Part shown: positions 1 through 64,000 of the stretch, one piece after another
Position numbering within the stretch: position 1 is the stretch's first letter
Layout: each line of letters opens with the position of its first letter
Assembly: GCF_000227665.2 (NCBI RefSeq)
Contig: NZ_CP007030.1
Coordinates: forward strand, 1,612,001-1,676,000
Length of the DNA: 64,000 bases
Reading direction: 5' to 3'
Origin: Thiomicrospira aerophila AL3
GTDB taxonomy: Bacteria > Pseudomonadota > Gammaproteobacteria > Thiomicrospirales > Thiomicrospiraceae
The notes under the pieces: model-generated
What the model was told of the DNA's origin: nothing
Databases searched by the model: none
Seen by the model: the letters and a program-made list of their open reading frames with translations, nothing else
Made by a program: the position numbers and the translations under genes

Positions 1-1344
1 ACGGTGTCTAGTTTAACTAGCGCGCCGCCTACTGACCCGTCACAAATGTCGGAAGCAGATCGTATTACCAATACACTAATGAACGCCAATCTTTGGATTG
101 TCGTGCTGACCTTCTTTATTTTCGGATTACTGCTGTCTTTCACCCCCTGTGTATTCCCAATGATACCGATTCTATCGAGTATTATTGTTGGCCAGGGCAA
201 TCAAAACATTACCGCTCGCAAAGGCTTTATTATCTCGTTAGTGTTTGTATTATCTATGGCACTGGCTTACACCATTGCCGGGGTATTAGCCGGCATATTT
301 GGTGCAAATTTACAAGCTGCATTACAAAACCCATGGGTACTCGGCACCTTTGCGATTATTTTTGTCCTGCTGGCACTGTCTATGTTTGGATTCTATGAAA
401 TCCAACTGCCATCGAGCTTGCAAAGTAAAATTACCCAATTGTCTAACAAGCAAAAAGGTGGCTCACTTACCGGTGTTGCCATTATGGGCTTTTTGTCGGC
501 CTTAATTGTTGGGCCATGCGTAGCGCCACCTCTTGCCGGTGCACTGATCTATATTGGTCAAACAGGTGATGCCGTTCTAGGTGGCTTAGCCCTATTTGCG
601 ATGAGTTTAGGTATGGGTGTGCCATTATTGCTCCTAGGGGCCTCGGCAGGCAAATTACTCCCACGCGCTGGCGCTTGGATGAATACTGTCAAAGCCGTGT
701 TTGGTGTGCTATTACTGGCTGTGGCGCTATGGTTAGCAGACCGCGTACTACCCGGCTGGATCAGCATGATTGGTTGGGCACTGCTGCTAATTGTTGCTGC
801 TATCTACATGGGGGCACTCGAACCCATTGGCGACAAATCCAACTGGCATAAACTTTGGAAAGGTCTTGGATTATCACTCCTTGTTACCGGCTTTGTGATT
901 ATTATTGGTTTAGCAGGCGGATCACGCGACCTGCTCCAACCGCTCAAAGTCTTCCAGGGTGGTGGCACCGCTGCGCAACAACAAGCGGAGCTTAAGTTCG
1001 AATATATCAATAGTATTGAAGAGCTCCAGGCACGCGTGGGTCAAGGTCAACCGGTCATGCTCGATTTTTATGCTGACTGGTGTGTAAGCTGTATCGAAAT
1101 GGAACGTTTCACCTTTAGTGACCCACAAGTTCAAGCCGCGCTAGACGGGGTGGTGCTCTTAAAAGCGGATGTCACCGCCAATACAGCTGACCATCGCGCA
1201 CTGATGCGTGAACTGGGTATTGTGGGACCACCTGCCATCCTATTTTACAATCCAGCAGGTGTTGAACAGCGAGGTCAACGTGTCGTCGGCTTTAAAAATG
1301 CCACTGAGTTTAAAGCGACTATTGATGCCGCACTCGGTCGCTAG
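1..1344 (+). CDS. dsbD: Thiol:disulfide interchange protein DsbD, 5' end outside window
   Basis: This is the inner-membrane electron carrier that passes reductant from cytoplasmic thioredoxin to periplasmic thiol proteins. The frame is open to the window edge. What remains is the linker, the transmembrane DsbD-beta domain and the C-terminal thioredoxin-like gamma domain, so the N-terminal periplasmic alpha domain lies upstream. A GTG at position 4 is probably internal, because full DsbD proteins are about 570-600 residues. Visible redox motifs are TPCVFP in the first membrane helix, GPCVAPP about 120 residues later, and WCVSC in the C-terminal domain. These are the beta and gamma cysteine pairs expected of DsbD. 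A strong hairpin terminator follows the stop codon. Confidence 0.93.
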   Translation, partial: TVSSLTSAPPTDPSQMSEADRITNTLMNANLWIVVLTFFIFGLLLSFTPCVFPMIPILSSIIVGQGNQNITARKGFIISLVFVLSMALAYTIAGVLAGIFGANLQAALQNPWVLGTFAIIFVLLALSMFGFYEIQLPSSLQSKITQLSNKQKGGSLTGVAIMGFLSALIVGPCVAPPLAGALIYIGQTGDAVLGGLALFAMSLGMGVPLLLLGASAGKLLPRAGAWMNTVKAVFGVLLLAVALWLADRVLPGWISMIGWALLLIVAAIYMGALEPIGDKSNWHKLWKGLGLSLLVTGFVIIIGLAGGSRDLLQPLKVFQGGGTAAQQQAELKFEYINSIEELQARVGQGQPVMLDFYADWCVSCIEMERFTFSDPQVQAALDGVVLLKADVTANTADHRALMRELGIVGPPAILFYNPAGVEQRGQRVVGFKNATEFKATIDAALGR

Positions 1345-1367
1345 TTTGTAACAACCATACCAGCAGG

Positions 1368-1401
1368 CCTGCTTATAACTTCATATAAGCAGGCTTTTTT
1401 G
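1368..1401 (+). terminator. Rho-independent terminator of dsbD
   Basis: Inverted repeat GCCTGCTTATA / TATAAGCAGGC with a six-base loop, followed by six T's. The 5' arm grows out of a CAGGCCTG palindrome at 1364-1371. It lies 23 bases after the dsbD stop and separates dsbD from aroQ. Confidence 0.9.
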
Positions 1402-1581
1402 TTTCACTGCCAAAATAACCAGTATGCAGGTAATTTCGCCGCTTTTTACAACAATTCCATCATCTAGCCCTCATATTTGCTCGCGCTTATCCATAGCAAT
1501 AGCAAAAGAATTAACTTATAATCATGCTCAGTCTTTGCAAAATTTAAACCGCATTCCCAAATTTTTGGAGCCCTAATCCTT

Positions 1582-2019
1582 ATGGCAAGCATTTTGGTCC
1601 TCAATGGTCCTAACCTGAATATGCTCGGACGACGCGAACCCCACATCTACGGTCGTCAAACCCTCGCTGATATTATTGAAGAATTAGAAACCATTGCCGA
1701 TGATTTTGCAGTTAGACTCTGGCATTTTCAAAGCAATGCTGAACACGCCTTAATCGAGCGTATTCATCAAGCCATGGATGATGGCACCGAATTCATTATT
1801 ATTAACCCTGCCGCTTTCACTCATACTAGTGTCGCCATTCGCGATGCCCTCGCGGCGGTTAATATCCCTTTTATCGAAATACACCTCTCTAATGTGCATA
1901 AACGCGAAAGCTTCCGACAGCACTCCTATTTCTCAGACCTAGCCGTTGGCGTCATTGCTGGCCTGGGTGCGGATGGCTATCGCTTTGCATTAGAAGCGGC
2001 CATTAAACATTTAGAATAA
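1582..2019 (+). CDS. aroQ: Type II 3-dehydroquinate dehydratase
   Basis: It catalyses 3-dehydroquinate to 3-dehydroshikimate in the shikimate pathway, in the cytoplasm, as a dodecamer. The 145 residues match the family length. Type II motifs are present: [10 protein letters not shown] near the N-terminus, followed by the REPHIYG loop with the catalytic tyrosine; [16 protein letters not shown] in the middle; and [14 protein letters not shown] with the catalytic-site histidine and arginine. The start is ATG with GGAG about 11 bases upstream. It is the first gene of a compact plus-strand run leading into accB and accC, an arrangement common in gammaproteobacteria. Confidence 0.96.
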
Positions 2020-2057
2020 CGACATTAAATAAATCAAAAATTACAAGGAATTACATC

Positions 2058-2522
2058 ATGGATATTCGCTCAATCCGCAAACTTATTGAAATTGTTGAAG
2101 AATCAAATATTGCTGAAATAGAAATTCAAGAAGGCGAGCATTCTGTTCGAATCACCCGCAACAAAGAACCTATTTACATGACCGCACCGACTGCAATGCA
2201 TTATCAAGCAGCCCCTACAGCGGCATCGAATCCCGCACCTGCAGCGCCAACCAGTGCGCCTGCGCCCGTTGCAGCCGCTGAACCGACTGGTACTAAAATC
2301 GCCTCACCGATGGTCGGTACCTTTTATGCCGCCCCGTCACCGACTGCGGCGCCTTTTGTAAGTGTAGGTGATAGCATCACGATTGGTGACACCCTGTGCA
2401 TTATTGAAGCGATGAAAATCATGAACCCTATCGAAGCGGAAGTTTCAGGTGTCGTCAAACAAATTCTGATTCAGAATGGTGAGCCGGTTGAATACGGTCA
2501 AACACTGTTTGTTGTTGAATAA
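2058..2522 (+). CDS. accB: Biotin carboxyl carrier protein of acetyl-CoA carboxylase
   Basis: It carries the biotin shuttled between biotin carboxylase and carboxyltransferase in the first step of fatty acid synthesis. The 154-residue protein has the usual layout. An N-terminal segment is followed by an Ala/Pro-rich linker (about residues 43-75) and a C-terminal biotinyl domain with EAMKIMN, placing the biotinylated lysine at residue 120. An AAGGA ribosome-binding site precedes the ATG. accC starts 9 bases after the stop, so the two are co-transcribed. Confidence 0.97.
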
Positions 2523-2531
2523 GGGTTAGCC

Positions 2532-3878
2532 ATGGAAAAACTACTTATAGCCAACCGGGGCGAAATTGCCCTTCGCGTGTTACGCGCTTGTAAACAACTA
2601 GGCATTAAAACCGTGGCTGTTCACTCCACAGCTGATGCTAACCTAAAACACGTGCTAATGGCCGATGAAACCGTGTGTATTGGCCCTGCAGCCTCAGCAC
2701 AAAGCTACCTACATATTCCAGCCATTATTTCCGCCGCTGAAGTCACCGATGCGGAAGCTATCCACCCAGGCTACGGCTTTTTGTCTGAAAACGCTGATTT
2801 TGCCGATCGTGTCGAAGAAAGCGGTTTTATTTTTATCGGCCCTAAAGGTGACACCATCCGCATGATGGGCGATAAAGTTCAAGCTATTCGCGCAATGAAA
2901 GCCGCAGGCGTCCCGACTGTTCCCGGTTCTGGTGGCCCACTAGGTGACGATGCTGAAACGAATTTACGTATTGCCAAAGAAATTGGCTATCCAGTGATTA
3001 TTAAAGCCTCTGGCGGCGGCGGTGGGCGCGGCATGCGCGTAGTGCATACGGAAGGCAGTTTATTAAAGTCGATTCAGCTAACCAAACAAGAAGCCGGTGC
3101 CGCCTTTAACAACCCTGAAGTCTATATGGAAAAGTTTCTAGAAAACCCCCGCCATATTGAAATTCAGGTTCTTGCCGATGGCCAAGGCAATGCGATTCAT
3201 CTAGGTGAACGCGATTGCTCGATGCAGCGCCGTCATCAGAAGGTCGTCGAAGAAGCACCCGCACCAGGCGTAACCGAAGAACAACGCAACCGCATCGGTG
3301 CAATTTGTGCCAAAGCCTGTGTTGACATCAATTATCGCGGCGCAGGTACTTTTGAATTTTTATATGAAAATGGTGAGTTTTATTTCATTGAGATGAACAC
3401 ACGTTTGCAAGTTGAACACCCAGTCACTGAGCAAGTGACGGGAATTGACCTGGTTAAAGCACAAATTGAAATTGCCATGGGCCGTCCATTGACCATCAAG
3501 CAATCTGATATCAAGCTCACTGGTCATGCGATTGAGTGCCGTATTAATGCCGAAAATCCAGCAAAAAACTTTATGCCCTCGCCAGGCAAAATTGAGCGTT
3601 TGCATTTACCCGGCGGCCCAGGCGTGCGCATTGACACGCATATTTATACCGGTTATACCGTCCCCCCTCACTATGACTCCATGATAGCCAAAGTCATTTG
3701 CTCTGGTGCCGATCGCGATACGGCGATTGCTCGGATGCGCACTGCCCTGCAGGAAATGGCGATTAAAGGGATTGACTCTAATATAGAGCTACAACGTGAA
3801 ATTATGAGTGATCAGGGCTTTACTGAAGGTGGCCGCAACATTCATTATCTCGAACATCGGCTTGAGCATTTAGTTTAA
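2532..3878 (+). CDS. accC: Biotin carboxylase subunit of acetyl-CoA carboxylase
   Basis: ATP-dependent carboxylation of the biotin on AccB with bicarbonate. The 448 residues match the family. The protein starts [20 protein letters not shown], has the glycine-rich ATP-grasp loop GGGGGRGMR near residues 163-171, and contains [14 protein letters not shown] with conserved catalytic-site residues. The TAA stop and the prmA ATG share one base (TAATG), so translation of the two is probably coupled. Confidence 0.97.
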
Positions 3879-4765
3879 TGGCTTGGATTCAAATCACCAG
3901 CACGGTTGCTGAAGCGCAGGCTGAACCCCTTTCCGATGCACTCATGGAACTGGGTGCGCTGTCTGTGACTTTTGCTGAAACCGGTGAACAAGAAATATTT
4001 GAACCTGAGCTTGGCACGACGCCGATTTGGCAACAAACTCGGGTAATGGGATTATTTGATGCACAGGTTAACTCTGCTGAATGCCTACTTGGACTCACTC
4101 AACTGATGCCCGAACTCTCACCGAGTCAATTTAAAGTTGAGCTCATTGAAGATAAAGACTGGGTTCGTGAATGGATGGATCAATTCCAACCCATGCAGTT
4201 CGGTACAAACCTGTGGATTGTGCCTAGTTGGTTAGCGGCACCCCACCCAGATGCGACAAATTTACTCCTTGATCCAGGTCTGGCGTTTGGCACCGGCACC
4301 CATCCAACCACTGCCATGTGCTTAACCTGGTTGGATGCTAATCCGCCCGTTAACAAATCTGTTATTGACTATGGTTGCGGCTCAGGTATTTTAGCGATTG
4401 CCGCGGCTAAACTAGGAGCCAACTCGGTTTATGCCACTGATATTGATCCACAGGCCATTACGGCCACACTTGATAATGCCCAGCGCAATCAGGTGACCGT
4501 GCAAGCAGGCCTGGTAAATGACATCAAACTACCCCAATCACAGCTGATTCTCGCGAATATCCTAGCGGGGCCATTAGCTGAACTCGCCCCCATTTTAAGC
4601 CAATACCTAGTCACCGATGGGCAACTGGTGTTATCAGGCCTGCTTGTTAGCCAGTCCGAACAACTGATCACCTGTTATCGCGAGGTTGGTATTGATCTTC
4701 AACTAGCAAACCAGCACGAAGACTGGGCATTACTGGTGGGCGTCAAAGCCACCCCAACGTCATAG
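3878..4765 (+). CDS. prmA: Ribosomal protein L11 methyltransferase
   Basis: S-adenosylmethionine-dependent trimethylation of ribosomal protein L11. The 295-residue protein has an N-terminal substrate-recognition domain (starting MAWIQI) and a C-terminal Rossmann methyltransferase domain. The latter carries the SAM motif VIDYGCGSGILAIAAAKLGA and the downstream LILANILAGPL motif typical of PrmA. It overlaps accC by one base. Two CAGGCCTG palindromes (4506, 4635) fall in its 3' third. dusB follows after 6 bases. Confidence 0.95.
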   Translation: MAWIQITSTVAEAQAEPLSDALMELGALSVTFAETGEQEIFEPELGTTPIWQQTRVMGLFDAQVNSAECLLGLTQLMPELSPSQFKVELIEDKDWVREWMDQFQPMQFGTNLWIVPSWLAAPHPDATNLLLDPGLAFGTGTHPTTAMCLTWLDANPPVNKSVIDYGCGSGILAIAAAKLGANSVYATDIDPQAITATLDNAQRNQVTVQAGLVNDIKLPQSQLILANILAGPLAELAPILSQYLVTDGQLVLSGLLVSQSEQLITCYREVGIDLQLANQHEDWALLVGVKATPTS

Positions 4766-4771
4766 CGCATT

Positions 4772-5767
4772 ATGAGCTGGCAACTCGGCCCCTATCAGCT
4801 TCCAAATAAATGGGTGCTCGCGCCAATGGCCGGAGTAAGCGATAGTGCTTTACGAAGCATCTGCTATAAACAGGGTGCCGGTTATGCGATTGGGGAAATG
4901 CTAAGCGCGCAAACCCACCTATGGGAAACCAAAAAATCTGCGACTCGACAGGTCAATATGGCAGATCCTGAACCGCGCGCCATTCAGTTGTTAGGTATTG
5001 ACCCTAAAGCCTTGGCTGATGCCGCACAGCGCCAAGTTGCTCAAGGCGCACAAGTGATTGATCTTAATCTAGGCTGTCCGGCTAAAAAAGTCTGTCAACA
5101 AGCAGCCGGTTCGGCCTTATTGGCCTACCCTGAGCAGGTTGCCAGTATTTTTAATGCAGTAGTGGCAGCGGTAGATGTCCCCGTGACTGTCAAAATTCGA
5201 ACTGGTATTAATGCCGAGCATAAAAATGGGCTTGAGATCGCCAAAATCGCCGAAGGCTGTGGCTTAAGCGCTATTACGGTTCATGGTCGAACTCGCGCAG
5301 ATAAATTTAACGGCCAAGCTGAATATGACACTATCGCGCTGATCAAACAAACCGTATCTATCCCAGTGATTGCCAATGGCGATATTTGTTCTGCCGAAGA
5401 CGCGCAATTTGTATTAAACTATACGAATGCCGATGCGATTATGTTAGGCCGCGCTGTACTGGGTCGACCTTGGCTTTTTAATCAAATTGACGCATGGGTG
5501 AACAACAAAACCCTGTTGCCAGATCCAAGCTTAATGGCAAGACAACATATTATGCGTGATCATTTAGATGCCATTTACCGATTGTACGGCGAAACCCAAG
5601 GTGTAAGAATAGCGCGCAAACACTTGGGATGGTACGCCCAGCATTTACCTGCAGGTGATCGTTTACGCCAGATGTTCAATCGACTGGATGTATCGACCAA
5701 ACAACAAGCCTGCATCGACAAATATTTTGATGCGTTAGACACAAGACTAGAATTAGAATCATGCTAA
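4772..5767 (+). CDS. dusB: tRNA-dihydrouridine synthase B
   Basis: FMN-dependent reduction of uridines in the tRNA D-loop. The 331 residues begin with the flavin-binding TIM-barrel strand (VLAPMAGVSDSALRSIC). NLGCPAKKVC around residue 100 holds the catalytic cysteine, and MLGRAVLGRPWLF is the family motif near the phosphate-binding end. The last codons overlap fis by 7 bases. The dusB-fis pair is a hallmark gammaproteobacterial operon. Confidence 0.96.
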   Translation: MSWQLGPYQLPNKWVLAPMAGVSDSALRSICYKQGAGYAIGEMLSAQTHLWETKKSATRQVNMADPEPRAIQLLGIDPKALADAAQRQVAQGAQVIDLNLGCPAKKVCQQAAGSALLAYPEQVASIFNAVVAAVDVPVTVKIRTGINAEHKNGLEIAKIAEGCGLSAITVHGRTRADKFNGQAEYDTIALIKQTVSIPVIANGDICSAEDAQFVLNYTNADAIMLGRAVLGRPWLFNQIDAWVNNKTLLPDPSLMARQHIMRDHLDAIYRLYGETQGVRIARKHLGWYAQHLPAGDRLRQMFNRLDVSTKQQACIDKYFDALDTRLELESC

Positions 5768-6009
5768 AACCCTTGCCCCTCGAACATCACTTAATTGATA
5801 GCCTCGACTACTACTTTAATACCCTAGAAGGCGAAAAAGTCAGTAATCTTCATGCCATGGTGATTCAACAAGTTGAAAAACCTTTAATTGAATACGTACT
5901 GGCCCAAACGGCAGGCAATCAATCTCAAACGGCGGCAATGCTAGGCATCAATCGCAACACCCTTCGAAAAAAGATGCAGCACTACAACCTAATGCCTTCT
6001 AATGACTAA
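5761..6009 (+). CDS. fis: DNA-binding protein Fis
   Basis: Nucleoid-associated dimer that bends DNA and activates rRNA promoters. This protein has 82 residues, shorter than the 98 of E. coli. The difference is at the N-terminal beta-hairpin, while the C-terminal helix-turn-helix (QSQTAAMLGINRNTLRKKM) is strongly conserved. The ATG lies within the last codons of dusB, so expression depends on the dusB transcript. Confidence 0.95.
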   Translation: MLKPLPLEHHLIDSLDYYFNTLEGEKVSNLHAMVIQQVEKPLIEYVLAQTAGNQSQTAAMLGINRNTLRKKMQHYNLMPSND

Positions 6010-6045
6010 TCGTTATTCCCTCTATTTTTACTTCTGGAGATATTT

Positions 6046-7608
6046 ATGAAACCCGTCCGTCGTGCCTTAATTAGCGTATCCGACAAAACCGGCATTATTG
6101 ATTTTGCCAAATCCTTGAGCCAATTCGGTGTCGAAATTTTATCCACCGGCGGCACCTACAAAGCCTTGCGTGATGCAGGCCTGGTGGTGACAGAAGTATC
6201 GGAATACACCGGATTTCCAGAAATGATGGATGGCCGCGTCAAAACCCTGCACCCTAAAGTCCATGGTGGCTTATTAGGACGTCGCGGTACCGATGATGCA
6301 ATTATGGCCGAACATGGCATTAAACCGATTGATATGGTGGTGGTTAATCTTTATCCATTCGAAGCGACGGTCGCTAAAGCCGATTGCTCACTTGAAGACG
6401 CGATTGAAAACATCGACATTGGCGGCCCAACTATGTTGCGTTCTGCCGCCAAAAATCATAAAGATGTCGCTGTGGTTACCGACCCTAAAGATTACGCGCG
6501 TATTTTAGAAGAAATGCAAGCCAATGCTGGCCAGCTATCGCACGCCACCCGCTTTGACTTAGCGATCAAAACCTTTGAACAAACCGCGCGTTATGACGGC
6601 GCAATTGCCAACTATTTCGGCACCCTATTCACTGAAGACAAAACCGACGCCTTCCCGCGTACCTTCAATACGCAATTTGTTAAAAAACAGTCAATGCGTT
6701 ATGGCGAAAACCCACATCAAAACGCCGCATTTTATGTGGAGCGCAATGCCTCAGAAGCGTCGGTTTCAACTGCTACCCAACTGCAAGGCAAAGAATTATC
6801 TTTTAACAACATTGCCGATACCGATGCGGCCTTGGAATTGGTTAAAACCTTTGAACAAACCGCTTGTGTGATTGTAAAACACGCCAACCCTTGCGGCGTT
6901 GCCACCGGTGGCAATCTGTTTGAAGCCTATGACCGCGCTTATAAGACCGACCCGACCTCGGCATTCGGCGGCATTATTGCCTTTAACCGCGAATTAGACG
7001 CCCAAACCGCGCAAGCGATTGTGGATCGTCAATTTGTGGAAGTCATTATTGCCCCTAGCATTAGCCAAGCAGCACAAGCTATCGTTGAGGCCAAGAAAAA
7101 CGTGCGCCTACTTGCCTGTGGCGAATTAAACGGCCAACAAGCCGCTTATGATTACAAACGCGTCACTGGCGGTTTATTGGTACAGGATCGCGATTTAGGC
7201 ATGATTACCGAAGCCGACTTAAAAGTCGTCAGCAAAATCGCACCGACCCCAGAACAAATGCAAGACTTGCTATTTGCGTGGAAAGTGGCGAAATACGTGA
7301 AATCCAACGCTATTGTGTATGTGAAAGACGGCATGACCATTGGCGTCGGTGCAGGCCAAATGAGCCGCGTGTATAGCGCCAAAATCGCTGGGATTAAAGC
7401 CGCCGATGAAGGTTTGGAAGTGAAAGGTTCGGTGATGGCATCGGATGCGTTTTTCCCATTCCGTGACGGCATTGATGCGGCAGCAGCAGCGGGTATTAAA
7501 GCCGTGATTCATCCGGGTGGTTCAATGCGTGACGAAGAAGTTATCGCCGCCGCCAATGAGCATGGGATTGCGATGGTGTTCACTGGGATGCGCCACTTTA
7601 AACACTAA
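6046..7608 (+). CDS. purH: Bifunctional AICAR formyltransferase / IMP cyclohydrolase
   Basis: Catalyses the last two steps of IMP synthesis. The 520-residue protein has an N-terminal MGS-like cyclohydrolase domain ([26 protein letters not shown]) and a C-terminal transformylase domain with KHANPCGVA and the terminal [14 protein letters not shown] precedes the ATG at good spacing. purD follows after 12 bases with its own AGGA, so purHD is an operon as in most gammaproteobacteria. Confidence 0.97.
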
Positions 7609-7620
7609 AAGGACTCTTTT

Positions 7621-8916
7621 ATGAAAGTATTAATTATTGGTAACGGTGGTCGCGAACATGCTTTGGCATGGAAAACGGCACAAGCCCCTAACACTCAGGT
7701 TTTTGTTGCGCCAGGTAATGCCGGCACAGCGCTTGAGCCAAACTTAACTAATGTCAATATCAGTGCAACGGACATACCAGGCCTGGTGAAGTTTGCGCAA
7801 GACAATGCGATTGATTTGGCCATCGTTGGCCCAGAAGCACCGCTGGTATTAGGGGTGGTCGATGCCTTCACTGCGGCTGGTTTAAAATGTTTTGGCCCAA
7901 CAAAAGGTGCGGCGCAACTAGAAGGCTCTAAAGCCTTTAGTAAAGACTTTTTAGCTAAACACGCTATTCCAACCGCTGAATATCAAGTATTTACCGAAGT
8001 TGACCCAGCGTTAGCCTATATTGCTCAAAAAGGCACGCCAATTGTAATTAAAGCCGATGGCCTTGCAGCGGGTAAAGGCGTGATTATTGCGCAAAACAGT
8101 GCAGAAGCCGAAGCTGCCATAAAAGACATGCTAGCAGGCAATAAATTTGGTGCCGCCGGCTCGCGCGTGGTGGTGGAAGAGTTTTTAGCGGGTGAAGAAG
8201 CAAGCTTTATTGTCATGGCTGATGGAGTCAATGCCCTGGCCATGGCGACCTCACAAGATCACAAAGCACGTGATAATGGCGATCTAGGCCCTAACACTGG
8301 TGGCATGGGAGCCTACAGCCCTGCGCCCGTTGTTACCCAAGCCATCCATGATCGCGTTATGACCGAGGTCATTTATCCCACCATCCGTGGCATGGCGGCG
8401 GATGGCTTACCCTACACTGGCTTTTTATATGCAGGCCTGATGATTGATGCGGCAGGAAATCCCAAAGTATTAGAGTTTAACTGCCGTTTTGGTGATCCAG
8501 AAACCCAGCCCATTATGATGCGCCTACAATCGAATCTTGCCGACCTATGCTTAGCCGCGCTAGAGCAAAAGCTTGATAGCGTCAAAGTCGAATGGGACTC
8601 TCGTCCCGCGCTCGGTGTCGTCATTGCTGCCGGCGGCTATCCAAACGACTATGCAACCGGTCATGTGATCAGCGGTCTTGAGGCTGCCGCACAAATACCT
8701 AATGCGAAAGTATTTCATGCCGGCACCCAACTCAATGCCAATAATGAAGTGACCACCAACGGTGGGCGGGTACTTTGCGCAACCAGTTTGGGTGAAAACG
8801 TCGCCGAGGCACAAGCCCATGCTTATGCGGTAGCGGACAAAATATCCTGGCAAGATCATTTTTATCGCACCGATATTGGCTATCGTGCGGTTGCGCGCGA
8901 ACAGCAGGCTAAATAA
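7621..8916 (+). CDS. purD: Phosphoribosylamine-glycine ligase (GARS)
   Basis: ATP-dependent ligation of glycine to phosphoribosylamine in purine synthesis. The 431 residues match the family. Features are the N-terminal KVLIIGNGGREHALAWK, the ATP-grasp segment VIKADGLAAGKGV, the GARS signature around DLGPNTGGMGAYSPAP, and LEFNCRFGDPETQ with metal-binding residues. It converges on the minus-strand heme-transport genes. Only 19 bases separate the stops and I see no clear terminator there. Confidence 0.97.
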   Translation: MKVLIIGNGGREHALAWKTAQAPNTQVFVAPGNAGTALEPNLTNVNISATDIPGLVKFAQDNAIDLAIVGPEAPLVLGVVDAFTAAGLKCFGPTKGAAQLEGSKAFSKDFLAKHAIPTAEYQVFTEVDPALAYIAQKGTPIVIKADGLAAGKGVIIAQNSAEAEAAIKDMLAGNKFGAAGSRVVVEEFLAGEEASFIVMADGVNALAMATSQDHKARDNGDLGPNTGGMGAYSPAPVVTQAIHDRVMTEVIYPTIRGMAADGLPYTGFLYAGLMIDAAGNPKVLEFNCRFGDPETQPIMMRLQSNLADLCLAALEQKLDSVKVEWDSRPALGVVIAAGGYPNDYATGHVISGLEAAAQIPNAKVFHAGTQLNANNEVTTNGGRVLCATSLGENVAEAQAHAYAVADKISWQDHFYRTDIGYRAVAREQQAK

Positions 8917-8935
8917 ACCTCCCTATCTCTTTTCC

Positions 8936-9727
8936 CTAACCAGGCACAATGATTGGCCAAGTGCCTGGCCTCTCAATAATCTCAACCGGTGTTTGATACA
9001 CGGCTTCAATCGTCGACTGAGTTAGGACCTGATGAACCGGCCCTTGTTGAACGATTTTGCCTTCCGACAATAACAACGCGCGGTCGGCATAGTGTGATGC
9101 CAAGTTTAGGTCATGCAACACCGCCACGACCGCCATCTTGACATCGCGCGCCAAACGGCGCAGTACCTTAAACACCTGCTGCTGGTGGGCTAAGTCCAAG
9201 TTGGAGGTGCATTCATCGAGCAACAATAACGGTGGCAAGCCGCCCGTCTGTTCAGCTTGTTTGGCCGCCGTTAATATTTGCGCCAACACCCGTGCCAACT
9301 GCACCCGTTGTTGCTCACCACCGGACAAGGTGAGATAGTTGCGCTGAGCAAGATGACTGACATCAAACAACGCCAACGCCTCGTCTACTCGGCGCTTTAC
9401 TTCCGCTTTGCCGGCATAAGGAATCGCCATACTGACCACTTCTTCCGCCAAAAACGGGAAATCCAAATGCACCGATTGCGGCATGACCGCACGCAACTGC
9501 GCCAACTCACGCGGCGCATAACTGGATAACGGACGTTGATGAAATTGTACGGCGGGCTTATAAGCCTCGAACTCACCCGCCAACACCTTGAGTAAACTGG
9601 ATTTACCCGCACCGTTTGGACCCAAAATCACCAACACTTCACCCGCTTCAATCTCTACTGAAACCTGTTGCAAAATCGCTTTGCCATTCAACGTTAAATT
9701 AAAGTCTGCTACTGAAATCATACTCAT
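8936..9727 (-). CDS. hmuV: Heme ABC transporter ATP-binding protein (HmuV type)
   Basis: Probable ATPase of a heme or iron-complex importer. The 263 residues carry Walker A GPNGAGKSS (residues 36-44), the signature [17 protein letters not shown], Walker B LLLLDECTSNLD (cysteine where proline is usual) and an H-loop histidine in VLHDLNLASHYADRAL. The start may be the ATG at 9727 or the one two codons later, which has better ribosome-binding-site spacing. It is last in the hemS-hmuT-hmuU-hmuV operon, and that context is why I call it heme-specific rather than siderophore-specific. Confidence 0.88.
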   Translation of the reverse strand: MSMISVADFNLTLNGKAILQQVSVEIEAGEVLVILGPNGAGKSSLLKVLAGEFEAYKPAVQFHQRPLSSYAPRELAQLRAVMPQSVHLDFPFLAEEVVSMAIPYAGKAEVKRRVDEALALFDVSHLAQRNYLTLSGGEQQRVQLARVLAQILTAAKQAEQTGGLPPLLLLDECTSNLDLAHQQQVFKVLRRLARDVKMAVVAVLHDLNLASHYADRALLLSEGKIVQQGPVHQVLTQSTIEAVYQTPVEIIERPGTWPIIVPG

Positions 9728-9741
9728 CCCAAAAAACCGAC

Positions 9742-10773
9742 TTAAAAACCAACTCGGTTACGACGCTGGAGTAACAAAGCAAGGAAGAACGGCCCACCAA
9801 TCGCCGCCATCACCAGCCCAATAGGTAACTCCGCCGGGGCAACAATTATTCTGGCAATCGAGTCAGATAAAATCACTAAAATCGCGCCCATTAATGCACT
9901 ACCCGGCAATACCCAACGATGATCAGGCCCTAACAACAAACGCACCAGATGTGGCGCGACCAAGCCGACAAACCCAATCACCCCACTGACTGCGACCGCC
10001 GCACCCACACTCAATGCGGTCAACACAATGATCGCGCGCTTGGCAAGCTTGACATTAAAACCGATATGTTCGCTGACTCTTTCTCCCATTAAAAACGCAT
10101 TCAGGGTTAAGGCAAAATAGGGTAATAAACCTATAGCCAACAAAATCGGAATACCCGATACCAATACATCTGTCCAGGTTGCACTTGCCAAGGAACCCAT
10201 CGTCCAGAAGGTCAAGCTGCGCAAGGCTTCATCGGTTGAATAATAGGTCAAGACCCCAGTGGCCGCACCGGCAATGGCATTAATCGCAATCCCCGCCAAC
10301 AGCATCAGCGCGACATCGGTTCGGCCATCTTTGGTGGCGATTTGATAAATCAGCCAAGTAATCGTTAAGCCGCCCAAAAACGCGGCAATCGGCACCGCAT
10401 AATAGCCGGTCATAGCTGTCCAACCGGCAAGATAAGTTGATCCCAATACAATCACCGACACCGCCGCCAACGCCGCGCCGGTGGACACGCCAACCAGGCC
10501 TGGATCGGCTAAAGGGTTGCGAAACAATCCCTGCATCGCCGCACCAGCCACCGCTAAACCGGCACCGACCAGTATCCCCAGAATGACACGCGGCAAACGG
10601 ATCTCCTGCACCACCCAATTCCACTGCGCATTATCCGATAACCCAAACAACGCCAGCACCACATCTAGCCAGCCAATCTGAATCGCACCTATCGTCATGG
10701 ACACCACGGCCATCAGTAAAACCACAATCACCAATACCGATAAGCCGCAAGGCGCACATTTAATTAATCTCAC
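9742..10773 (-). CDS. hmuU: Heme ABC transporter permease (HmuU/FecCD family)
   Basis: Integral membrane permease of the BtuC/FecCD family, 343 residues and about ten hydrophobic segments. Family motifs include RLPRVILGILVGAGLAVAGAAMQGLFRNPLADPGLVG (residues are contiguous in the gene, shown here across the usual FecCD signature positions) and the cytoplasmic loop near GFVGLVAPHLVRLLLGPDHR that contacts the ATPase. Translation begins at GTG immediately after the hmuT stop (TAAGTG), so the two are tightly coupled. It moves the ligand bound by HmuT across the inner membrane. Confidence 0.9.
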   Translation of the reverse strand: MRLIKCAPCGLSVLVIVVLLMAVVSMTIGAIQIGWLDVVLALFGLSDNAQWNWVVQEIRLPRVILGILVGAGLAVAGAAMQGLFRNPLADPGLVGVSTGAALAAVSVIVLGSTYLAGWTAMTGYYAVPIAAFLGGLTITWLIYQIATKDGRTDVALMLLAGIAINAIAGAATGVLTYYSTDEALRSLTFWTMGSLASATWTDVLVSGIPILLAIGLLPYFALTLNAFLMGERVSEHIGFNVKLAKRAIIVLTALSVGAAVAVSGVIGFVGLVAPHLVRLLLGPDHRWVLPGSALMGAILVILSDSIARIIVAPAELPIGLVMAAIGGPFFLALLLQRRNRVGF

Positions 10774-11685
10774 TTATTGATTCCCGTTTTTAGCCATAAG
10801 GCGTGTTGCGCTTGATTCTTGCTGCCATTGTTGATATACATGGCTGATCATTTGCCCCAATCTAGGACCAAAGCTCAAGGCATCATTCGGCATGATAATT
10901 AAACGCTGCTGGTCAAACGCCTGCGTATGCTTCAACACCGGATTATTTAACACGGCTTGCTTACCTCCTGACATACTGACACCCTGTTCCAGCATAAAAA
11001 TAAAATCTGGATTAATATTAATAGCCGCTTCTGCTGACAACGGCTGGTAATTATAGATCTGCTGCTCCACTGGATTGGTCACGCCAATCATCTTCAGAAG
11101 TTCGTTGGCACGACTGCCTTTTCCGGCTACCGACAAATTACCATTGCGCACGGTTAAAACAAAAATCCCTTGCGGTTGACTCGCTCCGCTAGCCTGTTGC
11201 TCAGCAATGATCGCGATAGCTTGATCAAATTCCTGCGCTATAACCTGATTAAGATCACGACCTCGCTCCGGCACACCCAACACCGCCGCAATCTGCTCAA
11301 CCTTATGCATAATACCGTCTAAACTGGGCGTATTATCTATAATCTCAACCCGAATACCCGATGCCTGAAGCCGATCTAGGGTTTTGCTGGGCTTGGCATC
11401 ACTGGTCGCAATAATTAAATCCGGACTCAGTGACAAGACCCCCTCAACCGTGAGTTGGCGCATATAACCCACATCCGGCAGGTCGTTCACCGCCTCAGGG
11501 TAACGACTGGTAATGTCACGCCCTACCACTTTATCGCCTAATCCGAGCGCAAACACAATTTCTGTAACCGAGCCATCAATCGTAACAATCCGCTCCGCAG
11601 CCTGCGCTTTATGCCCCAAACCCATTAGTAAAACAAGACCCAAAAACATCAGTATCCAAAAGTGAACAACGCTTGGTTTAATCAT
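10774..11685 (-). CDS. hmuT: Periplasmic heme-binding protein (HmuT type)
   Basis: Substrate-binding protein of the heme importer, 303 residues. A signal peptide of about 29 residues ends near GHKAQAAERIVTIDG. The mature part is a class III binding fold (ERIVTIDGSVTEIVFALG, DLIIATSDAKPS). HmuT-like proteins use a tyrosine to ligate heme; several are present but I cannot assign one. The gene overlaps hemS by 4 bases (ATGA) and is adjacent to hmuU. Heme specificity rests on the hemS, hutZ and receptor neighbours. Confidence 0.88.
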   Translation of the reverse strand: MIKPSVVHFWILMFLGLVLLMGLGHKAQAAERIVTIDGSVTEIVFALGLGDKVVGRDITSRYPEAVNDLPDVGYMRQLTVEGVLSLSPDLIIATSDAKPSKTLDRLQASGIRVEIIDNTPSLDGIMHKVEQIAAVLGVPERGRDLNQVIAQEFDQAIAIIAEQQASGASQPQGIFVLTVRNGNLSVAGKGSRANELLKMIGVTNPVEQQIYNYQPLSAEAAININPDFIFMLEQGVSMSGGKQAVLNNPVLKHTQAFDQQRLIIMPNDALSFGPRLGQMISHVYQQWQQESSATRLMAKNGNQ

Positions 11686-12794
11686 GCCACCCTCCTTGCA
11701 CTATAAGCTAAGTCATTGATTAAATTCCACCATTCCTGATCATCTGCAGGCCGTTCTGTGGCGCATGGGGCGATCGAAATAATTAACCGCTCTTGATGAT
11801 CAAAACATTCAATGTGTGCAGCAAAGTCATCATCAAACCCTTTGGTTAACAACCAAATACTGGCCACCTCCGTTTCCATCAAATGCATATTAAACGCGGG
11901 ATCCAATACATTAAACCAAGGCCCAACTGTAACTAATTTATTAACTAATCCACGATGTGTTTGGATAGCACCGGCATTAGCAACAGTAATTTTAACGGCC
12001 AAATGCTTATCCCTGACGTGATTGAAAATTTGACCTAGTGCCGATGTGTCTAGCTGAAAAACCCCCTCACTCAATAACGCATAGCCAGCAGGACGCGTAA
12101 TTTTATACTGTTTGAAAAGTGAACCTATATTGTCACGGTGAGATAGCAATCGCCAATCGAGCAACAACGCCTCCTTATCAATCAATCGGCAGGATTTCAC
12201 TGACTCATGTTCTTTTAAGCAGGCCTGCAACTTCATAAACAACCAACGCTCAATACCTGCTTCCCGACTTGATCTTGCTGGATCCCCTTCAACCCCCACT
12301 TCTCTAGCCCAATCCTGTGGATTCATCAAAAAAGGAGCTATAGCATTCATAAATCCTTGTCGATCAGTCTGATCAACAACAAACAGCTTATGTAAAGCCT
12401 CACCTGATGCATCATAAAACTGCAATGAAGGCCGAGAGTCAGCTCCTAACCAAATAGCATAATGCCAACAAGACAAATCAAACTCTGCCAGCCAATCTTG
12501 TTGACTCCAACCTACTAAGCCAGATGCATAACATTCATAACATAACTCACCGGTGTGCTCTAAAACAACCGCATCATTGCGCGTTAACGCCATCGCGAAT
12601 TGACCAGAAAAGGCTTGTAGCAGCGGCTTAAAATCCTGCTTGCGAATAAAATGAATCTTCTGTAAGTCACCCAATAAAACATACATCAGCTCTGAAATAC
12701 CCATCAATTGCGCCGCGTTTCTAGCGCGTTTTTTCTCATCGATACAACGCTGCTTTGCAACAAGCAAGCTGGGACGATCAAATTCAATTTCCAT
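11682..12794 (-). CDS. hemS: HemS/HmuS-family heme-handling protein
   Basis: Cytoplasmic heme carrier or heme-degrading protein. The 370 residues form two HemS repeats. The first has MALTRNDAVVLEHTGEL and SLQFYDASGEALHKLFV. The second has VANAGAIQTHRGLVNKLV and GPWFNVLDPAFNMHL, the best-conserved HemS block. It is the first gene of the minus-strand operon; the Fur-like box at 12824-12845 lies just upstream. Family members either deliver heme to a heme oxygenase or cleave it themselves. The nearby HutZ-type gene is the likely partner. Confidence 0.85.
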   Translation of the reverse strand: MEIEFDRPSLLVAKQRCIDEKKRARNAAQLMGISELMYVLLGDLQKIHFIRKQDFKPLLQAFSGQFAMALTRNDAVVLEHTGELCYECYASGLVGWSQQDWLAEFDLSCWHYAIWLGADSRPSLQFYDASGEALHKLFVVDQTDRQGFMNAIAPFLMNPQDWAREVGVEGDPARSSREAGIERWLFMKLQACLKEHESVKSCRLIDKEALLLDWRLLSHRDNIGSLFKQYKITRPAGYALLSEGVFQLDTSALGQIFNHVRDKHLAVKITVANAGAIQTHRGLVNKLVTVGPWFNVLDPAFNMHLMETEVASIWLLTKGFDDDFAAHIECFDHQERLIISIAPCATERPADDQEWWNLINDLAYSARRVA

Positions 12795-12823
12795 AAGCCC
12801 ACCTTAAATATAGTAAAAAATAT

Positions 12824-12845
12824 ATTGATAATGATTATTGATAAA
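12824..12845. promoter_or_regulatory. Fur-box-like operator between divergent heme operons
   Basis: GATAAT-GATTAT (12827-12838) are two consecutive perfect NATWAT hexamers, followed by a weaker third, in a 124-base AT-rich gap between hemS (minus) and hutZ (plus). This fits the hexameric Fur model and would couple both operons to iron status. The assignment is by motif and context only. Confidence 0.7.
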
Positions 12846-12918
12846 TATAGTATTACAAAAAGAAAGCAAATGCTAATTGTTTTTAATTAGATTAACTTAA
12901 CGAACTGGAGTGAACACG

Positions 12919-13458
12919 ATGGAACGCCTACCTATGCAATCAGTCGCGATGGATTTTCAACAATTTTTAACGTCGCAAAACAGCGCTGTCTTGGCTACGC
13001 TGGATACCAATCAGCTACCCAATGCCAGTTATGCGCCCTACCTTTGGCATGATGGAAAACTTTACATTTATGTGTCTGAGTTAGCCAAACATACGGGTAA
13101 TTTATTTGTGCGCCCCGGCCTGAGTGTCATGGTGATTGAAGATGAAAAAACCTGTCAAAACATTTTTGCACGCAAAAGAGCAACACTGATGGCTACCGCT
13201 AAACCTATAGATCGCCAACACCCTAACTGGGCGGACCTAATGCATCACTATGTTAGTCACCATGGTGAAACAGCCTTACATCTTCAAAACCTTAAAGACT
13301 TTCATTTGTTTGAATTAGAGGTGTTATCAGCCACTTTTGTTAGAGGTTTTGCCCAAGCATATACCCTAAATGGCGATGCCTTAAACGAGGTTAAACATAT
13401 GAATGATCGTGGCCACGGCCAATCTTCACGTCATCTCACCGACGCACAAGCATCCTAG
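12919..13458 (+). CDS. hutZ: HutZ/HugZ-type heme-utilisation protein (split-barrel heme oxygenase)
   Basis: FMN-binding-like split-barrel protein, 179 residues from the ATG chosen here. An upstream in-frame GTG at 12910 overlaps the GGAG ribosome-binding site, so the ATG at 12919 (8-base spacing) is the better start. Family features are the N-terminal SQNSAVLATLDTNQLPNASYAPYLWHDG, the FVRGFAQAY segment, and a His/Gly-rich C-terminus (VKHMNDRGHGQSSRH) like the heme-ligating tail of HutZ. HutZ relatives bind and degrade heme in the cytoplasm. It heads the plus-strand half of the locus. Confidence 0.85.
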   Translation: MERLPMQSVAMDFQQFLTSQNSAVLATLDTNQLPNASYAPYLWHDGKLYIYVSELAKHTGNLFVRPGLSVMVIEDEKTCQNIFARKRATLMATAKPIDRQHPNWADLMHHYVSHHGETALHLQNLKDFHLFELEVLSATFVRGFAQAYTLNGDALNEVKHMNDRGHGQSSRHLTDAQAS

Positions 13459-13467
13459 GGAGCAACC

Positions 13468-14388
13468 ATGTTAAAACTACAGACCACTCACCCTACGCAT
13501 GGTTTTTGTTTAACCGACCAGTACACAAACGCAATCAAAAACTTAGCCCCAACAGGCATCTGGAAAGCCGTGTTAGTGAATTCGGGATTGCATCACCAAG
13601 TGACTGCTCGCTTTTGTAAACTCCATCATCGTGGGTCACGCTTGATTGGCTCGGCTCCATTTGTGAATGCCAATTTATTTACCCACAAGTGGCAAAACTT
13701 AGCGGCGTTTTGGCAGCAAGACCAAGCTTATATCGATATTAAAGATAGCCACGGACAGCTAGCCTACTGCTTAAAATCACTCCATGATCCAAACAGCGTT
13801 GAGGCAGAGCATTTAAGCGAATGGTTTGATACCTATGCGGGCCTAAGTGCAATCACACCAAAAACAACTCATATAAAGCGATTCAAAACCCATCGCTTCG
13901 CTGTTCAACCCATTGATCAAGGACAATTACAGCAAATTTGGTTGAGTTTTAAACACCCGCAACAAGCCAATAGTCTTTTTAAAGCACAGGCTCACCAACT
14001 TCCAACCCTCTTCGAAAGCCTTGGTAACCGCTTTGCACGCAGCATGACCTTTGAACAATTGGTTCACCACCTTGAACGCTTAAGATTGAGCCAGGCTTTT
14101 ATGAGTATCACCGCGCGTAATGAAGCGCTCACCCAAACACACCTTGGGCGCATACGTAAATTGTTTCAAACCGATGACAAATTGCTGTTAACAGATGCCG
14201 GCTTTAAATTACAAATATTAAGCAAACATATTAGCCAGGCCTGGTGCTTAAAGATTCCTACTGACACAGCTAGTGCTATTCAAATCAAATTACTGGATAG
14301 CCGTAATCAAGAAGTATTAACCATTACTGATCAACAACCCTGCCACTCTAGCCACCAGTGGCAGCAAATTTTTCAACAACTTAACTAA
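13468..14388 (+). CDS. Divergent HemS-like protein of the heme locus
   Basis: 306 residues with no strong family signature at first sight. The order of conserved positions nevertheless parallels a HemS repeat pair. In the N-terminal half, VNANLFTHKWQNLAAFW then YIDIKDSHGQLAYCLKSL resembles the HemS FDxxG block. In the C-terminal half, NEALTQTHLGRIRKL, LTDAGFKLQILSKHISQAW and KLLDSRNQEVLTI follow the HemS order (QxHxG, NVLDPGFNLHL, LFDxxGE). The usual NVLD heme-site block is degenerate here. It lies between hutZ and the receptor with 9- and 12-base gaps, so a heme role is inferred. It could be a heme chaperone paralogue of the hemS at 11682. Confidence 0.6.
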   Translation: MLKLQTTHPTHGFCLTDQYTNAIKNLAPTGIWKAVLVNSGLHHQVTARFCKLHHRGSRLIGSAPFVNANLFTHKWQNLAAFWQQDQAYIDIKDSHGQLAYCLKSLHDPNSVEAEHLSEWFDTYAGLSAITPKTTHIKRFKTHRFAVQPIDQGQLQQIWLSFKHPQQANSLFKAQAHQLPTLFESLGNRFARSMTFEQLVHHLERLRLSQAFMSITARNEALTQTHLGRIRKLFQTDDKLLLTDAGFKLQILSKHISQAWCLKIPTDTASAIQIKLLDSRNQEVLTITDQQPCHSSHQWQQIFQQLN

Positions 14389-14400
14389 TGGAGCGATATT

Positions 14401-16623
14401 GTGCGCATATATTCTAGAAAGATTGATCAAGCAGGCTTACCCAAACCAAAAATAAAGCCGTTAACATTATTTATAGCCAGTTTAATGGCTGTTTACGCGG
14501 GTACGGCTGCTGCCGATAGCACACTTGAAAAAATCACCGTTACACTTGGTGGCATTGAACAAGAACTCTATGACACCGCCAATACAGTGACCGTCATAGA
14601 TCAAAAAGCACTTGATAAAACCCAAGCGACCGGGATAAAAGACCTATTCCGTTATCAACCAGGTATTGCGATTAAAGCACAACCCATGCGTGCTGGTGCG
14701 GCATTAGGCAACACAGGGCGTGGTGGGAATGAAGGCATTAACATTCGCGGTTTAGAAGGTAATCAAGTCACCCTATTATCGGATGGGGTGCCCATTCCTG
14801 CGACCTTTAGTTTCGGACCGATGCTGGTCGGACGCGGGGATTACCTAGAACCAGAGGGCTATAAACGCGTTGAAATCCTGCGCGGCCCCAGTTCAAGTTT
14901 ATATGGCAGTGATGGTTTGGCTGGTGCCGTCAGCTTTCAAACCAAGGATCCTGAAGATCTGTTAACCCTTGGTAACAATCAACAAATCACCATTAGAACC
15001 GGCTATGATTCAGCGAACCGAGGGACCTTTATTACCCCCGCTGTTGCATTTAAAAACAATGATCTGGCCGGCCTACTGTTATTCACCCAAAGACGCTACA
15101 GCGAATTGGATAATCAAGGCAACCAAGGTGGAACGGGGGCAGCGCGGACACGTCCCAACCCGCAGAATAATCAATCAGATTATTTACTAGGCAAGTTACG
15201 TTGGCAGCTTAATGATCAACATCAGCTGCAACTCACCGGTGAATCACTCCATCGTCAACTCAAAACAAATGTTAAAAGTGGCTTAGGGCGCACCCAAATG
15301 GGGCTTATGTCCTGGGATACCACCGCACTTACCGCCAAAGATACCATCGAACGTCAAATGCTTAAGCTGGATTACAGCTTTGAAGATTTTTCACAACCTC
15401 TGATCCAATCAGCCAGAATCAGTGCCTACCATCAATCTTCTACTAATCGTCAATTTACCGAAGAAAAACGTACCGGGTCTTCGCCGACCTTTAGTGATAG
15501 AACACGTAACAATCGCTATGAAGAAGACATTAAAGGAGTAAGAGCACAATTTGAGTCAAACTTTGGTGAACAGGTTCATCACCGTATAAGTTATGGCGCT
15601 GACTATAGTTTAAACCGAATTACCCAAATGCGTGATGGTACACCCCGCGGCACCAGCTTTCCAACGAAAGACTTTCCTGATAGTGATTACGTCCAGCTTG
15701 GTTTATTTGTCCAAGATGAGATTACCCTAGGCCGGCTGAGCATCATACCAGGCCTACGCTACGATCAATTTAGCTTAACGCCAGCGCGAAGCAATGACCC
15801 AATTTACCCGGGGGTGACGCCAATCTCTCTAAACGATAGTGCGCTATCAAAAAAACTAGGATTGGTGTTCAAGCAATCGCCAATGCTAAATTACTACGTG
15901 CAATACTCGGAAGGCTTTCGCGCGCCCACACCAACCAATGTTAATAGTGGTTTTACCAACTTAACCGGTGCAAGTCCCTATAAAACCATCTCAAATCCTG
16001 ACCTCAAGCCGGAAACTAGCCAACTCTATGAAATAGGCTTGCGAGGTCAGAATGAACAACTCAGCTATCAAATCAGCCTATTCCACACCGATTACAAAGA
16101 CTTTATTGAATTAACCCAAGTCGGTGGCGCAGGGACGCCTGCTGATCCAACACTTAACCAAAGCATTAATCGTGATAGAGCTGAAGTACAAGGGATAGAG
16201 GCAGATGTCAGTTGGCGTATCAATAACATTTGGCGCATTATGGCCGGCTTTAATTACAATGAAGGACGCATGATAGCGGATGGTAAACGATCAGATCTTG
16301 CCACGGTTGAACCGAGCAAATTAGTGCTGGGCGCGCGTTATAAGCCCGGTGATTATGCGCTTGAATTGATTGCATCCCACGCAGCCGCACGCAACAACCC
16401 GGATGACGAGCTGCTTTCCACTCATGCTTACACCACCCTTGATCTGCTTGCAGAATGGGATATTAATAAACATTGGCAACTACAAGGCGGTGTATTCAAC
16501 CTAACCAATGAAGCCTACCTTCATTGGTCAGACGTAAGAAACCAACCCAAAACCAGCAGCTCGAATGACGCCTTTACCCAACCAGGGAGAAGTCTAAAAG
16601 TCAGCCTAACAACACGTTTCTGA
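14401..16623 (+). CDS. TonB-dependent heme receptor
   Basis: Outer-membrane gated channel of 740 residues. It starts at GTG with GGAG 7 bases upstream and has a signal peptide ending near AGTAAADS. The plug domain follows (NTVTVIDQKAL, NIRGLEGNQVTLLSDGVPI, YKRVEILRGPSSSLYGSDGL). The barrel contains YSEGFRAPTPTN and NPDLKPETSQLYE, the FRAP/NPDL pair that marks HemR/HmuR-type heme receptors, and it ends in an aromatic residue (LTTRF). It is the last gene of the plus-strand heme operon and feeds heme to HmuT. Confidence 0.92.
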   Translation: MRIYSRKIDQAGLPKPKIKPLTLFIASLMAVYAGTAAADSTLEKITVTLGGIEQELYDTANTVTVIDQKALDKTQATGIKDLFRYQPGIAIKAQPMRAGAALGNTGRGGNEGINIRGLEGNQVTLLSDGVPIPATFSFGPMLVGRGDYLEPEGYKRVEILRGPSSSLYGSDGLAGAVSFQTKDPEDLLTLGNNQQITIRTGYDSANRGTFITPAVAFKNNDLAGLLLFTQRRYSELDNQGNQGGTGAARTRPNPQNNQSDYLLGKLRWQLNDQHQLQLTGESLHRQLKTNVKSGLGRTQMGLMSWDTTALTAKDTIERQMLKLDYSFEDFSQPLIQSARISAYHQSSTNRQFTEEKRTGSSPTFSDRTRNNRYEEDIKGVRAQFESNFGEQVHHRISYGADYSLNRITQMRDGTPRGTSFPTKDFPDSDYVQLGLFVQDEITLGRLSIIPGLRYDQFSLTPARSNDPIYPGVTPISLNDSALSKKLGLVFKQSPMLNYYVQYSEGFRAPTPTNVNSGFTNLTGASPYKTISNPDLKPETSQLYEIGLRGQNEQLSYQISLFHTDYKDFIELTQVGGAGTPADPTLNQSINRDRAEVQGIEADVSWRINNIWRIMAGFNYNEGRMIADGKRSDLATVEPSKLVLGARYKPGDYALELIASHAAARNNPDDELLSTHAYTTLDLLAEWDINKHWQLQGGVFNLTNEAYLHWSDVRNQPKTSSSNDAFTQPGRSLKVSLTTRF

Positions 16624-16768
16624 GTGCAGCTTACCCTGTAGGTTAGGCTTGATTTTGATTATTATCCATCAAGTCGATGTGTCTCTGGTTAAGTCATCAT
16701 GAGTGCACCGACTCTTTTTTTGTTATTATCTATGATATGTTTTTTGTCTTTTAATATGGAGTTTAGTT

Positions 16769-17146
16769 ATGAAAAAATCATTGTTTATAGCAGGTGTTTT
16801 AAGCTTAAGTATGTGGAGTCTAGGAGCGCAGGCGTCCGATCATAGTGCGCAACATTTTAAAGGCGTGCCTTCTGAAACCTACGAACAGGCGGTGGCGAAT
16901 TTAGCTGAATATAACCCCAAGCTCGCCGCAATCGTTGCCAAGGAGTCCTTAACCCCAAAAGACATGGCGGACATTCATCAGTTGACCTATACGCTGGAAA
17001 ATGCCATTGAACGGATTAAAGAACATTTGGAAATGACTGCCGAAACGCTTGAAGATGTGCATCAAGCCAGTGAAAAAGCGCAATACGATATTGCCCGCGA
17101 TCAAGGCCGCATCTATTTAGACGCCTCTAATTTACTAATAAAATAA
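16769..17146 (+). CDS. Small exported helical protein (DUF6746-like), copy 1
   Basis: 125 residues with a signal peptide (about 22 residues, ending GAQAS) and a mature part that is almost all helix: HFKGVPSETYEQAVANL, then IHQLTYTLENAIERIKEHL. It resembles the small periplasmic proteins grouped as DUF6746, an assignment from memory. GGAG sits at proper distance from the ATG. A second copy at 18802 is identical over most of the mature protein. The two flank a diguanylate cyclase. Function is unknown. Confidence 0.8.
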   Translation: MKKSLFIAGVLSLSMWSLGAQASDHSAQHFKGVPSETYEQAVANLAEYNPKLAAIVAKESLTPKDMADIHQLTYTLENAIERIKEHLEMTAETLEDVHQASEKAQYDIARDQGRIYLDASNLLIK

Positions 17147-17203
17147 GCACATACTTATTTTTAACCGTAAAATATGGAGAACTATCAATAAAAAGCGTAA
17201 TCT

Positions 17204-18487
17204 TTGAAGACAATTATTAACAAACAGATTCATTGGATCCTTGTTGCCGGTGTATTTGCGCCGTTACTACTAGCAATAGCGGTAAGTTTATTGTTACCAA
17301 GTATCCTTTGGCCCAATCCGGTCTTACATGCTCTAATTGAGGGCGCAGGTGTAATTTTATACCTGAGCCTTGGAGTGTATATCACCACACTGGTCAAAAC
17401 AGATTCTTTACCTATCCGCTTTTATTGGCCCGTAGCGAGCTTTCTCGCCATGGGAGTTATTGCTATTTTTCATGGTAGCAGTGAACCAGGCAATACGTTT
17501 GTCGGTCTTCACAGTATTGGCGTGCTTGTCGGTGGTTTGCTGATGGCCATGATTGCATTACCATCGCGCCTGCAACACAAAACCTTGTTAACATACCTGC
17601 CATGGTTTGGTTTAGGCATAGGTTTTTCAATCAGCCTAGCCATGGTGATGATGGATCAACGCTTTCCAAGCATGCTGATTGAAGAAGGCGTGTTTAGTGA
17701 AACTGCGATCATCCTAAATACACTTGGCGCTGTTGGCTTTCTTATAGCAACCCTTCATCTCCTTTTCTACAAACATAGCAAGTTTTCCCATTGGGCGCTC
17801 GCACTATTAACGCTGCTTTTCTCTGTGTCTGCTGTTTTATTTGAATATTCAAGCCTATGGGATGCCACCTGGTGGCTGTGGCACTTTTTAAGATTTTTGG
17901 CATTGAGTTTGTTGTTAGCCTATTTTTTTTATTGGTTTTACAAACAAGCTGAAGAGGCCAAAGACCAAGCCGAAAAACTCGAAACCCTAGCATTCCGTGA
18001 CAGCCTGACAAAACTGCCAAATCGCGCCTTGTTTTATCAACAGTTTGATTTGGAGCTTAAAAAAGCGGCACGCAACAAACAAACCCTGGCCTTGTTATTT
18101 ATTGATTTAGATAGATTTAAGCAGGTCAATGACTCGCTCGGTCACGATGTTGGCGATCAACTTTTAGTTCAAGTCGCTCAACGTCTGAATGATTGTTTGC
18201 GCCAGGCCGATTTGCTAGCGCGCATGGGCGGTGACGAGTTCACCGTGATTTTGAATGGTGATCAGGATCAACAGCGCGCAGGCAAAGTGGCTGAGCATAT
18301 TTTGCAAGCCATTACCCCGCCCTACCTGATTCACGAGCACAGGCTGGAAATTGGTGCCAGTATCGGCATCGCCTTTTATCCACAAGACCACACCGACCTG
18401 CATGATTTAATGAGACTGGCAGACAGCGCCATGTATCAAGCCAAAGCCGCTGGACGCAATACCTATCGCTTTTATCAAGCTGATTAA
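17204..18487 (+). CDS. Membrane-anchored diguanylate cyclase (GGDEF)
   Basis: 427 residues. The N-terminal ~240 form about seven hydrophobic helices, probably a membrane sensor. A short coiled-coil linker (KQAEEAKDQAEKLETLAF) leads into a complete GGDEF domain: RDSLTKLPNRALFYQQF, LFIDLDRFKQVNDSLGHDVGD and the active site MGGDEFTVIL. An RQAD inhibitory-site motif lies five residues before GGDEF, so product feedback is likely. The protein should make cyclic di-GMP. The only start giving the full membrane domain is TTG at 17204 with a weak ribosome-binding site, so the start is uncertain. Confidence 0.88.
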   Translation: MKTIINKQIHWILVAGVFAPLLLAIAVSLLLPSILWPNPVLHALIEGAGVILYLSLGVYITTLVKTDSLPIRFYWPVASFLAMGVIAIFHGSSEPGNTFVGLHSIGVLVGGLLMAMIALPSRLQHKTLLTYLPWFGLGIGFSISLAMVMMDQRFPSMLIEEGVFSETAIILNTLGAVGFLIATLHLLFYKHSKFSHWALALLTLLFSVSAVLFEYSSLWDATWWLWHFLRFLALSLLLAYFFYWFYKQAEEAKDQAEKLETLAFRDSLTKLPNRALFYQQFDLELKKAARNKQTLALLFIDLDRFKQVNDSLGHDVGDQLLVQVAQRLNDCLRQADLLARMGGDEFTVILNGDQDQQRAGKVAEHILQAITPPYLIHEHRLEIGASIGIAFYPQDHTDLHDLMRLADSAMYQAKAAGRNTYRFYQAD

Positions 18488-18656
18488 TTTTTATAAAAAA
18501 CTATTATATTTCAACAGATTATCATGAGAAAAATTAATAAAAACCCTTGATAACATACGTTTGTACTGATAAAAAATTCCATATTTTTTTGAAGACAACA
18601 CCTCCAATTAACGAGATTTGACAGCCATGCAAACTTTGTTGATGCGCCATATTTAA

Positions 18657-18722
18657 CCGCTTAAAGTCGAGATGGATGTGATTATTGAAAACGGTCATGG
18701 CCAGTTAGTAGGGATTAGTTAG
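18657..18722 (+). pseudogene. Remnant of a DUF4143-type ATPase C-terminus
   Basis: A short in-frame stretch after a stop reads VEMDVIIENGHGQLVGIS and then ends. This resembles the nuclease-like tail of AAA/DUF4143 ATPases (EVDFVxE...G.LVGIEVK) broken just before the conserved E-V-K. The remaining 18488-18656 shows no recognisable coding. Similar ATPase fragments occur at 35127. Confidence 0.35.
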
Positions 18723-18801
18723 CTTGCATCCCTCAGTGCATCGACTCTTTTTTGTTGTAAGCTATAAAATGTTTTCTTGTCATTTAATGTGGAGTCTTGT
18801 T

Positions 18802-19179
18802 ATGAAAAGATCATTGTTAGCAGCGGGGGTTTTAAGCTTAGGTTTGTGGAACCTCGAAGCGCAGGCTTCCGATCACGGTCCGCAACATTTTAAAGGTGTG
18901 CCTTCTGAAACCTATGAACAGGCGGTGGCGAATTTAGCTGAATATAACCCCAAATTGGCCGCAATCGTCGCCAAGGAATCCTTAACTCCAAAAGACATGG
19001 CGGATATTCATCAGTTGACCTATACGCTGGAAAATGCCATAGAACGGATTAAAGAACATTTGGAAATGACCGCCGAAACGCTTGAAGATGTGCATCAAGC
19101 CAGTGAAAAAGCGCAATACGATATTGCCCGCGATCAAGGCCGCATCTATCTTGAGCAATCTAGGGTTTTTGTAAAATAA
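18802..19179 (+). CDS. Small exported helical protein (DUF6746-like), copy 2
   Basis: 125 residues starting at the ATG at 18802. The frame is open further upstream, but the GGAG and the signal peptide (MKRSLLAAGVLSLGLW) fix this start. From DH onward it matches copy 1 almost exactly until the last ten residues (LEQSRVFVK here, LDASNLLIK there). About 70 bases upstream are also similar (a T-rich run, then GTGGAGT before ATG), so the promoter was duplicated too. Function is unknown and periplasmic location is inferred. Confidence 0.8.
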   Translation: MKRSLLAAGVLSLGLWNLEAQASDHGPQHFKGVPSETYEQAVANLAEYNPKLAAIVAKESLTPKDMADIHQLTYTLENAIERIKEHLEMTAETLEDVHQASEKAQYDIARDQGRIYLEQSRVFVK

Positions 19180-19183
19180 AAAT

Positions 19184-19210
19184 CTACCAGGCCTGCTGCT
19201 GACCTGATAG
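19184..19210. terminator. Possible hairpin between copy 2 and metE
   Basis: CTACCAGG and CCTGATAG form an imperfect stem (one mismatch) around a CAGGCCTG palindrome at 19188-19195, four bases after the copy 2 stop and facing the metE 3' end. There is no strong T-run, so termination is uncertain. Confidence 0.4.
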
Positions 19211-19247
19211 GTTCTATTAAACAAAGGATTTACGGATTAAGACGTAA

Positions 19248-21599
19248 TTAAGCCGTTTTTTGTTTGTCGACAAATTGCGCTCGAAGCTGTTGTGCGGCTT
19301 TGACCATATTCGCCAGTGCCGGTTCGGTTTCCGCCCAGCCGCGGGTTTTTAAACCGCAATCCGGGTTGACCCATAGCCGTTCAGCCGGAATCAATTGGGC
19401 GGCTTTTTCAGTCAAACGCACCATCTGCTCGACCGTCGGAATATTCGGCGAATGGATGTCATACACCCCCGGGCCGATTTCATTCGGATAGGCAAAATCG
19501 ACAAACGCATCCAGCAGTTTCATATTGGATTTCGAGGTTTCAATCGTAATCACATCGGCATCCATCGCTGCCACCGCTTCGATAATGTCATTAAACTCCG
19601 AATAACACATGTGGGTATGAATCTGCGTATCATTCTGCACACCAGACGTGGTAACGCGGAAACTGTTGACCGCCCAGCGTAAATAGTCCGCCCAATCCGA
19701 CTTTTTCAACGGCAAACCTTCGCGTAAGGCCGCTTCATCAATCTGAATCATATGAATACCGGCGACTTCCAAATCCAGCACCTCATCACGCAAAGCCAAA
19801 GCAATTTGGTTACAGGTGGTTTCACGCGGCTGATCATTGCGCACAAACGACCATTGCAACATGGTCACCGCGCCGGTCAACATGCCTTTCATAATCTGAT
19901 CAGTTTGGCTTTGCGCATACTGCGACCAGCTCACCGTCATCGCTTGCGGACGCGACACATCGCCAAAAATAATCGGTGGTTTCACACAACGCGAACCGTA
20001 AGACTGCACCCAACCGAACTGAGTAAAGGCATAGCCATCCAACTGCTCACCAAAGTATTCCACCATGTCATTGCGTTCAGGTTCGCCATGCACCAAGACA
20101 TCAATGCCAATGCGTTCTTGACGTTCACAGACATCACGAATCTCCGCTTGCATCGCCGCGATATACTGCGCTTCGGTCAGCGTGCCGTTTTTAAACTGAC
20201 GACGTGCTTGACGGATTTCAGCCGTTTGTGGAAACGAGCCAATGGTGGTGGTCGGGAACAGCGGCAAATTAAACTTAGCTTTTTGCAGTCGCGCGCGCTC
20301 GCTGTAAGGCGCAGCACGATCAAGCGGTAAGTTAGCCAACTGCGCCAAACGCGCTTGCACCTGCGCATTATGAATCAGCTCAGATTGCTGTTTGTCTGCC
20401 ATCAGCTTGGCGTTCGCTTGCAACGCAGCTTGATCAGCTTGACCGTTTAGCGCATCGGCAATCAGCTTTACCTCGGCGAGTTTTTGTTTGGCAAACGCCA
20501 GATAGCTTTTCAGTTCAGGATTGAGTTTATCCTCCACCTCCAGATTCAGCGGCACATGCAATAACGAACAGCTCGGCGCAATCCACAAATGATCAGCAAA
20601 CTTATCTTTGGCGGCTTGCAGGCTGGCAAGCGCCGCATTCAAATCGGTTTTCCAAATATTACGACCATCAACCAAACCAAGCGACAACACCTTATCCGCC
20701 GGATACTGCGCAATCAGCGCATTTAACTGCTTTTCGCCGCGCAAGCCATCATAATGCAGGCCTGCTACCGGTAGATTGCACACTAAATCCAAGTGCGCGC
20801 CCAAGGTTTCAAAATAGCTCGCCAACAGAATTTTCACCGGCGTTTGGCTCAATTCAGCATAAGCGAAATCAAACGCCTGCTGCCATTCTGCGCTCAGTTC
20901 CAAGCCCAAAATCGGCTCATCAATTTGCACCCAGTGAATCCCCTGCTCGGCCAGTTTTTGCAGAATTTGTTGATAGATTTTTAGTAACGCTGGCAAACGA
21001 CTCAGCTTAGGAATCGCATGGCCGACATTTTCCGCCAAATACAAATAAGTCACCGGCCCGACCAACACCGGTTTAAAGTCAATATTCTGCCCATCGCCCT
21101 TGAGTGCTAAAGCTTCCGCCACTTCCGCAAACAAGCGCGTATCGGTAATCGCAAATTCAGTGTCGTCATACAGCTCCGGCACAATGTAATGGTAATTGGT
21201 ATCAAACCATTTTTTCATCGCCCCCGCATAACCCGCTTTAGATGGATTGGCTTGATGCCCGTGCCCGGCACAGCAGGCCTGGTCGTCGGACGGCGCACGC
21301 CCCCGCGCCATCCGAAACGCCACATCCAACTCATAATTTTCCTGACGGAAACGCTTGGGAATCACGCCCAGCAAAGTGCTCATATTTAATACTTGGTCGT
21401 AATAGGCAAAGTCATTCAGTGGAATCAGCTCAATGCCCGCGGCGATTTGCGTTTGAATGTTTTGATAGCGAATCTCCGCCGCCACCGCATCGAGTTCGGC
21501 TTGGGTTTTATCGCCCTTCCAATAGGCCTCCAGCGCAAATTTCAATTCACGAAAATCGCCAATGCGCGGATAACCGAGGTTATGCGTTTTAATCGTCAT
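19248..21599 (-). CDS. metE: Cobalamin-independent methionine synthase
   Basis: Transfers a methyl group from methyltetrahydrofolate polyglutamate to homocysteine. 783 residues in two barrels. The C-terminal zinc site shows [11 protein letters not shown] (His-x-Cys) and [12 protein letters not shown] (second Cys). The N-terminus [20 protein letters not shown] is typical. Near residues 105-125 there is a Cys/His/Gly-rich stretch ([20 protein letters not shown]) before [15 protein letters not shown] that is longer than I expect for E. coli MetE; a CAGGCCTG palindrome lies inside it. AAGGA precedes the ATG. The regulator metR is 10.4 kb away in divergent orientation. Confidence 0.96.
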
Positions 21600-21685
21600 G
21601 TTTGTTTCCTTGTCTTATTTAAACCAACGAAAGTGTAATCGCCGATTATGGTAAGACGCCACCAACATGAAAACAAACGAATAAA

Positions 21686-21703
21686 ATTCAAATTAACTTG
21701 AAT
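21686..21703. promoter_or_regulatory. Inverted repeat upstream of metE, candidate MetR site
   Basis: ATTCAA-N6-TTGAAT, a perfect dyad 87 bases upstream of the metE start, in an AT-rich segment. MetR sites contain TGAA/TTCA half-sites. A similar run (CGAATTAAAATC..TAAACTTGAA) lies just upstream of metR near 31938-31965. Assignment is by motif and position only. Confidence 0.45.
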
Positions 21704-21792
21704 TAAATTGATAGTGATAGAAAGGGGCTAGCTAATCGAGAATTTAGCGCGGCTTAAAATTCTACTTTTAACTTCGGTTATAAATGGGGGGA

Positions 21793-21819
21793 TTACACTT
21801 CTAGTTCTTTTTCGTCCAT
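21793..21819 (-). other. Eight-codon reading frame at the distal end of the cassette array
   Basis: After the last attC (minus strand) come GAGGAA, an ATG and the peptide MDEKELEV before TAA. The position is that of a cassette gene start, but no attC with a matching R'' follows. It looks like the stump of a fifth, truncated cassette. The remaining 21600-21792 holds only the metE upstream region. Confidence 0.35.
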
Positions 21820-21834
21820 GACTATTCCTCGTGT

Positions 21835-21903
21835 GCTCTAACGCCCTGCTCAGCGGGCAATTGAAGCGCAGCGTAAATTGTCCACTGCAGCAGTTTGTTA
21901 TGC
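21835..21903 (-). repeat. attC site of cassette 4
   Basis: On the minus strand it runs from R'' GCATAAC (containing the TAA stop of the upstream gene) to R' GTTAGAG, with imperfect inner arms (CTGCTGCAGTGGACAATT against AATTGCCCGCTGAGCAG). R'' matches the cassette's own first bases, TTATGCAT. Confidence 0.88.
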
Positions 21904-22458
21904 ATTGAACAGTCCCCGCCTGAACACTCCAAGTTCTTCCGCCCACTGTTTTGAAACTTTATGAAGAATATGAGCAAGCTCTCTACAACACTCAGGAGTA
22001 AAAAAAGCATTATCCTCGCCCAAATCGGCATTTATGTATTCAAGAATATTGCCATGGCAAAGGTTGTGGCGAATACGCACCACCTCAGTATTGACCAGGT
22101 TAGGTTTCTTACTTTTTAGCTTTTCTAGAAAATCACTCTCTTCTGGAAAAGCCAAATATTCTACTGGCAATCCTGCATCTTGAGCAGATTTTAGAAGCCT
22201 GTTGCTCAACGTCTTAATAGGATCAAGCTCTTCCACTCGAGCTGGATTCTCTACTTGAGATATTGTAACTCTTAGGGAGGCTTCGATACCGTTAAGGAAA
22301 CTTGTACATGCTGGTAGATAGAGTTCGCTTTTCAGCGCTTGAACTGCCTGCGTAAAGAACCAATGGACTTCAGCGCCAAGACCTCGCTCAGCGAAGAAGA
22401 CTTTCTCTTGATACTCCCTTTGTCCGACCTCTATGAACTTTTGAATTTCTTCATTCAT
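21898..22458 (-). CDS. Cassette 4: HEPN-like hypothetical protein
   Basis: 186 residues, helical, with no signal peptide. The segment VVRIRHNLCHGN holds R130-x4-H135 with an Asn between, the pattern of HEPN ribonuclease motifs (RNxxxH or RHNxxH). An earlier helical stretch (ACTSFLNGIEASLR) resembles the first HEPN helices, where a small hydrophobic helix ends in an acidic residue. The stop codon lies inside the attC R'' box, as is usual in cassettes. Possible roles are defence or a toxin. No antitoxin is adjacent in this cassette. Function is inferred from the motif only. Confidence 0.65.
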   Translation of the reverse strand: MNEEIQKFIEVGQREYQEKVFFAERGLGAEVHWFFTQAVQALKSELYLPACTSFLNGIEASLRVTISQVENPARVEELDPIKTLSNRLLKSAQDAGLPVEYLAFPEESDFLEKLKSKKPNLVNTEVVRIRHNLCHGNILEYINADLGEDNAFFTPECCRELAHILHKVSKQWAEELGVFRRGLFNA

Positions 22459-22474
22459 GCACTACCCTCAAGAT

Positions 22475-22530
22475 GCATAACGCCCTAATTAATCGCCGCT
22501 TTAGCGGTCGATTGCATTAAATTGTTAGGC
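22475..22530 (-). repeat. attC site of cassette 3
   Basis: Short attC of 56 bases: R'' GCCTAAC to R' GTTATGC on the minus strand, with paired arms ATCGACCGC / GCGGCGAT around a small loop. The 3' end of the upstream gene runs through it. Confidence 0.85.
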
Positions 22531-23210
22531 TCTTCATTGCCAATAGCAACAAGCCAATCGAACATGTTTTCATAGTTTGGATATGGAGAAAATATATCTG
22601 CTTTAAGAACCGAAATTATTGTGCGAGCCATCAAAACCATATCTTGTCTTGAAAAAGTCCAAAAATCATTGTCTCTATCATGCTGAACTGAGTGTATATG
22701 GACACGATTGCGGAGCTTTCTAAGATGGTTAAGTTTTGAATAGACTTCAGACTCAAAGCCTAATATTTTTGTTTTTTCTGCACGCTTACACATATCGATG
22801 AATTTCATCTCCACATCGACGGGGTTCTCTAGTTTTCGATAATGTGTCACTTCAAACTTATAATCTGAACCACTATCTGTGAATTTATTCGTTTCTCGTT
22901 TTTGAATCTCTTCCCACTCTAACTGCTTGTTTAGATTATTGCCTTTTAATAGCATCCATAGAATGGACTCAATCACACTGCTTCCAGTGATTACAAATGT
23001 TTTTATCAGCTGGCTTTCTATCACTGCATGAGTAGGTAGGCTTGTCATGATATAACTGATATATTCCATGTACTGCAACGAGTATGAAATGTTTCGAATA
23101 TACGCTCGCCGGTACTTTACAAAAACTTTTCCCGGCAACGCTCGTTGCAGGTAGTCATGATAGTGCTGAACACGTTTTGGCATAAATTCTTCGTTTTTTT
23201 CTAATGCCAT
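22485..23210 (-). CDS. Cassette 3: HEPN-like hypothetical protein
   Basis: 241 residues, unrelated in sequence to the cassette 4 product. LRKLRNRVHIHS near residues 163-174 contains Arg-Asn with His at +4 and +6, reminiscent of an HEPN RNase site. The preceding segment (TFVITGSSVIESILWMLL) fits the N-terminal HEPN helices. The last ~14 residues (ending LMQSTAKAAIN) are encoded by attC itself, so the C-terminus is a by-product of cassette structure. The start ATG lies near the cassette 5' end. No family name can be given. Confidence 0.6.
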   Translation of the reverse strand: MALEKNEEFMPKRVQHYHDYLQRALPGKVFVKYRRAYIRNISYSLQYMEYISYIMTSLPTHAVIESQLIKTFVITGSSVIESILWMLLKGNNLNKQLEWEEIQKRETNKFTDSGSDYKFEVTHYRKLENPVDVEMKFIDMCKRAEKTKILGFESEVYSKLNHLRKLRNRVHIHSVQHDRDNDFWTFSRQDMVLMARTIISVLKADIFSPYPNYENMFDWLVAIGNEEPNNLMQSTAKAAIN

Positions 23211-23225
23211 GATCTATCCTGTGTA

Positions 23226-23303
23226 GCCTAACGCCCGCCATCACCGGTGACAAAACCGGCGCGAAGCAGAGGTTTTGACGTCCGGTGCATGGCTTGGTTA
23301 GGC
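23226..23303 (-). repeat. attC site of cassette 2 (TIR-caspase)
   Basis: 78-base attC with R'' GCCTAAC and R' GTTAGGC. Long complementary arms (CACCGGACGTCAAAACC against GGTTTTGTCACCGGTG) have the usual unpaired bases. It lies 18 bases after the caspase stop. Confidence 0.92.
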
Positions 23304-23321
23304 GCTGTATACATGTGGCAC

Positions 23322-24296
23322 CTATAGTCGATTCTTTGCGACGAGTCGCCTGTAATGCTCTCCTAAAGCTGTAAGCCTACAGCCTTTACTTTCCATTGCC
23401 GCATTCCACATATGAGGAGCGTCATCGGGAACGAGGAGGTTTAGGCGATTGTATCTCTGCAAAATAGCAAACTTCCGATTGTTCTCTGGATCTGGCGGGG
23501 GCATACCATCGTCTCGACCCTTCATTTCTGGCTCAAATGTTGGATCAAGCTTGAAAATCGCTCCTGGAGACGGGAAGAACTCGGTTATCCTGCGCAAGTC
23601 CTCGATGGCGATGGCAGGCGTGGATTTTCTAAGCGACACAAACTGCCTGACATTTGTTTTGAATACGGGCCTTTGCTCCCAAGCCCCTAGCGATTGATCA
23701 ATGTGCGCATACACGCTACCAGGAGTGATATCTCCTGTTAGGTTTGCCGCACTACCGTTTAATGCATCCACAAAAAGAGTGGTAAAAACTCCTCTGCCAT
23801 TCTCTTCTGTAGCATATTGGTCCTTGGTGGATGCTGTGAGCACAGTTAAACCTTCAGAAAGAGTTGCGAGCTGCCCAGCCTCTGGGGGAGTACCTGCGAT
23901 TCCAGAATGACAACTATCAAGAACGATCACTTTGTTTTTAGCTGGTGAAGCGTTGGCCAATGTTAGTATCTCGGAAAGTGATACTCCTTCGTCACCTCTG
24001 CTTGAGTCAGAAGCCAAAAGATATCCGCCGGCAGTTTCGATATGCCCATGCCCAGCGAAGTAGAACAATGCAATGTCCGCATCAGTTCTGAAAAGCTGCT
24101 CGATTTGATCTTTAAGATCTCCGCGCTTAACTTTGTTATCGGGTCCGGTTCCGGTCAGCAAGCGGCAATCAAAGTTTACAGCTCCGCCATCATGACGCTC
24201 CAAAACAGCTTTGACTGAGTGGGCATCATTGACGCATCCATGCAGCGATCCACCATGATCGTAATGATTGATGCCCACAACTAAGGCAATTCGCAT
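23322..24296 (-). CDS. Cassette 2: caspase-like protease, putative type IV Thoeris effector
   Basis: 324 residues. The N-terminal ~215 form a peptidase C14 fold: [20 protein letters not shown], catalytic His83 in FYFAGHGH and catalytic Cys129 in [10 protein letters not shown]. The C-terminal ~110 residues are unassigned and may be regulatory or ligand-binding. The ATG follows AAGGAG and lies 15 bases after the TIR gene stop, in the same cassette. Published type IV Thoeris pairs a TIR protein that makes N7-cADPR with a caspase-like protease that then degrades cell proteins during phage infection. The gene pair here has that composition. The ligand and activity are inferred. Confidence 0.85.
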
Positions 24297-24311
24297 CTTC
24301 TTCTCCTTCCA

Positions 24312-24683
24312 TCACAGGCTATCGATGAAATCTTCGATAGCTTTCCACGTCCATACCACGGTTAGGACGCCTTGGACATTTGTCCTGTCATCTGTATAGG
24401 CCCAAATTCCAAGGACTTTCTTGCCTTCTTCCTTGGCACATGCGATTTCCCACTTTTGCCCGCTGGAGGTCAGAGAGTTCTTACTTATCAAAGCTATGAC
24501 GCCATCCGACCTTTTTATTCTTGTTCGGACCCTATCTTTCCAATTCGTGTCATATGGTTCTTTGACTGACATGTCTATGTATTCAAACGGTGACTTGGTA
24601 TTTAGAGACTGACCTTTAAGAAAGTCGCGTTGCCTCTCGTCCTCAATAGCAAAAGCTACAAATATGGTTTTTTTACTAGCCAT
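24312..24683 (-). CDS. Cassette 2: ThsB-like TIR-domain protein, putative phage sensor
   Basis: 123 residues forming one TIR-like domain of the MTH538/ThsB type: KKTIFVAFAIEDERQRDFL, then WKDRVRTRIKRSDGVIALIS, then KWEIACAKEEGKKVLGI. Glu79 in the WEI motif is at the position of the catalytic glutamate of NAD-consuming TIR enzymes. No transmembrane or extra domain is present. GGAG/AAGAAAA lies just before the ATG and the cassette boundary is 40 bases upstream, so the promoter is probably supplied by the array or lies in the first bases of the cassette. It is co-transcribed with the caspase-like gene. Confidence 0.82.
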   Translation of the reverse strand: MASKKTIFVAFAIEDERQRDFLKGQSLNTKSPFEYIDMSVKEPYDTNWKDRVRTRIKRSDGVIALISKNSLTSSGQKWEIACAKEEGKKVLGIWAYTDDRTNVQGVLTVVWTWKAIEDFIDSL

Positions 24684-24717
24684 TTTTCTTCTCCTAAGTG
24701 TGTAGAGCCACCGGCTC

Positions 24718-24790
24718 GCCTAACGCCAAAGCTCACCGGCGGCGATGGAGCGCAGCGGAATTGCCGTCCGAGTGCAGCGCCTTGTTAGCT
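24718..24790 (-). repeat. attC site of cassette 1 (restriction-modification)
   Basis: 73-base attC: R'' AGCTAAC, with the endonuclease stop codon inside it, to R' GTTAGGC. Arms GCACTCGGACGGC and GCCGCCGGTGAGC are imperfectly complementary. R'' pairs with the cassette start TTAGCTGC at 27388. Confidence 0.9.
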
Positions 24791-25771
24791 GCTTTTTTCA
24801 TGCGGCCCCAGAAAACGGTCACCATTGAAATGAATCATGTGGTCTGGATTGTCTGCTATCCAGACTTCAGTTTCCCAGGCAATATCAGCCGCATTTTTTC
24901 GGAATTCTGCTCGGTCTGGAAAGGCGGTGACGTAAACCAAACCAACTTTGCAATCTTTGAAAGCTTGTTCAAGCTCAATCCAGCGTTTAGGTGATACCGG
25001 CCCATGACTGGTAACTGCTTCGATTAAGAACAACCATTCCCGCTTTTCATCGTACACAACAACGTCCGGTAGTTTGTCGTGTGACATAGGTGGAACACCC
25101 AAGCCTTCCAAATAGTCAGATTCCAAATACATGAGTTTTCCGCCTTCCTTGCGACTACTGGCGGTGTCTCCAATATACAGAAGGCGCCCACCCTCTCCAA
25201 TAAAACGCGAACAAAAGTCATGCACAATGTCTGCATGAAGCTGATTGTGTTTTCCGGGTGACAGCTTGATTACATCGCCATTAGGTAACGTGATTGGGAT
25301 TTGGTGTTTTTGCAGACTGCGCTCATACAATGCTTGAAGCTCAGGAACGGCTTTTTTGAATACTTTAATTTTTTGCCTCCAATCACCGTTAGGGTAAGCC
25401 TTCAATATGTCGATGATTGGCTGATTCAAAGAGTAATTATTGTCTTTGCTATTGGTGGGGCGTGTTGGATCGTCGCGGTTGCGGTCAATGATTCGCGCCT
25501 GTTCAAACTGGTGAAGGGTTTGCCTTCTAATCGTTTCGCGGCTATTGGGTTTGTAGTCTTTGCCGTAATGGTTACGGATGAAGTCCATAATCACATACGT
25601 TGGCAGCAATGGAGCGGTAGCCACCGCCCACCTTTCATTAGGCTTTACATTCGCAAGTGCCAAAAACACCCATGCTGAGCGGTCGTTGTATTGTGCGGGT
25701 GGTAGCCCCAGTTGTTGAAGTATCTCTTTTGCCTGTTCAAGCTTGATTTGTTGTTCTTCTGTGAATTCCAA
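24785..25771 (-). CDS. Cassette 1: BsuBI/PstI-family type II restriction endonuclease
   Basis: 328 residues, close to the size of R.PstI. The C-terminal nuclease domain contains [19 protein letters not shown] (a PD...(D/E) arrangement) and [15 protein letters not shown]. It ends with [10 protein letters not shown], a block I associate with this family. By family, the target would be CTGCAG. It starts 11 bases after the methylase stop and terminates in the attC. Cleavage specificity is inferred. Confidence 0.85.
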
Positions 25772-25782
25772 GGCTCTATTCC

Positions 25783-27306
25783 TTACACGGTTTCTTTGAT
25801 CTTTAAAACTCTGTTTACAATAATATTGTTCTGGTCTGCATCAAAGACATTGAGCTTCAATACCTCTTCGCCAATATCTTTAACTTGGTCACGTGTTGGA
25901 AACCTCATAACCCTTATTTCAGTTGCGTTTACTTGGGTGTTGCCAGATATACATCTAAAGTAACGGTCAAAGAATGAACCATTGAAAATAGCGCACAAAC
26001 CATAAGCTTCTTTTTTAGTCAGTTCGCCGGATCTCACACCGATGTAATTGACCTTGTTTCCAAACCCAATGAATTCAAGGTCATCAAAATACTTTGATAG
26101 ATACACACCGGACACTAGGCGGCGCTTTTCATCTTTGGAGGAAAACCGCTTTAGAAGCACATAGTTTTTATTGTTTAATGTGTGCTTTTCGTGTTGTGCC
26201 TGTAGTTCAAAGCGAACATCTTTTTTATTCTCACCAGTCCACAGCGCGGCATAGGGCGTAACATTGTGCGGTCTATACAGTGGTATGGTGTTGTTTTGAC
26301 TGTCTGCTGAAACTATGAAGTTCCGTGTTCTATGCTCAACTACTGGACCGGTTGAAATGAAGTAGCCTGAATCTGTGAATGTTGATTCTAGTTGTTCAGC
26401 CTGTTTTAAAAGGTTGGCTTCTGTGAGTGATTCAGGAATTCTTATCAATCTTTGATCGTTGGATGGGTCAACGATCAAATCAACTGGATAGTTTTGAATT
26501 GTTGCACTTGTCAGATTTGAATCACAGTCACTAGCTCGAACTTCAACAGCTTCATAATTCGCGGCTTTCACGAATTTGCAAATAATATTTTCTTGTAAAA
26601 CCTTATCAGCATCATTTTTAAAAACGCGGTCACGATGTTTGAAAATATGGATTGATTCAATTGCAGTGACATTTAACAGGTAATCTCTGAAGCTTTTGAA
26701 GTAAAGACCATTGGTAAAGCTACGGGGTGTAATTGCTACCATTTGACCGCCTTCATTTAGGCTGGAAGCAACAATAGCCATGAATGAAGCGTATATATTC
26801 GGATCACCACTATACAAGTCACTAACGGCTTTTGCATAAGGTGAGGTTTTAACGTTGTATTTGAAGTAAGGCGGATTGATTACCGATACATCAAAGGATT
26901 CTTTCTTGTCCGGCCGATCAAGCACAAAATCACTATTTCTTATCTCGAAAGTGAATTTAACACTCTTGGACTGGTAAAAGTGTTCAATGTCCTTCATTGT
27001 CTGGTTTAGATGCGCGATAACTAAAGAATCGAGTTCATACAAAACCGCATGAACAGCTTTGCAACCTAGTCCTAAGAGTTGCACGGAAGTAGCAGCAGTC
27101 AAAACACCGGTTCCTGCACCAGCATCAAGAATACTTATTATCTTTCCTTTGGGCTTGTGTAGCATTGAAGCCATATAGTCGGCGACAACTGGACTAGTGA
27201 AAAATTGCCCTAATGTTTTTCGATCTTGCGCAGATTTGCTGCGTAAAAACGCACTCTGAAGACTAATCATGTCATCTTTGGGCTCAATTAATGACTGTTG
27301 ATACAA
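25783..27306 (-). CDS. Cassette 1: adenine-N6 DNA methyltransferase (PstI/BsuBI type)
   Basis: 507 residues, the same length as M.PstI. The SAM motif [14 protein letters not shown] and the catalytic [10 protein letters not shown] identify a gamma-type N6-adenine methylase. [16 protein letters not shown] is typical of the Eco57I/PstI group. It starts at TTG (27306) with a perfect GGAGGTAA at 7 bases, and no ATG fits better. It protects the host from the endonuclease made from the same transcript. A dyad lies in its promoter region at 27344-27364. Confidence 0.9.
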
Positions 27307-27343
27307 ATTTATTACCTCCAGACCAGATATATCCTCTATTTTA

Positions 27344-27364
27344 CAGTGTTCATGCCAGACACTG
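27344..27364. promoter_or_regulatory. Dyad upstream of the cassette methylase, candidate operator
   Basis: CAGTGT-N9-ACACTG, perfect arms, lying just upstream of a TAAAAT -10-like box (27338-27343, minus strand), about 40 bases before the TTG. An operator here could delay or self-limit methylase expression. No separate controller gene is seen. Confidence 0.35.
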
Positions 27365-27380
27365 AACAGCGCTTCCTTTT

Positions 27381-27389
27381 GCAGCTAAC
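27381..27389 (-). other. Array entry junction (G|TTAGCTGC)
   Basis: GTTAGCTGC on the minus strand is the 5' end of cassette 1 and complements its R'' (GCAGCTAAC at 24784-24792). Upstream there is no recognisable attI or further attC, so insertion may have been at a secondary GTT site. Confidence 0.75.
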
Positions 27390-27771
27390 TATTATTAGAC
27401 ATCCTAAACCAAACACATTAAGCATGCCAATAAATTATAAAACTACTATTTTATATCGGTAATTTCGTAGATTGAATTAACATAACACCATGTTATTATT
27501 AATTTTGATTTCAATCCTTAGCGTTTTATGAGTCATAACTTATGGCGACTAAACCACGCTTTTTAGACATGGTGTGAACGCATCCAAACTAAGCATTATT
27601 CTATACGCACTGAGCAGTCTTAGGTTAAAAATGTGACACGGGCGAAAACACAGTTTTTGCCTGTATTTTAACAAGAACTGAAGCCAGTCAATTACTTGAA
27701 AATATTCCACTTTTTTATCAGCTTCACACCAGGCCTGGTTTCACTAAGCACTGCTGTTATTGGGTTAAAAC
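27390..27771. other. AT-rich gap with no recognisable gene
   Basis: Only short frames, none with family features. It contains one CAGGCCTG palindrome at 27730-27737. The host chromosome appears to resume here, upstream of the cassette array. Confidence 0.5.
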
Positions 27772-27889
27772 CTATATCCCCGATATTAAAAAATCGATTA
27801 CCGCCATGTCTTGCGTCATCAGGGTATAAGACTCGCCTTCAATCAATACGACCGGGTTCAGCTTGGATAACCGAAAAGCTTGCCGTATA
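27772..27889 (-). pseudogene. Remnant of a CcdB-type toxin
   Basis: The minus strand reads SKLNPVVLIEGESYTLMTQDMAV and then stops within a dozen residues (positions given; this is a block, not a full gene). It matches the CcdB segment LxPVVxIxxExxxxMTxDMA. There is no start and no C-terminal ALDxLxxGF. The promoter of the following antitoxin now overlaps its 5' side. Confidence 0.45.
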
Positions 27890-27891
27890 AT
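27863..27891 (+). promoter_or_regulatory. Sigma-70 promoter of the phd-vapC-like module
   Basis: TTGGAT, 17-base spacer, TATAAT, ending 33 bases before the antitoxin ATG. Confidence 0.65.
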
Positions 27892-27924
27892 CAAACTAAA
27901 CCAAACTTAGCTAAGGATAAAATT

Positions 27925-28170
27925 ATGCACGCGGTCAATATGTTTGAAGCCAAATCTCAGCTTTCTAGACTGATTGAAGCGATTGAAAGCCATCAAGAAA
28001 AAGAGATTATTATTGCGCGCCACGGCCGTCCGGTTGCCAAGCTGGTGCCACTTGATACCACGCCTGATACCACGCTCAGAATTGGCGTTGCAAAACATCT
28101 AATCATTCCCGATGATATTGATGCTCATAACGACCAGGTCGCCAAGCTGTTTTTAGGACAAGACGCATGA
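27925..28170 (+). CDS. Phd/YefM-family antitoxin
   Basis: 81 residues from the ATG at 27925 (AAGGA 7 bases upstream). An upstream TTG in frame overlaps the -10 box and is rejected. MHAVNMFEAKSQLSRLIEAI and RHGRPVAKLVPL are the typical Phd/YefM DNA-binding fold. The C-terminus would bind the toxin. Its stop overlaps the toxin ATG by 4 bases. Phd-type antitoxin with PIN toxin is a common hybrid type II module and probably autoregulates the promoter at 27863. Confidence 0.9.
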   Translation: MHAVNMFEAKSQLSRLIEAIESHQEKEIIIARHGRPVAKLVPLDTTPDTTLRIGVAKHLIIPDDIDAHNDQVAKLFLGQDA

Positions 28171-28553
28171 ATATTTTGCTCGACACCCATATCGCGCTTT
28201 GGGCGATTGCCGACAGCCCCCGCCTCAATGCTCAAGCTAAACAGGCCATTTTAAACCCCAAAAATACCCTTTGGGTTAGCACCGTCAGTTTGTGGGAAAT
28301 TGCAATCAAACACAGCCTTGGCAAGGGCGACATGCCTGTCGATGCCAAACAAGCACTGAACTATTTTCAAGCCGCAGGCTATCAAATATTGCCCATCTAT
28401 GCCGAACACACCCTTGCGATTGCCGAATTACCCTACCACCATCAAGATCCATTTGATCGACTGCTGATTGCACAGGCGATGACCGAGCCGATGCGACTCA
28501 TGACTCATGACACGCAAATTGAAAAATACGGCAGTATGGTCTTAATGGTTTAG
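28167..28553 (+). CDS. PIN-domain toxin (VapC-like ribonuclease)
   Basis: 128 residues. LLDTHIALWAI holds the first catalytic Asp, WVSTVSLWEIAIKHSLGK the Glu, DPFDRLLIAQA the central Asp pair and LMTHDTQIEKYG the last acidic residue. These are the four acidic positions of a PIN nuclease, so it should be active. Overlap with the antitoxin gene (ATGA) couples translation. A CAGGCCTG palindrome lies 42 bases after the stop. Confidence 0.9.
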   Translation: MNILLDTHIALWAIADSPRLNAQAKQAILNPKNTLWVSTVSLWEIAIKHSLGKGDMPVDAKQALNYFQAAGYQILPIYAEHTLAIAELPYHHQDPFDRLLIAQAMTEPMRLMTHDTQIEKYGSMVLMV

Positions 28554-28660
28554 TTAGGGATTTAAAAGAAACCGCAAACCCAGACCATCACAACCAGGCC
28601 TGGTTATTTTTAATATAGGCTAACGAACAGGTAAATCAATTGGGTTTGCCCCTATCGAGG

Positions 28661-28936
28661 CTAATAAACTTCGTCATGAGAGCCAATATCAATTGGAATA
28701 ATTTCATTGTCTTTAAGCAGAAAATCTATAACAACACGGTATTTCATATTAATGGAAACACTGTAGTATTCACCTAACTGGCCTTGAAGCTTGTGTAATC
28801 TCAATGAAGGATGAAACGGGTCAACTTCAAGTATTTCGATTGTTTTTATGTATCGCGGTAAGATGTCAGGGTGTTTTTTGATAAATTTTTTCAGCTTTCT
28901 AAAGTACTCGTCGGTTCGAATAATTTTATAAAGCAT
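28661..28936 (-). CDS. RelE/YafQ-like toxin
   Basis: 91 residues with the small RelE fold: KIIRTDEYFRKLKKFIKKHP, LHKLQGQLGEYYSVSINMKYRVVID and IIPIDIGSHDEVY, whose terminal HDEVY is common in the YafQ/RelE group. Likely an mRNA interferase. It overlaps the antitoxin gene at 28926 by 11 bases. Confidence 0.85.
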   Translation of the reverse strand: MLYKIIRTDEYFRKLKKFIKKHPDILPRYIKTIEILEVDPFHPSLRLHKLQGQLGEYYSVSINMKYRVVIDFLLKDNEIIPIDIGSHDEVY

Positions 28937-29180
28937 TCGTTAACTCTTCGATATGCTCTTTTGCCGTTTGGGATTGATAGCGTCCCTCTTTAATATCGCG
29001 CATGGCCAGTAAGTGCGCAAGATCTAACTCTTGTTGCCGAAAGGCCTGAAAACGCTCAATGTCCAACACCACATATTTGTTTTTTCCACGAACATTGATA
29101 ATAAGCTCATCTGTCTTTTCGAGCATACTACCTAAAAAAGACACACCTTTGGTTTTTACATCATTTGCGGTAACAATCAT
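28926..29180 (-). CDS. Antitoxin of the RelE-like module
   Basis: 84 residues from the second ATG, which has GGGAG 7 bases upstream; the first ATG at 29186 abuts the ribosome-binding site. MIVTANDVKTKGVSFLGSML and NKYVVLDIERFQAFRQQ indicate a Phd/RelB-type antitoxin. The acidic helical C-terminus (EHIEELTNAL) would bind the toxin. Confidence 0.8.
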   Translation of the reverse strand: MIVTANDVKTKGVSFLGSMLEKTDELIINVRGKNKYVVLDIERFQAFRQQELDLAHLLAMRDIKEGRYQSQTAKEHIEELTNAL

Positions 29181-29375
29181 TAGCATACTCCCAATCGTAC
29201 TTTTAATCGCATTTTAGCATAAAGGGCGCTTCAGTTGCACTACTCGTAACAAACAAATATGAAACCACCGACACCCGAAACATAAACGACAACCTGATTT
29301 AATTAAAGTAAACTTGCTACAAAAAGCAATTTGCTATAAATTATGTTTTATACAAAAACTAAAAAGGCATAAAAC

Positions 29376-30566
29376 ATGATTCATAGCGTTGTTCGCCAGA
29401 CTTCGCAGTTTATCCTGCAGCGTAGTCAGCCCAGTTATCAGCGGTTCTTGCTCAGCAAGATTGATTTCAATGACCGTTTGATTGGCATTAAAGGCGCCCG
29501 CGGCAGTGGTAAAACCACCCTGCTGTTGCAATATGCCAAACAATGCGGGTTGCCTTTGAGCAAAGTGCTGTATGTATCGTGCGATCACCCGGCGATGGTG
29601 GATGCCGACCTGTTTGAACTGGCGATGACGTTTTATCAAGAAGGTGGCAAGCTTTTGTTGCTCGATGAAAGTCACAAAGCCAAACAACTCGGTGCGTCAC
29701 TCAAGGCCATTTACGACACCTTTGATTTAAAAGTCATTTTTTCCGGCTCTTCGGCGATTCAAATGACGCATCAATCGGCAGACTTATCCCGCCGTGCGGT
29801 GATTTTTCATTTACCCGCCTTGTCATTCCGTGAGTTTTTAGAAATTGAAACCGGCATTCAAATTAAGGCGTTCAGCCTTGCCGAATTGTTGAAAAACCAT
29901 CAAGACATTGCGCTGGATTTGACCGCACAATTTAGACCGATTGAGCATTTTCGCGCTTACACGCAACACGGTGCCTATCCGTTCTATCAAGAATCCCTTA
30001 ACAATTACCCATTAAAACTGCTCGAAGTCATTAACCACACCATTGACTCCGACCTCACCAGTATTTTCCATATCGACTCCAGCAAACTCGATAAATTGAA
30101 AAAGATGCTCTATTTGCTCTGCGCGACACCGCCACTGGAACTGAATAAAGCCAAAATAAGCGCCGCGCTTGAAGCCTCGTGGCCGACGATCGATAAATAC
30201 ATTCAACTCATGGCTTCGGCTGATTTAATTCATCACCTGCGCGGTGGCAGCGGCATGCGCGCAGTCAATAAACCGAATAAATTGCTGCTGGCTAATCCGA
30301 ATCTGTTTTATGTGTTATGTGCTGAACCCAACAGCGGCAGTGTGCGCGAAAGCTTTTTTGTATCGCAACTGAGCCATCAGCATCAGGTGCATTATCACCA
30401 CCAAGCCGACTTTATTATTGATGAACAGGCTATCTTTGAAATAGGCGGCGCAGGCAAAACCAAAAAACAGCTTCAATCGCTCGACAATAGCTACCTAGCG
30501 CTTGACGATATCGAAGTCGGTGATCACAACACCATCCCGCTATGGATGTTCGGATTGTTGTATTAA
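29376..30566 (+). CDS. AAA ATPase of the AAA_14/DUF4143-like type, paralogue A
   Basis: 396 residues. Walker A GARGSGKTTLLLQ near residue 40, Walker B GGKLLLLDESHKAK, a sensor-like VIFSGSSAIQ, then LSFREFLEIETG. The C-terminal half has a winged-helix-like part (AALEASWPTIDKYIQLM) and ends in a domain with LLLANPNLFYVLC and QADFIIDEQAIFEIGGAGKTKKQL, resembling a degraded nuclease-like DUF4143 tail. AAGG precedes the ATG. A neighbouring paralogue follows at 30712. Substrate unknown. Such genes are frequent in accessory islands. Confidence 0.75.
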   Translation: MIHSVVRQTSQFILQRSQPSYQRFLLSKIDFNDRLIGIKGARGSGKTTLLLQYAKQCGLPLSKVLYVSCDHPAMVDADLFELAMTFYQEGGKLLLLDESHKAKQLGASLKAIYDTFDLKVIFSGSSAIQMTHQSADLSRRAVIFHLPALSFREFLEIETGIQIKAFSLAELLKNHQDIALDLTAQFRPIEHFRAYTQHGAYPFYQESLNNYPLKLLEVINHTIDSDLTSIFHIDSSKLDKLKKMLYLLCATPPLELNKAKISAALEASWPTIDKYIQLMASADLIHHLRGGSGMRAVNKPNKLLLANPNLFYVLCAEPNSGSVRESFFVSQLSHQHQVHYHHQADFIIDEQAIFEIGGAGKTKKQLQSLDNSYLALDDIEVGDHNTIPLWMFGLLY

Positions 30567-30711
30567 ACGATGCTGACTGAGCGGCCTTTAGCTTGCGCTA
30601 ACAGCTCGCTTTATTACAGGGAAGTTGAAGCGCTCCGCCCCCATTAGGTTTATTTTATGATACTTATTTTGCCATTTTTAGTATAATGGATTAAACCAAT
30701 AGGATTTCAAA

Positions 30712-31917
30712 ATGAAAGACATCATCGCCAATGCCAAGCGCTTATACCGGTTAAAACTGAATCAAACCCTACCTGAGTATAAGCGTTATCTTTTCAATCC
30801 ATTACAAACTTCGCCCGCTAAACTGACCGCCATTTATGGCAGTCGTGGGATCGGCAAAACCACACTGCTAATGCAATTGTTGCAGGCTTCGCCCTTGCCT
30901 AAAGAATCGACACTCTATATTTCGTGTGACCACCCGATGTTTCAAGACGTTTCCTTGTTTGATTTTGTTGAGGCTTTTAGCCAGCTCGGCGGTGCGCTGA
31001 TCTGTATAGACGAAGTCCACGAAGCGAAAGATTTTGAACAGGCGCTCAAATCGATTTACGATTTTTTAGATATTAAGGTGTACTTTACCGGATCATCGGC
31101 GATTCAATTGGTGAATCCGGATTTATCGCGCCGCTATTCCATGCACCACCTCGCCCCGCTAAGTTTTCGTGAAATGTTAGAAATCACCCAGCAGGTTGCT
31201 TTACCGGTTTACCCATTAGACGCGCTATTTGAGCAACATGAACAGATTGCGCATGAGGTAATTGACCGCTTAACAGACAAGAAAATTTTGAAACATTTTC
31301 AGCAGTTTTTAAGTGTCGGCGCTTATCCGTTTTATTTCGAAGATCCGAGTAAGTACGTTGATCGCATTAACGAAACGATTAACCTCGTGCTGCATCAAGA
31401 CTTGGCGAAAATCTTTCAGATTCAACCGGATAAAATCGACAATCTGAAAAAGCTATTGCTGACCCTGTGCGTCACCAAACCGCTTGAGTTGAGCATGGAC
31501 AAATTGGCCTCCACCGTCGGCATTACCAAAGCGACCCTTTATAAATACATCCGCTATCTTGATGATGCCGAGTTGATTCGGCACATCACCCACGAAGGCA
31601 AACGATTTGCAGCAATGCGTAAATCCGACAAGCTGTACCTTGCGCACCCCAACCTGTTTGAAGCCCTATGCCTGAATCAGAATGTTGGCACCTTGCGCGA
31701 AACGTTTTTTGTCAGTGCGTTACTCCCCAGCTATCGTTTGCATTATGTTGATCAGGGTGATTTTTTAGTCAACGAAACCTATCAGGTTGAAATCGGCGGC
31801 AAAAACAAAGGATTTGAACAACTTAATAGCATTGAAAACAGTTACGTCGTTTCTGATGACATTGAGGTGGGATTTGACCGCCGCATTCCCTTGTGGCTAT
31901 TCGGTTTTTTGCGCTAA
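30712..31917 (+). CDS. AAA ATPase of the AAA_14/DUF4143-like type, paralogue B
   Basis: 401 residues, collinear with paralogue A along its whole length (YGSRGIGKTTLLMQ, CIDEVHEAKDFEQ, VYFTGSSAIQLVNPDLSRR, LSFREMLEITQ, LYLAHPNLFEALCLN, QGDFLVNETYQVEIGGKNKG). The two share motif order and both end WxFGxL. They have diverged well beyond a recent duplication. Each has its own intergenic region (145 bases between them), so each may be transcribed separately. Function unknown. Confidence 0.75.
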   Translation: MKDIIANAKRLYRLKLNQTLPEYKRYLFNPLQTSPAKLTAIYGSRGIGKTTLLMQLLQASPLPKESTLYISCDHPMFQDVSLFDFVEAFSQLGGALICIDEVHEAKDFEQALKSIYDFLDIKVYFTGSSAIQLVNPDLSRRYSMHHLAPLSFREMLEITQQVALPVYPLDALFEQHEQIAHEVIDRLTDKKILKHFQQFLSVGAYPFYFEDPSKYVDRINETINLVLHQDLAKIFQIQPDKIDNLKKLLLTLCVTKPLELSMDKLASTVGITKATLYKYIRYLDDAELIRHITHEGKRFAAMRKSDKLYLAHPNLFEALCLNQNVGTLRETFFVSALLPSYRLHYVDQGDFLVNETYQVEIGGKNKGFEQLNSIENSYVVSDDIEVGFDRRIPLWLFGFLR

Positions 31918-31991
31918 CAAAGCTGATTAAAAGAAAACGAATTAAAATCACGTAAACTTGAAGATAATTAATAATTAAGCCTGAAAAACCC

Positions 31992-32900
31992 ATGCTCGAA
32001 ATCAAACACCTTAAAACTCTTGATGCGCTGGCGAAACATGGCAATCTGGTGAAAACTGCCGATGCCTTGTTTATGACGCAATCGGCGCTGTCGCACCAGA
32101 TTAAACAGCTTGAAGACAGTGTTGAACTCAAATTGTTTGAGCGCAAAAGCCAACCCTTGCAATTCACGCCTGCGGGCAAACTGCTGTTGCAACTGGCGCA
32201 ACAGGTTTTGCCGCAAATCCACCACACCGAAAACCAACTCAAACGCCTCGCCGCCGGTGAACAAGGTCGGTTGAAAATTGGCGTGGAATGCCATACCTGT
32301 TTTGAATGGTTATTGCCGCTGCTGCGCCCTTATCAAGCGCAATGGCCGAATGTTGATGTCGATATTGCCGGACGCTTGAGCAATCTCGCGCTGCCCAGCT
32401 TGCTGAAACATGAATTGGATTTGGTGATTACGTCCGACCCGCTTGAAAGCGAAGACTTGAAGTTTGAACCGTTATTTAGCTATGAGATTCAATTGGTATT
32501 GCCACCGAATCATCCGCTCAACACCGCGACCCATAACCAGGCCTGGTTGCAACCGCAAGACTTGCAACACGAAACCCTGATTTGCTATCCGGTGAATGAA
32601 GACAAACTCGATATTTTCCGCCAGTTTCTGACCCCGCATAACCTGCGGCCCAAAGCCACCGAACACACCGACATGACGCTGATGATGCTGCATCGTGTTG
32701 AAAGCGGACGCGGTGTGTGCGCCCTGCCAAAATGGTTGCTCGATACCCAAGACGACTTTAAACACCTGCCGCGCAAACGCCTCGGCCAACACGGCCTCTG
32801 GTCTACCCTCTACGCCGCCACCCACAGTGCAGACAATGCCCAACACGCCCCCTATATCCATGATTTTATCGACCGCATCAAACAAACCATGGGGAATTAA
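31992..32900 (+). CDS. metR: LysR-family activator MetR
   Basis: 302 residues. The N-terminal winged helix reads MLEIKHLKTLDALAKHGNLV and TQSALSHQIKQLED, and KSQPLQFTPAGKLLLQLAQQVLPQI is nearly as in E. coli MetR. The effector domain has IGVECHTCFEWLLPLL and LDLVITSDP. By family it responds to homocysteine and activates metE and metH. It is divergent to metE but separated by 10.4 kb. A CAGGCCTG palindrome lies 10 bases after the stop. Confidence 0.93.
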   Translation: MLEIKHLKTLDALAKHGNLVKTADALFMTQSALSHQIKQLEDSVELKLFERKSQPLQFTPAGKLLLQLAQQVLPQIHHTENQLKRLAAGEQGRLKIGVECHTCFEWLLPLLRPYQAQWPNVDVDIAGRLSNLALPSLLKHELDLVITSDPLESEDLKFEPLFSYEIQLVLPPNHPLNTATHNQAWLQPQDLQHETLICYPVNEDKLDIFRQFLTPHNLRPKATEHTDMTLMMLHRVESGRGVCALPKWLLDTQDDFKHLPRKRLGQHGLWSTLYAATHSADNAQHAPYIHDFIDRIKQTMGN

Positions 32901-33003
32901 GCCGCGCACCAGGCCTGGTGGTTACAAATTTAGGTGTTATTTTCAAACCGCCAAAAATACGTTTATAATCAAACTTAAATCTACAAACTACTTGGAGGCT
33001 ACC

Positions 33004-33222
33004 ATGCAATCAGAAGTGTTATTTAAAGAAGCGCTTCAGCTTTCACCACTTGATAAAGCAAAACTCATGGAGTTACTTTTTGATAGCTTTAACGCGAAAA
33101 CAGATCACATCGTGCATGAGCAACAATGGGCAACCCATGCTGAAGAAGTGTGCGACCTAATTGATCAAAATAAAATGCCGCTACACTCTGTAGAAAGCGT
33201 TTTAGAAGCGCTTAATCAGTGA
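33004..33222 (+). CDS. Addiction-module antitoxin component (TIGR02574-like)
   Basis: 72 residues from the ATG at 33004 with GGAGG 5 bases upstream. A longer frame continues upstream but overlaps metR in another frame and is rejected. LFKEALQLSPLDKAKLMELLFDSF is characteristic of this small antitoxin group. The stop overlaps the toxin GTG by 4 bases (GTGA). Confidence 0.85.
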   Translation: MQSEVLFKEALQLSPLDKAKLMELLFDSFNAKTDHIVHEQQWATHAEEVCDLIDQNKMPLHSVESVLEALNQ

Positions 33223-33503
33223 ACATTGTTATAGCCGACAGTGCTCGTCTAACACTGCTTGAAACGAAAGCTTATTACAATCAAGAACAACCTGGCCTTG
33301 GCTATGATTTTGTTCAAGAATTCATTAATGCGCTGGGACGAATTCAAACGCAACCAGAAGCGTGGACACCGCTATCAAAACGTACACGCCGGTGTTTAAT
33401 GAAACGCTTCCCATATTCAATTATTTTCCGCATTCAAAAGACACACAACCAAATTCAGATCATCGACCTGATGCACCAAAAACGCCAACCAAAAACATAC
33501 TAA
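33219..33503 (+). CDS. ParE/RelE-family toxin
   Basis: 94 residues, GTG start. MNIVIADSARLTLLETKAYY, GLGYDFVQEFINALGRIQ and RCLMKRFPYSIIFRI are the ParE pattern, and IIDLMHQKRQP is the C-terminal strand with the HxxR pair. Translation is coupled to the antitoxin. ParE toxins act on gyrase and RelE toxins on mRNA; which applies cannot be told. A 12-base perfect palindrome ACTAGGCCTAGT lies 9 bases after the stop. Confidence 0.87.
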   Translation: MNIVIADSARLTLLETKAYYNQEQPGLGYDFVQEFINALGRIQTQPEAWTPLSKRTRRCLMKRFPYSIIFRIQKTHNQIQIIDLMHQKRQPKTY

Positions 33504-33561
33504 AAACCGACTACTAGGCCTAGTGGTTTCATCAATCACAGAGATAAAAAGTTAAATAAGA

Positions 33562-34674
33562 CTAAGACAGAAAATACTTGACCGAACGGCCTTTGCCTTG
33601 GGTTTGCAAAACGTCCAACTCAACCAATTCGGTTAAATCACGCGCGGCGGTGGCGTCGGATGTGACGACCAGATTTTTATATTTTCGCCGTGCAATGCCG
33701 TCATCAAAATCATCGGTTTCCAACAAACGCACCAATAATTTCCGTTGACGTTCGTTAAAGGCTTTCGAACGATATTGATCCCAAAACTGCGTGACATAAC
33801 GCACTTTCTCCAATCGCTGCAAGCTGGTTTGCGCCGCCGCTCGCACACAATTTAAGAACCAAACCATCCATTCAGTTAAATCGCCATCACCTTTTTGCGT
33901 TTTTTCCAGCACTTGATAATAATCGGATTTTTGACGCGCCATTTCGCTGGAAATCGAATACAAGCGAATATCGGTATGATCGGCGCGCGCCAAACAGCGT
34001 TCGGCCAAAATACGTGACAAGCGTCCGTTGCCGTCGTCAAAAGGGTGAATGGTTACAAACCAAAACTTCGCAATCGCCGCCTTCAAATAATCGTACACCG
34101 GATAATCCACCATCGACTCATCTTGATTGAACCAGTCAATAAATTCATCCATATAAGTTTCAACGCAGGCGCGTTGCTCACAGGGTGCTTGAAAATGCAC
34201 CACTTCCTTGCGCCCAAAATGCCCGGACACCACCGCCATCGATTCATCTCGATAATCGCCCAGTGTGATCTCTTTGAGCCTTGGCGTTTCAATAAACAAT
34301 TGCGCTTGCCAATGTTTTAGTTGCGCATGATCAAGTGGCTGATCGGCATGACGAACGGCCTCCAAGAAAACTTGCGTAAAGGCTTCATAGCGTTTGTCTG
34401 TCGGTTTCGCATCAGGCAAACCTAAATGACGAGCAATACTCGAACGCACCGATTCGCGGTCAAGTACCTGCTGTTCAATAAGGGAGGTGGACAAGGTTTC
34501 ATCCAACAACACCTGACTCTCAAACGCCAAACGTTTTTCTGGTGAAAGTTGATTGGCTAGGGTAATTAAAGGCGCAACCGCTCTGACCGCGCTCAATAAA
34601 CACAGCATGACCTGCGCCTGATCAAAAGACCAGTTCGGCCAGTTTGCCTGCTGCCATACCCATTGTTGCGCCAT
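33562..34674 (-). CDS. Fic-family protein with N-terminal DUF4172-like domain
   Basis: 370 residues. The catalytic motif HPFDDGNGRLSR (210-221) is complete, so AMPylation activity is expected. The N-terminus (WVWQQANWPNWSFDQAQV) and VRSSIARHLGLPD resemble the DUF4172 arrangement. The inhibitory motif (S/T)xxxE(G/N) is represented by T63-SLI-E67-Q68, with Gln at the last position. The C-terminus looks like a winged helix (DATAARDLTELVELDVL). It stands alone on the minus strand next to toxin-antitoxin genes. Confidence 0.9.
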   Translation of the reverse strand: MAQQWVWQQANWPNWSFDQAQVMLCLLSAVRAVAPLITLANQLSPEKRLAFESQVLLDETLSTSLIEQQVLDRESVRSSIARHLGLPDAKPTDKRYEAFTQVFLEAVRHADQPLDHAQLKHWQAQLFIETPRLKEITLGDYRDESMAVVSGHFGRKEVVHFQAPCEQRACVETYMDEFIDWFNQDESMVDYPVYDYLKAAIAKFWFVTIHPFDDGNGRLSRILAERCLARADHTDIRLYSISSEMARQKSDYYQVLEKTQKGDGDLTEWMVWFLNCVRAAAQTSLQRLEKVRYVTQFWDQYRSKAFNERQRKLLVRLLETDDFDDGIARRKYKNLVVTSDATAARDLTELVELDVLQTQGKGRSVKYFLS

Positions 34675-34857
34675 ATTTAGACCCGCGTGAGACGATTAGT
34701 TGACTTAATTGTATCAGTTTATGAGTCGATTAGAACGGGAAATCATCTCAAACGGCTATTGATGGTTGCTGTGACTTTAAAGCTTGGCTCTTCTAGGCTA
34801 AGAAAAGCTATAGATGTATAATCACCTTTAGAGTTAGCCTCCCAAAAAGAGTATGCG

Positions 34858-35022
34858 ATGCAACCAGAGTATGCGCAACGTGAGCTACATGACTTCTTTT
34901 TATTTTTGAAGCAAAAGTACGCCAATAACCAAGACGCAATAGAAACTCGCGCCTTCTCAAACCACAGTGCAGAATGTGTAGAAGATTGGCTTGATGCTGA
35001 GGAAAATAAGGTATGGACGTAA
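34858..35022 (+). CDS. Small acidic protein, putative antitoxin of a broken PemK/MazF module
   Basis: 54 residues: starts MQPEYAQRELHDFFLFLKQ, ends CVEDWLDAEENKVWT. The stop overlaps the following toxin-like ATG (ATGGACGTAA), the typical antitoxin-toxin arrangement. It is not recognisable by sequence alone. Confidence 0.55.
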   Translation: MQPEYAQRELHDFFLFLKQKYANNQDAIETRAFSNHSAECVEDWLDAEENKVWT

Positions 35023-35130
35023 AACAAGGCGATGTTGTTTTGTGTGAATTTTATTTTAGTAACGCACAAAAAGCCAAAAATCGTCCGATTTTAGTTTTAA
35101 AAGACACTTTTTAACAAATTGTCACCCATG
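35013..35130 (+). pseudogene. Frameshifted and truncated PemK/MazF-like toxin
   Basis: MDVKQGDVVL then TGA. Continuing in the next frame from 35041 gives CEFYFSNAQKAKNRPILVLK. Joined, they match the PemK/MazF N-terminus (GDVVLxxFxFSxxxxxKxRPxLVL). The disrupted bases are near 35040. The rest of the toxin, about two thirds, is absent. Confidence 0.65.
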
Positions 35131-35394
35131 AATAAGAAAACGCTCATTAAACAGCTTATTGCTTATTTTCATTCCGCCCCAATTCGTTCACTGGTGACGC
35201 AGGATATTGCGTTGCCGTAAGGCATCGAAAAAATTGTGGTGGTCATGGGAATACTCCGTGCAGGCAAAGCATCTTTACTGTTAAATGCAATTCAAGCCCT
35301 TCGCTAGTAACTGTCGGTAAAAAAATGGATTTATCTAGCTTTGCAGATGAATGAATTTGGCGATTATTTGCTAATCCGATTTTTGTCGCGTTAA
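35127..35394 (+). pseudogene. Decayed AAA/DUF4143 ATPase N-terminus
   Basis: The frame reads IEKIVVVMGILRAGKASLLLNAIQAL, matching the KIxVxxGxRRAGKSSLL Walker A region of these ATPases. It has stops at residue 31 and again after the P-loop, and Ala where the P-loop needs Ser/Thr. Clearly non-functional. Confidence 0.65.
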
Positions 35395-35515
35395 TTCACG
35401 GCGCACACTCAGCCACAACAACACGGCGATGCTAAATAACGCCGATGGCCTCAAGTATGCCGATGAGCGCCACGACCACAATTAACAACAACGGATGTAC
35501 CGGTTTTTTCATCAT
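35371..35515 (-). pseudogene. Possible frameshifted small membrane protein
   Basis: ATG ATG AAA opens a hydrophobic frame (HPLLLIVVVALIGILE). After a one-base shift the reading continues as ALFSIAVLLWLSVRRELTRQKSD and stops. Two hydrophobic segments and a basic tail suggest a small inner-membrane protein. Family unknown. Confidence 0.3.
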
Positions 35516-35689
35516 GGGATTGGTAACTGACGATCATTATATCCAAACCCTCCCTCTAAAAACCGTCTCAATCGCACTTTAGCCACAGCTTAGCCTTACG
35601 TCAATAAACCTGTGCTTTACACGCTCAACTAGAATCCTATTTTTTCAATAGCTTATGTTATAATTCGCGCACTTGTTTACTCGTTAACA

Positions 35690-35778
35690 ACCTTGCCAAG
35701 GGGTGGCTTCGGCCTGAGATTGCGTATGCAAAACCCTTTGAACCTGATCTGGATCATACCAGCGTAGGGACAGGCGCC
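35690..35778 (+). ncRNA. TPP (thiamine pyrophosphate) riboswitch
   Basis: Contains the thi-box core: GGGGTGGC..CTGAGATTGCG and ACCCTTTGAACCTGATCTGG, then TCATACCAGCGTAGGGA. An extended -10 (TGTTATAAT, 35656-35664) lies about 30 bases upstream. It precedes a TonB-dependent receptor by about 80 bases. When TPP is abundant it should turn the operon down. Confidence 0.95.
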
Positions 35779-35856
35779 AAACTGCAAAATTTGCACTGCA
35801 CTCCTGTCCTTTTTACAACCCATTAATAATTAAATTGGCTTGAAAAAGGAAACACC

Positions 35857-38070
35857 ATGTCTTACCCATCATCACGCTTTAGAATTAAACCGCTGCACCT
35901 GGCGCTACTTGGCAGTCTACCAGGCCTGCTGCTTACCCCTATAGCTAACGCAGCAGACACGCCATCTACCCTCGCGCCGATTACGGTTAATGCCGACCTT
36001 CGCCAAGTCGATCAGCAACAGCTAACCGCCAGTGCGACCATTGTTGATGACATGGAACTCCAAGACCGCGGTGCCACCCATTTTGGCGATCTACTCTTAC
36101 AAACACCAAACGTCAATTTTTCGGGGCAGTCATCGCGTCCGCGCCATCTACAAATTCGCGGCATGGGTGAGCGAGATGAATATACGGGCGCACCCAATCC
36201 CAGTGTTGGCTTTGCCATTGATAGCATTGATTTAAGCGGTATTGGCATGGCGGGCAGTTTGTTTGATGTGAAACAGGTTGAAATTTTGCGTGGCCCACAA
36301 AGCACCCGCTACGGGGCGAGCGCCATAGCAGGCCTGGTGAACATCCAGTCCAACGAACCGACGGCGGAAGGTGAAACCTTATTAGAAACCACCTTCGGCA
36401 GCGATCAGCTAAGAGAAATCGGTTTGGCCAATAGTGGTGCTTTAAGCGCGATTGACCGAGGTGAGTTGACCCCGCTTTATCGCTTTAGTCTGTTTAAACA
36501 TGACAGCGATGGCTTTCGGACCAATAAAACCCTGAATCGAACCGACACCAATGGCCGTGATGAAACCCAAGCGCGTGGTGCTTTGCGCTGGTGGGCAAAT
36601 AGCGATACCCAATTTGATTTAAACTTGCTCTATGCCAATTTAAACAATGGCTATGATGCCTTCTCACGCGACAATAGTTTCACCACGCGCTCTGACGAAC
36701 CAGGTCGCGACACGCAAAAAACCCTGGCCGGTGCGTTTAAAGTGACTTGGACAGGCAACCCGAATTATCAGTTGACCAGCATTACTAGCTATGCCGATAG
36801 TAATGCTAATTATGATTATGACGTTGACTGGCAAGCGTTTGATATTGAAAAAACCAACGGCACTTATCAGAGCAACCAGCAACGGCAAAATTTTAATCAA
36901 GATTTTCGCTGGCAATCGACGGAGGCCAGTCAATTATTCAACAACTCCACTGCGTGGTTAGTTGGACTCAATCTGGCTTATTTAGAAGAGGATAATAAAC
37001 GTCAAGAACGCTCCAAAACCTGCTACGGTTTTCAATGCCCAACCGAGGGGCCTGACATTTTCAATGCCGATACCACAAGTCAATTTACCAACCAAAAACT
37101 AGGGCTTTATGGACAACTAGACCAATCGATCACGGCAAATAAAACCCTAACCTATGCGCTGCGAGTTGAACAAAATCGTAAAAATTTCCGCCAGACTAAA
37201 CGTGAATTTGGTGCTGCATTTGAATACGATAATAATGGCGATCCCGTTTCTTATGAGCCTTATGACTTTGACGTCAATGACAGATTCTCCCCTACTGAAA
37301 CTCTTTGGGGTGGTTCGATCACCTATACCCATCGCTACAGTGAGCGTCATACCGCATTTGCCGGCGTAACACGTGGCTTTAAAGCGGGCGGCTTCAATAC
37401 TGGCCTGGATGACAATGAAAACACGCAATTTGATGCCGAAACCCTTTATAACTATGAGATCGGCTTGCGCTCAAACTACGGTAGCCTTCAAACGGCCACG
37501 ACCTTGTTTTATATGGATCGCCAAAACCCCCAGTTTGATGGCTATACTTTTAACGCATTCGATCGAAACGAATATATTTTCTTTACCGAAAACTTTGATT
37601 CAGCACAACACTACGGCTTAGAAACCCAGCTCGATTGGCAAGCCCACCCCAAGCTAGATTTATTTGCGCACCTAGGCCTGCTAAAAACCGAAATTAAAGG
37701 CACGCCAATTAATACTGATTTAATCGTTGCTGGCCGCGAAGCGGCGCACGCCCCCAACTATCAATATCTCGTGGGCGGACAATATCGTCATGGTAATGGT
37801 TGGTTTGCGCGCCTAGAAGTGCAAGGCATGGATGCGTTTTATTTTGATAACGTCCATAACGAACGTTCAGGCGCCTATACCCTAGTAAATAGCCGCGTTG
37901 GTTATGAAACAGGTGACTTCGAAGTCTATGTTTGGGCCAAAAACCTGACCGATGAACGCTATGCTACCCGTGGTTATTTTTTTGACCACTTTGATGGCGA
38001 CGGTGAGCGCCAATATGTTCGCCTCGGTGACCCGAGACAACTGGGCATCACCACGCGACTGCGTTTTTAA
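35857..38070 (+). CDS. TonB-dependent receptor, probably for thiamine
   Basis: 737 residues. Signal peptide ending near PIANAADTPS, plug domain (LRQVDQQQLTASATIVDD, LQIRGMGERDEYTGAPNP, VEILRGPQSTRYGASAIAGLVNI) and a barrel ending in an aromatic residue (ITTRLRF). AAAAGGA precedes the ATG. The TPP riboswitch upstream and thiamine-binding and PnuC-type genes downstream indicate a thiamine or thiamine-precursor substrate; the sequence itself does not reveal it. Two CAGGCCTG palindromes lie in its first 500 bases. Confidence 0.88.
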   Translation: MSYPSSRFRIKPLHLALLGSLPGLLLTPIANAADTPSTLAPITVNADLRQVDQQQLTASATIVDDMELQDRGATHFGDLLLQTPNVNFSGQSSRPRHLQIRGMGERDEYTGAPNPSVGFAIDSIDLSGIGMAGSLFDVKQVEILRGPQSTRYGASAIAGLVNIQSNEPTAEGETLLETTFGSDQLREIGLANSGALSAIDRGELTPLYRFSLFKHDSDGFRTNKTLNRTDTNGRDETQARGALRWWANSDTQFDLNLLYANLNNGYDAFSRDNSFTTRSDEPGRDTQKTLAGAFKVTWTGNPNYQLTSITSYADSNANYDYDVDWQAFDIEKTNGTYQSNQQRQNFNQDFRWQSTEASQLFNNSTAWLVGLNLAYLEEDNKRQERSKTCYGFQCPTEGPDIFNADTTSQFTNQKLGLYGQLDQSITANKTLTYALRVEQNRKNFRQTKREFGAAFEYDNNGDPVSYEPYDFDVNDRFSPTETLWGGSITYTHRYSERHTAFAGVTRGFKAGGFNTGLDDNENTQFDAETLYNYEIGLRSNYGSLQTATTLFYMDRQNPQFDGYTFNAFDRNEYIFFTENFDSAQHYGLETQLDWQAHPKLDLFAHLGLLKTEIKGTPINTDLIVAGREAAHAPNYQYLVGGQYRHGNGWFARLEVQGMDAFYFDNVHNERSGAYTLVNSRVGYETGDFEVYVWAKNLTDERYATRGYFFDHFDGDGERQYVRLGDPRQLGITTRLRF

Positions 38071-38112
38071 TGACAACGTGTGTCAAAGTTTAAAAAGATA
38101 TTGCAGGTTTAA

Positions 38113-38174
38113 CCCTATGCCCTGACTCCTTCGGCTTTTTTCTCCCAAAAAAGAGGCGTCACTGCGGCATAGGG
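38113..38174. other. Long nested hairpin between receptor and thiamine-binding gene
   Basis: Three nested paired segments in 62 bases: CCCTATGCC/GGCATAGGG outside, TGAC/GTCA in the middle, CTTTTTT/AAAAAAG around a CTCCC loop. No T-run follows, so it is not a standard terminator. It may be an mRNA-processing, stabilising or attenuating element. Confidence 0.6.
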
Positions 38175-38228
38175 CCACCCCTGCTAGCTAAACATTCACC
38201 CAAATCCAAGCCGACCAAAAGGATCATT

Positions 38229-38480
38229 ATGCAAGTTTCACTCGATATCAGCCTTTACCCCCTTAACGCTGACTATGCTCAAGCTATCCTGAGCTTTATC
38301 AGCCAAATCGAATCCGAACCCGGCATTGAAGTTGTGCGCAACACTCTCAGTACCCAAGTCTTTGGTGACTTCCACCAGATTATGCAACTGATGACTAAGG
38401 AAATTGCCCAGGTATTTAGTGAACAACCTGAATCGGTATTTGTATTAAAATTAGTTGGACAAAATCGTGCACCGGTATAA
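38229..38480 (+). CDS. Thiamine-binding MTH1187/YkoF-like protein
   Basis: 83 residues: VSLDISLYPLNADYAQAILSFI, IEVVRNTLSTQVFGDFHQIMQL and ESVFVLKLVG. This is the ferredoxin-like beta-alpha-beta fold of the MTH1187/YkoF family that binds thiamine or hydroxymethylpyrimidine. Placed between the receptor and the inner-membrane transporter, it probably handles thiamine in the cytoplasm. A GGATC ribosome-binding site lies just before the ATG. Confidence 0.82.
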   Translation: MQVSLDISLYPLNADYAQAILSFISQIESEPGIEVVRNTLSTQVFGDFHQIMQLMTKEIAQVFSEQPESVFVLKLVGQNRAPV

Positions 38481-38535
38481 ATCTTGTTTAAACTGATACC
38501 GATCATTCACCGACTCAACGCAAAGGATACCCTCC

Positions 38536-39186
38536 ATGGACGGACAATTGGCCGAACTGTTTAACCTACAACTACAGCATTTTTCAATCTGGGAAGCTAT
38601 CGCAGTGGCACTGGGTTTAGCCTATGTACTGATGGCCGCTAAGGAAATTGTTTGGGCTTGGCCAGCGGCATTTGTCAGTACCGCTATCTATATGATTATA
38701 TTTTGGGAAGGCAACTTGCCGATGCAATCGGCGCTTAATCTCTTCTATATGGGCATGGCCGCCTATGGTTGGTGGTTGTGGCAAGTACAGCCCAGTCGCG
38801 AAGCCGCTGCAAATAATACCGATGTGCAGCCGCTGGCTATTCATACCTGGGGCATAGGGCGCCATGCCTTATGGATTGGCCTGGGCATCCTACTCACCTT
38901 CAGCTTTGGCGGCCTCCTCACGCTGTTTGAAGCCAGCCAAATGCCTTATTTGGATGCGGGCGTCATGGTCTTTTCGATGATGACCACCTTTTTAATGGCT
39001 CGCAAAGTTTTAGAAAGCTGGTTTTACTGGATTGTCATTAACACCTTCGCAGTCGCACTCTATTGGCAAACCGGTTATCCACTTACCGCAATGATGTTTG
39101 TCGCCTATATGGGCTTAGCTTGGTATGGCATGATTAAATGGCAATTGCGCTTTCGAGCACAAACGCGCACAGCAACAGCCGCTTAA
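38536..39186 (+). CDS. pnuT: PnuC-family transporter (PnuT, thiamine)
   Basis: 216 residues with about seven hydrophobic helices. IWEAIAVALGLAYVLMAAKE, NLFYMGMAAYGWWLW, and W and Y residues lining the helices (MSxxGLAWY near the end) mark the PnuC/PnuT family. PnuC carries nicotinamide riboside; PnuT members sit in TPP-riboswitch operons and carry thiamine. The upstream context supports PnuT. It follows the thiamine-binding gene in the same operon. Confidence 0.85.
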   Translation: MDGQLAELFNLQLQHFSIWEAIAVALGLAYVLMAAKEIVWAWPAAFVSTAIYMIIFWEGNLPMQSALNLFYMGMAAYGWWLWQVQPSREAAANNTDVQPLAIHTWGIGRHALWIGLGILLTFSFGGLLTLFEASQMPYLDAGVMVFSMMTTFLMARKVLESWFYWIVINTFAVALYWQTGYPLTAMMFVAYMGLAWYGMIKWQLRFRAQTRTATAA

Positions 39187-39196
39187 GTGAGTATTG

Positions 39197-40195
39197 TTAG
39201 CGCTGAAATAACGGGGGCGCGTTTAACCAGGCCTGCAGGTCTGACGCGCCCTGCCAGTTCATCGCATACAACAATAGTCTGTAAGCATCACGCCAAGCAT
39301 TAAGCTGAGCTTGATCCACATTTAAATCCCGCACCCAGCCGGCCATGTCAGCAGTAGATTGTCCTGCTAATAGGTATTCCAACATCACCCAATTAAGCGT
39401 ATCGGGCGCCCAAACCCAGGCATCTAAATCAATAATGGTGTCCGGCAGGCCCTGTTGCCAAGTTAACTGATCCCAACGCCAATCCAACATAAGTGGCACG
39501 CAGGCTGCTTCCGGATAATCAACTGCTTTGACTAACGCAGCGCTGACTAAATGAATCGGCAAGTTGGTGGCCTCTAAACAGTTTCTCAAACGCCCATACC
39601 ACTGATCGATGGCAAAAACAGGATCCACCAAACTGCCAAACTGGCTTCGTGTTAACCCTTGCATACCTTGGTAATGCGCGCGTAGTTTGGCTAATGCCTG
39701 CTCAGATAAATTTTCAGGTGCCCCTTCATTGGCTAGCGCAGGCGTGAGCAGATAACGCCTTGCGGTTGATGAAGCGATTGAACGAGTGACTGGACTGGCA
39801 TCTAGCGGCTCTATCCAATGCAATGGCGTCACACTGGCAAGCTGTGACCAAATAGCTTGGGACGAGGCCGTTGTTTGATAATTCGTGTGCAAATCCAGTG
39901 CTAACCAGGCCTGGCTCATCCGCCAAAAAACCTGATGCTTAACCTGTTTTTTTGGCCATTTTAAATAGTACGCGGCATGAGCAGTTTGTAAATAGAGCAA
40001 TTGGTGACTGGCATCGGGGTAGGCAGACATAAGCCAAGATACCTGCTCAATGGGTTCAGTAATAGCAGGATGAGGAAGGGGAAACGCCAACGCCTTAGCC
40101 AATTTTGACCAACGCGCTGACGATACCGGGATTAATGTCCTTTGCGCGACGGGTCCCAATCTTTTAACACATATTCCGTGCCGCAGTAAGGGCAC
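39197..40195 (-). CDS. Hypothetical protein, possibly kinase-like
   Basis: Up to 332 residues, not recognised with confidence. A C-terminal stretch (VPLMLDWRWDQLTWQQ, then TIIDLDAWVWAP) loosely recalls the catalytic and metal loops of aminoglycoside- or choline-kinase folds (HxDxxxxN ... DxD). Essential residues are changed, so this is weak. The full frame overlaps the zinc-finger gene by 64 bases. No good internal start is seen, so the N-terminus is uncertain. It carries two QAW-type palindromes (39228, 39906). Confidence 0.6.
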   Translation of the reverse strand: MPLLRHGICVKRLGPVAQRTLIPVSSARWSKLAKALAFPLPHPAITEPIEQVSWLMSAYPDASHQLLYLQTAHAAYYLKWPKKQVKHQVFWRMSQAWLALDLHTNYQTTASSQAIWSQLASVTPLHWIEPLDASPVTRSIASSTARRYLLTPALANEGAPENLSEQALAKLRAHYQGMQGLTRSQFGSLVDPVFAIDQWYGRLRNCLEATNLPIHLVSAALVKAVDYPEAACVPLMLDWRWDQLTWQQGLPDTIIDLDAWVWAPDTLNWVMLEYLLAGQSTADMAGWVRDLNVDQAQLNAWRDAYRLLLYAMNWQGASDLQAWLNAPPLFQR

Positions 40196-40338
40196 TTGGC
40201 AAAACCGGTTTCTTCAATCGGCAAAAATACTTTTGGATGTGCATCCCAAGCCGTTTCACCCGGCATAGGACAATAAAGCGGCAAATCATCATAGGTAACT
40301 TCTACTTGTCGCTGTGCACAAGACTGTTGCTGACTCAT
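40132..40338 (-). CDS. Zinc-finger CHCC-type protein
   Basis: 68 residues: YDDLPLYCPMPGETAWDAHP, then FAKCPYCGTEYVLKDW. One upstream Cys plus His, then CxxC, make a CHCC zinc site as in zf-CHCC proteins related to the NDUFS6 subunit of respiratory complex I. It follows ilvE on the minus strand with a small gap (18 bases), an order seen in other gammaproteobacteria. AAGGAAA ribosome-binding site upstream. Confidence 0.85.
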   Translation of the reverse strand: MSQQQSCAQRQVEVTYDDLPLYCPMPGETAWDAHPKVFLPIEETGFAKCPYCGTEYVLKDWDPSRKGH

Positions 40339-40356
40339 AACATTTCCTTCAACTGA

Positions 40357-41286
40357 TTAATGGGCAACGCGACTTAACCAGGCCTGGTGTGCCGCTGAAC
40401 GACCATGCACCACATCAAAGTAAAGCGCTTGAATTTTTTCGGTTATCGGCCCACGTGTACCACTACCAATTGGACGGTTATCGAGTTCACGAATCGGCGT
40501 GACTTCCGCAGCCGTACCGGTAAAGAAGGCTTCATCAGCGATATAAACTTCATCGCGAGTGATGCGTTTTTCGATCACTTGGTAACCTAATTCCTTAGCT
40601 AGTTGGAACACGGTTTTGCGGGTAATGCCGTCTAACGCAGCCGATAAATCGGGCGTATAAATCACGCCATCCTTGATCATGAAGAAGTTTTCGCCACTGC
40701 CTTCAGCCACAAAACCATGGCTATCTAACAATAACGCTTCATGACAACCATGCGCAATTGCTTCCTGTAAAGCTAACATGGAGTTCATGTAGGCGCCGTT
40801 GGCCTTCGCTTTGGTCATAGTGATATTTGGATGATGACGAGTGTAAGACGAAGTCGCAACCTTAATACCTTTGGTCAAGTTTTCTTCACCCATGTAGGCG
40901 CCCCACTCCCAGGCCGCAATAATCACATGGGTTTTAAGGTTATCGGCACGTAACCCCATACCCTCTGAACCGTAATACACCATAGGACGAATGTAGGCCG
41001 ACTTTAACCCGTTTTCACGCACCGCTGCACGCTGCGCTGCATTCAAGGTTTCTTTATCGAATGGCATCGGCATATTCATAATTTTGGCCGAATTGAATAA
41101 ACGATCAGTATGAGCTTCTAGCCGAAAAATCGCCGTGCCACCCTCGGCGTCATAGGCGCGCACCCCTTCAAATACGCCCATACCGTAGTGCAACGTATGG
41201 GTTAGTACATGGGTATTGGCTTCACGCCAAGGGACCATTTCGCCATCTTTCCAGATTAGGCCATCGCGATCAGACATGGTTCGCAT
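40357..41286 (-). CDS. ilvE: Branched-chain amino acid aminotransferase
   Basis: PLP-dependent last step of Leu/Ile/Val synthesis. 309 residues: HYGMGVFEGVRAY, then AYIRPMVYYG, and the class IV motif around EALLLDSHGFVAEGSGENFF with the downstream TRDEVYIADEAFFTGTAAEVTPI. The PLP lysine is in the segment MTKAKANGAYMNS. The ATG at 41286 has GGAG 9 bases upstream; an alternative is MSDRDG three codons later. It ends with a palindrome encoding HQAW. Confidence 0.95.
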   Translation of the reverse strand: MRTMSDRDGLIWKDGEMVPWREANTHVLTHTLHYGMGVFEGVRAYDAEGGTAIFRLEAHTDRLFNSAKIMNMPMPFDKETLNAAQRAAVRENGLKSAYIRPMVYYGSEGMGLRADNLKTHVIIAAWEWGAYMGEENLTKGIKVATSSYTRHHPNITMTKAKANGAYMNSMLALQEAIAHGCHEALLLDSHGFVAEGSGENFFMIKDGVIYTPDLSAALDGITRKTVFQLAKELGYQVIEKRITRDEVYIADEAFFTGTAAEVTPIRELDNRPIGSGTRGPITEKIQALYFDVVHGRSAAHQAWLSRVAH

Positions 41287-41407
41287 GCAACTAGGCTCCT
41301 ACTTATCAATCAGTTCATTAGTAAAAAAAGAAATTTATTCTAGCGCAAGCCGTGGGCAAATCCTAGCTTCGCTCGGCAACTTATTTTATACTAAAGAGCT
41401 CAATTAC

Positions 41408-41435
41408 TTGAATTTTCGCGCAATTCAGCTAGAAT
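41408..41435 (+). promoter_or_regulatory. Promoter-like sequence in the ilvE-argD gap
   Basis: TTGAAT, 16-base spacer, TAGAAT on the plus strand. A start near 41442 would give a transcript that meets the hairpin at 41453 almost at once. Confidence 0.45.
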
Positions 41436-41452
41436 TATTTTCGGATTTTGGT

Positions 41453-41487
41453 AAAAGAGCAATCCCTCGTGGTTGCTCTTTTTTGTT
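41453..41487 (+). terminator. Strong intrinsic terminator in the argD leader
   Basis: AAAAGAGCAA, ten-base loop, TTGCTCTTTT, then more T's. It lies 79 bases before the argD ATG with no plus-strand gene upstream, so it terminates either a short leader or sRNA, or acts as an attenuator for argD. The arms also form a fair hairpin in the other direction. Confidence 0.8.
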
Positions 41488-41565
41488 TCAGCCGTGTGCT
41501 AGGCTTATCCAAGTTTGGTGTGCGCCTTGGCGTTTCGATAGATCGTAACCTGTGAGGGGTTTTAC

Positions 41566-42738
41566 ATGAGCAGCTTAATGAATACTTATGGGCGTTTGCC
41601 AGTGACATTCCATTATGGTGAAGGCGCGCTGCTGTTTGATGAACATGATCAAGCCTATCTGGATGCAGTCAGTGGTATTGCGGTATGCAGCTTAGGCCAC
41701 GCTCATCCGGCCATTGCGCAAGCCCTATGCGAACAAAGTAAAACGCTGATCCACACCTCAAATTTATATCATGTTGCTAAACAGCAGCAACTGGGCGACA
41801 AGCTGGTGGCGATTAGTGGCATGGACAAGGTCTTTTTTGGCAATTCAGGCGCTGAAGCCAATGAAGCCGCTATCAAAATGGCGCGTAAATTTGGCCATAG
41901 TAAAGGCATCACCCACGCGCAAATTATTGTCATGGAAAACAGTTTCCATGGCCGTACTATGGCCACTTTAAGCGCCACCGGTAACCCCAAGGTACATGAT
42001 GGCTTTTATCCATTAGTGGAAGGCTTCGTTCGTGTGCCATTCGATAATGTCGAAGCGGTTGAACAAGCGATTGCGGCCCACCCTAATGTCGTCGCCATTT
42101 TGGTTGAACCTGTACAGGGTGAAGGCGGCGTCCATGTACCCAAGCCTGGCTATTTAAAAGCCTTGCGCGCCTTGTGTGACCAGCACGACCTGCTGTTGAT
42201 GATCGATGAAATTCAAGCAGGTATGGGGCGCACCGGCAAATGGTTTGCTTTCCAGCATGAAGACATTTTGCCGGATGTGCTTAGCCTTGCAAAAGCGCTA
42301 GGCAACGGCGTACCTATTGGTGCTAGCTTAGCACGTGGCAAAGCGGCTGAACTATTTGCCCCTGGTAACCATGGCACCACTTTTGGCGGTAACCCACTGG
42401 CCTGTGCAGCAGGCCTGGCCGTCATTGAAACACTTGAATACCATAACTATATAAACTTGGTGGCTAAACAAGGCGCTGAATTATTAGCGGCGTTTAAAAC
42501 CGCCCTGGCTGATACAACCGGCGTCGTCGATATTCGCGGCAAAGGCTATATGATTGGCATTCAACTAGATCGCCCTTGTGGTGATTTGGTGAAAATGGCA
42601 CTCGCTGAAAAATTGCTTATTAATGTCACACGGGGTGACACCGTACGCTTGCTACCCACTTTTGTGATGACGCATGCGCAATCCGAACAACTTGTAAACG
42701 GCCTGAGCAAACTGATCAAGGCTTTTTTAACTCAATAA
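41566..42738 (+). CDS. argD: Acetylornithine aminotransferase
   Basis: PLP enzyme of arginine synthesis (it may also act as succinyldiaminopimelate aminotransferase). 390 residues: FGNSGAEANEAAIKMARK, NSFHGRTMATLSATG, LMIDEIQAGMGRTGKWFAFQ and LSLAKALGNGVPIGA with the PLP lysine. GAGGGG precedes the ATG. It shares an operon with argF, 6 bases downstream. Confidence 0.95.
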   Translation: MSSLMNTYGRLPVTFHYGEGALLFDEHDQAYLDAVSGIAVCSLGHAHPAIAQALCEQSKTLIHTSNLYHVAKQQQLGDKLVAISGMDKVFFGNSGAEANEAAIKMARKFGHSKGITHAQIIVMENSFHGRTMATLSATGNPKVHDGFYPLVEGFVRVPFDNVEAVEQAIAAHPNVVAILVEPVQGEGGVHVPKPGYLKALRALCDQHDLLLMIDEIQAGMGRTGKWFAFQHEDILPDVLSLAKALGNGVPIGASLARGKAAELFAPGNHGTTFGGNPLACAAGLAVIETLEYHNYINLVAKQGAELLAAFKTALADTTGVVDIRGKGYMIGIQLDRPCGDLVKMALAEKLLINVTRGDTVRLLPTFVMTHAQSEQLVNGLSKLIKAFLTQ

Positions 42739-42744
42739 ACTTTT

Positions 42745-43656
42745 ATGACCATTCAACATTTCTTAACGCTAAAAAGCTTCAATGCCGAACAACTTCATGC
42801 TTTGTTATTGCGCGGCATTGAGCTTAAAGCCATGCAACAAGCGGGCGAAATCCACGAGCCGCTGAAAAACAAAACCCTCGCGATGATTTTTGAGAAAGCG
42901 TCCACTCGGACGCGTATCTCATTTGAAGTCGGTATGACTCAATTAGGCGGCCACGCCTTGTTTTTATCGCCACGCGATACGCAACTGGGTCGTGGTGAAC
43001 CTATCGAAGACAGCGCACGGGTGATTTCAAGTATGGTCGATGGCATTATGGTCAGAACCTTTGAACACAGCATTGTCGAAACCATGGCTGAATACTCTAC
43101 AGTGCCCGTGATTAATGCACTCACCGATGACTTTCACCCTTGTCAGTTACTTGCCGACATGCAAACTTTTTATGAAGCGCGCGGCTCCATTCAGGGCAAA
43201 ACCGTGGTATGGATTGGTGATGGTAATAATATGTGCCAGTCTTATATCAATGCCGCACAACTCTATGATTTTAAATTGCGCGTCTCCTGTCCAAAAGGCT
43301 TTGAGCCCCGTGCTGATTTATTAGACATGGCCAAGGATCGCGTTGAAATTATTCGCGATCCGATGGATGCAGCCGAAAATGCTGACTTAATTGTGACAGA
43401 CGTGTGGGCCAGCATGGGGCAAGAAGATGAGCAGCGCTTGCGCAAACAGGCACTATCGCGCTATCGCGTGACACAAGCGATTATGGAGCGTGCTGATAGC
43501 TACGCTTTGTTTATGCATTGTTTGCCAGCGCATCGTGGCGAAGAAGTGACCGCAGAAGTCATTGATGGGCCACAAAGCATCGTTTGGCAGGAAGCTGAAA
43601 ACCGCCTGCATGCTCAAAAAGCCTTGCTTGAAACCTTAATGTCACACAAAGCCTAA
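42745..43656 (+). CDS. argF: Ornithine carbamoyltransferase
   Basis: Makes citrulline from ornithine and carbamoyl phosphate. 303 residues: [15 protein letters not shown] is the carbamoyl-phosphate (STRT) motif, [14 protein letters not shown] the second site and [12 protein letters not shown] the C-terminal HCLP motif with catalytic Cys. Overlap-free but closely spaced with argD. Confidence 0.96.
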
Positions 43657-43662
43657 ACTCAA

Positions 43663-44265
43663 TTAGCTGTCTACAGGTTTGCGGCCACTAAATGCAAATG
43701 ATAGGGTCGCACTATCCACATATTCTAACTCGCCCCCCATTGGCAAGCCTTGCGCTAATCGACTCACCGCAACACCTTGCTGCGCAGCCAATTGGGCGAT
43801 GTAATCAGCAGTCGTGCGCCCCTCTAGAGTAGGATTAGTGGCCAAAATTAGCTCAGTGACCTCCCCTTGTGCTAAACGCGCAGAAAGCTGCTCCAAGCCT
43901 AATTCTTTAGGACCAATGCCATCAATGGGCGAAAGATGTCCCATCAATACAAAATAAAGACCTTGATAGACCCCCGTTTGTTCAATCGACAATAAATCAC
44001 TAGGTGATTCCACCACACATAATTGATGACGCAAACGACGCTCTGAACGGCACAACTGACAAATCGGCTCTTCGGTCAAAGTACGACAGGATTGACAGCG
44101 CCCTACTTTTTCACGCGCCTGCTGCAAACTCAACTCTAAACTCTGTGCCGCGTCAGGATTACGCTCTAACAAATACAGCGCCATCCGCTGGGCCGACTTC
44201 GGCCCCACACCCGGCAAACCGCGCAGACTGTCAATTAGGTTTTGGATTAGCGGTGAATAATGCAC
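43663..44265 (-). CDS. recR: Recombination mediator RecR
   Basis: 200 residues. Helix-hairpin-helix (LPGVGPKSAQRMALYLL), four-cysteine zinc finger (CQSCRTLTEEPICQLC) and Toprim domain (LCVVESPSDLLSIEQTGVY). With RecF and RecO it loads RecA at single-strand gaps. It starts at GTG. It is in the order dnaX-ybaB-recR, standard in gammaproteobacteria. Confidence 0.96.
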   Translation of the reverse strand: MHYSPLIQNLIDSLRGLPGVGPKSAQRMALYLLERNPDAAQSLELSLQQAREKVGRCQSCRTLTEEPICQLCRSERRLRHQLCVVESPSDLLSIEQTGVYQGLYFVLMGHLSPIDGIGPKELGLEQLSARLAQGEVTELILATNPTLEGRTTADYIAQLAAQQGVAVSRLAQGLPMGGELEYVDSATLSFAFSGRKPVDS

Positions 44266-44276
44266 ACTAAACCAGC

Positions 44277-44606
44277 TTAGAAAGGTAGCTTCATGCCGCC
44301 GGGCAGATTAAGACCCTGGGTTAGCCCGCCCATTTTTTCTTGCGTAGTTTCTTCGACCCGACGTACTGCAGAGTTTACCGCCGCGGCCACTAAGTCCTCT
44401 AGCATTTCACGGTCATCCATCAGCGACTCATCAATATTCACCGCGACTAGTTCATGCTTGCCGGTCATCGTCACCTTCACTAGACCACCACCGGCCTCAC
44501 CGACGACTTCCATTTGGGCAATTTCAGCCTGCGCTTTTTCCATGTTTTTTTGCATCTCTTGCGCTTGCTTCATCAAGTTTCCTAAACCGGCTTTACCACC
44601 AAACAT
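44277..44606 (-). CDS. ybaB: Nucleoid-associated protein YbaB/EbfC
   Basis: 109 residues: [20 protein letters not shown], then [10 protein letters not shown]-like [19 protein letters not shown] and [19 protein letters not shown]. It is a small dimeric DNA-binding protein. It lies between dnaX and recR with 14 and 11 base gaps. Confidence 0.95.
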
Positions 44607-44620
44607 AGTCTTTTCCTTTT

Positions 44621-46510
44621 TTACGTTGATAAATAATTGACTTTAATACTACTGGGCAATCGTGTCATGCCCAGTGTTGTTTCAAATGCTTGCACCACCG
44701 AGGACGTTGCGAGCGCCTCGGTCCATTGTGACTCTTGTTGTTGTTTGTGATCTTGTAACACTTGTGCAGGCGTTAAGCCTTGCCAAGGTTCATTGACCTT
44801 ATGCAAGCTAATGTCTGGACTAATTTTTTCATGCACCCGTTTTTGTAGGTTCTGCCAAGCCACTTCGTTATTAGCCTGCAACTGCACCTGGGCTAAGGCT
44901 ATCCACCAGGCCTGGTCAGTACGTTGCGTCCAGCAGGCCTGCTGCGCCAACGCCAGCGTCATACCGGTAAGTTGCAACTGCTCAATCATCGCGACCCAAC
45001 TCGCTAAGTCAGCGGTGTGTTCCATCGCCGGCGCAACAGGCTCACTAACCGGCATCATCGGTTTTGTATCAACTGGCGCGAGTGTTGGCGCAGGTGCTGG
45101 CACTGAAGCGACCAAATTAATCGTCTCTCGTTGCTCAGCTGGAACGGGAGCCGCTAGAGGTTCTTCAGCCATGACTTGACGCTGTTGCGCCCGCGCAACC
45201 CGCGCTTTCAGCGCTGGAAACGCATCTAGGTCTGTCGATGGTCTGGACGGCATAGACGGTCTGGACTGTTCTAACCCCACAACTTGCATTGCAGTTGGCG
45301 GTGAAGCTGGCTTAGAGGCTTGATCTTGAGGCGAATGCGTCAACGCTTTACTTGCCCGATGATGCCCCCTCCCGCTCTGCGCAACCGATTCAGATACCGG
45401 CGCACTGGTCGGCGTGACAGTAACGTCACTAGGTTTAAACGCAAACATCCGCAACAGCATCATTTCAAAGCCCATGCGTAGATCCGGCGCTAAACGAATA
45501 TCCTGTTGCGCACGCAGTCCAATTTGATACCAAACTTGTAGCTTGGCCGGATCAATTTGTGCCGCCCAGTCCTGCAACTGCGTAGTGGTTAAATCGCCAC
45601 TATCCAAAGCTTCACCTAAAAACTGGGTTTGCGCCAACTGATGAAAACTGGCTAACAATTGATTTAACAAAGCTAAATAGTCCACACCCATCGCGGCTAA
45701 GTTAACCAACAGCGTTTTCAGGGCACCAGCCTCACCGGTTTGAAGTACATTAAGCACCTCCTGCACCTGCTGTGGACTGACCAACCCCAACATCGCCTGC
45801 ACGGCTTGCTGAGATAACTGACCCGCACAATAGGCAATCGCCTGATCTAACAAACTCAGCGCATCACGCGCGGACCCATCGGCGGCTTTGGCAATCAGGG
45901 CTAGAGCGCCTGACTCAAACTCGATTTGCTCTGCGCCTAAAATCATGGCCAAATGCTGTTCAAGCTGTACCGTTGTAAGACGCAATAAATTAAATTGTAA
46001 ACAGCGGGATAACACGGTGATCGGCAGCTTATGCGGTTCGGTTGTCGCTAATAAAAATTTAACGTGAGGTGGCGGTTCTTCGAGCGTTTTTAGCAAGGCG
46101 TTAAAACTGCTCTTTGAGAGCATGTGTACTTCGTCAATCAAATATACCTTAAACCGGCCTTGAGTCGGCGCATATTGGACATTATCCAAAATCTCACGGG
46201 TATCTTCAACCTTGGTACGCGAGGCGGCATCCACTTCAATTAAATCCACAAAGCGGCCTTGATCAATCGCCACACACGCCGAGCATTGACCACAAGGATG
46301 CGCGGTTGGACCCTGCTCGCAATTGAGTGCCTTGGCAAAAATACGGGCAATGGTGGTCTTGCCGACGCCGCGCGTACCGGTAAAAAGATAAGCATGATGC
46401 ACCCGTTGCTGTTCAAGCGCATTGCTTAAGGCTTGCATTACATGCGTTTGTCCAACGAGTTCGCTAAAGTTTTTAGGCCGCCACTTTCGGGCGAGGACTT
46501 GATATGACAT
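44621..46510 (-). CDS. dnaX: DNA polymerase III subunit tau/gamma
   Basis: Clamp-loader ATPase. 629 residues. The AAA domain has [20 protein letters not shown], a four-Cys zinc module ([16 protein letters not shown]), Walker [11 protein letters not shown] and sensor [12 protein letters not shown] long Pro/Ala-rich linker (about 375-500) leads to a C-terminal tau domain. I looked for an A-rich slippery stretch in the linker and saw none, so a short gamma form would need another mechanism. Two CAGGCCTG palindromes lie in the tau-specific part. Confidence 0.95.
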
Positions 46511-46616
46511 GCCAGACTCTGAGTTTTAAACGTGAATAGAATTTTAGCACGCTAGACTGAGCACAAAGCAGAAGAAGACAAGAAATTAATGCAGAATATC
46601 ATATAGAAAATTAAAG

Positions 46617-46727
46617 GTGGCAGCACTACCCGCCTGACCTCGGCACCCGCAGCCACTGGTACCGTTGCTTCCTTCCGGACCTGGCGGGGTTCCCAGCTTA
46701 GCGTCGCGAGGGGACGAATAGCACTAC
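46617..46727 (-). ncRNA. ffs: Small bacterial SRP RNA (4.5S RNA)
   Basis: On the minus strand the conserved apical core reads CCAGGTCCGGAAGGAAGCA, flanked by complementary arms (GGGAACCCCGCC and GGTCAGGCGGG). That is the Ffh-binding GNRA-type hairpin of 4.5S RNA. Ends are approximate. It lies between dnaX and glgP. Confidence 0.93.
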
Positions 46728-46776
46728 CATATTGAAATACGCCAAGGCGCAAAGCTAGTTGCCTAACTTGGGCGTC

Positions 46777-46805
46777 ATTGTAGCAGAAGTTAACACCTTG
46801 TCCAA
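46777..46805 (-). promoter_or_regulatory. Promoter of ffs
   Basis: On the minus strand TTGGAC, 17-base spacer, TACAAT. It sits about 45 bases upstream of the mature SRP RNA 5' end, so a leader is probably trimmed. Confidence 0.7.
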
Positions 46806-46822
46806 GGCTATCGCATCCAGCA

Positions 46823-49321
46823 CTAATCCACTTTAACCGGCGTTAAATGCCAAATATCGTCGTTATACTGCTGCATGGTGCGGTCAGTAGAGAACATGCC
46901 ACTGCGCGCAGAATTGACGATACTCATTTTCACCCAAGCCTGCTGATCTTGATACGCCTGTGCCACGCGCGCTTGCGCATCGACATAGCTACGGAAATCC
47001 GCCAACGTCATCCAAGGATCATGCGCTGCCATGAAACTGCCTATTAGCCCATCAAACAAACCTGGCTCGAGTGGATTAAAATGACCTGACCGCAAGAGTT
47101 CAACCACGCCAGCTAAATCGGCATCTGTATCGATGTAATGTTGTGGATAATACTCGCCCAACTTGGTCTGGACTTCATGCGCACGTAAACCGAACAAGAA
47201 GAAATTATCATCCCCCACAGCTTCACGGATTTCAACGTTCGCACCATCTAAGGTACCAATGGTAATCGCGCCATTCATCATAAACTTCATGTTACCAGTA
47301 CCTGACGCTTCTTTACCGGCCGTTGAAATCTGCTCCGACAAATCCGCTGCCGGACAAATCACTTCCATCGTCGATACGCGGTAGTTGGGAATAAACACCA
47401 CTTTTAATTTATCGCCAATATCAGGATCGTTATTGACCATCATGGCAATATTGTTGATTAATTTAATGATTGTTTTCGCCATCGCATAACCGGGGGCAGC
47501 CTTACCACCAAAGATAATTACCCGGTTGGTCCAGTTTTGAGTAGCGCCCATTTTTAACTGGCGATATAAATGAATCGCATGCAGCGCATTTAGCAACTGA
47601 CGCTTGTATTCATGGATACGTTTTACTTGGACATCAAATAACGCGTTAGTACTCACATTAACGCCGACTTCTTTGGCAATCAAGTCCGCTAAACGCTGTT
47701 TATTGGCCTGTTTGGTCTCAAACCAGGCCTGCTGAAATGCGGGATTATCAACCTGTTGTTCAAGTGCGGACAACTGATTTAAATCCGTAATCCAGTCTTC
47801 ATTACCCAAGGTTTCAGTAATTAAACCACGTAAGCCAGGATTACAGGCTGCCAACCAACGACGCTGCGTTACCCCATTAGTTTTGTTATTAAACTTGTGC
47901 GGCCAGAGCTGATAAAAATCATTAAACAGACCTTCTTTGAGCAATTCAGAATGCAAGGCGGCCACGCCATTGACTGAGAAACTACCGACTATGGCTAGAT
48001 AAGCCATACGCACCATGCCATGCTCATCGAATAGGGACAACTCACGAATTTTGTCAGCACACCCTGGCCATTTACTCGCCACTTCGATTAAAAAGCGACG
48101 ATTGATTTCTTCAATGATTTGTAGCGGACGTGGCAATAACCGCGCCATTAAATGTCGCGACCATTTTTCCAGCGCTTCTGGTAATAGGGTATGGTTGGTG
48201 TACGCCATGGTTTGCGTGGTAATGGACCAGGCCTGCTCCCAAGACAAATGATGCTCATCTACCAATAACCGCATTAACTCGGCCACCGCCAAACTTGGAT
48301 GGGTATCATTAAGCTGAAATACATTAAATTTGGCGAAATCAGTAAAATCATCGCCATGTGAATAAGTCCATTGAGCAACCACATCTTGCAACGAGGCTGA
48401 AACTAAGAAATATTGCTGGCGTAAACGCAACTCCTTACCATTCTCGCTCGAATCATTTGGATAAAGCACCATCGTCAGGTTTTCGGCAGCCTGCTTTTCG
48501 GCCACGGCCTCAAAATACGAACCGGCATTAAATGCACTAAGCTTAAACGCATCCGGGGCTTCGGCATGCCACAAACGCAAAGAGTTCACAACATGGTTTT
48601 TGTAGCCTGGTACCGGCACATCAAAAGGAACCGCTAAAATCTCTTCGGCATGTTCCCAATGAACTCTCAGCTCACCCGATTCAAGCTCATGGATATGACA
48701 ATAACCTCCAAATTTAATCGTTCGAGCATATTCACGACGTTGCGATTCCCACGGATAATCACCATGCCCCAACCAATGATCAGGCGCTTCAATTTGGAAA
48801 CCCTGCTCAATCAATTGACGGAACATGCCATATTCGTAACGCAGACCATAGCCCATTACTGGCAGGCCTAAGGTCGCACAACTATCGACAAAACAAGCGG
48901 CTAATCGCCCCAAGCCGCCATTACCTAAGCCAGCATCAATTTCCTGCTGTTCAATGTTTTCATAGGCAAGGCTCAGCTCTGTTAATGCTTCTTTTACCGA
49001 CCCTTCCAAACCAAGATTGAGCAGGTTATTTCTTAGCGACCGGCCCATCAAAAACTCCATCGACAAGTAATAGGCGCGCTTGGTTGGGTTTTCGTTATAG
49101 GTTTGCCAGGTTTTTTTCCAGTTTTGCATCAATCTGTCACGCACAACATAAGATAAAGCAGCTAACTGGTATTCTGGACTGGATGGTAGATCACGACCTA
49201 AGTTATTTTCTAAATAGTGTAAAAATGCGTGTTCTAAACCCACCTTATCATTAGGCAAAGCGGGTTGTTTAACAGCCGACTTTTTTGCTTTGGACGGGGC
49301 TTTTGTTGTCTTAATGACCAT
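46823..49321 (-). CDS. glgP: Glycogen/starch phosphorylase
   Basis: Releases glucose-1-phosphate from alpha-1,4-glucan. 832 residues, standard for the family. N-terminal AYYLSMEFLMGRSLRNNLLN, GNGGLGRLAACFVDS, and the PLP site EASGTGNMKFMMNGAITIGT with the Schiff-base lysine. Its ATG lies within the 3' end of glgA (11-base overlap) and uses AGGAG inside that gene. Confidence 0.96.
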   Translation of the reverse strand: MVIKTTKAPSKAKKSAVKQPALPNDKVGLEHAFLHYLENNLGRDLPSSPEYQLAALSYVVRDRLMQNWKKTWQTYNENPTKRAYYLSMEFLMGRSLRNNLLNLGLEGSVKEALTELSLAYENIEQQEIDAGLGNGGLGRLAACFVDSCATLGLPVMGYGLRYEYGMFRQLIEQGFQIEAPDHWLGHGDYPWESQRREYARTIKFGGYCHIHELESGELRVHWEHAEEILAVPFDVPVPGYKNHVVNSLRLWHAEAPDAFKLSAFNAGSYFEAVAEKQAAENLTMVLYPNDSSENGKELRLRQQYFLVSASLQDVVAQWTYSHGDDFTDFAKFNVFQLNDTHPSLAVAELMRLLVDEHHLSWEQAWSITTQTMAYTNHTLLPEALEKWSRHLMARLLPRPLQIIEEINRRFLIEVASKWPGCADKIRELSLFDEHGMVRMAYLAIVGSFSVNGVAALHSELLKEGLFNDFYQLWPHKFNNKTNGVTQRRWLAACNPGLRGLITETLGNEDWITDLNQLSALEQQVDNPAFQQAWFETKQANKQRLADLIAKEVGVNVSTNALFDVQVKRIHEYKRQLLNALHAIHLYRQLKMGATQNWTNRVIIFGGKAAPGYAMAKTIIKLINNIAMMVNNDPDIGDKLKVVFIPNYRVSTMEVICPAADLSEQISTAGKEASGTGNMKFMMNGAITIGTLDGANVEIREAVGDDNFFLFGLRAHEVQTKLGEYYPQHYIDTDADLAGVVELLRSGHFNPLEPGLFDGLIGSFMAAHDPWMTLADFRSYVDAQARVAQAYQDQQAWVKMSIVNSARSGMFSTDRTMQQYNDDIWHLTPVKVD

Positions 49322-50813
49322 GGTCTAACTCCTGAAGATATAAGTTTAAATAAGCCTGCGCACTGGTTTGCCAACCAGACGCACGATTCATCCCCGTTTT
49401 TTGAATTTGCTGCCAAGTTTTTGGCTTATTATAAAGTTCAATCGCATGCTCAACCGCAGCCGTTAATGCATAAGGGTTGGGATCATAAAACACAAAACCA
49501 TTTGCTGTTTTATCAGCAATATGGGCTGCGGTTGCATTCACCACGGTATCGGCCAAGCCACCGGTATGATGCACTATCGGCGGCGTACCATAAGCCAAGC
49601 TATACATTTGGTTTAGACCACAGGGCTCAAAGCGCGAGGGCATTAAAAACATATCCGCGCCCGCTTCGACCTGATGAGCCAAGGTTTCTGAATAACCCAG
49701 ATGTACAAACAAACGATCAGGAAAGCGATAGGACAAGTTCAACAATGCTTGCTCATAATGCGTCATGCCAGTGCCCACCACTACCATATTGAGATTGTGC
49801 TTCTCAAGCCAATAAGGCAGTTGGTCAAGCACTAAATCAATCCCCTTCTGATCAACCAACCGGCCTACTAAACCGATAAGTGGTACCTGCGCCATAGCTT
49901 CAGGAGCAGGATGACCCAAAAGTGTGAGTAACAAGGTCTTATTTTTTGTCTTCTCGCTCACTCGACCCTTTTCTGCCGAATAGTTATAGGAGATATATTT
50001 ATCGGTAGCCGGATTCCACTCATGATCATCAATGCCATTTAAAATACCCACTAATCGACCCTGAGCGCTACGCTGTTGGAGCACCCCTTCTAACCCATAG
50101 GCAAACTCGGGATAACACATTTCTTTCGCATAGGTTGGGCTGACAGTCGTCACCCAATCGGCATAACGAATCCCGGCTTTAAGCATTGACATATAGCCAT
50201 AGAATTCAATGCCATCGGGTTGCCACCAATCCCAGGGTAACCACATCGCATCAAAAAAACTTTTCGGAAACAGCCCAGCATAAGCCATATTGTGAACCGT
50301 AAAGACTGAACGAGGCGCCGCCGTTTCAAGGGTTAGCAACGCTGGCACCAGGCCAGTTTGCCAATCGTTGGCATGCACCACATCCGCCTGCCAATTCAAG
50401 CCAGCGCGATTCATGGCTACTTCAATCACGGCTTTAGAAAACACGCCGAACCGCTCACCGTTATCCCACCAATCGCGACCATCTGCCGCTAAATAAGGAT
50501 TACCAGGACGGTTAAATAATTCGGGAATATCAATCAACCAAACAGGGGCCTCTAAGCCACTAACCTTGGCTTGTAACACCCTAACTCGTAATGTTCGACC
50601 ACAACCACCTACATCAAATTGACTTAATACACTGACCTTATTAAGGTTATTCATGACCTGCTGATAGGCAGGCATAATAACTTTAACATCATGGCCTAAT
50701 GCAACTAATGCAGAGGGCAACCCACCTGACACATCTGCTAAACCACCCGTTTTAATGAGAGGATAAACCTCAGAACTTGCAAATAAAATACGTTGTTTCT
50801 TGGCCAACTTCAC
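49311..50813 (-). CDS. glgA: Glycogen synthase (ADP-glucose)
   Basis: Extends glucan using ADP-glucose (GT5). About 500 residues from the GTG at 50813, which overlaps the glgB stop (TAGTG); TTG at 50807 is equally possible. An in-frame start at 50885 would sit inside glgB and precede the real N-terminus (KQRILFASSEVYPLIKTGGL), so it is rejected. KTGGL is the ADP-glucose site, VHNMAYAGLFPK follows, and the C-terminal EPCGLNQMYSLAYGTPPIV block is conserved. Confidence 0.94.
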   Translation of the reverse strand: MKLAKKQRILFASSEVYPLIKTGGLADVSGGLPSALVALGHDVKVIMPAYQQVMNNLNKVSVLSQFDVGGCGRTLRVRVLQAKVSGLEAPVWLIDIPELFNRPGNPYLAADGRDWWDNGERFGVFSKAVIEVAMNRAGLNWQADVVHANDWQTGLVPALLTLETAAPRSVFTVHNMAYAGLFPKSFFDAMWLPWDWWQPDGIEFYGYMSMLKAGIRYADWVTTVSPTYAKEMCYPEFAYGLEGVLQQRSAQGRLVGILNGIDDHEWNPATDKYISYNYSAEKGRVSEKTKNKTLLLTLLGHPAPEAMAQVPLIGLVGRLVDQKGIDLVLDQLPYWLEKHNLNMVVVGTGMTHYEQALLNLSYRFPDRLFVHLGYSETLAHQVEAGADMFLMPSRFEPCGLNQMYSLAYGTPPIVHHTGGLADTVVNATAAHIADKTANGFVFYDPNPYALTAAVEHAIELYNKPKTWQQIQKTGMNRASGWQTSAQAYLNLYLQELDHGH

Positions 50814-53020
50814 TATTCCTGTTGTAAGACAATAAACCCTAAAGGAGGGAGTAAAATTTCTGCAGAGGCTGAACGCCCCATCCAAGGCTGGTTATCACTG
50901 ACCACTTGACCCAAATTACCCTGATTACTGCCACCAAATAAGCTTGAATCCGAATTAAGGATTTCTCGATAGACACCCTGGTGCGCCAAGCCAATACGAT
51001 AATGCTCCCGCACCACGGGCGTAAAATTAAAAATAATCACCAGCGACCCCTGGTCACTATGACGCTCAAAACTGATCACCGATTGTTGGTAATCATGGCA
51101 ATCAAGCCAGGCAAAGCCCTGTTGTTCAAAATCGCGTTGATGCAACGCGCCACTCTGTTGGTAGAGTTCATTCAAGGACTTAAGTAACAGCTGCACACCA
51201 CGGTGTGCGGGTTGATGCTCCAAATGCCAGGGTAAGCTGGTTGTTTCGGTCCACTCAGTCCATGGCGCGAACTCACACCCCATAAATAATAGTTTTTTAC
51301 CCGGCTGCAACCACTGATAACCTAATAATAAACGTAAATTCGCGAACTTTTGCCAGCTGTCGCCAGGCATTTTGGTTAACAAGGAGCCTTTTAAATGCAC
51401 GACTTCATCATGTGAAATGGGCAAAATAAAATTTTCAGTATAGGCATAGACTTGACTAAAGGTCAGTTGATTATGGTGATAAGGACGATAAATAGGATCC
51501 TTGGCAAAATAATCGAGGGTATCGTTCATCCAGCCCATATTCCATTTCATCGAAAAACCCAAGCCACCCATCCAAGTTGGACGTGACACCATCGGCCAAG
51601 ACGTTGATTCTTCTGCCATCACCACGGTACCAGGATGCTGAGCATGAACTTCAGCATTAAGCTGTTGCATAAAGGCAATCGCCGCTAAATTCTCTCGGCC
51701 GCCATGTTCATTAGGAATCCACTCGCCTTCATTGCGCGAGTAATCCAAATACAACATCGACGCAACAGCATCGACCCGTAATCCATCTAAATGAAACTCA
51801 TCCAACCAGTAGAGAGCGTTAGCTATCAAAAAATTACGCACTTCGTTGCGGCTGTAATTAAAAATATAGGTGCCCCAATCACGATGCTCACCTAAACGCG
51901 GGTCTTCATGCTCATAGAGTGCCGTGCCATCAAAGCGCGCCAAGGCAAAACTGTCTTTTGGAAAATGCGCAGGGACCCAATCTAAATACACACCAATATT
52001 ATGTTGATGACAATAATCAACAAAATAACGGAAATCGTCCGGGCTACCAAAACGACTAGTTGGCGCATAATAACCTGATGTTTGATAGCCCCAAGATCCA
52101 TCAAATGGATGTTCGGTAATTGGCAAGAGTTCGATATGACTAAAGCCTAACCACTGCAAATAGGGCACTAAGCGGTGTGCAAGCTCTCGATAATTTAAAA
52201 ACTGTCCCTGCTCATCCTGCTGCCAGGATCCCAAATGCACTTCATAAATACTAATCGGCTTAGACGCCCATTGATCCTGTTGACGTTCAGTTAGCCAGGC
52301 CTGGTCGTGCCATTGATAATCACTCTGATAAACCAGGGATGCAGTAGCCGGACGTAACTCCATCGCCCGTGCATAGGGATCGGTTTTGGTAAACACCGCG
52401 CCAGTTTGAGTATTGCGAATTTCATACTTGTAGCAGTCTTGAGCTGCCAGACCAGGGATAAATAACTCCCACAAACCACTCGAACCACGACAGCGCATCG
52501 GGTGACGCAAACCATGCCAGCCGTTAAAATCGCCGACCACCGATACCCGCTCGGCCGCTGGCGCCCACACCGCAAAGCGCACGCCCTGAATGCCATCGAC
52601 CTCTGTTAGATGCGCACCGAGATGATCGTAAATTCGCCAATGCTGTCCCTGCGCAAATAAATGCAAATCCAGCTCGCCAAGAAGTGGGGCAAAGGTATAG
52701 GGCAAAACAGCCTGATGCACTCGCCCATCCGCTTCTTGCCATTCCACCATCGGATGCGCGGCTTGTTTAAGTTGCTGCTGGTATTGCTGCTTTGAATAGG
52801 TTAACGCGAACAAGCCAGAGTGCTGACCACCTAAAGGCTCACATAGCTGCTTACCTATCCGAACCTCAAGCGCGGTAGGCAGCCAGATCCGCAGCTGCCA
52901 ACTATCACCCATTTCATTCAAAGGATGCCAACCTAGCAACTCGAAAGGATCATGTAAACGACCTTCATGCAGCTTCACCAGGCCTGCGTGTATCGCGGGA
53001 TTCAACTCTGTCACATTCAT
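50813..53020 (-). CDS. glgB: 1,4-alpha-glucan branching enzyme
   Basis: GH13 enzyme making alpha-1,6 branches. 735 residues with two N-terminal CBM48-like domains, then the barrel: [28 protein letters not shown] (nucleophile Asp), [11 protein letters not shown] (acid Glu) and [20 protein letters not shown] is only one base from the first ATG, so the third-codon GTG may be the true start. Two CAGGCCTG palindromes occur. Confidence 0.95.
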
Positions 53021-53028
53021 ATCCTTAT

Positions 53029-54360
53029 CTAAATTCGACCCTGCGCAGCCACTAAACCACGAATTCGGCTCGCTAAATCAGCAGGCAAATCGGCCCAATC
53101 AAAACGCCATCGCCAATTATGTTCGGTCGTGCCCGGTGTATTCATGCGGGCATCACTGTTAAGGCCTAAAAAATCCTGCATCGGTATCATGACCCGCTCA
53201 GCCGGTGATGCCATAGCGCCGGCAATCAATGGCCAGGGCATAGCCCCATCCGCCGGCAACTGGCTCAACACCCAGTGTTGGGTGTCAGGTGCCAAATTAT
53301 TAAACCACCCCAAACTGGTATCATTATCGTGGGTGCCAGTATAAACGACCGATTTGGCGATTAGGCTTGATGGTGAATGAGGGTTATCCGGCAGACCACT
53401 AAATCCAAACTGCAGTACTGCCATACCGGGCAAATTAAACGCGTTTTTAAGGGCCACCACTTCTGGCGTGATAATCCCTAAATCCTCCGCCACCAATAAA
53501 GCCTCAGGAAAGGCTTGGGTAATTTGCATTAATAGTGCCTCACCTGGAACGGTACGCCACTCACCATTAATAGCTGTAGGTTCAGTGGCCGGAATATACC
53601 AGCTTGCCTCCAAACCGCGAAAATGATCAATACGCACCAGATCAAATAGCTTAAAGCTTTCGCCCATTCGCTCTAACCACCACTTAAACCCTTGCTGCTG
53701 CATAGCGGACCAGTTGTAATGCGGATTTCCCCAGCGTTGACCCGTTTCTGAAAAGTAATCTGGTGGCACCCCAGTTACATAAGTAGGCTGCAACTGCTCA
53801 TCGAGCAAAAACTCCTGCGGATTCGCCCATACATCGGCGCTGTCATAGGCTACAAATATTGGCATGTCACCAAATAATTGAATATGCCGCGCTTGCGCAT
53901 AAGACTTAATGACTTGCCAACGCTGTTGCAAAGCAAACTGCTGGCGTTTAATGCTAATGATTGCTTGATGATGTCGCTGCGAAAAGCCTTCAAGTGCCGC
54001 TGCATCTCGGTACTTAAAAGGATCTGGCCAATCCGACCAGCAGGCCTGCTGGTGCTGAGCTTTTAACACGCAAAATAATGCAAAATCATGTAGCCAACTA
54101 GGGGGCGACTCAAGGTAAGCCGTAAAGTCTTGCTCATCGACTTGCTCTGCCCAGTTGCAAGGTAGCAAAGCCGGACTCAATGCAAAAGCAGATAAACTTT
54201 GATAGGGCGATAAATCGCCATGTGGCGGGGTTAGAGGCAACATCTGCCAGACCTTTAAACCTGCTTGCGCCATCCAATCTAACAATCGCTCTACATCTGC
54301 ATCTAGCACACCGCTAGGTAGCGATGTTGGATGCAACAATAATCCTGCAGTTGATATCAT
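53029..54360 (-). CDS. malQ: 4-alpha-glucanotransferase (MalQ-like)
   Basis: GH77 disproportionating enzyme. 443 residues, somewhat shorter than the usual ~500. Features: [62 protein letters not shown] with the nucleophile Asp, [14 protein letters not shown] with the Glu, and [14 protein letters not shown]. All three GH77 catalytic blocks are present, so it is likely active. GAGG before the ATG. In the glg operon it may trim or recycle short glucans. Confidence 0.92.
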
Positions 54361-54407
54361 TCACGGCCTCACTTTAGGCTTTAGCCAAGTTAACGAATCT
54401 TGCGCTA

Positions 54408-56132
54408 CTAAATATTGCGTCGCATCGTTCCAGAATTTTCAGCATTACCCCCACCCTTGGATAAAGGAATCTCTAATTCTTCAGGCGGCACCAGATGCAA
54501 TAACTGATACAAACGGGTCAAATGACGACGATAAAGCTGATCAAAATCACTCACGCTATCTGCTGGATTATAGTCGCCAAACCACCAGAACCAATCCGAT
54601 CCCTCACATACGGCTAATTGCTGAGTAGCCAAATAAACCTGCTCGGTGGTTAAAACATTATTCGCAATCTGCTGGTCGTAGGCTCGCTTAGCGGCTACCA
54701 ATAAATCCCAACCCCGGTTTTTATCAGGGTCGCCCATCCAGGTAGAAAACGAACCATATACCCAACTGCCCGCTTTTAATCTTGTTAGATGTCTGGCTTT
54801 AGCGCCATTTTCAATGGCATCACCAAAGGTAGTCATTTCAACTTGAGGATGCTCGGCCAATTCCTTGTAAAGCGCTGTTAAAAACGCCTGTGCATTATTT
54901 GGATAGTATTCCCAGGCATTTTCACCATCTAAAATAATACTCACCACACTTTCTTCGGCGCGCTCACCGAGAAAATTGGCGATATTACCCATATGCTGTG
55001 CAAAATCTTTCGCAGCATGATCAGCCTGCCAATCCTTATACTGAAAGCCGATAAAGTCAGATAAGCCATCATCGCGAAAAAAGACTTTGCAGTTTTTTGA
55101 ACCCTGTTGCATCGGCTGATAGAGCGCTTTTTTACAAGCCAAGTCATGCGGATTAATCTGTGAGCGCTCACAAGAATGTCGCCAAACCCCTTCACCGGAA
55201 GCCGTCCAAGCAAAGTCCATTTCATCTAACAAACCGACCGCGGCCTCACTGACAGCCCCTTCCGACAACCAAACACCTTTAGGTTGATGACCAAAATGCG
55301 ATTCAAACACTTTTAAACCATATTCAAGATGCCATTGAGCCCGTGCATATCCGTCTGGATAATGACTAGCTTGTGGTTTAGGCGCATCAGGCATCGCTTC
55401 CTCAAGACTTTTAAAATCAATCAACAAAGGCACAATAGGATGACCATAAGGAGTCATGGATAACTCAATTTGACCACGTTGCCATAGCGCTTTATAACGT
55501 GGAATAATATCTGCAATTGCATCATAGATAATATCAACAAGACAGTCTTGATCAGCGTGGTCGTAGCCCCGTTCCTTGGCTAACAGCGCTTTTACTCTTG
55601 AATCATTGTCTCGAAGACTCGCGCCCATCCAGGCCAAGTGATACCAAACTAACAAATCACGAAAATAACCATCATTAAGATACGCCATCTTCTCACGGTA
55701 AATCGGTGAATGTTCATTAAAACCATCAAGCAGATCAAGTAGGCGACTGAAGGCTGGAAAAGGTTTAATCATAGTCGGCGCATAGGCACGGCGACAGGCT
55801 CTAACCAGCTCCATACGACCTTGCACACTTGATGGGATGGATTTTGCACCCGCCAATAAATTAAGGAGATTATCTTGCATCAGATGCTTTTCTTCGCGCC
55901 AGAGTTTTAGCTGCTGAGAATAATCATCAAGTTGCTCTAATAATACCGGCGCAAAATTAACGACCACGCGCGCCGCTGGATTCTGTTCCAACAACGCCGC
56001 CATATCCGTGTAGTCTTTAATGGCATGTAAATAGACCCAAGGCAAACGATATTGTCCATTAAGACCATCACGATAATGTGGTTGATGCATGTGCCAACAC
56101 AACACAACCTTTACTTTTGGCAGTGCACTCAC
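54408..56132 (-). CDS. GH57-family alpha-glucan hydrolase
   Basis: 574 residues. KVVLCWHMHQPHYRD at the N-terminus is the typical GH57 first motif. Others are GVWLSEGAVSEAAVGLLDE with the Glu-bearing segment and SIILDGENAWEYYPNN with an Asp in the conserved fourth region. Starts at GTG with AAAGGGG 7 bases upstream. GH57 members include alpha-amylases, amylopullulanases and branching enzymes. Within this cluster it would act on glycogen; the exact activity is not determined. Confidence 0.88.
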   Translation of the reverse strand: MSALPKVKVVLCWHMHQPHYRDGLNGQYRLPWVYLHAIKDYTDMAALLEQNPAARVVVNFAPVLLEQLDDYSQQLKLWREEKHLMQDNLLNLLAGAKSIPSSVQGRMELVRACRRAYAPTMIKPFPAFSRLLDLLDGFNEHSPIYREKMAYLNDGYFRDLLVWYHLAWMGASLRDNDSRVKALLAKERGYDHADQDCLVDIIYDAIADIIPRYKALWQRGQIELSMTPYGHPIVPLLIDFKSLEEAMPDAPKPQASHYPDGYARAQWHLEYGLKVFESHFGHQPKGVWLSEGAVSEAAVGLLDEMDFAWTASGEGVWRHSCERSQINPHDLACKKALYQPMQQGSKNCKVFFRDDGLSDFIGFQYKDWQADHAAKDFAQHMGNIANFLGERAEESVVSIILDGENAWEYYPNNAQAFLTALYKELAEHPQVEMTTFGDAIENGAKARHLTRLKAGSWVYGSFSTWMGDPDKNRGWDLLVAAKRAYDQQIANNVLTTEQVYLATQQLAVCEGSDWFWWFGDYNPADSVSDFDQLYRRHLTRLYQLLHLVPPEELEIPLSKGGGNAENSGTMRRNI

Positions 56133-56155
56133 CTTTTAACCCCTTTATTCCTGCA

Positions 56156-57421
56156 CTAACGGGTGAAATGCAGGGTTTGTCCTAACATTTTTGGTGTCAC
56201 CAACACCAAACCTTTTTCATCTACATAAAAGCGTTTTGCATCTTCAATTGGATCTTCACCGATTACCGTACCTTCAGGTATATGACAACCCTTATCGATA
56301 ATGGCATTTTGAATGCGACAATTACGACCTACTTCAACGCGTGGCAATAACACCGAATCTTTGATCATCGTAAAACTATGCAAAAAACAACCACTTGAAA
56401 TGATAGAACGCTTTACCTTGGCACCGGATAAAATACAGCCCGCCGAAATCATCGAATCAATCGCTTGTCCCCTACGACCTTCATCATCGAACGCAAACTT
56501 AGCCGGCGGCATTTGCGCTTGATAGGTCCAAATTGGCCAATCACGATTGTACAGGTTTAATTCCGGCGTAATCGAACATAAGTCTAAACTCGCTTGCCAA
56601 TACGACTCCAAAGTACCCACATCGCGCCAATAAGCTGGCTCACCCTTTTCATCAACAAAGGGATACGCCTGCACGTTATACTCACTAATAATTGAAGGAA
56701 TAATATCTTTACCAAAATCATTAGACGAGTTAGGATTATCGTGATCCTCAATCAGTTTCTGAAATAAAAACTCAGTTGAAAAAATGTAAATACCCATGGA
56801 AGCCAGTGCTTTATCTGGCTTACCGGGCATAGCTTCAGGATCCGCTGGTTTTTCTGTAAATTTGGTAATCTTAAATTCATCGTTGACCGACATCACCCCA
56901 AAGCCAGTGGCTTCCATGCGCGGCACTTCAATACAACCAATCGTCACATCCGCGCCAGACTGGGCATGGGTGTAGAGCATCTTGGAGTAGTCCATTGAGT
57001 AAATGTGATCACCCCCTAACACCATGACGTATTCTGGGGTATGACGGCGCACAATATCCAAGTTTTGATATAAGGCATCCGCCGTGCCCTTATACCACTC
57101 TTTATCAATACGCTGCTGAGCCGGCAACAATTCAACAAACTCACCGACTTCATAGCGCATGAAGCTCCAAGCTCGTTGCACATGACGTATCAAAGAATGC
57201 GACTTATATTGCGTCAGCACGCCAATTTTTCGGATACCCGAGTTAACACAATTTGACAACACAAAATCAATAATTCGATACTTACCACCAAATGGCACCG
57301 CCGGTTTGGCACGCCATTCAGTCAAATTTTTTAAGCGGCTACCCTCGCCACCAGCTAAAACCAATGCAAGTGTTTTTCGGGTTAGATCGTTACTGCTTTT
57401 TGTTTCTGTATAGTTTTTCAT
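56156..57421 (-). CDS. glgC: Glucose-1-phosphate adenylyltransferase
   Basis: Makes ADP-glucose, the first committed step of glycogen synthesis. 421 residues from the ATG at 57421, with GAGG 5 bases upstream; a GTG seven codons earlier has no ribosome-binding site. [17 protein letters not shown] is the nucleotide loop, [20 protein letters not shown] the allosteric and substrate segment, [14 protein letters not shown] the metal site, and the left-handed helix hexapeptide region is at the C-terminus. It is the first enzyme of the pathway served by the cluster. Confidence 0.95.
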
Positions 57422-57474
57422 AGTATCCTCATGCGATGTCACAGTATTGATTAATTATTTTTTTAATATTCATG

Positions 57475-58443
57475 CTATTGCAATTGATAGTGAGCACATT
57501 GTCGTGCACCCAGTAGGCCAAGATTTTCAGCCAAAACAAGATGCACACCACAATTTTTAACTAAGCTACTCATCCTGCCCTTTTGCCATAATCGCTCATA
57601 AAAAGCGGATTGGTCAAGCCACTTAGTCAGTTTAGGCGCCATGCCGCCGGCAATCCATATGCCAGCCGTTGCAGGCCAACATAGCGTCATATTACCAATA
57701 AACTGACCATAGTAGCCCCAAAATTGCGTAATTGCTTGAATGGCAAGCTGCTCGCCCGTCTCAGCTTGCTGCGCGATCTCTGCGGCCAAAGGACCTAACC
57801 TGGGATCAAACTGACTTTGCTGAGCTAAAAACTGATAAATAGCTGTCAAGCCATCACCTGACACTAAACGCTCAAATGAAACATGATCCCACGACTGCAT
57901 TAACCAGGCCTGCAGTCGGCAATCAAACTCGTTAAAGGGCGAAAAATCAACATGACCCGCTTCTGTTGCGACCACAGATAAACCAGCCCCCTGCCCTTGC
58001 AATAAGGCGACGCCTAATCCAGTGCCTGCACCAACCAGTAATCGACGCCCATTGACATCAGAGGCCAAGGGGGGGTGCAGTGTTTGATAATCAGTATCTG
58101 CAAGACTATCAAGCGCATAAGCTGCAATCGTAAAATCATTTAACAACGCAACTTTTGCAAACTTAAAACGCCTCTCCAACGCTAAAGCATCAATAAACCA
58201 ATTAAGGTTAGTAAGTTGCACTTGATTGCAATGAACGGGACCGGCCACACCAAAAACAACGCTATTCCAGGTTAAATTTGGCGCATCAACTTCTAGTTGA
58301 TCAAGCAGTAAGTCAAAGCTTGCATAAGCGCAACTGGCATAACGTTGCTGCCATTCACAACGCCAACCCTGCTCAGCACTTCTTGACCAAGCTTGAAAAC
58401 GACTGTGTGTACCGCCAATATCTGCAACAAGGTAGTAAAGCAA
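57475..58443 (-). CDS. glk: Glucokinase (ROK-independent Glk family)
   Basis: ATP-dependent phosphorylation of glucose. 322 residues: LVADIGGTHSRFQAW is the phosphate loop, LNDFTIAAYAL holds the catalytic Asp, LVGAGTGLGVALL, then EAGHVDFSPFNEFDCRLQAWL, a Glk-type signature. TTG start at 58443 with GGGAG 9 bases upstream. It provides glucose-6-phosphate from glycogen breakdown or uptake. Confidence 0.93.
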   Translation of the reverse strand: MLYYLVADIGGTHSRFQAWSRSAEQGWRCEWQQRYASCAYASFDLLLDQLEVDAPNLTWNSVVFGVAGPVHCNQVQLTNLNWFIDALALERRFKFAKVALLNDFTIAAYALDSLADTDYQTLHPPLASDVNGRRLLVGAGTGLGVALLQGQGAGLSVVATEAGHVDFSPFNEFDCRLQAWLMQSWDHVSFERLVSGDGLTAIYQFLAQQSQFDPRLGPLAAEIAQQAETGEQLAIQAITQFWGYYGQFIGNMTLCWPATAGIWIAGGMAPKLTKWLDQSAFYERLWQKGRMSSLVKNCGVHLVLAENLGLLGARQCAHYQLQ

Positions 58444-58463
58444 CTAATCTATCTCCCATAAGG

Positions 58464-59030
58464 TTAAGCCAAGTTGAACTGCGCGTCTAATCCTTCACAA
58501 ATGAGATGGTTCACCAAGGTATGTGCCTCTTGAATACGCGCGGTGGTGGTTGAGTCAATACAAATAGCCCAATCAGCTATTTGGGCCAACGGATTCGGCG
58601 CTTGTCCCGTTAAGGCCACTGTAGTGAGACCTTGACGTTTTGCTTGTTGCACCGCCTGTAGAATATTGGCACTGTGCCCGGACGTGGACATCGCCATTAG
58701 CAGGTCACCGCTCTGCCCCAGCGCTTCTATTTGTCTAGCAAAAATGGATTCAAATTCAAAATCATTGCTATGCGCTGTCAACAAGGAGGTGTCTGTGGTT
58801 AAGGCAATCGAAGCTAACGGGCGACGATTCATTACATAGCGCACCATCAATTCTGCCGACATATGCTGCGCCTCCGCCGCACTGCCACCATTGCCACACC
58901 ACAGCACCTTCTTGCCTACTTGCAACGCCGCTACCATCGCTGTCGTGATGGCACAAATCACCTCTTGTTGCGCAAATACTGAGTCAACCGCTTGCTGATG
59001 AGCTTGTTGCACACGTATAAAATCAACCAT
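58464..59030 (-). CDS. gmhA: Phosphoheptose isomerase (GmhA-type SIS protein)
   Basis: Sedoheptulose-7-phosphate to heptose-7-phosphate, first step of ADP-heptose synthesis. 188 residues from the ATG at 59030 (GGGAG 6 bases upstream). An upstream frame overlaps hldE and is rejected. LWCGNGGSAAEAQHMSAELMVRY is the SIS active site. TDTSLLTAHSNDFEFE and AMSTSGHSANIL follow, with EAHTLVNHLICE at the C-terminus. DiaA is a related alternative, but the hldE overlap supports GmhA. Confidence 0.88.
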   Translation of the reverse strand: MVDFIRVQQAHQQAVDSVFAQQEVICAITTAMVAALQVGKKVLWCGNGGSAAEAQHMSAELMVRYVMNRRPLASIALTTDTSLLTAHSNDFEFESIFARQIEALGQSGDLLMAMSTSGHSANILQAVQQAKRQGLTTVALTGQAPNPLAQIADWAICIDSTTTARIQEAHTLVNHLICEGLDAQFNLA

Positions 59031-60447
59031 GCTCAGCTCCCTTAATGCGTGTGACAATGTCTGTGGTGGAAAACCCATCCCAAAAAGACAAGACTTCAAC
59101 CTGCCCACCGCGCGCCCAAACACACTGTGCACCGGCAATCTGTTCAGGACGATAATCGCCCCCTTTCACCAACACATCAGGTTGCAAGGCACAAATCAGC
59201 CGCTCCGGCGTATCTTCGTCGAACGGGACCACCCAATCGACACAACTCAGCGCCGCCAGCAACTCCATACGACTAGCCAGCGGAACCACTGGGCGGGTCG
59301 GGCCTTTTAGACGCGCAACCGACGCATCACTGTTCACCGCCACAATCAAGCGATCACCCAACTTAGCGGCTTCATTTAAATAACGTACATGTCCAGAATG
59401 CAAAATATCAAAACAGCCATTAGTAATGACCACCCGCTCGCCCTGTGCCTGCGCGGCTTGAATCAGCGCAATCAAATCGGCTTCAGTGGGGGATACATAG
59501 CCCTGATGACGATGGCGTAGCTGTAAATAATCATCTAATTCGGCACGACTGACGGTTGAAGTCCCGACTTTGCGCACCACCACACTCGCGGCCGCATTGG
59601 CTAAATAAACCGCTTTTGACCAGCTCAGGCCTGCTGCCATCGCAGTGGCGAGTGTCGCCATGACCGTATCACCGGCACCGGTCACATCAAAAACTTCTTG
59701 TGCTTCCGAAGACAATAAATAGGGCTTAGCCTGCTCACTAATGAGCGCCATACCATGTTCAGAACGGGTAACCAGCAAGGCTTGTAAATCGAGTTGCTTT
59801 ACTAACGCCTGCGCTTTATCTATAAGTGTTTGATCATCAGGGCAGGCGCCAACAATTAATTCAAACTCACTTTGGTTCGGCTTAATCAGCGTGGCCCCTC
59901 GGTAGCGTTCAAAATCCAAGCCTTTAGGATCCACCAGCACCGGAATATTGAGCTGACGCGCCGTCGCAATCATCTGAGCCACCTCGACTAACGCGCCCTT
60001 GGCATAATCGGAAATGACCAGCAAATCAAAACCTGCGAGTTTATCCGCTACCAGCTCGGCTAGCGCCTGCGCCGATGCAACAGGGACAGCTTGCTCAAAA
60101 TCCATTCGAATCAATTGTTGGTGATGACTCAACACACGCAACTTACAGATGGTGCCACTGTCACAATAAACCCAGTCGGCATGCACTTGATGCTTAGCCA
60201 AGACCTGCTGCAACTGCTCACCCGAACGATCCCGACCAATAATACCGAGTAGGTGGACCTGGGCCCCTAGGGTGGCGATATTCAACGCCACGTTGGCCGC
60301 ACCGCCGGCACGGTATTCATCTTTAGATACTTTAACCACGGGGACGGGGGCTTCGGGGGAAATACGGCCAGCTTTACCGGTCCAGTATTGATCTAACATT
60401 ACATCGCCAACGACTAACACCTTGGCCTGGGAAAAATTTTCAGTCAT
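59023..60447 (-). CDS. hldE: Bifunctional heptose-7-phosphate kinase / adenylyltransferase
   Basis: 474 residues. N-terminal PfkB-type kinase (VGDVMLDQYWTGKAGRISPEAP, FDVTGAGDTVMATLATAMAAG). C-terminal nucleotidyltransferase (VITNGCFDILHSGHVRYLNEAAKLGD with the HxGH motif). It makes ADP-heptose for the LPS inner core. It overlaps gmhA by 8 bases. Confidence 0.96.
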   Translation of the reverse strand: MTENFSQAKVLVVGDVMLDQYWTGKAGRISPEAPVPVVKVSKDEYRAGGAANVALNIATLGAQVHLLGIIGRDRSGEQLQQVLAKHQVHADWVYCDSGTICKLRVLSHHQQLIRMDFEQAVPVASAQALAELVADKLAGFDLLVISDYAKGALVEVAQMIATARQLNIPVLVDPKGLDFERYRGATLIKPNQSEFELIVGACPDDQTLIDKAQALVKQLDLQALLVTRSEHGMALISEQAKPYLLSSEAQEVFDVTGAGDTVMATLATAMAAGLSWSKAVYLANAAASVVVRKVGTSTVSRAELDDYLQLRHRHQGYVSPTEADLIALIQAAQAQGERVVITNGCFDILHSGHVRYLNEAAKLGDRLIVAVNSDASVARLKGPTRPVVPLASRMELLAALSCVDWVVPFDEDTPERLICALQPDVLVKGGDYRPEQIAGAQCVWARGGQVEVLSFWDGFSTTDIVTRIKGAEHG

Positions 60448-60632
60448 AGTTATTCAAATTTTTATCTTATCGCGCAAATTGCACAACCGCTAAGATTAGC
60501 AGTTATTGAATATAGGTTGTATTTTGATTGATTCTAGCAGGAATCAGCAAGTGAAAAACTAAATAATGCAACGCAGATGCACTAAATCCCACTATAATTT
60601 ACCTACATTACAACTCAAGGTTTTAAATCACT

Positions 60633-61298
60633 ATGGCTAATCCAAATATTGCATCGCGCGCGCGCCCTCTTACCAGTCTAGCGATTGGTGTTGCACTCAG
60701 CCTCAGCCCGTTGGCTGTTTACGCTGAATCAGCTGCCGGCTCACTTTGGCGAGGCGCCACCTATGCCGCTATTGCCGGATTAGCCTATACCAATCCCTTT
60801 AATGCTGATCAGTTTAACTTGAGTGCCGGTGCATTTGACGAGCATGACGCACTTCAGCTAGAGATTAATTTTCGCTATAACCTTGGCGAAGGCCGCGCCA
60901 TTTTTAGTCAAAGCCAACTGACCCCTTTTGTTGATCTGGGCTATGCGTCATGGCAAGAAGTATTAAACGGCATTGACATGGTCAATCGCGGTAACGCCTT
61001 CACTGTAGCGGCTGGAGTCAGACTGGCCTTTCCAACTTTTGCCTACATTATTGACTTTGCCGATGCGCGTATCGGCGTCGGCATTTTAGCCCCGAGCTAC
61101 TTTGAGAATGATAAGGGTGAACGGCGCGACTTTGGCGGACCCTTTAGCTTTACCGAGGAACTTGCGGTGGGTGGCTATTTTTCAGAGAAGCAGGCCTGGG
61201 AATGGCGTTTGGCGGTACAACACTACTCCAACCACAATATTTACACCCAAAATGCCGGAATGGACTTTATCAAGCTCGGACTTGGTTATAATTACTAG
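60633..61298 (+). CDS. PagL-like lipid A 3-O-deacylase
   Basis: 221 residues with a signal peptide ending near PLAVYAESAAG, then an outer-membrane barrel. RLAVQHYSNHNIYTQNAGMD holds the His-x-Ser-Asn motif that is catalytic in PagL, and the C-terminal residue is aromatic (GLGYNY). It is divergent to hldE and upstream of the Kdo gene kdsD, consistent with lipid A remodelling. Function is inferred from the motif and context. Confidence 0.75.
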   Translation: MANPNIASRARPLTSLAIGVALSLSPLAVYAESAAGSLWRGATYAAIAGLAYTNPFNADQFNLSAGAFDEHDALQLEINFRYNLGEGRAIFSQSQLTPFVDLGYASWQEVLNGIDMVNRGNAFTVAAGVRLAFPTFAYIIDFADARIGVGILAPSYFENDKGERRDFGGPFSFTEELAVGGYFSEKQAWEWRLAVQHYSNHNIYTQNAGMDFIKLGLGYNY

Positions 61299-61346
61299 AT
61301 ATAGATTTAACACTCAAAACATTTACACGGAGCCAAAGTACCCGCT

Positions 61347-62291
61347 ATGTCACAGCCAAGCCATCTGACGATTGCCAAACAGGTTTTTGAAATTGAAGCA
61401 CAAGCCATTGAAAACCTGATCTTATTACTGGATGAACAATTTGAGCTAAGCGTCGATGCGATTTTGCACTCCACTGGCCGAGTGGTCATTTGTGGCATGG
61501 GCAAATCGGGTTTGATTGGCAAAAAAATTATGGCCACGCTAGCCAGCACAGGCACCCCTTGTTTCTTTATGCATCCTGGCGAAGCTTTTCATGGCGATCT
61601 AGGCATGGTGTCATCTGAAGACGTATTTATTGCACTCTCTAATTCAGGCGAAACCGAAGAAGTGATTCGGCTACTCCCCTTCTTAAAAGACAACGGCAAT
61701 GTGATTATTGCAATGACCGGCCGCCCAGATTCGACTCTAGCCAAAAACGCAGATCATCATCTCAATATTGCCGTGCCTAAAGAAGCCTGTCCACTGCAAC
61801 TGGCTCCTACTTCCTCTACCACGGCTACACTGGTCATGGGCGATGCCTTAGCCATTGCACTGATGCAAGCACGCAACTTTAAACCCCATGACTTTGCGCG
61901 CTTCCATCCAGGCGGCAGTTTAGGGCGTAAGCTGCTCACCAAGGTTAAACATGAAATGCGTAGCGGACCCCTGCCGATTGTGTCAGCCGATGCCAATATG
62001 AAAGACGTTATTCATAGCATCAGCGATGGGCGCTTGGGTTTGTGTATTGTGGGTGATGCCGAAGGCATTATTACTGACGGTGATTTAAGACGCCACCTTG
62101 AACAAGATGCGGCCGCACTAATGAACAAGCAGGCCGGCGATATTATGACGCCCAACCCTAAAACCATTGATGCCAATGCCAAACTTTCGCAAGCAGAAGA
62201 GCTAATGAACCAGGCTAAAATTGCATCCCTACTGGTCACCGAGGAAAATAAATTGGTCGGCGTGATTCAAATTTATGACCTCAACCGCTAA
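61347..62291 (+). CDS. kdsD: Arabinose-5-phosphate isomerase
   Basis: First step of Kdo synthesis (ribulose-5-phosphate to arabinose-5-phosphate). 314 residues: a SIS domain (VVICGMGKSGLIGKKIMATL, HPGEAFHGDLGM, LSNSGETEEV), LQLAPTSSTTATLVMGDALA, and two CBS domains at the C-terminus (GRLGLCIVGDAEGIITDGDL). It overlaps waaA by 17 bases. Confidence 0.94.
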   Translation: MSQPSHLTIAKQVFEIEAQAIENLILLLDEQFELSVDAILHSTGRVVICGMGKSGLIGKKIMATLASTGTPCFFMHPGEAFHGDLGMVSSEDVFIALSNSGETEEVIRLLPFLKDNGNVIIAMTGRPDSTLAKNADHHLNIAVPKEACPLQLAPTSSTTATLVMGDALAIALMQARNFKPHDFARFHPGGSLGRKLLTKVKHEMRSGPLPIVSADANMKDVIHSISDGRLGLCIVGDAEGIITDGDLRRHLEQDAAALMNKQAGDIMTPNPKTIDANAKLSQAEELMNQAKIASLLVTEENKLVGVIQIYDLNR

Positions 62292-63642
62292 ACAGCCCAA
62301 GTCAGTTAGTCAGCAGGCCTGGTTAGGCCGTTTTGCATTAACAGTCTATCGTGCATTGCTCTACCTCATTTTACCGCTTGTTGCGCTAGCGGCTTGGCGG
62401 CGCTGCCGTAAAGTACGCAACCCTACTCTAAGTGCCAAACTCAGTCCTAGCACCTGCTGGAGAACGCGATTTGGTCACACGCCTACCACTATCCCCACTG
62501 GAGGAATCTGGATTCATGCCGTCTCAGTGGGGGAAACCCGCTCGATTTTTCCGCTGTTAGAACATCTGCATCAACAGCATCCAACGCTACCTATTACGCT
62601 GACCAGTGGCTCAACCCAAGGCGCGCTGCAAGCCCTTGAGTTCAGCCCTGTGCCGATTTACCACCAGATGATTCCCTATGATTACCCCTTTGCGGTCAAG
62701 CGATTTCTGAAGCGACTGCAACCTAAACTCGTGCTGATGGTAGAAACCGAGATTTGGCCCAATCTTTACCAGGCCTGCTCACAACAACAGATTCCACTAA
62801 TGCTCATTAATGCGCGGCTAAAAGCCGGTTCATTTACGGCTTATCAACGCTGGGCCAAACCCTTGATGCAACAGGCCCTGGCCCAGCCGCAGCTGATTGC
62901 GGCACAATTTGAAGCGGATCGCACTCGTTTTATTGCCCTAGGGGCGCCGCCAGAACGGGTTAAGACATTGGGTAATTTAAAATTTGATATACACCTACCT
63001 GACAACATTCAACAACAGGCTAGCAAGTGGCGTGCACAACTGGCTCAACCTGAACGTTTTATTTGGGTAGCGGCCAGCACCCATCATGATGAAGAACAAC
63101 TGATGCTGGCCGCCCACCAACAGCTGCTTCAACAGCATCCCGATGCGTTACTTATTTTGGTTCCACGACATGCCGACCGCTTCAACGCGGTAGCAGGCCT
63201 GCTAACTCGTTATAGCCAGCAGCATCCGGACATTCGTTGGCAACAGCGCAGTCAAGCCTCCAATAGCGCCCTAGATTGCCAGGTCTATTTAGCCGATACA
63301 ATGGGGGAACTGCTGCTGTGGTTTGCAGCGTCAAACGCCGCGTTTATTGGGGGTAGTATGGTTAATTTTGGTGGCCATAATATTTTAGAACCGGCCGCCC
63401 TCGCCAAACCCGTGCTGTCTGGCCCCTATTATCAAAACCTAACCTCACTCTATGACAGTTTTATTGCCGATAAGGGCTTACAAGTCTGCCCATCGCCCAC
63501 CGAGCTTGCCCAGACCCTGATTCAGCTTGCCGACTCACCCGAACAGCAAGACTATTGGGGGCAGCAAGCCCTTCACGCCCTGCACAATCAAACCGGCTCC
63601 TTGGCGCGCCATTATGAACAGATTCGTTGCTATTTAAGCTAA
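62275..63642 (+). CDS. waaA: 3-deoxy-D-manno-octulosonic acid (Kdo) transferase
   Basis: Adds Kdo to lipid A precursor at the inner membrane. 455 residues with an N-terminal membrane anchor (ALLYLILPLVALAAW), then GIWIHAVSVGETRSIFPLLEHL with the catalytic Glu, LMVETEIWPNLYQACS, and FIGGSMVNFGGHNILEPAALAKPV, a family motif. The first codons overlap kdsD. Three CAGGCCTG palindromes occur in this gene. Confidence 0.94.
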   Translation: MTSTAKQPKSVSQQAWLGRFALTVYRALLYLILPLVALAAWRRCRKVRNPTLSAKLSPSTCWRTRFGHTPTTIPTGGIWIHAVSVGETRSIFPLLEHLHQQHPTLPITLTSGSTQGALQALEFSPVPIYHQMIPYDYPFAVKRFLKRLQPKLVLMVETEIWPNLYQACSQQQIPLMLINARLKAGSFTAYQRWAKPLMQQALAQPQLIAAQFEADRTRFIALGAPPERVKTLGNLKFDIHLPDNIQQQASKWRAQLAQPERFIWVAASTHHDEEQLMLAAHQQLLQQHPDALLILVPRHADRFNAVAGLLTRYSQQHPDIRWQQRSQASNSALDCQVYLADTMGELLLWFAASNAAFIGGSMVNFGGHNILEPAALAKPVLSGPYYQNLTSLYDSFIADKGLQVCPSPTELAQTLIQLADSPEQQDYWGQQALHALHNQTGSLARHYEQIRCYLS

Positions 63643-63714
63643 ACCCTTCTCACCCACCTTTACAAAATATAAAATATACGTAAAATAACTTATTATTTTG
63701 CGAGTCATTGCCTC

Positions 63715-64000
63715 ATGTCTATCAAGTACAAGCAACAGGGCTTAATAATCAGCCTGATGCTATTTTGGCTCCTCCTAGTCAGCCTGCTGTTACTGCTTAG
63801 CTTAAAACCGACCGCAGCTGAGCGAGCATGGCAAGGGCATAATCAACAAGGTCAATACCTTGATTGGGTGGCACAACAGCTTTGGCAGTTCAGCCAACAG
63901 ACCCCACAACTCTATGCAACCGATACCAATGGCCGTTTTTATGATGCGGACCGCATTCCCAGTCCGGGTTATTTTCCCTGCCCTGATACCAATCATAATG
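63715..64000 (+). CDS. Membrane-anchored protein, partial at window end
   Basis: At least 95 residues, open to the window end. After a short basic start there is one strong membrane helix (LIISLMLFWLLLVSLLLLLSL), then a soluble, probably periplasmic, part with GRFYDADRIPSPGYFPCPDT. The Pro/Cys-rich PCPD motif recalls pilin-like proteins but this is weak. The ribosome-binding site is poor. Function unknown. Confidence 0.65.
   Translation, partial: MSIKYKQQGLIISLMLFWLLLVSLLLLLSLKPTAAERAWQGHNQQGQYLDWVAQQLWQFSQQTPQLYATDTNGRFYDADRIPSPGYFPCPDTNHN

Follow-up and report, generated by a model that had tools for sequence, protein, structure and literature searches.

The closest described relatives of the protein considered here are the two-repeat members of the PF05171 superfamily (HemS, PhuS, ChuS and HmuS), cytoplasmic proteins that act as heme chaperones or degraders, and whether they are enzymes or chaperones is presented as a long debate in PMC6018153 and PMC11773379. 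In HemS the heme ligands are reported to be axial H196 and opposing R102 (PMC11773379, PMC6018153), with F104 and F199 named as Phe-gate residues (PMC11773379). PMC11773379 reports strong conservation of the heme-binding residues across the family and proposes that every homologue is a hemoprotein, and in HmuS either substitution, H196A or R102A, is reported to abolish degradation while binding is kept (PMC6018153). HutX and ChuX consist of a single HemS-type domain of ~160–180 aa; according to PMC12670364, HutX supplies heme to HutZ in V. cholerae, where hutX adjoins hutZ in hutWXZ. What, then, does a HemS-type protein do once both axial residues are gone? Neither Thiomicrospira HemS nor HemS paralogs lacking the ligands were the subject of any paper listed in our literature searches.

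A heme uptake locus in Thiomicrospira aerophila AL3

The window, a 64,000-nucleotide stretch of the complete 2.16 Mb genome of this member of the genus Thiomicrospira (NZ_CP007030.1, positions 1,612,001 to 1,676,000), contains a heme uptake locus with the following features.

8936–9727, minus strand: ABC ATPase, HmuV-like (Pfam)
9742–10773, minus strand: FecCD-family permease, HmuU-like (Pfam)
10774–11685, minus strand: periplasmic heme-binding protein, HmuT-like (Peripla_BP_2)
11682–12794, minus strand: second, non-canonical HemS of 370 aa (Pfam, alignment, tree)
12826–12840, plus strand: Fur-like 7-1-7 box with 2 mismatches, in the divergent promoter region between the HemS gene and hutZ (pattern search)
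12910–13458, plus strand: HutZ/HugZ-family heme-degrading protein, PNPOx-like, first gene of an apparent operon (TIGR04110, PNPOx_N)
13468–14388, plus strand: divergent two-repeat HemS-like protein of 306 aa with an ATG start (ORF, Pfam HemS, AlphaFold2 model, fold matches)
14401–16623, plus strand: TonB-dependent heme/hemoglobin receptor (TIGR01786 and TIGR01785, both above cut-off)

The 306-aa gene lies between hutZ and the receptor gene, as the initial annotation had placed it, with gaps of only 9 bp on the hutZ side and 12 bp on the receptor side. The hutZ product matches TIGR04110 with an E-value of 3.8e-40, a score under the curated cut-off, and is also matched by PNPOx_N. The HmuTUV-like transporter (8936–11685) is encoded on the opposite strand, as is the neighboring HemS. 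A search of the whole genome found no HO-1-type heme oxygenase, and the HutW model gave below-cut-off matches only, as it did in 13 of 14 controls.

The 306-aa gene lies downstream of the Fur-like box at 12826–12840. Three Fur-like 7-1-7 sites with 2 mismatches occur in the window, where 0.42 would be expected, and no shuffle gave three; 19-bp Fur patterns had no match. Better boxes are found in related heme loci: they are perfect or carry one mismatch in L016, L017, L019 and L022, among them a perfect box in the Hydrogenovibrio hutZ-receptor locus and a one-mismatch box in the hutZ locus of T. microaerophila. The two orthologs of the 306-aa gene, in the Thiomicrospira genomes G007 and G008, have no good Fur box of their own, and one-mismatch boxes lie in both genomes upstream of divB, which encodes a related short protein.

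Two further gene groups in the window were observed. Next to the heme receptor, a GGDEF-like gene is flanked by two near-identical genes at 16769–17146 and 18724–19179, the first of which encodes a DUF6746 protein; a homologue also adjoins the receptor in G008. At 23322–24683 a caspase-like gene stands beside a TIR-like (ThsB-type) gene, near a restriction-modification pair at 24785–27306; together these form a possible defence island.

A HemS-type fold with an altered pocket

The Pfam HemS model (PF05171) matches residues 182–305, the C-terminal half of the 306-aa protein, with 45.6 bits against a cut-off of 24 (E 8.4e-12), and the two orthologs score 27.2 bits, above the cut-off, and 22.4 bits, slightly under it. 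A sequence search of the PDB returned HemS, PhuS and ChuS chains as the top seven matches, all of them weak, the best with an E-value of 0.0037 over residues 26–292. Identity to the HemS of the window is 23% over 146 columns (E 2e-8). The AlphaFold2 model, computed from an alignment of the 306-aa protein, the window HemS and 29 HemS proteins and thus dominated by canonical HemS, has a pLDDT of 85.5 and a pTM of 0.84 and shows two stacked beta-sheet HemS repeats, at residues ~19–124 and ~151–304. This model superimposes on PhuS, HemS and ChuS with Z-scores of 27–29 over ~300 residues at 15–16% identity (for PhuS 4mf9, Z 29.1 over 302 residues with an rmsd of 2.7), and Foldseek pairs it with HemS 2j0r at an E-value of 1.7e-21. 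Single-sequence prediction of the same protein, run as a control, fails with a pLDDT of 34.6; the good model therefore depends on the HemS alignment, while the Pfam match is independent of that alignment. The 306-aa ORF is thus a real, HemS-like member of the PF05171 superfamily, with homology well beyond chance.

These results bear out the earlier claim that the protein parallels both HemS repeats, both of which are modeled as such. Comparison of its structure with HemS, HutX and ChuX gave no sign of a fold unlike HemS, with the qualification that the good model relies on a HemS-dominated alignment. Since the Pfam HemS model matches the protein, its earlier description as an "unrecognised" heme-handling protein was too strong. 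The C-terminal half of the model fits ChuX and HutX with Z-scores of 11.0–11.5, and the gene adjoins hutZ as hutX does, but these are single-domain proteins whereas this one has two repeats. Identification as an orthodox HutX is unsupported: the protein is 306 aa long, Pfam ChuX_HutX (PF06228) scores 23 bits against a cut-off of 25, and TIGR04108 (HutX) gives no match.

Like HemS, PhuS, ChuS and HmuS, then, the protein has two stacked repeats and is encoded in a heme uptake locus; unlike them, it is 306 rather than ~345 aa long, and repeat 1 lacks the greater part of its N-terminal helical cap, of which helix 19–26 alone appears in the model. The initial annotation had stated that the usual heme-site block is not kept, and alignment confirms this: the GPWFNVLD stretch is replaced, residue 178 is a leucine where 29 of 29 reference HemS have arginine, and both axial columns are changed. 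The residues concerned are listed here.

13672–13674, plus strand: N69, aligned with HemS Arg102 (29 of 29 reference rows carry R; alignment)
13954–13956, plus strand: H163, which opens the HPQQA motif and stands two residues ahead of the axial-His column, a candidate substitute ligand (alignment, survey)
13960–13962, plus strand: Q165, aligned with HemS His196 (29 of 29 reference rows carry H; alignment)

Counted from the axial residues, F71 fits the Phe-gate position F104, and N168 occupies that of F199. The two axial positions are those changed in the R102A and H196A mutants of Y. pseudotuberculosis HmuS described in PMC6018153; unlike in those mutants, the loss here is natural and fixed and is accompanied by further pocket changes.

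How unusual is such a loss? We surveyed 161 two-repeat HemS-type ORFs, retained from 181 HMM hits for a length of 250–430 aa: 142 keep both axial residues and 144 the axial histidine. Both are present in all 72 HemS from named genomes, a subset of the 161, and this sample is biased to canonical proteins because the fetching patterns include the conserved block. ORF picking retained a HemS ORF at 72 of 80 loci. At position −2 from the axial column, none of the 144 proteins with the axial histidine has a histidine, D (130) or N (11) being usual there. Removal of the window HemS fragment, which was counted twice, and of the gapped rows L202, L203 and L263 reduced the 17 rows without the axial histidine to 13 alignable proteins, of which six carry a histidine at −2 and seven do not. 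Three of the six are the 306-aa protein and its orthologs; the others are the window HemS, a divB protein and L196, which comes from another family. The set is small, its members are not all independent, and it represents perhaps three or four separate lineages.

This frequency of a −2 histidine in HemS-type proteins that lack the canonical one suggests that the ligand may have moved. The model of the 306-aa protein has a loop at residues 160–165 ahead of helix 166–173, which would make a two-residue shift of the ligand structurally plausible, and PhuS H209A is reported to bind heme via His212, another histidine of the same helix region (PMC6018153). H163 may replace the axial histidine as heme ligand of the 306-aa protein.

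Other departures from the canonical site were seen during the survey. HemS-type proteins with both axial residues gone (Q and L) are encoded at L200 and L201 (genomes G252 and G116; also L045 and L046) between genes named by eye as purC-like and purE-like, and no heme gene lies in the stretch covered. At L202 and L203 (G181 and G295) the axial-His helix is apparently absent from HemS-type proteins of 283–322 aa. Proteins of ~450 aa (open frames of ~440–470 aa, for example family f207) have a weak HemS-domain match, many of them in small, fragmented genomes.

Relatives, neighbors and selection

The contrast first drawn between an altered HemS and a regular one in the same locus did not survive. 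The HemS at 11682–12794 keeps GPWFNVLD, yet its axial columns hold E and D, with a histidine at −2, and in a tree of C-terminal halves it joins short HutX-like proteins from G007 and G008 (support 99/96; 204–221 aa, under the Pfam HemS cut-off), not canonical Thiomicrospira HemS. Axial columns and tree position together rule out a regular HemS in the locus. This protein and the 306-aa protein are the only HemS-type matches in the genome and both are non-canonical, so that the genome has no canonical HemS; in T. microaerophila (G004), G007 and G008 a canonical HemS adjoins hutZ. On the tree we also reject the view that the 306-aa gene is a recent duplicate of the local HemS. Its family (5 rows, 99/99) sits apart from canonical Thiomicrospira HemS and with the HemS of dolphin-oral proteobacterial MAGs (L117, L118), on long branches with the fork partly open. 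Related short proteins are divB, in G007 and G008, and divC, in G007; divC retains both axial residues and the G008 divB retains the histidine.

A profile of the three orthologs found intact full-length relatives in Thiomicrospira only, in 3 of 9 genomes of the genus and 3 of 62 in the order. Among 369 class and 398 phylum genomes (the T. aerophila genome being in both sets) no further match came near their level, others reaching at most 72.7 bits against 510–554 for the orthologs, and a first contig scan of 81 stretches contained no relative. T. microaerophila (G004, contig C41) has a remnant interrupted by three in-frame stops. The frame is open in three species, and the orthologs, 32–36% identical to the window gene, conserve HPQQA, TARN..LTQ.H.GRI and D.GFKL. 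The G007 and G008 orthologs are 61% identical to each other, with dN 0.28 and dS 2.7, the latter near saturation; canonical HemS of the same species pair gives dN 0.30 and dS 1.49, and pairs with saturated dS were excluded. Purifying selection on these orthologs is as strong as on canonical HemS, and the family is maintained rather than decaying.

The 306-aa gene, its two orthologs and divC (four of four) each share their strand with a TonB receptor gene (in some cases a probable one), with 0–2 genes between; divB does not. In G007 the same-strand run at L017 5592–13482 is headed by the divergent HemS ortholog and also encodes a MauG-like di-heme protein, a lipoprotein-like protein of 1022 aa and what is probably a TonB receptor. 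No hutZ adjoins the ortholog in the regions fetched around those of G007 and G008. The check for co-occurrence with HutZ that had been proposed at the outset proved one-sided: the three genomes with an intact gene all have HutZ, but most HutZ genomes lack the gene, HutZ-type matches being found in 51 of the 62 family genomes (none above the curated cut-off) and the intact gene in three. A HutZ-dependent family is therefore unsupported.

Proposed heme delivery to HutZ and its alternatives

We hypothesize, at somewhat less than even confidence, that the 306-aa protein is a cytoplasmic, non-degrading heme carrier of HemS fold that supplies the HutZ encoded just upstream. Heme would enter through the receptor encoded downstream and then through HmuTUV, and the protein would hold it in the cleft between the repeats, perhaps ligated by H163. 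Lacking R102 and H196 it would not oxidise heme and would only pass it to HutZ, a hand-over that can be likened to those from PhuS to HemO and from HutX to V. cholerae HutZ. The fold, the operon-like layout, the Fur-like box, purifying selection, the loss of the axial residues, the −2 histidine and the absence of an HO-1-type oxygenase were counted for this reading; ortholog loci without adjacent hutZ, the frequent occurrence of HutZ without the gene, the alignment dependence of the model, the small number of −2 histidine proteins, the two mismatches of the box and the lack of a 19-bp Fur match were counted against it. The transfer step draws its support from gene adjacency. Of the earlier proposal of an altered HemS with a distinct heme step, the part that stands draws on fold, operon context, Fur-like box and selection. 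The biliverdin chaperone offered as an example fares less well: nothing found is specific to biliverdin, and a simpler reading is that the protein delivers heme to HutZ.

With the invariant arginine (residue 178) and GPWFNVLD both lost, however, the pocket may be unable to bind heme. It could have been rebuilt for another tetrapyrrole, one that either supplies its own iron ligand or can do without one from the protein; c-type heme peptides, a metal-free porphyrin and biliverdin produced by HutZ are the candidates. We consider such a rebuilding rather unlikely. Both axial residues are lost in all three orthologs, and a precedent is described in PMC8131568, where a HugZ homologue without the coordinating histidine switched to c-type heme peptides; this c-type heme oxygenase, Pden_1323, is likewise a heme-handling protein that lost its coordinating histidine in evolution, but its fold is unrelated and its ligand and activity are known. 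The G007 ortholog, moreover, heads the run with the MauG-like protein. In the window, by contrast, the receptor is of the ordinary heme/hemoglobin type. The window HutZ also retains a C-terminal HMNDRGHG stretch, which we take to be typical of ordinary HutZ.

The 306-aa protein might instead work with the other non-canonical HemS-type lineage (the window HemS, or the HutX-like proteins of sister species), either in a heterocomplex or to regulate heme status. A role of this kind would account for the co-occurrence of both lineages in all three genomes with the family, within ~1.5 kb in the window and in G008, and for the arrangement in G007 and G008 in which the HutX-like gene diverges from divB across a Fur-like box; apo-PhuS is reported to bind DNA (PMC7948967). 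The co-occurrence comes from three genomes only and in G007 the direct ortholog lies ~8.5 kb away, and such a role appears distinctly unlikely. Even more doubtful is a decaying paralog that no longer binds tetrapyrroles. The lost ligands and signature block, the T. microaerophila remnant and the narrow distribution would fit decay, but the frame is open in three species, motifs are conserved and selection between two of them resembles that on HemS.

For the carrier of heme to HutZ that we prefer, fold and pathway are already known. The papers searched do not mention the loss of both ligands from each of the HemS-type proteins in a genome, the short branch linked to receptors or a histidine that recurs at −2. 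A broader scenario, which we regard as unlikely, is that Thiomicrospira evolved a receptor-linked branch of short, non-degrading HemS-fold carriers with the axial histidine moved to −2, a shift that would have arisen several times in the superfamily, and that in T. aerophila two such proteins of different descent fully replace catalytic HemS and jointly feed HutZ. Natural homologues without both axial residues that are still selected in heme loci are test cases for the debate over enzyme and chaperone. Should they prove to carry heme but not break it down, the chaperone role would be separable from catalysis, and a repeatedly moved histidine, if true, would illustrate how heme sites can shift position during evolution.

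Follow-up and report, generated by a model that had tools for sequence, protein, structure and literature searches.

The window analysed here is a stretch of 64,000 nucleotides from the forward strand of the Thiomicrospira aerophila AL3 genome. At 21.8–27.4 kb it holds four complete integron cassettes, all on the minus strand, between metE (19248–21599) and a phd/vapC-like gene pair (27880–28553). From the putative entry point onward, the parts of the array are:

27390–27878, minus strand: attI-like flank of the array, its function presumed; occurs twice in the sister genome G754
24724–27389, minus strand: cassette 1, with an N6-adenine methylase (25783–27306) and a BsuBI/PstI-type endonuclease (24785–25771), by Pfam and PADLOC
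24718–24790, minus strand: attC of cassette 1, with which the start of that cassette pairs
23232–24723, minus strand: cassette 2, with a ThsB-like TIR protein (24312–24683; Pfam ThsB_TIR, PADLOC ThsB) and a caspase-like protein (23322–24296; Pfam Peptidase_C14, PADLOC caspase)
23226–23303, minus strand: attC of cassette 2
22481–23231, minus strand: cassette 3, boundaries G^TTAGGCT and G^TTATGC
22485–23210, minus strand: ORF of cassette 3 (241 aa), HEPN-like candidate with invariant K70, E81, L163, R164, R167, N168 and H171
22475–22530, minus strand: attC of cassette 3
21842–22480, minus strand: cassette 4, boundaries G^TTATGC and G^TTAGAG, with identical ends in loci L002 (two copies) and L003
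21898–22458, minus strand: ORF of cassette 4 (186 aa), probable HEPN protein with invariant E59, R130 and H135
21836–21903, minus strand: attC of cassette 4, with R''/R' core sites and a foldable stem; same site in L002 and L003
21798–21841, minus strand: truncated start of a fifth cassette, beginning at the core site of the cassette 4 attC; from 21798 onward the sequence again agrees with that of the sister genome

Cassettes 3 and 4 each consist of an ORF with its own attC and end at core sites, i.e., they have the make-up of integron cassettes, and an earlier note that had set two consecutive cassettes at 21835–23231 was right almost to the base. The attC sites were located manually, by means of their core sites and folding; a regular-expression scan for attC with an overly strict pattern returned no matches. 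In every case the opening bases of the cassette are complementary to the R'' end of the attC that belongs to it, which shows that the cassettes were captured individually, as separate circles. No integron integrase was found in the 2.16 Mb single-contig genome, where XerC- and XerD-like genes alone matched (one adjoins a dsbC-like gene, one adjoins hslV), so that the locus is a four-cassette array lacking an integrase rather than a complete integron (intI plus attI). Relatives of the same family carry full-length IntI-like genes (42–51% identity) and one genome of the same genus a broken fragment.

A sister species (G754), whose MetE is 97% identical, has different cargo at this site, which makes the locus a variable insertion site. 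The segment from 27390 is present there in two copies, each ending AATAATAG^TTA and passing at the same base into a different cassette-like start, and we infer that 27390 is an attI-like point. The sister's cargo between metE and phd (L103, 5150–12100) includes an AAA/DUF2326-like gene together with the two flank copies, which imply two arrays or a duplication. On the other side of metE in the window, two near-identical small exported-looking proteins (16769–17146 and 18724–19179) surround a GGDEF-domain gene (17204–18487), a tandem duplication.

The neighbours of cassettes 3 and 4 are as the earlier note had described them, a TIR-plus-caspase cassette and a BsuBI/PstI-type restriction–modification system. 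Its wider claim, that the whole array is defence cargo, is supported by matches to family models in cassettes 1 and 2, and is likely for cassettes 3 and 4 from the locations of their relatives. The TIR and caspase genes of cassette 2 (23322–24683) have the make-up of type IV Thoeris (PMC12847820), and a related pair (63% DNA identity) is followed immediately by a cassette 4-like attC in the relative G579 (L022/L029).

Cassette 4 is truly mobile, as the same cassette, with agreeing ends and attC and differing flanks, is present in two other genera. Its protein is 89% identical to a cassette protein of Billgrantia kenyensis (L002) and 88% identical to one of Photobacterium galatheae (L003). In Billgrantia an array next to intI contains two identical copies of the cassette (L002, 2638–6379), with the gene at position 1 and again farther on and unknown cassettes between. 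Against these counterparts dN/dS is about 0.1–0.2 (0.12–0.19), which places the protein under purifying selection. Further relatives (~42–51% identity) are found on 991 plasmid records, all annotated as hypothetical; where examined, these plasmids are mostly IncHI1/IncHI2, with the gene between umuDC and ter genes or nearby. On IncHI plasmids (L005, 6647–10624) the relative is followed by proteins of 121 and 1113 aa, neither with a Pfam match. A relative in the same identity range, on a Pseudomonas phage-plasmid, has a defence RT-protease gene on one side and a bSEFIR gene on the other. No relatives turned up in the phage collection, and scans of viral contigs for further relatives gave one useful locus (L018).

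The published HEPN signature (PMC3710099) combines Rx4-6H, in which a polar residue (N, D or H) follows the Arg, with an acidic residue in a preceding helix. In cassette 4, the RHNLCH motif to which the earlier note had pointed is present as R130-[HN]-x-x-C-H135 (i.e., Rx4H), and R130 and H135 are invariant in 10/10 aligned members, as are E59, R128, C134, G136 and N137, while residue 131 is H or N. The position four residues after E59—a K or R in Ex3[KR], the usual setting of the upstream acid in helix 2—is R in eight members and M in two. By the conservation of E59 and R-[HN]-x3-H, cassette 4 carries the published signature. Presence of the motif by itself is worthless as evidence, since R-x4-6-H arises in 55% of cassette 4 shuffles (55–76% across shuffles of both proteins); the evidence is its conservation. 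The narrower pattern R[NDH]x3H arises in 2.7% of cassette 4 shuffles.

Profile comparisons point the same way, weakly. The only Pfam hint in the family is a match of one member to HEPN_MAE_28990 (E = 0.028, motif in register), and no HEPN profile was reached above its cut-off in the search that the earlier note had proposed (best 15.0 bits against the 26.8 required). When cassette 4 was aligned by hhalign with two collected HEPN families, the top match set RHNLCHG on RNxIAHG; 3/150 and 7/150 shuffles equalled the scores, a result no worse than when one accepted HEPN family is compared with another, and not every accepted family matches another by profile. Global hhalign was uninformative, hand-made consensus sequences retrieved nothing from Pfam, and profile searches of the PDB gave noise or nothing. 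Neither protein has a significant match to a HEPN model or solved structure. The HEPN fold is a four-helix bundle in which the motif ends helix 3; AlphaFold, given four sequences of cassette 4, returned an all-helical model of low confidence (pLDDT 49.7), and the Foldseek matches of this model were discarded (all E > 1); such low-confidence models are the source of what weak support there is for calling the two proteins helical. Taken together, the sequence comparisons make cassette 4 a probable HEPN RNase.

Cassette 3 was not found in any other array. Its nearer relatives (26–36% identity) are rare, on a Synechococcus plasmid, Apilactobacillus plasmids and in one gammaproteobacterial genome, and the farther ones form a rhizobial group (18–21%) reached through a second gammaproteobacterial genome. 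Across ten relatives (18–36% identity) K70, E81 and L163-R164-x-x-R167-N168-x-[VI]-H171 are invariant. The RNRVHIH on which the earlier note had based its HEPN claim is present (R167-x5-H173) and is not the conserved pattern, as most of the other relatives have Q or A in place of H173. The spacing is likewise particular: R164-x6-H171 lies within Rx4-6H and R167-x3-H171 outside it, such that cassette 3 would fit the published spacing only if the catalytic Arg were R164. In the protein of the window, E81 has no K or R at +4. The two cassette proteins, which the earlier note had called unrelated, have no recognisable similarity to each other, and their kinship was rejected, as what slight similarity there is falls outside the motif. 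'HEPN-like', the note's term for both, suits cassette 4 by residue conservation and, weakly, by profiles, and leaves cassette 3 as a candidate.

Cassette 3 is treated here as a possible HEPN variant rather than a member of the superfamily. It is conceivable, if rather unlikely, that only cassette 4 encodes a HEPN RNase and that cassette 3 encodes an unrelated helical protein, in which LRxxRNxVH would be structural or would bind a ligand or partner, e.g., as an accessory factor of IetAS-type systems. The R167–H171 spacing speaks for such a division, as do the lack of a HEPN model match in any cassette 3 family member and a resemblance to DUF4145 that faded from 4/150 shuffles with five sequences to 59/200 with ten (and is not relied on here, the match having gone with the larger set). 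Set against it are the invariant E81, an R, N and H that follow one another as they would in a HEPN protein, and the alignment of the E81 helix with the RiboL-PSP HEPN family, which beats 200/200 shuffles. Setting R167-N168 on the R-N of MAE_28990 gives a score without significance (22/200 shuffles), and an AlphaFold model of cassette 3 alone was of low confidence (pLDDT 35) and was discarded.

The best clue to the function of cassette 3 is the position of its far relatives. On four rhizobial plasmids, a relative directly follows genes for an ATPase and an S8 peptidase, a pair that PADLOC models identify as IetA and IetS at L081, where the pair was tested. In that locus (550–5419) a small gene belonging to the cassette 3 superfamily comes straight after IetA–IetS, and in S. 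meliloti a DUF5677 protein follows; both the small gene and the DUF5677 protein are possibly unrecognised parts of IetAS. Unlike these operons, neither cassette 3 nor its nearer relatives have IetA or IetS beside them, and the identity that joins the two groups is only 18–21%. A bolder proposal, which we regard as improbable, is that the cassette 3 family is a HEPN branch with a shifted site (R-N-x-x-H or R-x6-H) that would serve IetAS as its nuclease effector in rhizobia, perhaps triggered by the protease, and would also travel as a solo cassette.

Our preferred reading, to which we give a probability of roughly 0.5, is that both cassettes are separately acquired solo effectors of abortive infection, cassette 4 encoding a HEPN RNase and cassette 3 a similar variant. 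The cargo of each would be a single effector gene that works on its own. Most likely the protein of cassette 4 is a metal-independent RNase of the HEPN superfamily, its Rx4H site (R130, H/N131 and H135, aided by E59) being assembled at a homodimer interface; phage infection would activate it, RNA would be cut and growth would stop. The cassette 3 protein probably acts alike, with a variant motif whose site would be formed by R164/R167, N168, H171 and E81. The earlier note had seen no obvious antitoxin for either, and at the distant loci no partner recurs, save the IetAS-type pair upstream of the far cassette 3 relatives; both proteins are therefore expected to stay inactive in the absence of a trigger, or to be expressed weakly. 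The two are the last complete cassettes of the array, those farthest from the presumed promoter.

Whether such RNases would act on phages is a further matter, and we consider it unlikely that the proteins are HEPN RNases of another purpose, i.e., stress-induced dormancy RNases or stabilisers of arrays or plasmids. Roles of that kind have been suggested for the first HEPN family from integrons (PMC3710099), and family 4 is a fixed part of IncHI plasmid backbones, where most of its plasmid relatives sit beside umuDC and ter with no clear defence island—a point that we count against our own reading. On the other side, no antitoxin partner recurs, and the array and several of the distant loci contain defence genes. 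Less probable still is that neither protein is HEPN and that the Arg/His pattern has arisen by chance in two unrelated families of helical proteins, whatever their role: the ease with which more than half of shuffled versions yield R-x4-6-H and the want of a significant family or structure match favour this, against which the family 4 motif is invariant with the right neighbours (polar after R, upstream acid) and its best profile matches are in register on the motif.

If the preferred reading is right, two orphan families, both tied to defence, gain a likely function and likely sites, and one of them (cassette 4) is carried without annotation by roughly a thousand sequenced plasmids of enterobacteria, most of them conjugative. 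The locus also provides, from outside Vibrio, a compact array of defence cassettes that varies between strains. An integron-cassette HEPN family, Vpc_cass2 (PDB 3JRT), has been known since 2013 (PMC3710099; PMC3548836), and like it cassettes 3 and 4 are single-gene gammaproteobacterial integron cassettes with no partner gene, Rx4-6H being kept in the published family; unlike it, neither protein nor profile has a sequence match to 3JRT (E up to 10). With HEPN_MAE_28990 and HEPN_RiboL-PSP (PF18737, PF18735) family 4 shares R-[NH]-x-x-x-H-G and the upstream acid, motif in register, whereas the score of 15.0 bits falls far short of the curated cut-off of 26.8 and nothing outside the motif is significant. 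Integrons were presented as antiphage libraries in 2025 (Darracq 2025; Kieffer 2025; Getz 2025), and, in the account given by a review of that work (PMC12409362), they likewise carry small defence genes and compact restriction–modification systems as single cassettes; the present array, compared with those systems as the review conveys them, differs in having four cassettes without an integrase in a non-Vibrio genome. Since HEPN cassettes and integron defence libraries were both known, the two proteins add new families to a kind already described. The one part that could surprise is cassette 3 with its link to IetAS, which offers a lead for an extra gene in IetAS operons.
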